From: a bacterium
GTDB lineage: Bacteria > UBP15 > UBA6099 > JAJRTR01
Direction: 5' to 3'
Assembly (NCBI GenBank): GCA_024278215.1
Contig: JAJRTR010000134.1
Location: 1-12,845 of the forward strand
DNA length: 12,845 bases
A model generated the notes under the pieces. It saw only the letters and a list, made by a program, of their open reading frames with translations, had not been told where the DNA came from and did not search any database. How positions within the stretch are numbered: the stretch's first letter is position 1; each line of letters opens with the position of its first letter. Positions 1 to 12,845 of the stretch are shown here, piece after piece. Position numbers and translations under genes: made by a program.

Positions 1-166
1 AAATTATGTTCGTAGCGAGATCGAGCGAAATTGTTCGGAGCAAGGCGGAGGTGTAAAATCCTCGCAGGCGTACTTGTAGAGTACGTCGAGGACGATTTTG
101 TGCCGACAACGCAGCTATGGACAATAGCAGCCGACCGCAGCAGAATCAGAATTTTGCAATTGGCTC
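1..166. repeat. Dispersed ~178-bp MITE-like repeat, copy 1 (left end cut by window edge)
   Basis: This stretch aligns without gaps to 4932-5097, with about nine mismatches (roughly 95% identity by eye). It ends in AATTTTGCAATTGGCTC (150-166), the right terminal inverted repeat of the family; the left terminus lies before the window. It holds an internal hairpin with arms CGTACT and AGTACG around a TGTAG loop, and a second stem GAGG/CCTC around TGTAAAAT. No reading frame in it is credible. The -35-like TTGGCT at 160-165 belongs to the element end. With TATATA at 183-188 (17-bp spacer) it could form a weak promoter for the gene downstream. Confidence 0.85.
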
Positions 167-189
167 TGATATATAACTCTGATATATAA
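164..189. repeat. 13-bp tandem direct repeat (two units)
   Basis: CTCTGATATATAA occurs twice back to back at 164-176 and 177-189, starting inside the last bases of repeat copy 1. The AT-rich units contain TATATA/TATAAC boxes that could act as -10 elements. The rest of the gap (190-311) shows no other structure I can support. Confidence 0.75.
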
Positions 190-311
190 CAAAGTAGTGA
201 TATGATTTCGGCGTTCGGGCTGCGTTGCTTTGACGCAATCAATTTATGCTGTCGCTCATGCGAGCGTATGTCCCCGGTTTTATTCGATTCGATTATCATG
301 AAAGGCAAAAA

Positions 312-1727
312 ATGGCCGGCGAAGTCTCAAAGAAAATTGCTCATTTCGAGTTTATCACAAAAGAAAAGAATATCTATCATCCTTTTGTTGTTTTCAATAA
401 CGACGCTGCCATAGTATCGCCCGAAGATATAAGAAGGAAATGGGCCATCATAGCGGGAAGGAACAGAAGCCGGTATATTTCCCTCTATATTCACATACCC
501 TATTGCCGCAACAAGAAGTGTAATTACTGTATGTACGGTTCGAGAATAATGAAAGCGCAATCGGAATTGGATTGTTACCTTGATTATCTGAACGATACAC
601 TGGAGTATTTCGACACGGCCTTTCACGGTTATGAATTCGCGAATATGCACATAGGCGGCGGCACCCCCACACTGCTTGACAACAGTCAGTTGACAAGGCT
701 TTTCGGCCTTCTGGCGGGGCGCTGTTCTTTCAGGAATAACGCCATGCAGACATTCGAGGTGTCACCGTCGAGTGTGACACGGCGGAAACTTGCGACAGCC
801 CGCGGGTTCGGGATAAACCGGATAAGCATCGGCGCACAGTCTTTCAACAGGGAAGCGCTTAAGCAGGCACGACGCAATTATGTGCCTTTTGAAAATTTCG
901 AGAAATTATGCGGCGAGATTGACGGCCTTGGATTTGAAACGGTTAATGTCGATCTCATCGGTGGACTGCCCGGAGACACGCCGGGCGAGTTCCGGGAGAG
1001 TTTCATCAAAGCCGCTTCGCTGGGGCCGTCGACGATTACAATATATTTTTTCCGCTTCGAGAACAGCAGGTACAGTAAGGACGTCCGAAGCAAAGCGGGA
1101 TACGGATGGGGAGAGGGCGCGATAAGAACATTCATGGATGCCGTCTACGACACGGCTGTGACGCTCGATTACGTGAATGAATCTTATTCGACAGAACGGC
1201 TTTACAATGTTTTCGCGAGATCGGATTATGTCAACAGGTTTGAAGGATATGCGACAAGGTGGGAACCCGGATTATCGAATTCATGCTTCGGTGTAGGGAT
1301 CGGGGCGCGGTCTTTTATTCTCGATGTCGTCGATATATACGATAAAGGGGTTCACAGTCTCGCCCGGTATAGTTTCGACGAGGCTTTGAAGCCTGAAAAT
1401 CTGTCTTTCGGGAACACAAGGTATCTCGTGCATTTCTTTGACAACAGGACAAGAATCACAAATTATTTTCTCCGTGAAATGTATGTAAATAAGAGTGTAA
1501 GCATAAACAGTATAAAGAGAATATACAAAGTCGATTTGACGGAATATTTCCGCGAAGCATTTGATGTGCTATCCGGGCTTGGAAAACTTTCCATAGAGAA
1601 CGACAGAGTATCGTTTGTCGTGAAAAATGAAGTTGAATGGGGCGTATACTCGAAGTTTTTCTATGATCCGGAAACAATCGAAAGGATGACGAAAAGCAAA
1701 CCGGCGGAAAGGTATATTTCATCATGA
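312..1727 (+). CDS. HemW/HemN-like radical SAM protein
   Basis: A radical S-adenosylmethionine enzyme of the coproporphyrinogen-oxidase-like (HemW/HemN) group. Such proteins bind a 4Fe-4S cluster and SAM to make a 5'-deoxyadenosyl radical, or act as heme chaperones. The start used is ATG 312, preceded by AAAGG with a 6-base gap; ATG 246 in the same frame has no ribosome site but would add 22 plausible residues. From 312 the product is 471 aa. The cluster motif is HIPYC then C70 and C73, spaced CX4CX2C (C65, C70, C73), where HemW and HemN have CX3CX2C. GGGTPT (115-120) and a following NRISIGAQSF block fit the SAM-binding core of the HemN family. The C-terminal half is divergent. The CX4 spacing and divergence argue against a standard HemW, so the substrate is unknown. 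It stands alone and is convergent with the next gene. Family sure; function unsure. Confidence 0.85.
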   Translation: MAGEVSKKIAHFEFITKEKNIYHPFVVFNNDAAIVSPEDIRRKWAIIAGRNRSRYISLYIHIPYCRNKKCNYCMYGSRIMKAQSELDCYLDYLNDTLEYFDTAFHGYEFANMHIGGGTPTLLDNSQLTRLFGLLAGRCSFRNNAMQTFEVSPSSVTRRKLATARGFGINRISIGAQSFNREALKQARRNYVPFENFEKLCGEIDGLGFETVNVDLIGGLPGDTPGEFRESFIKAASLGPSTITIYFFRFENSRYSKDVRSKAGYGWGEGAIRTFMDAVYDTAVTLDYVNESYSTERLYNVFARSDYVNRFEGYATRWEPGLSNSCFGVGIGARSFILDVVDIYDKGVHSLARYSFDEALKPENLSFGNTRYLVHFFDNRTRITNYFLREMYVNKSVSINSIKRIYKVDLTEYFREAFDVLSGLGKLSIENDRVSFVVKNEVEWGVYSKFFYDPETIERMTKSKPAERYISS

Positions 1728-1817
1728 GAGTAGAGCTTTTTTGGCCCGCATTGGTGAAATATGCGAGCTATCTTTCATACGTCGACACAAAGCCGACATG
1801 ACAGTACCATAATGACG

Positions 1818-2282
1818 TCAGGATTTTTCGGCTCTTTTTTTGATACCCTTGAGGAGCGCTTCGTTGTTTTTTTTCATAATGCCGTCGATAATCCTGTGGA
1901 TCGGGCCGTTGACCAGCGGGTGCTTCACTTTGAAATCGACGTCCATTATCATTTCCGTGCCTCTGGGGTGTTCCCTGAAAGTCCAGCAGCCTTCGAATTT
2001 CTGCATTTCGGTTTTGTATTCGCGGTTGAAGTCGAACGTGCAACACATCTTACTGTCGTCCCACGTCTCGTCCTGAACCCATGACAGGGATCGTTTCGCG
2101 GCGAGCAGGTGTGCCTCGACAGTCCACTCGGAGCGGACTGTGCGGGGCTGTTCATTCTCATCCATCACTTTGATTTTCTTGAGATTCGGACACATCGCTT
2201 CAAACGAATATATGTCCTGGCCGAGTGAGTATACTTTTTCAAGGGGCGCTTTTACCACCCTGGTAACTTTTACTCTTCCCAT
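1818..2282 (-). CDS. SRPBCC / polyketide-cyclase-like (START-like) protein
   Basis: A 154-residue protein spanning a single START/Bet v1-like (SRPBCC) domain, close in pattern to the Coq10/RatA and 'cyclase' groups. The N-terminal strand 'VTRVVKAPLEKVYSLGQD', a CPNLKKIKVM segment, an RSEWTVEA strand, a TW(D) segment, the KFEGCWTF strand and a final amphipathic helix (about 128-152) follow the family order. These proteins form a cavity that binds a lipid, quinone or polyketide; no catalytic residue can be assigned from sequence. The start is supported by GGAG 7 bases upstream of ATG. It lies 63 bp after the exported-protein gene on the same strand and is probably the last gene of that unit. 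There is no signal peptide, so it should be cytoplasmic. Ligand unknown. Confidence 0.8.
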   Translation of the reverse strand: MGRVKVTRVVKAPLEKVYSLGQDIYSFEAMCPNLKKIKVMDENEQPRTVRSEWTVEAHLLAAKRSLSWVQDETWDDSKMCCTFDFNREYKTEMQKFEGCWTFREHPRGTEMIMDVDFKVKHPLVNGPIHRIIDGIMKKNNEALLKGIKKRAEKS

Positions 2283-2345
2283 TACAGCTCCAGTTCATAA
2301 GTGTGCATCTTGCGGGAGCGTGAACGGCAGAGAACGCTTCCGGCA

Positions 2346-2807
2346 TCAGATGCCGCTGAGCCTGAGGTCGATAAGCGCGCTCACGCCGACGCCTTCAACC
2401 CTGTTGAAGTTTATGGGGTTGAGCGTGTCGCTGGGCACGAATATCTCGATATCGAGGTTTTTTGCGGAAAATTTTGTTTCGATCTGCACGACGACTTTTA
2501 CCCTGTTGACGAGTTTGCGGGGGCCGGTGACCTGTGCGGCGCCGGCTCGTGTGCCCGAGCCGAAAGCGAGTATCGGTACGACTTTTGTTTCCGCTTCGGG
2601 AGGCACTCCTTTGTTCAGAGTGACAGTATTGATGAAATCATTCAACTGGTCCGACAGGGCATTGGTCAGAACGGCTATCGCAGCGCCTTTGAGCACTTTG
2701 CCGAGCAACTTGTCGCCGAGACTCGCGCTTCTGAGTGTGACTGTACCGACGCCGGCCACGCACAGGAATATTCCCAGTGCCGCAAAAAACATACGGAACT
2801 TTTTCAT
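2346..2807 (-). CDS. Small exported protein, function unknown
   Basis: A 153-aa protein that I do not recognise. Residues 1-28 look like a signal peptide: MKKFR, a hydrophobic core, then a Ser/Ala-rich stretch near TLRSAS. Residues 30-65 are predicted helical and amphipathic (GKVLKGAAIAVLTNALSDQ). The rest alternates hydrophobic residues like beta strands, with a Gly/Ala-rich FGSGTRAGAAQVTGP segment at about 82-96 and a VKVVVQIE strand. No lipobox Cys follows the signal, so it is likely periplasmic or peripheral to a membrane. A strong GGAGG lies 7 bases before ATG. It sits 123 bp after the lipoprotein gene and 63 bp before the SRPBCC gene, same strand. A link to envelope lipid handling is a guess from the SRPBCC neighbour only. 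Confidence 0.75.
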   Translation of the reverse strand: MKKFRMFFAALGIFLCVAGVGTVTLRSASLGDKLLGKVLKGAAIAVLTNALSDQLNDFINTVTLNKGVPPEAETKVVPILAFGSGTRAGAAQVTGPRKLVNRVKVVVQIETKFSAKNLDIEIFVPSDTLNPINFNRVEGVGVSALIDLRLSGI

Positions 2808-2930
2808 TGTCTTGCCTCCGATTGAACATTTTATCTTCTATGCGCCTTATTGCTCGCTGCTTACAGTATTCCTGTTATTCCGAGCCGATAAAAATCCTGA
2901 TTCGGCGCAGGTGCCTGTATCGAACAAGCG

Positions 2931-4679
2931 TCATGGCGCCCAGGCAGGTGAAGTGTCGTCGATGTTAGTATCGTTATTTGTAATATTAACAACATTTTCA
3001 CCCGACAGGTCTGTAACATATATATCGTAGTCGATGGTTTCGTCGGACTGGAATGCTATCGCGTCTCCGAGGGGAGAAAATGTCGGGTAGAGGTCGTTGG
3101 CGGCAGTTGTGATTGCCGAGCTTGTGTCGACAAGCAGAGAAGTTGTATCGTCGTTGAAATTGTGCAGGTACAGGTCATAATCCGTGCCCGAATATCTTGA
3201 GAACGCCATTAGATTGCCGGACGGGCTGAAAGCGCAATTGCGGTCGAGGTAGGTCGATCCGGTCGACAGTACACTTGTTTTGACACCGGTGGAAAGATTT
3301 ATTTTTGTGATTTCAAAGCTGGCTGGAGTGTCGTAGTCCATATATTTCGTGTCGAGGACGCCCGCTGAGTAATATACTTCATCGGAACTTGTCGGTGAGA
3401 AGCAGGGGAAGCGGTCCGGGGCATCGTCGTCCGTGTGTTGAGTGAGTCCCGTGCCGTCCAGGTTGACCGAGTAGAGGTCGTACTTTCTGAATTGGAAGCT
3501 GGGTTTGACAAGATCGACACCCGCGCCGCTTCTGGAACCTGTTTCGGATACAGTGTCTTTAATTGTTGTCGCGCTGTCACCTGCTGTCTCGGAGGCGTAG
3601 CTGCCCGCGGGCCACGAAAAATGGAAAGAGAGTGAAGCCTGTTCGCCTGTGTCGTATACGCAATATTTCTGAGAGTCGGTATTGCAGATTCCGGAGGCGC
3701 AGTCGCTGTCGTCGTCGCAGGGGATGCTGGTGAAGCCGCCGCTTCCGTCGTCGCATACGTTGTCGTTGGAGCAGCTGCTTTCGCAGGTTTTTACGTTTGC
3801 GCACGTTGAGGTCTTGCAATCGGAGGTGCTGCTGCACGTAACATTTTTGTCTTTGAGGAACGGATAGTTGTAATCGGTGAAATGTAAAATGAGGTAGTTC
3901 GTGTCGTCGAGCTTCTCGCAGATATAGTTGCCGACCGGCCAGAAAGTAAAGTTGAATTTCGCCTTAATCGTGATGAAACTTACAGTACTGGAATAGGTTT
4001 GCGTGGAGCAGTCTGTCGGGGCTGTGGAGCCGAGATTGCCGGTGAATCCGACACCGGCCAGAGTGCCGCCCGTGGACAATTTCAGGCCGGAAGACGAGAT
4101 GCCAACCTGTGCGCTCGAATCGCTGTCCACATCTCTTTCGGAAGGCTTGACAAGTACGGCTATGTCCCGCGAAGTGTAGCCGACAAAAGCCATTTTCTTG
4201 CCGTCCCAGGATATCGCGGGTTCTTCGATGTTTATGGGATTCCGCTCGACGACCTCTGTTCTGTAGCCATCCACTTCGACGCTGATTATATCCGTGCTGG
4301 TTGCGAAGTAGTCCGTGGCGAGATAAAACCGGAGCCCGTTCTGGCTGGCGGCGGGGGTTTTAGGCTCGAAGCTTTCTCCTCCGCCTTTTGAAAAAGTAGT
4401 CACCAGTTTGTAGTTTCCACCGTTGGAGTCGACAGCGTAGAGTTCGCCTGCCGCGTTGTCTACCGAGCGTAGAAAAGCTATTCTCATGGGGTGGCCGGGT
4501 GATACGGGGAATACGGGGTTGTCGACTTTGCCGTTTTCGTGCTGGACAATGCCGAGTCCCGACGCCGCGACAAGCGGGGCTCCGGCCCCGCATCCGCTCA
4601 GCAACAGGACACAGACGGCAAGGATACCGGCGACGGAAAACGAAGCTACCAAAAACAATGCCGTGGATTTCCTGATCAT
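2931..4679 (-). CDS. TolB-like beta-propeller lipoprotein with Cys-rich insert
   Basis: A 582-aa lipoprotein. Residues 1-29 form a signal with lipobox LLSG-C30; Gly at the next position suggests no inner-membrane retention, so outer membrane is likely. The chain carries PD40/WD40-like propeller blades of the TolB type: RIAFLRSVDN...GELYAVDSNGGN (about 66-92), AISWDGKKMAFVGY (about 155-168), then KYDLYSVNLDGTG, AFSPSGNLMAFS and PTFSPLGDAIAFQSDE...DIYVTDLSGEN in the C-terminal third. Between blades lies an insert with ten cysteines (C282-C340) in C-D-D-D-S-D-C style. It is flanked by two similar strands, F-T-F-W247-P-V-G-N-Y and F-S-W356-P-A-G-S-Y. Such propellers usually bind proteins or glycans; no enzyme motif is visible. 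AAGGA lies 5 bases before ATG, and the promoter is at 4756-4784. It is first in a probable unit with the two genes at 2807-1818. Confidence 0.85.
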   Translation of the reverse strand: MIRKSTALFLVASFSVAGILAVCVLLLSGCGAGAPLVAASGLGIVQHENGKVDNPVFPVSPGHPMRIAFLRSVDNAAGELYAVDSNGGNYKLVTTFSKGGGESFEPKTPAASQNGLRFYLATDYFATSTDIISVEVDGYRTEVVERNPINIEEPAISWDGKKMAFVGYTSRDIAVLVKPSERDVDSDSSAQVGISSSGLKLSTGGTLAGVGFTGNLGSTAPTDCSTQTYSSTVSFITIKAKFNFTFWPVGNYICEKLDDTNYLILHFTDYNYPFLKDKNVTCSSTSDCKTSTCANVKTCESSCSNDNVCDDGSGGFTSIPCDDDSDCASGICNTDSQKYCVYDTGEQASLSFHFSWPAGSYASETAGDSATTIKDTVSETGSRSGAGVDLVKPSFQFRKYDLYSVNLDGTGLTQHTDDDAPDRFPCFSPTSSDEVYYSAGVLDTKYMDYDTPASFEITKINLSTGVKTSVLSTGSTYLDRNCAFSPSGNLMAFSRYSGTDYDLYLHNFNDDTTSLLVDTSSAITTAANDLYPTFSPLGDAIAFQSDETIDYDIYVTDLSGENVVNITNNDTNIDDTSPAWAP

Positions 4680-4706
4680 GTCGTTCCTTTATAAAGCTTG
4701 CAGAAT

Positions 4707-4739
4707 GTAACGAGAACGTACTTGTATTGTCTCTGTTAC
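4707..4739 (-). promoter_or_regulatory. Stem-loop in lipoprotein mRNA leader
   Basis: On the + strand GTAACGAGA (4707-4715) faces TCTCTGTTAC (4730-4739). The arms pair over 9 bp with one bulged base and a 14-base loop. It lies between the predicted promoter and the Shine-Dalgarno site of the lipoprotein gene, so it would be transcribed in the leader. It could be an operator, mRNA stabiliser or protein target. No T-run follows, so it is not a classic terminator. Confidence 0.45.
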
Positions 4740-4755
4740 GTACAAAATCACATGA

Positions 4756-4784
4756 ATTATATATAGAGAAAAGTTTCGGGACAA
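4756..4784 (-). promoter_or_regulatory. Sigma70-type promoter for the lipoprotein unit
   Basis: Read on the minus strand: -35 TTGTCC (4784-4779), a 17-bp spacer, then a perfect -10 TATAAT (4761-4756). Transcription would start near 4749, giving a leader of about 70 bases before ATG 4679. Confidence 0.7.
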
Positions 4785-4819
4785 GCCCGAAGCCGTTCTT
4801 TACCGCCATTTATTATATT

Positions 4820-4886
4820 ACTTGCCGGCAATGTATAGCAAGTCCGTTTATTTTTGTTCGGTCGGCAGGTGGAAATATTCCTGCCG
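4820..4886. other. Intergenic region with two perfect short inverted repeats
   Basis: ACTTGC (4820-4825) pairs with GCAAGT (4838-4843) and encloses the palindrome TTGCCGGCAA. CGGCAGG (4863-4869) pairs with CCTGCCG (4880-4886) around a 10-base loop. Both sit between the lipoprotein promoter and repeat copy 2. Neither has a clear T-run in either direction. They may be regulator sites or DNA structure; their function is unknown. Confidence 0.4.
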
Positions 4887-4919
4887 CCGGGCGATAATAT
4901 GAACAATTCTTAGTGAAAG

Positions 4920-5097
4920 GCGCCAATTGCAAAATTATGTTCGTAGCGAGGTCGAGCGAAATAGTTCAGAGCAAGGCGGAGGTGTAAAATCCTCGCAGAC
5001 GTACTTGTAGTGTACGTCGAGGACGATTTTATGCCGACAACGCTGCTATGGACAATAGTAGCCGACCGCAGCAGAATCAGAATTTTGCAATTGACTC
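4920..5097. repeat. Dispersed ~178-bp MITE-like repeat, copy 2 (complete)
   Basis: The left end GCGCCAATTGCAAAATT (4920-4936) and right end AATTTTGCAATTGACTC (5081-5097) form terminal inverted repeats that are exact over CAATTGCAAAATT (13 bp). AAAGG stands immediately at both outer edges (4916-4920 and 5098-5102), a candidate 4-5 bp target duplication. Internally ACGTAC and GTACGT close a TTGTAGT loop, and GAGG/CCTC close TGTAAAAT. It encodes no protein. It is compact, palindromic and in several copies, so it resembles a miniature inverted-repeat element or a large REP-type sequence mobilised by an enzyme supplied elsewhere. Confidence 0.88.
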
Positions 5098-5112
5098 AAA
5101 GGTGCAGAGCTC

Positions 5113-5634
5113 ATGGAAAAGGGATATGTGCAGGTGTATACGGGAAACGGCAAGGGTAAAACAACCGCCGCGCTGGGGCTTGCTTTTCGCGGCATGGGTG
5201 CCGGCCTGAGAACGTATATCGGGCAGTTCATGAAGGGTAAGTATTATCATGAACTTGATTCTGTAAAAAAAGTATCCCCTTCGATTGTGATCGAGCAATA
5301 CGGACATCCGGAATTCTGTGTGCCCGGCAAAACAAGCCCCAGAGACGAACGGCTTGCGCGCGAAGGCCTCGAGAAGGTCCGCGCCGCAATCTCTTCCGGC
5401 GAATACGATATTGTTGTGATGGATGAAATCAACACGGCGCTTTATTTCGAGCTCCTCGATGTTGGCGATATTGTAGATATAATAAAGGATAAACCCGAGA
5501 ATCTGGAACTGGTGCTTACGGGACGATATGCGAAAGAGGAGATAATAGACGCCGCCGACCTTGTGACGGAAATGAAAGAGGTAAAACATTATTACGAGTG
5601 CGGCGTGATCGCCCGTGCGGGCATCGAGAACTGA
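5113..5634 (+). CDS. cobO: Cob(I)alamin adenosyltransferase, CobA/CobO/BtuR type
   Basis: Transfers the 5'-deoxyadenosyl group of ATP to reduced corrinoid, the last activation step to adenosylcobalamin in the cytoplasm. The 173-aa length fits the family, slightly shorter at the N-terminus than the enterobacterial enzyme. Motifs seen: P-loop GNGKGKTTAA (residues 11-20), IGQFMKGK, the Walker B-like VVMDEIN, the VLTGR strand, the DAADLVTEM segment and the C-terminal VKHYYECGVIARAGIE, all hallmarks of BtuR/CobO. ATG 5113 is preceded by AAAGGTG with 8 bases between. The gene begins 15 bp after the end of repeat copy 2, so no normal promoter fits between them; its promoter must lie in or beyond the repeat. 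No B12-box riboswitch is visible upstream. A stem-loop follows at 5639. Confidence 0.95.
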   Translation: MEKGYVQVYTGNGKGKTTAALGLAFRGMGAGLRTYIGQFMKGKYYHELDSVKKVSPSIVIEQYGHPEFCVPGKTSPRDERLAREGLEKVRAAISSGEYDIVVMDEINTALYFELLDVGDIVDIIKDKPENLELVLTGRYAKEEIIDAADLVTEMKEVKHYYECGVIARAGIEN

Positions 5635-5638
5635 AAAG

Positions 5639-5660
5639 CGCCTGGCGGAGCCAGGTGTTT
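5639..5660 (+). terminator. Stem-loop after adenosyltransferase gene, weak terminator
   Basis: CGCCTGGC and GCCAGGTG form an 8-bp stem (one G-U pair) around a GGA loop, 4 bases after the stop codon, followed only by TTT. It is GC-rich and well placed, but the T-run is short, so termination may be partial. Confidence 0.5.
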
Positions 5661-5707
5661 GCAGTCGGTGGAGTCCGTTGTTTTCGCGTTTTTCCGAGCG
5701 ATATTCA

Positions 5708-5751
5708 CAATATTTGTTTTTTATGTCGATAACCCAATATCTGTTTTTTAT
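5708..5751 (+). repeat. Near-identical 17-bp direct repeat upstream of the synthetase gene
   Basis: CAATATTTGTTTTTTAT (5708-5724) recurs as CAATATCTGTTTTTTAT (5735-5751), 16 of 17 identical and 27 bp apart start to start. The pair ends just at the predicted -35 of the synthetase promoter. It could be paired regulator sites or AT-rich upstream promoter elements. Confidence 0.55.
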
Positions 5752-5779
5752 TTACGTACCTCATGTAATGTATTAATAT
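5751..5779 (+). promoter_or_regulatory. Candidate promoter for the synthetase/DRTGG operon
   Basis: -35 TTTACG (5751-5756), 17-bp spacer, -10 TAATAT (5774-5779); each matches consensus at four of six bases. A start near 5786 would leave a 60-base leader before ATG 5846. Confidence 0.45.
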
Positions 5780-5845
5780 ACTTCAGAGTGGTTGTCGATG
5801 AAACAACCGGGCAACAGGAGCGCATCGAGAGGACAGAACGGGAAA

Positions 5846-7945
5846 ATGTTAGATAATTTCTTCAGACCCGAATCAGTGGCATTGATCGGAGCTTCGAGCA
5901 CACCGGGCAAGGTCGGTTTCGACATCCTGAAAAATATCACAGACGCAGGGTTCCGCGGAAAAATATACCCGGTGAATCCGAAATCGGATGAATTATTCGG
6001 TTTGAAGTGTTACCACAGCGCGAATGATATCGAGGGAAAGATCGATCTGGCGGTGGTGATGATACCGCCAAAGTTCATTCCCGATGCGCTCGGCCAGTGC
6101 GCGTCGAAGGGTTGCGATTCAGCGATAATAATCTCCGCGGGATTTAAAGAGGTAGGGCCGGAGGGCGCGCGCCTCGAGAGAGAGATGCGCACGGTGGCGA
6201 AGAAAGCCGGGGTCCGGCTACTCGGCCCGAATTGTCTCGGTGTGATAGATACCGACATGCACCTGAATGCTACGTTCGCGGCAGGGATGCCGGCTGCCGG
6301 GAATATCGGGTTTGTCTCACAAAGCGGGGCGCTCTGCACTGCTATTCTCGACTGGTCGTTCGCCAACAGCATCGGTTTTTCGAGATTTGTGAGCCTGGGG
6401 AACAAGGCGGACATCGACGAAGTGGATATGATCGAGGCGCTGGGCGAGGACGAACGAACAAGCGTCATCGTAGGCTATATCGAAGGAGTGTCGCGGGGCC
6501 GTGAGTTCATGGAAACTCTGCTGAGGGTGACAAAAAAGAAACCTGTCATTCTGATAAAATCGGGAACATCCGAAGCGGGCGCGCGCGCGGCCTCATCGCA
6601 CACGGGCAGCATGGCCGGTTCCGATATCGCTTTCGACACCGCCTTCAGGCAATGCGGCGTGATGAGGGCGCGGACAGTCGAGGAGATATTCGACTGCGCT
6701 GTGGCGTTTTCGTTCCAGCCGCTTCCTGCCGGGAACAAACTGGCGATACTGACAAACGCCGGTGGCCCGGGGATAATGGCTACGGATGCCATGGATGATA
6801 CTCGCGCGGAAATGGCACGTTTCAAACCTGAAACTATTGAAAAACTCAAGTCGTTCCTGCCTTCGGCTGCTGCTTTCTATAACCCGGTCGATATCATCGG
6901 GGATGCTCATGCAGACAGATACCAGAGCACGATTATGGCACTGCTCGAGGACAGTGATGTAGACGGAATAGTTGTTTTGCTGACTCCGCAGGGCATGACA
7001 CAGATAGAAGAAACAGCGAAGGCGATATCGTATGCGTCGCTTATACACAAAAAACCTATACTGACATCATTTATGGGTGAAGAGATGGTCGGGTCCGGCA
7101 TAGACCTGCTGGGCAAGAACCGCATTCCGAACTACAGCTTCCCGGAAAGAGCGGTCGGTGCATTCGGGCGCATGGTCGAATACGAATCATGGCGCGGCAG
7201 GCCGCTGAAGAAGAACATCGAAGTCGAATATCCGCGCGACGAGACGGAAAAAATGATAAAAAGGTTCACTGCCCACGGAAGAGGCGCAGTGAGCGGCGAG
7301 CGGGCGTTGCGGGTTTTGAAAGCAGCCGGGATAAAGACACCGGATTATAAAATAGCCGAGGACATGAAGAAAGCAAAGGAGTTTGCACTCGAGTTCGGGT
7401 ATCCGATAGTGCTTAAAGTCGCGTCTCCGGACATCTCGCACAAGTCGGATGTCGGCGGGGTCAAAGTAGGGATAGGCGATGAAGACAGCCTGGAGCGCGC
7501 TTATAATGAGATTATGGTAAACTGCCGCCGTATGGTGCCGAGCGCGGTCCTGCACGGGGTGGAAGTCCACCAGATGATCACAGGCGGCAAGGAAATGGTA
7601 CTGGGGATGAGCCGGGACCCGTCGTTCGGCCCGCTGATAATGTTCGGGCTCGGCGGGATTTATGTCGAAATAATGAAGGACGTAAGCTTCAGGATCGCCC
7701 CGCTGACGGAAGACGACATAGACGGCCTGATTCACGAGATAAAGAGTGTGCGGCTTCTGACAGGCGCAAGGGGCGAAAAGCCGAAAGACATAGACGGCAT
7801 TAAAGAAACGATACGCATTGTTTCTCAATTGACGATAGATTACGAAAACATGATAGAGATGGATATAAATCCACTGATTGCGCTGGACAGGGGACAGGGC
7901 GTGTATGCGGTTGACGCCCGGTTCAACTTCCAGATTTCCGAATAG
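5846..7945 (+). CDS. acd: ADP-forming acetate/acyl-CoA synthetase, alpha-beta fusion
   Basis: Converts acyl-CoA, ADP and phosphate to the acid, CoA and ATP, an energy-saving step of fermenting archaea and bacteria. The 699-aa chain has the usual fused order: CoA-binding Rossmann domain (about 1-130, opening FFRPESVALIGAS), two flavodoxin-like ligase domains (about 145-460), then the ATP-grasp domain (about 480-699). The phosphohistidine is H252 in SSHTGS. A second conserved His, H532, is in ISHKSDVGGVKVG of the ATP-grasp part. LGPNCLG and SQSGAL match the acyl-CoA ligase core. I chose ATG 5846 because homologues begin MLDxFF; ATG 5798 (with GAGTGG 6 bases before) or TTG 5792 would add a Ser/Gly/Gln/Arg-rich tail with no family counterpart. 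The DRTGG gene follows 43 bp downstream on the same strand. Substrate (acetate, propionate, aryl acids) cannot be read from sequence. Confidence 0.93.
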   Translation: MLDNFFRPESVALIGASSTPGKVGFDILKNITDAGFRGKIYPVNPKSDELFGLKCYHSANDIEGKIDLAVVMIPPKFIPDALGQCASKGCDSAIIISAGFKEVGPEGARLEREMRTVAKKAGVRLLGPNCLGVIDTDMHLNATFAAGMPAAGNIGFVSQSGALCTAILDWSFANSIGFSRFVSLGNKADIDEVDMIEALGEDERTSVIVGYIEGVSRGREFMETLLRVTKKKPVILIKSGTSEAGARAASSHTGSMAGSDIAFDTAFRQCGVMRARTVEEIFDCAVAFSFQPLPAGNKLAILTNAGGPGIMATDAMDDTRAEMARFKPETIEKLKSFLPSAAAFYNPVDIIGDAHADRYQSTIMALLEDSDVDGIVVLLTPQGMTQIEETAKAISYASLIHKKPILTSFMGEEMVGSGIDLLGKNRIPNYSFPERAVGAFGRMVEYESWRGRPLKKNIEVEYPRDETEKMIKRFTAHGRGAVSGERALRVLKAAGIKTPDYKIAEDMKKAKEFALEFGYPIVLKVASPDISHKSDVGGVKVGIGDEDSLERAYNEIMVNCRRMVPSAVLHGVEVHQMITGGKEMVLGMSRDPSFGPLIMFGLGGIYVEIMKDVSFRIAPLTEDDIDGLIHEIKSVRLLTGARGEKPKDIDGIKETIRIVSQLTIDYENMIEMDINPLIALDRGQGVYAVDARFNFQISE

Positions 7946-7988
7946 TTCGGGCAGTAAAGTTCAACACGGAATACGGGAGGGAATTTCA

Positions 7989-9038
7989 ATGAGAAGTATA
8001 TATGTAGGTTCCGAATCGGAATATTCGGGCAAAAGCCTTGTGTGCCTCTGCCTGGGTAAAGAGTTGCAGAACAGAGGAGTAAAGGTAGGCTATTTCAAGC
8101 CTTACGGTACTCTCCCGTGTATGGAATGCAATCAGATTGTAGACGAAGATGTTGTTTATATGAAAGCACATATCGGACTGGGAAACAGCCTCGAAGACCT
8201 GTGCCCGGTGGTCTACTCCCACGACATGAAGCTGAAGATTTACAGAGGGGAAACAGAAGGATACAGAGACAGGATACTGGACTCGTACAAAAAAGTATCC
8301 GCAGACAAGGAAGTTATGCTGATCGGCGGGGGAAGATCAATGTATGAAGGGCTCAGCTTCGGCTACTCTGCGATGGAGCTCATAGAAGACACCGGCAGCG
8401 AAGTGATAATGATAGAGAAATATGACGAATCGCGCGGACTCGACTCTCTCATCGACATAAAGGAGCGGCTGGGCGACAGTCTTCTGGGTCTGATAATAAA
8501 TCGCATTGAACCGGAAAATATGGAATATATCAGAAAGAATGTCACGCCGTTTATCGAGAGGTTCGGAATAAACATGCTCGGTGCCATGCCCAATGACATC
8601 GTGCTTGCGGCGATCAGTGTCAGAGACCTGGCGAACGGTATCGGCGGCAGGGTGTATACCGCGGAAGATAAACTCGACGAACTTGTGTACCATTTCAAGG
8701 TCGGAGCCATGACCCTCGAGGCTGCAAGCGCGCGTTTCAGGAAAGTCAGCAATAAGGCGGTCATCACCGGCGGCGACAGGGTGGACCTCCAGGTGGCGGC
8801 GCTCGAGACACCCACAAAATGCCTGGTGCTCACAGGCGGGATGACCCCGCACCCGCTGATAATGTCCAAGGCCGATGAATTGCAGGTCCCGATTATCGTC
8901 GTGCCCTATGACACGCTGACAACTGTTGAAAAGATACATGCTATCGCGGGCAAACCCAGAATACGGGAAACCGCAAAGATAGACCGCGCTCTGAAGCTGT
9001 TCCGCGATGGTGTCGACATCGAAAAACTTGGTTTCTGA
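7989..9038 (+). CDS. P-loop (BioD/CobQ-like) + DRTGG domain protein, Pta N-terminal-like
   Basis: A 349-aa protein resembling the non-catalytic N-terminal half of long phosphotransacetylases. Residues 1-200 are a dethiobiotin-synthetase-like P-loop domain, with GSESEYSGKS near residues 6-15, a LIGGGRSMYEG block and a LLGLIINR segment. The DRTGG domain follows (about 215-330) with VITGGDRVDLQVAAL; D263-R264 mark its signature. In Pta, this region regulates the enzyme in response to nucleotides and metabolites; stand-alone versions are often encoded next to ADP-forming acyl-CoA synthetases, as here. I infer a regulatory or partner role for the synthetase just upstream. The start ATG has a strong GGGAGGG 7 bases before. 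The acetyl/butyryl-transferase domain of Pta is missing, so it is not an active phosphotransacetylase. No terminator is clear; repeat copy 3 begins 36 bp after the stop. Confidence 0.85.
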   Translation: MRSIYVGSESEYSGKSLVCLCLGKELQNRGVKVGYFKPYGTLPCMECNQIVDEDVVYMKAHIGLGNSLEDLCPVVYSHDMKLKIYRGETEGYRDRILDSYKKVSADKEVMLIGGGRSMYEGLSFGYSAMELIEDTGSEVIMIEKYDESRGLDSLIDIKERLGDSLLGLIINRIEPENMEYIRKNVTPFIERFGINMLGAMPNDIVLAAISVRDLANGIGGRVYTAEDKLDELVYHFKVGAMTLEAASARFRKVSNKAVITGGDRVDLQVAALETPTKCLVLTGGMTPHPLIMSKADELQVPIIVVPYDTLTTVEKIHAIAGKPRIRETAKIDRALKLFRDGVDIEKLGF

Positions 9039-9073
9039 AAGCCCGGCATACTTTCGGATGAACCACTCATTAT

Positions 9074-9233
9074 GAGCCATTTGCAAAATTATGTTCGTAG
9101 CGAGGTCGAACGAAATTATTCAGAAACAAGGCGGGAGTGCAAAATCTCCGCAGGCGTACTCGCCAAGTACGTCGAGGATGATTTTGTGCCGACAACGCAT
9201 CTGTGACAATTGCAGGCGAACGCACATCAGCAG
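9074..9233. repeat. Dispersed MITE-like repeat, copy 3 (right end lost)
   Basis: Starts GAGCCATTTGCAAAATT (one mismatch to the shared end) and follows copies 1 and 2 to the CAGCAG at 9228-9233. There the match stops and transposase-like coding sequence begins, so the right terminal repeat is missing. It is the most diverged copy. GAGG/CCTC of the other copies is GGAG/CTCC here, keeping both pairs. The next hairpin keeps CGTACT/AGTACG but has a CGCCA loop. Confidence 0.8.
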
Positions 9234-9469
9234 TCGCGCCGGCGCAGCCATCGCCCGCAAAGCCCGCACCAAAAGAACAGACGACGGCTATGCCGTACAG
9301 AGCTTCAGGCAACTGCTTACAAATCTCGGCACCATCAACCTCAATCTCGTACAACCGAAAGTGGCCGGAGCCGAAACATTTTACAAAATAGCCCGGCCCC
9401 ACCTGCCGGTAGCAACGAGCACTGGACCTGCTCGACATTCGATTGCGCGTACCCGGTACGCGCACATAA
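9234..9469 (+). pseudogene. Transposase C-terminal remnant, frameshifted (IS4/IS1634-like)
   Basis: In the frame of 9229 the DNA reads AAIARKARTKRTDDG, then YAVQSFRQLLTNLGTI and a further stretch to ARPHLP near 9408. A one-base shift then gives QRALDLLDIRLRVPGT and a stop at 9467-9469. The order 'DG-x-V-x-SF-x2-LL-x2-L-x-T' followed by 'P...QRALDLL' near the end is how I remember the C-termini of IS4/IS1634-type transposases. The N-terminus, the catalytic DDE residues and terminal repeats are all absent here. The segment joins directly to broken repeat copy 3. It could instead be a decayed gene of another family; the shift from one good frame to another is the firmest sign of a pseudogene. 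Confidence 0.5.
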
Positions 9470-9489
9470 GAAAATACAAATATCCCGAT

Positions 9490-9514
9490 AAACACTGGCT
9501 TTATTGTGTTTTTT
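9490..9514 (+). terminator. Weak stem-loop with T-run after the transposase remnant
   Basis: AAACAC (9490-9495) pairs with GTGTTT (9506-9511) around 10 bases and runs into TTT. The stem is short and AT-rich, so only a weak terminator, 21 bp after the pseudogene stop. Confidence 0.3.
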
Positions 9515-9542
9515 CGTTGGGAAGTTCAGTTTAGATATTAAG

Positions 9543-9571
9543 TTCAAAGCAGATGATTTTGTTGCTATAAT
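9543..9571 (+). promoter_or_regulatory. Sigma70-type promoter for the hydrolase
   Basis: -35 TTCAAA (9543-9548), 17-bp spacer, perfect -10 TATAAT (9566-9571). Expected start near 9578, about 30 bases before the ATG. Confidence 0.6.
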
Positions 9572-9607
9572 AAGTTATTCAAACACGGGACGCGGAGAAA
9601 AGTGCAG

Positions 9608-10621
9608 ATGCTCAATATAGATAAAATCATGACGGATATTTTCGATTTCGGCGCGGACACATACAGCAAGGTCACAGGCGCAAAGAAGGGTGCTCTGCCG
9701 GATGTGTCACGTTTCGACATCAGCGATCTTATTACTGAAGAAGAAATGGAGTCCGCCGACAAACTCTACACGCCGTCGGATCATGTGCCGGACATAAAGT
9801 TCAGAAAGAAAGCGGCGCTGCCGTTTCTCGACATATACGACGGGAGATTCACAAGCCCCGTCGACAGCCCGTTCGATTGCAACAACATAATAAATGTGCG
9901 ACACTTCCGCATCAGAAACTGGAACCGCAACCTGCCGTGCGTCATCATGATAAACGGCCTGCACGTGAATGAAACGACCTATTTCGACTGGTGGTGCTGG
10001 CGTTTCGCGGCATGGGGTTTAAGCAGCATATTGTTCGACATCCCCTACCACATACGCAGGATGCCGGAAGGTTCGTTCGCGGGCGAATATCTCATCAGCG
10101 CCGACCCGGCCTGGACGATGCTTTCACTGAAACAGAGCTATCTCGACACCTGTGAGATAGCAAACTGGCTGAAGGACCGAGGCACAGGCGAGATCGGCAC
10201 ATTCGGAGTTTCGTTCGGCGCGCTGATGGCCGGTCTGTATGTGTGCAACGCGCGGAACTGCGATTTCGCCATCATGGGCATGCCGCCCATGGACGCGCTC
10301 GACACACTCGGCAAAATCAGCTTCGGCACCGAGGTCGAAGCGCTCGAACGGAAAGGTCAAAAAACTATTCTGAGCGACGAGCGCATACCACGCATTTTCA
10401 ATATGTCCACCATGACGCCGAACGTCGACACCGACAGGATTTTTATCGGCATGGGCATCTATGACAGGCTTGTCGACCCGAAAGATGTGGAAGCCACCGC
10501 CGAAAAATGGGGCGGCCTGAAATGGCTGATGAAATATCCAACAGGACACATAAACACATTTGTTCTCAACAGACGCTTCATTCGCGACGCACGCAGATTT
10601 ATTAAAACCGAGATCGTGTAG
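9608..10621 (+). CDS. Alpha/beta hydrolase
   Basis: A 337-aa soluble alpha/beta-hydrolase-fold protein, with no signal peptide or membrane segment. The nucleophile elbow is G-V-S202-F-G. The acid is probably D286 in YDRLVDP and the base H314 in TGHINTF, in the right order and spacing for a Ser-Asp-His triad. VIMINGLH (about 117-124) supplies the usual strand and oxyanion-hole loop before it. An N-terminal extension of about 75 acidic and helical residues precedes the core. The layout reminds me of the ABHD18/DUF2048 group, but this is not certain. Substrate unknown; esterase, lipase or thioesterase are all open. GGAG lies 10 bases before ATG 9608 and 4 before an in-frame GTG at 9602. It has its own promoter and is convergent with the permease gene, 29 bp away, with no obvious terminator between. 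Confidence 0.82.
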   Translation: MLNIDKIMTDIFDFGADTYSKVTGAKKGALPDVSRFDISDLITEEEMESADKLYTPSDHVPDIKFRKKAALPFLDIYDGRFTSPVDSPFDCNNIINVRHFRIRNWNRNLPCVIMINGLHVNETTYFDWWCWRFAAWGLSSILFDIPYHIRRMPEGSFAGEYLISADPAWTMLSLKQSYLDTCEIANWLKDRGTGEIGTFGVSFGALMAGLYVCNARNCDFAIMGMPPMDALDTLGKISFGTEVEALERKGQKTILSDERIPRIFNMSTMTPNVDTDRIFIGMGIYDRLVDPKDVEATAEKWGGLKWLMKYPTGHINTFVLNRRFIRDARRFIKTEIV

Positions 10622-10650
10622 TGAAATTATCGACGCTGTCGAAGTCGGCT

Positions 10651-11778
10651 CTATGACTTGTCCTTTTGTGTGGCCATGTCGATGAGAACGGCGACGATGA
10701 GGACAACGCCCTTGACGACATATCTGAAAGCGGGTGCGGAGCCGATGAGGTCGAGCCCGTTGTCGAGGCTGGCCATGATGAGCGCGCCGAGAATAGCGCC
10801 GGGTATACTGCCCTTGCCGCCCATCAGACTCGTGCCGCCGATGACACAGGCCGCGATGGCGTCTAGCTCCTTAAGCCCACCCGCCTTCTGCGACGCGCTG
10901 CCCACATAAGACGTAAGCATTATCCCCGCCACCGCCGATAACACGCCCATCACGACAAATACCTGCATTATACGCAGTTTGACATTTATCCCCGAAAGAT
11001 ATGCCGCCTCGGAGTTGCCGCCGAGCGCGTATACATGACGCCCAAAACGTGTGCGATTCGCGATAAATGTCATAATTATCACGAGTATCAATAAAATGAA
11101 TACGGAAATAGGTATGCCTTTATAGCCATACATGTAGAAAACAAAAAGTCCGATCATGAAAACATAAAAAACCGATTGCAGCACGGTCAGCGGCAGCGTC
11201 GCGGTGTCGAGTCCGTACTTCAATCTCGACGCCCTGTTCCGCACCGGAAAATAAAAACACGCGACAGCCGCAATCCCGGCGACTGCGAGCGCGAATGTGT
11301 CGGGGAGATACCCGTCGCCGACTTTCGTCACCCAGCCGGCCATAAACTGGATGTCGATGCCGCCAAGTATCCACATCGACGCGCCGCGATAAATCATCAT
11401 TCCGCCAAGTGTTACGATAAACGCCGGCACCCGGAAATATGCCGTCACACTGCCCTGGACCACTCCGATAAGAACACCGACAAGCAGCGCGGCGAGGACG
11501 GCGATAATCGGCGGAACATTGTAATTGTAACACAGCACTGCCGCCACCGCCCCTATAAACGCGCACACGGAACCGACGGAAAGATCAATGCTCCCGGACA
11601 CGATTACCAGCACCATCCCTATCGCCAGCACGCCGACAACGGACATCTGCACAAACAGATTTGAAATGTTTCTCGGGCTGAGAAACACCCTGTCCGTCAT
11701 CGCTGCAAACACGACCCATATCAGTATCAGCGCGAAAAACATTGTATATGTGCGAAAGTCTATTTCGAGTTTTTTCAC
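10651..11778 (-). CDS. xylH: Sugar ABC transporter permease, XylH-like
   Basis: A 375-aa inner-membrane permease of the ribose/xylose (BPD_transp_2) family, with about ten hydrophobic segments. Family marks: [11 protein letters not shown] after the second segment, the [11 protein letters not shown] block, the cytoplasmic [15 protein letters not shown] loop that meets the ATPase, and [13 protein letters not shown]. The C-terminus [11 protein letters not shown]...[17 protein letters not shown] resembles XylH more than RbsC, so D-xylose or a similar sugar is likely. I chose GTG 11778 because GGGGAG lies 6 bases upstream; ATG 11814 adds 12 residues without a ribosome site. No ATPase or binding-protein gene is next to it: the downstream neighbour is convergent and the upstream one divergent. 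Its partners must be elsewhere. The leader contains a 68-bp inverted-repeat element. Confidence 0.88.
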
Positions 11779-11878
11779 AAGCCGCTCCCCGCCGACAACG
11801 AACGCCGGATACATAACAGGAATTCAGTTTTGTTCCCGATCGCATCACCGAAATCCAGTTTTGAATACATCATTGTTT

Positions 11879-11946
11879 GTAACACTTTAGCCAAGTGAAG
11901 AATTCCCGGAATTCCACGACTTTGCTTCAGATATCTAAAGTGTTAC
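11879..11946. mobile_element. 68-bp miniature inverted-repeat element, IS66-like ends
   Basis: Perfect 12-bp terminal inverted repeats GTAACACTTTAG (11879-11890) and CTAAAGTGTTAC (11935-11946) are flanked by a perfect 8-bp direct repeat CATTGTTT (11871-11878 and 11947-11954). Ends beginning GTAA with 8-bp target duplications are typical of the IS66 family. Inside, TGAAG pairs with CTTCA at symmetric positions and GAATTCC-C-GGAATTC forms a central dyad, so the whole unit can fold. It encodes nothing and needs a transposase from elsewhere. It lies between the predicted permease promoter and its start codon, so it is transcribed in the leader. Confidence 0.75.
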
Positions 11947-11977
11947 CATTGTTTTTAAAACCACATGTATGCAGGAT

Positions 11978-12005
11978 ATTATACGTCATAACACATCATC
12001 GGCAA
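11978..12005 (-). promoter_or_regulatory. Promoter of the permease gene with overlapping dyad
   Basis: On the minus strand: -35 TTGCCG (12005-12000), 16-bp spacer, perfect -10 TATAAT (11983-11978). The start would be near 11971, giving a leader of about 190 bases. The -35 is one arm of the perfect dyad CGGCAA-CT-TTGCCG (12000-12013), a likely operator. Confidence 0.6.
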
Positions 12006-12013
12006 CTTTGCCG
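12000..12013. promoter_or_regulatory. 14-bp perfect dyad overlapping permease -35 (operator candidate)
   Basis: CGGCAA and TTGCCG are separated by CT. Binding here would cover the -35 box of the permease promoter. The protein is unknown; a sugar-responsive repressor would fit the gene. Confidence 0.45.
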
Positions 12014-12045
12014 GTCGAAAAGTGCGTAATAATGTAAAGTTTTCG

Positions 12046-12057
12046 GAGCCAATTGCA
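12046..12057. repeat. Solo 12-bp match to the dispersed-repeat terminus
   Basis: GAGCCAATTGCA is identical to the first 12 bases of the repeat-end consensus drawn from copies 1-3, but the following bases do not continue the element. It may be a decayed copy or chance. Confidence 0.35.
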
Positions 12058-12155
12058 TTGAAAACAGTGATGTGGGGGCTCCGCCTTTCTTCAATTCATA
12101 CCCCTGCTTTTCACTCGCTCGCGCCTGCCGCCGCATACCTATTTCCGGTCACTTA

Positions 12156-12184
12156 TTGACATCGACACTGAAACGTGCTATTTT
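12156..12184 (+). promoter_or_regulatory. Sigma70-type promoter of the TetR gene
   Basis: -35 TTGACA (12156-12161, perfect), 17-bp spacer, -10 TATTTT (12179-12184). The start would fall at about 12191, within about four bases of the ATG, so the mRNA would be leaderless or nearly so; no Shine-Dalgarno precedes that ATG. Confidence 0.7.
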
Positions 12185-12185
12185 C

Positions 12186-12205
12186 TGGACTGATATGTCA
12201 GTCCA
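12186..12205. promoter_or_regulatory. Perfect 8-bp dyad over the TetR start codon (operator)
   Basis: TGGACTGA (12186-12193) and TCAGTCCA (12198-12205) are perfect inverted arms around TATG, which contains the start codon's ATG. Size and symmetry suit a TetR-family dimer. Its position over the transcription start implies repression of its own gene and of the one that follows. Confidence 0.7.
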
Positions 12206-12827
12206 AAAAGGAAAAGCCAAAAAAGACGCCAAGCACAAACTGTTTCTGGATGCCGCCCGCAGGATTTTCGCGCGGAAAGGGTTCGAGGCGACGAATGTTA
12301 CTGATATTATCGCCGAGGTCAATTCAGGCCAGGGAACTTTCTACTACCACTTTAAAGATAAAAACGCGATTTTCGACGAACTTATGACAGGTTTCATTAA
12401 TGAACTACTGGCTGTGCTTGCCGAAAACGATGTGAACGACGCGGGACAACTCGCGCTTGCTTCGCGTGAACTCTCGATTCGCAACGCTGCCCGGCTGGCG
12501 GAAGTATTCGTGAACAATAAGGATATCGCGCAGCTTTTTTTCAGAGAATCGCGTTACATCGGTTGCGAGGGCATGAAACGGATCGACGATTTCTATGCCC
12601 TGCTCTATTCGCAGGTCGAAAGCAGCCTGAAGATGGGGATCGGGGAAAGCTCGATCCGTGACGATATCGATACGGCAATCGCGGCGCGCTGCATAATCGG
12701 CGCTACCGAAAAAGTAATCTACGAAGCCCTGCGCTGTGGTGAAAATATAGATATAAAGCATGTAGCGGAGCAGATTGTCGACTTCCAGATGAAGGGTATT
12801 GTCAACAATATACGATCACAGAGGTGA
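12195..12827 (+). CDS. TetR-family transcriptional regulator
   Basis: A 210-aa one-component repressor. The N-terminal helix-turn-helix domain is canonical: FLDAARRIFARKGFEATNVTDI at about 15-38, then the recognition helix and SGQGTFYYHFKDKNAIFDELM (about 45-65). The remaining helical part binds an unknown ligand and dimerises. I chose ATG 12195 because the promoter and dyad lie just before it. The reading frame stays open upstream to 12072, but those 41 codons would span the promoter. A perfect dyad over the start codon suggests autorepression. The next gene starts 3 bases after the stop codon, and its ribosome site GAGGTGAG overlaps the end of this gene, so the two are probably co-transcribed and the neighbour is the likely target. 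The permease on the other side carries a different dyad. Confidence 0.92.
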   Translation: MSVQKGKAKKDAKHKLFLDAARRIFARKGFEATNVTDIIAEVNSGQGTFYYHFKDKNAIFDELMTGFINELLAVLAENDVNDAGQLALASRELSIRNAARLAEVFVNNKDIAQLFFRESRYIGCEGMKRIDDFYALLYSQVESSLKMGIGESSIRDDIDTAIAARCIIGATEKVIYEALRCGENIDIKHVAEQIVDFQMKGIVNNIRSQR

Positions 12828-12830
12828 GAT

Positions 12831-12845
12831 ATGTCTAAACTTGCA
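12831..12845 (+). CDS. Start of a gene downstream of TetR (cut by window end)
   Basis: ATG 12831 begins MSKLA and runs off the window. GAGGTGAG (12821-12828) is a strong ribosome site 2 bases before the ATG at its end, with GAGG about 6 bases away. Five codons do not show a family. Being co-transcribed with a TetR gene, it may be an efflux or lipid-related target, but that is only inference from position. Confidence 0.6.

Follow-up and report, generated by a model that had tools for sequence, protein, structure and literature searches.

The repeat that recurs within our window, a 12,845-bp stretch of DNA corresponding to bases 1-12845 of contig C108 in a draft genome of 4.55 Mb (207 contigs, 95% complete), is almost certainly a non-autonomous DNA transposon (MITE). 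The sequence-only reading had offered this as one of several possibilities, and it is now well supported by terminal inverted repeats (TIRs), 4-bp target-site duplications (TSDs), empty sites and hundreds of dispersed copies. The family is new, its mechanism is ordinary and its abundance is unusually high.

Anatomy, insertion sites and abundance of the family

The reference copy for this window is copy 2 (4920-5097, + strand), which is complete at 178 bp (GCGCCAATTGCAAAATT...AATTTTGCAATTGACTC), is flanked by AAAG on its left (4916-4919) and right (5098-5101), and ends 15 bp upstream of the ATG (5113) of a gene that Pfam names as a corrinoid adenosyltransferase. Copy 1 (1-166, + strand) lacks the left 12 bases because the contig begins within it, and is 95% identical to copy 2 across its 166 nt. 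Copy 3 is clearly related, but its MITE portion starts at 9074 and stops at about 9214. The family consensus (GAGCCAATTGCAAAATT...AATTTTGCAATTGGCTC) is 178-179 bp long, and the shared inverted ends noticed at first sight proved to be 17-bp TIRs (GAGCCAATTGCAAAATT) that are perfect in the consensus. This short element carries no gene, transposase included, and its family is divided into subfamilies, with many copies near the consensus and others decayed. Internally shortened copies of 64-107 bp that keep both ends were also seen (L032:2786-2892, L049:8976-9039 and L045:10641-10743); the last is flanked by matching 4 bp, which suggests that shortened forms may also move.

Evaluating the flanks of 108 copies that have both ends revealed an exact 4-bp TSD as the longest flank match in 66, with a 5-bp match in 5 more, as compared to a mean of 2.34 and a maximum of 7 copies with a 4-bp match across 500 shuffles of the flanks. 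A first sample had given 28 of 49 copies versus 1.3 by chance. Just outside the duplication, C stood on the left in 47% and G on the right in 59%, representing a weak C-NNNN-G preference, and the 100-bp flanks were 58% AT against 48% for the genome. Empty sites were found as well, where flanks joined with one TSD align gap-free to uninterrupted repeats elsewhere in the genome (in two examples, with identities of 85.8% over 120 bp and 90.0% over 90 bp). With the element removed, 18 of 82 sites fell within ORFs 200 aa or longer versus 82% of random sites, a contrast that is large even though the control is crude, as long chance frames are common in this genome. Insertions are thus mostly between genes.

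These features bear on the suggestion that the repeat might be of REP type, that is, a short palindrome mobilised by a Y1/HUH enzyme, the REP-associated tyrosine transposase (RAYT). The repeat is indeed palindromic, intergenic and present in hundreds of copies, but REP/RAYT elements are palindromes of 20-40 nt and their Y1/HUH transposases make no TSDs, whereas the unit here is 178 bp with long TIRs and 4-bp TSDs, which leaves the REP-type suggestion unsupported and, in our judgement, next to impossible. For the MITE, we propose instead that a DDE transposase supplied in trans would bind the GAGCCAATTGCAAAATT ends and excise or copy the element, which, judging from its TSDs, would be inserted at 4-bp staggered cuts into targets that are AT-rich, mostly intergenic and weakly biased toward C-NNNN-G. 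The long imperfect hairpin would presumably arise simply because the element is built as an inverted repeat, rather than through selection for an RNA, and each copy would drift neutrally after its insertion.

A first look at the genome returned 476 candidates, the best 40 of which all had E < 1e-70 and 94-100% identity. With an iterated profile, 1.10 Mb of sequence gave 123 copies or fragments, rising to 210 once 1.96 Mb was covered (125 of these 210 being >150 bp), and extrapolating the latter to the 4.55-Mb draft gives an estimated ~488 copies or fragments genome-wide, or ~1.5% of the DNA. The 17-base end, allowing at most one mismatch, occurs at 519 sites in its own genome and at no more than 2 in each of 385 others, with zero sites in six genomes of the same order. 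DNA comparison likewise revealed no MITE in 59 other genomes, these six included, nor any match among plasmid and phage collections, and among the matches listed for the TIR pattern in a further genome collection there were two single sites, neither facing a partner end. The sequence GAGCCAATTGCAAAA was not found printed in the literature searched. Among the genomes searched, then, the family is found in one only.

Folding, compensatory changes and the history of copy 3

The sequence-only reading had attributed paired differences between copies to selection for a folded molecule, either RNA or single-stranded DNA, in preference to simple decay, and had raised the possibility of a structured RNA family. 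In such a family, copies would be retained for a folded transcript serving, for example, as a terminator, as a stabiliser of mRNA or as a small RNA. The predicted fold is consistent with this in that the whole element folds much better than its shuffles (z -5.85) and is very stable on both strands (about -5.9), though any inverted repeat would fold so strongly. The consensus sequence folds as one long hairpin at -80.8 kcal/mol; it was used in place of RNAalifold on the gapped alignment, which gave a weak consensus of -7 kcal/mol. A covariation score of 0.063 also slightly exceeded that of column shuffles (0.059, with 6 of 500 reaching the observed value), a score that can rise through relatedness of the copies alone.

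Against this, compensatory changes across the many genomic copies are not in excess, an outcome that the sequence-only reading had itself named as refuting its proposal, as evaluated on a tree of 75 copies and in a separate count on 59 of them. On the terminal branches of the tree, paired and unpaired sites changed at a rate ratio of 1.01, and 89 pair-keeping changes compare to 92.5 expected from the same mutations placed randomly. Double-sided pair-keeping changes numbered 6 versus 3.9 expected (at least 6 in 199 of 1000 simulations), and all six lie in the two most decayed copies. Among the 59 copies, 2 pairs showed double changes versus 1.6 by shuffling, while the GAGG/CCTC stem on which the argument had rested showed none and was broken, lacking an A-U pair, in 22. 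Rfam held no family matching the window. With double-sided changes at chance frequency in both sets, selection for a folded molecule finds no support and a structured RNA family becomes very improbable, whereas simple decay fits, as mutations after insertion are equal at paired and unpaired sites. Copies drift neutrally once inserted.

Internal branches differ somewhat in that 52 of 79 changes fell at paired sites where about 60 were expected (p of about 0.03, by hand), and this deficit would allow for some constraint acting on the palindrome during the mobile phase of a copy. That the mobile element depends on its long palindrome, perhaps through a DNA hairpin extruded in transposition or replication, nonetheless seems unlikely to us, and it is similarly doubtful that source copies are constrained in this manner while inserted copies are not. 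If true, this would make the family a hairpin-dependent MITE, as opposed to one needing its ends only.

The paired stem differences set copy 3 apart from copies 1 and 2. Aligned to the family and to insertion sequences (IS), its MITE portion spans 9074-9214 (+ strand), with the right end lost at a junction around 9214-9222, and is fused to the decayed remains of an IS1634-family transposase gene, of which the 3' end and the IS right end are present (9217-9534, + strand). That stretch aligns at 88% identity over 328 bp with the 3' portion of an IS1634-family gene on contig C48, the product of which reaches 276 bits against the NCBIfam IS1634 model, where the cut-off is 100. Of the possibility that a copy was part of a protein gene, half therefore holds, with part of what had been called copy 3 being a transposase remnant. 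The simplest history would be a deletion that joined the MITE to a neighbouring IS1634 copy, and a second MITE fragment (L078:4867-4924) likewise runs into an IS1634 end. IS1634-family remnants joined to MITE copies thus occur both in the window (9217-9534) and at L078:4922-5079, and an open copy of the transposase gene lies at L092:1-1355 (contig C48), cut by the contig start.

Copy 3 belongs to a subfamily marked by TGCAAAATC, a CTCGCC loop, GGATGATTTT and CAATTGCAG, which carries GAGG/CCCC with an A.C mismatch. The letters reported for the stem, GAGG/CCTC in one case and GGAG/CTCC in the other, were correct, but no sampled copy other than copy 3 carries GGAG/CTCC, and from its own subfamily's GAGG/CCCC background just one pair changed on both sides, the second being restored by one change. 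Several further changes are private to copy 3 as well. The loop difference (TGTAG versus CGCC) is likewise present and is a subfamily marker common to several other copies.

Candidate transposases and other repeats in the genome

A shared transposase had been suggested as a means of checking the element's identity, and none bearing the MITE's ends was found in the draft genome, where an autonomous partner sharing the TIRs and 4-bp TSDs was sought via PF01609, PF13751, PF05598 and PF13701. Draft assemblies readily drop IS elements that are present in several copies, so this absence proves little. Screening ~2 Mb for a parent IS as TIR pairs 200-5000 bp apart yielded one pair of 1823 bp with matching 4-bp flanks (L064) whose interior holds a long frame of host type but no transposase, and three others that enclose host genes. 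The resident IS4 (C200) has ends (CCGTTCAGTTAAGC) that differ from the MITE's, and the IS1634 element differs from the MITE at its right end, so neither fits as the parent.

The best lead comes from an unrelated genome (G060), where a decayed IS1182-like element has near-identical ends (GAGCCATTTGCAAAATT and GAGCAAATTGCAAAATT) that match the MITE's TIRs at 16 of 17 positions each. Between its ends, this 1531-bp element carries a DDE transposase that is itself decayed and has IS1182 as its top NCBIfam hit (E 4e-21), and the MITE's own genome holds two IS1182-like C-terminal remnants. Still, the G060 match falls below the IS1182 cut-off, its transposase gene is broken, its duplication is 7 bp (TTATAAG) against the MITE's 4, no internal similarity to the MITE was seen, and the two remnants have no such ends of their own. 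That an IS1182-like DDE transposase mobilises the MITE is thus a tentative reading, which we consider possible and not probable. One remnant (L134:1447-1881, contig C188) ends ~12 bp short of a complete MITE copy, which is flanked by a TSD of its own (CATA).

Two further interspersed repeats accompany the MITE. A second repeat of ~200 bp, with one end at window positions 1738-1814 and a fuller copy near L038:12747-12981, is estimated at roughly 350 copies or fragments genome-wide, has termini that each form a small hairpin (CCGGATTTCTCACAAAGAAATCCGG and CCCGCATTGGTGAAATATGCGGG) and may derive from an IS200/IS605 element. It is fused to several MITE fragments, with the junction at CATAG|YCCGGATT (L038, L051 and L064). 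A third, at least 220 bp long (L153:7496-7714, L140:6097-6315 and L142:8053-8259), has an estimated ~140 copies or fragments, and the MITE is inserted into it at two different positions.

Relation to known MITEs and significance

Prokaryotic MITEs of similar size that are intergenic, form hairpins and reach hundreds of copies are already known (PMC10969869). Compared by description, Chunjie of Geobacter uraniireducens (178-235 bp; PMC10969869) resembles our family in its size, conserved TIRs, direct repeats, mostly intergenic sites and many partial copies, with 38 copies with conserved ends plus 57 partial (PMC10969869) as opposed to ~490 here. ERIC of the Enterobacteriaceae, also classed as a MITE, is similarly intergenic and reaches hundreds of copies (711 in Photorhabdus luminescens; PMC10969869), but is spread over many species where ours is in one genome only. 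Correia (Neisseria) and QMITE2 (Coxiella) are MITEs of ~190-204 bp (PMC10969869) that number >120 and 78 copies, respectively, against our ~490; the QMITE2 transcript folds into a long hairpin (PMC10969869), and its repeats are 7-9 bp rather than 4 bp.

Our observations add a very abundant MITE family, at ~1.5% of its genome, from a host lineage for which the searched genomes include no close relative beyond its order. They also show that a compensatory-change argument drawn from three copies can mislead when those copies come from subfamilies, and that such repeats help explain assembly breaks, with the window's contig starting within one MITE copy.
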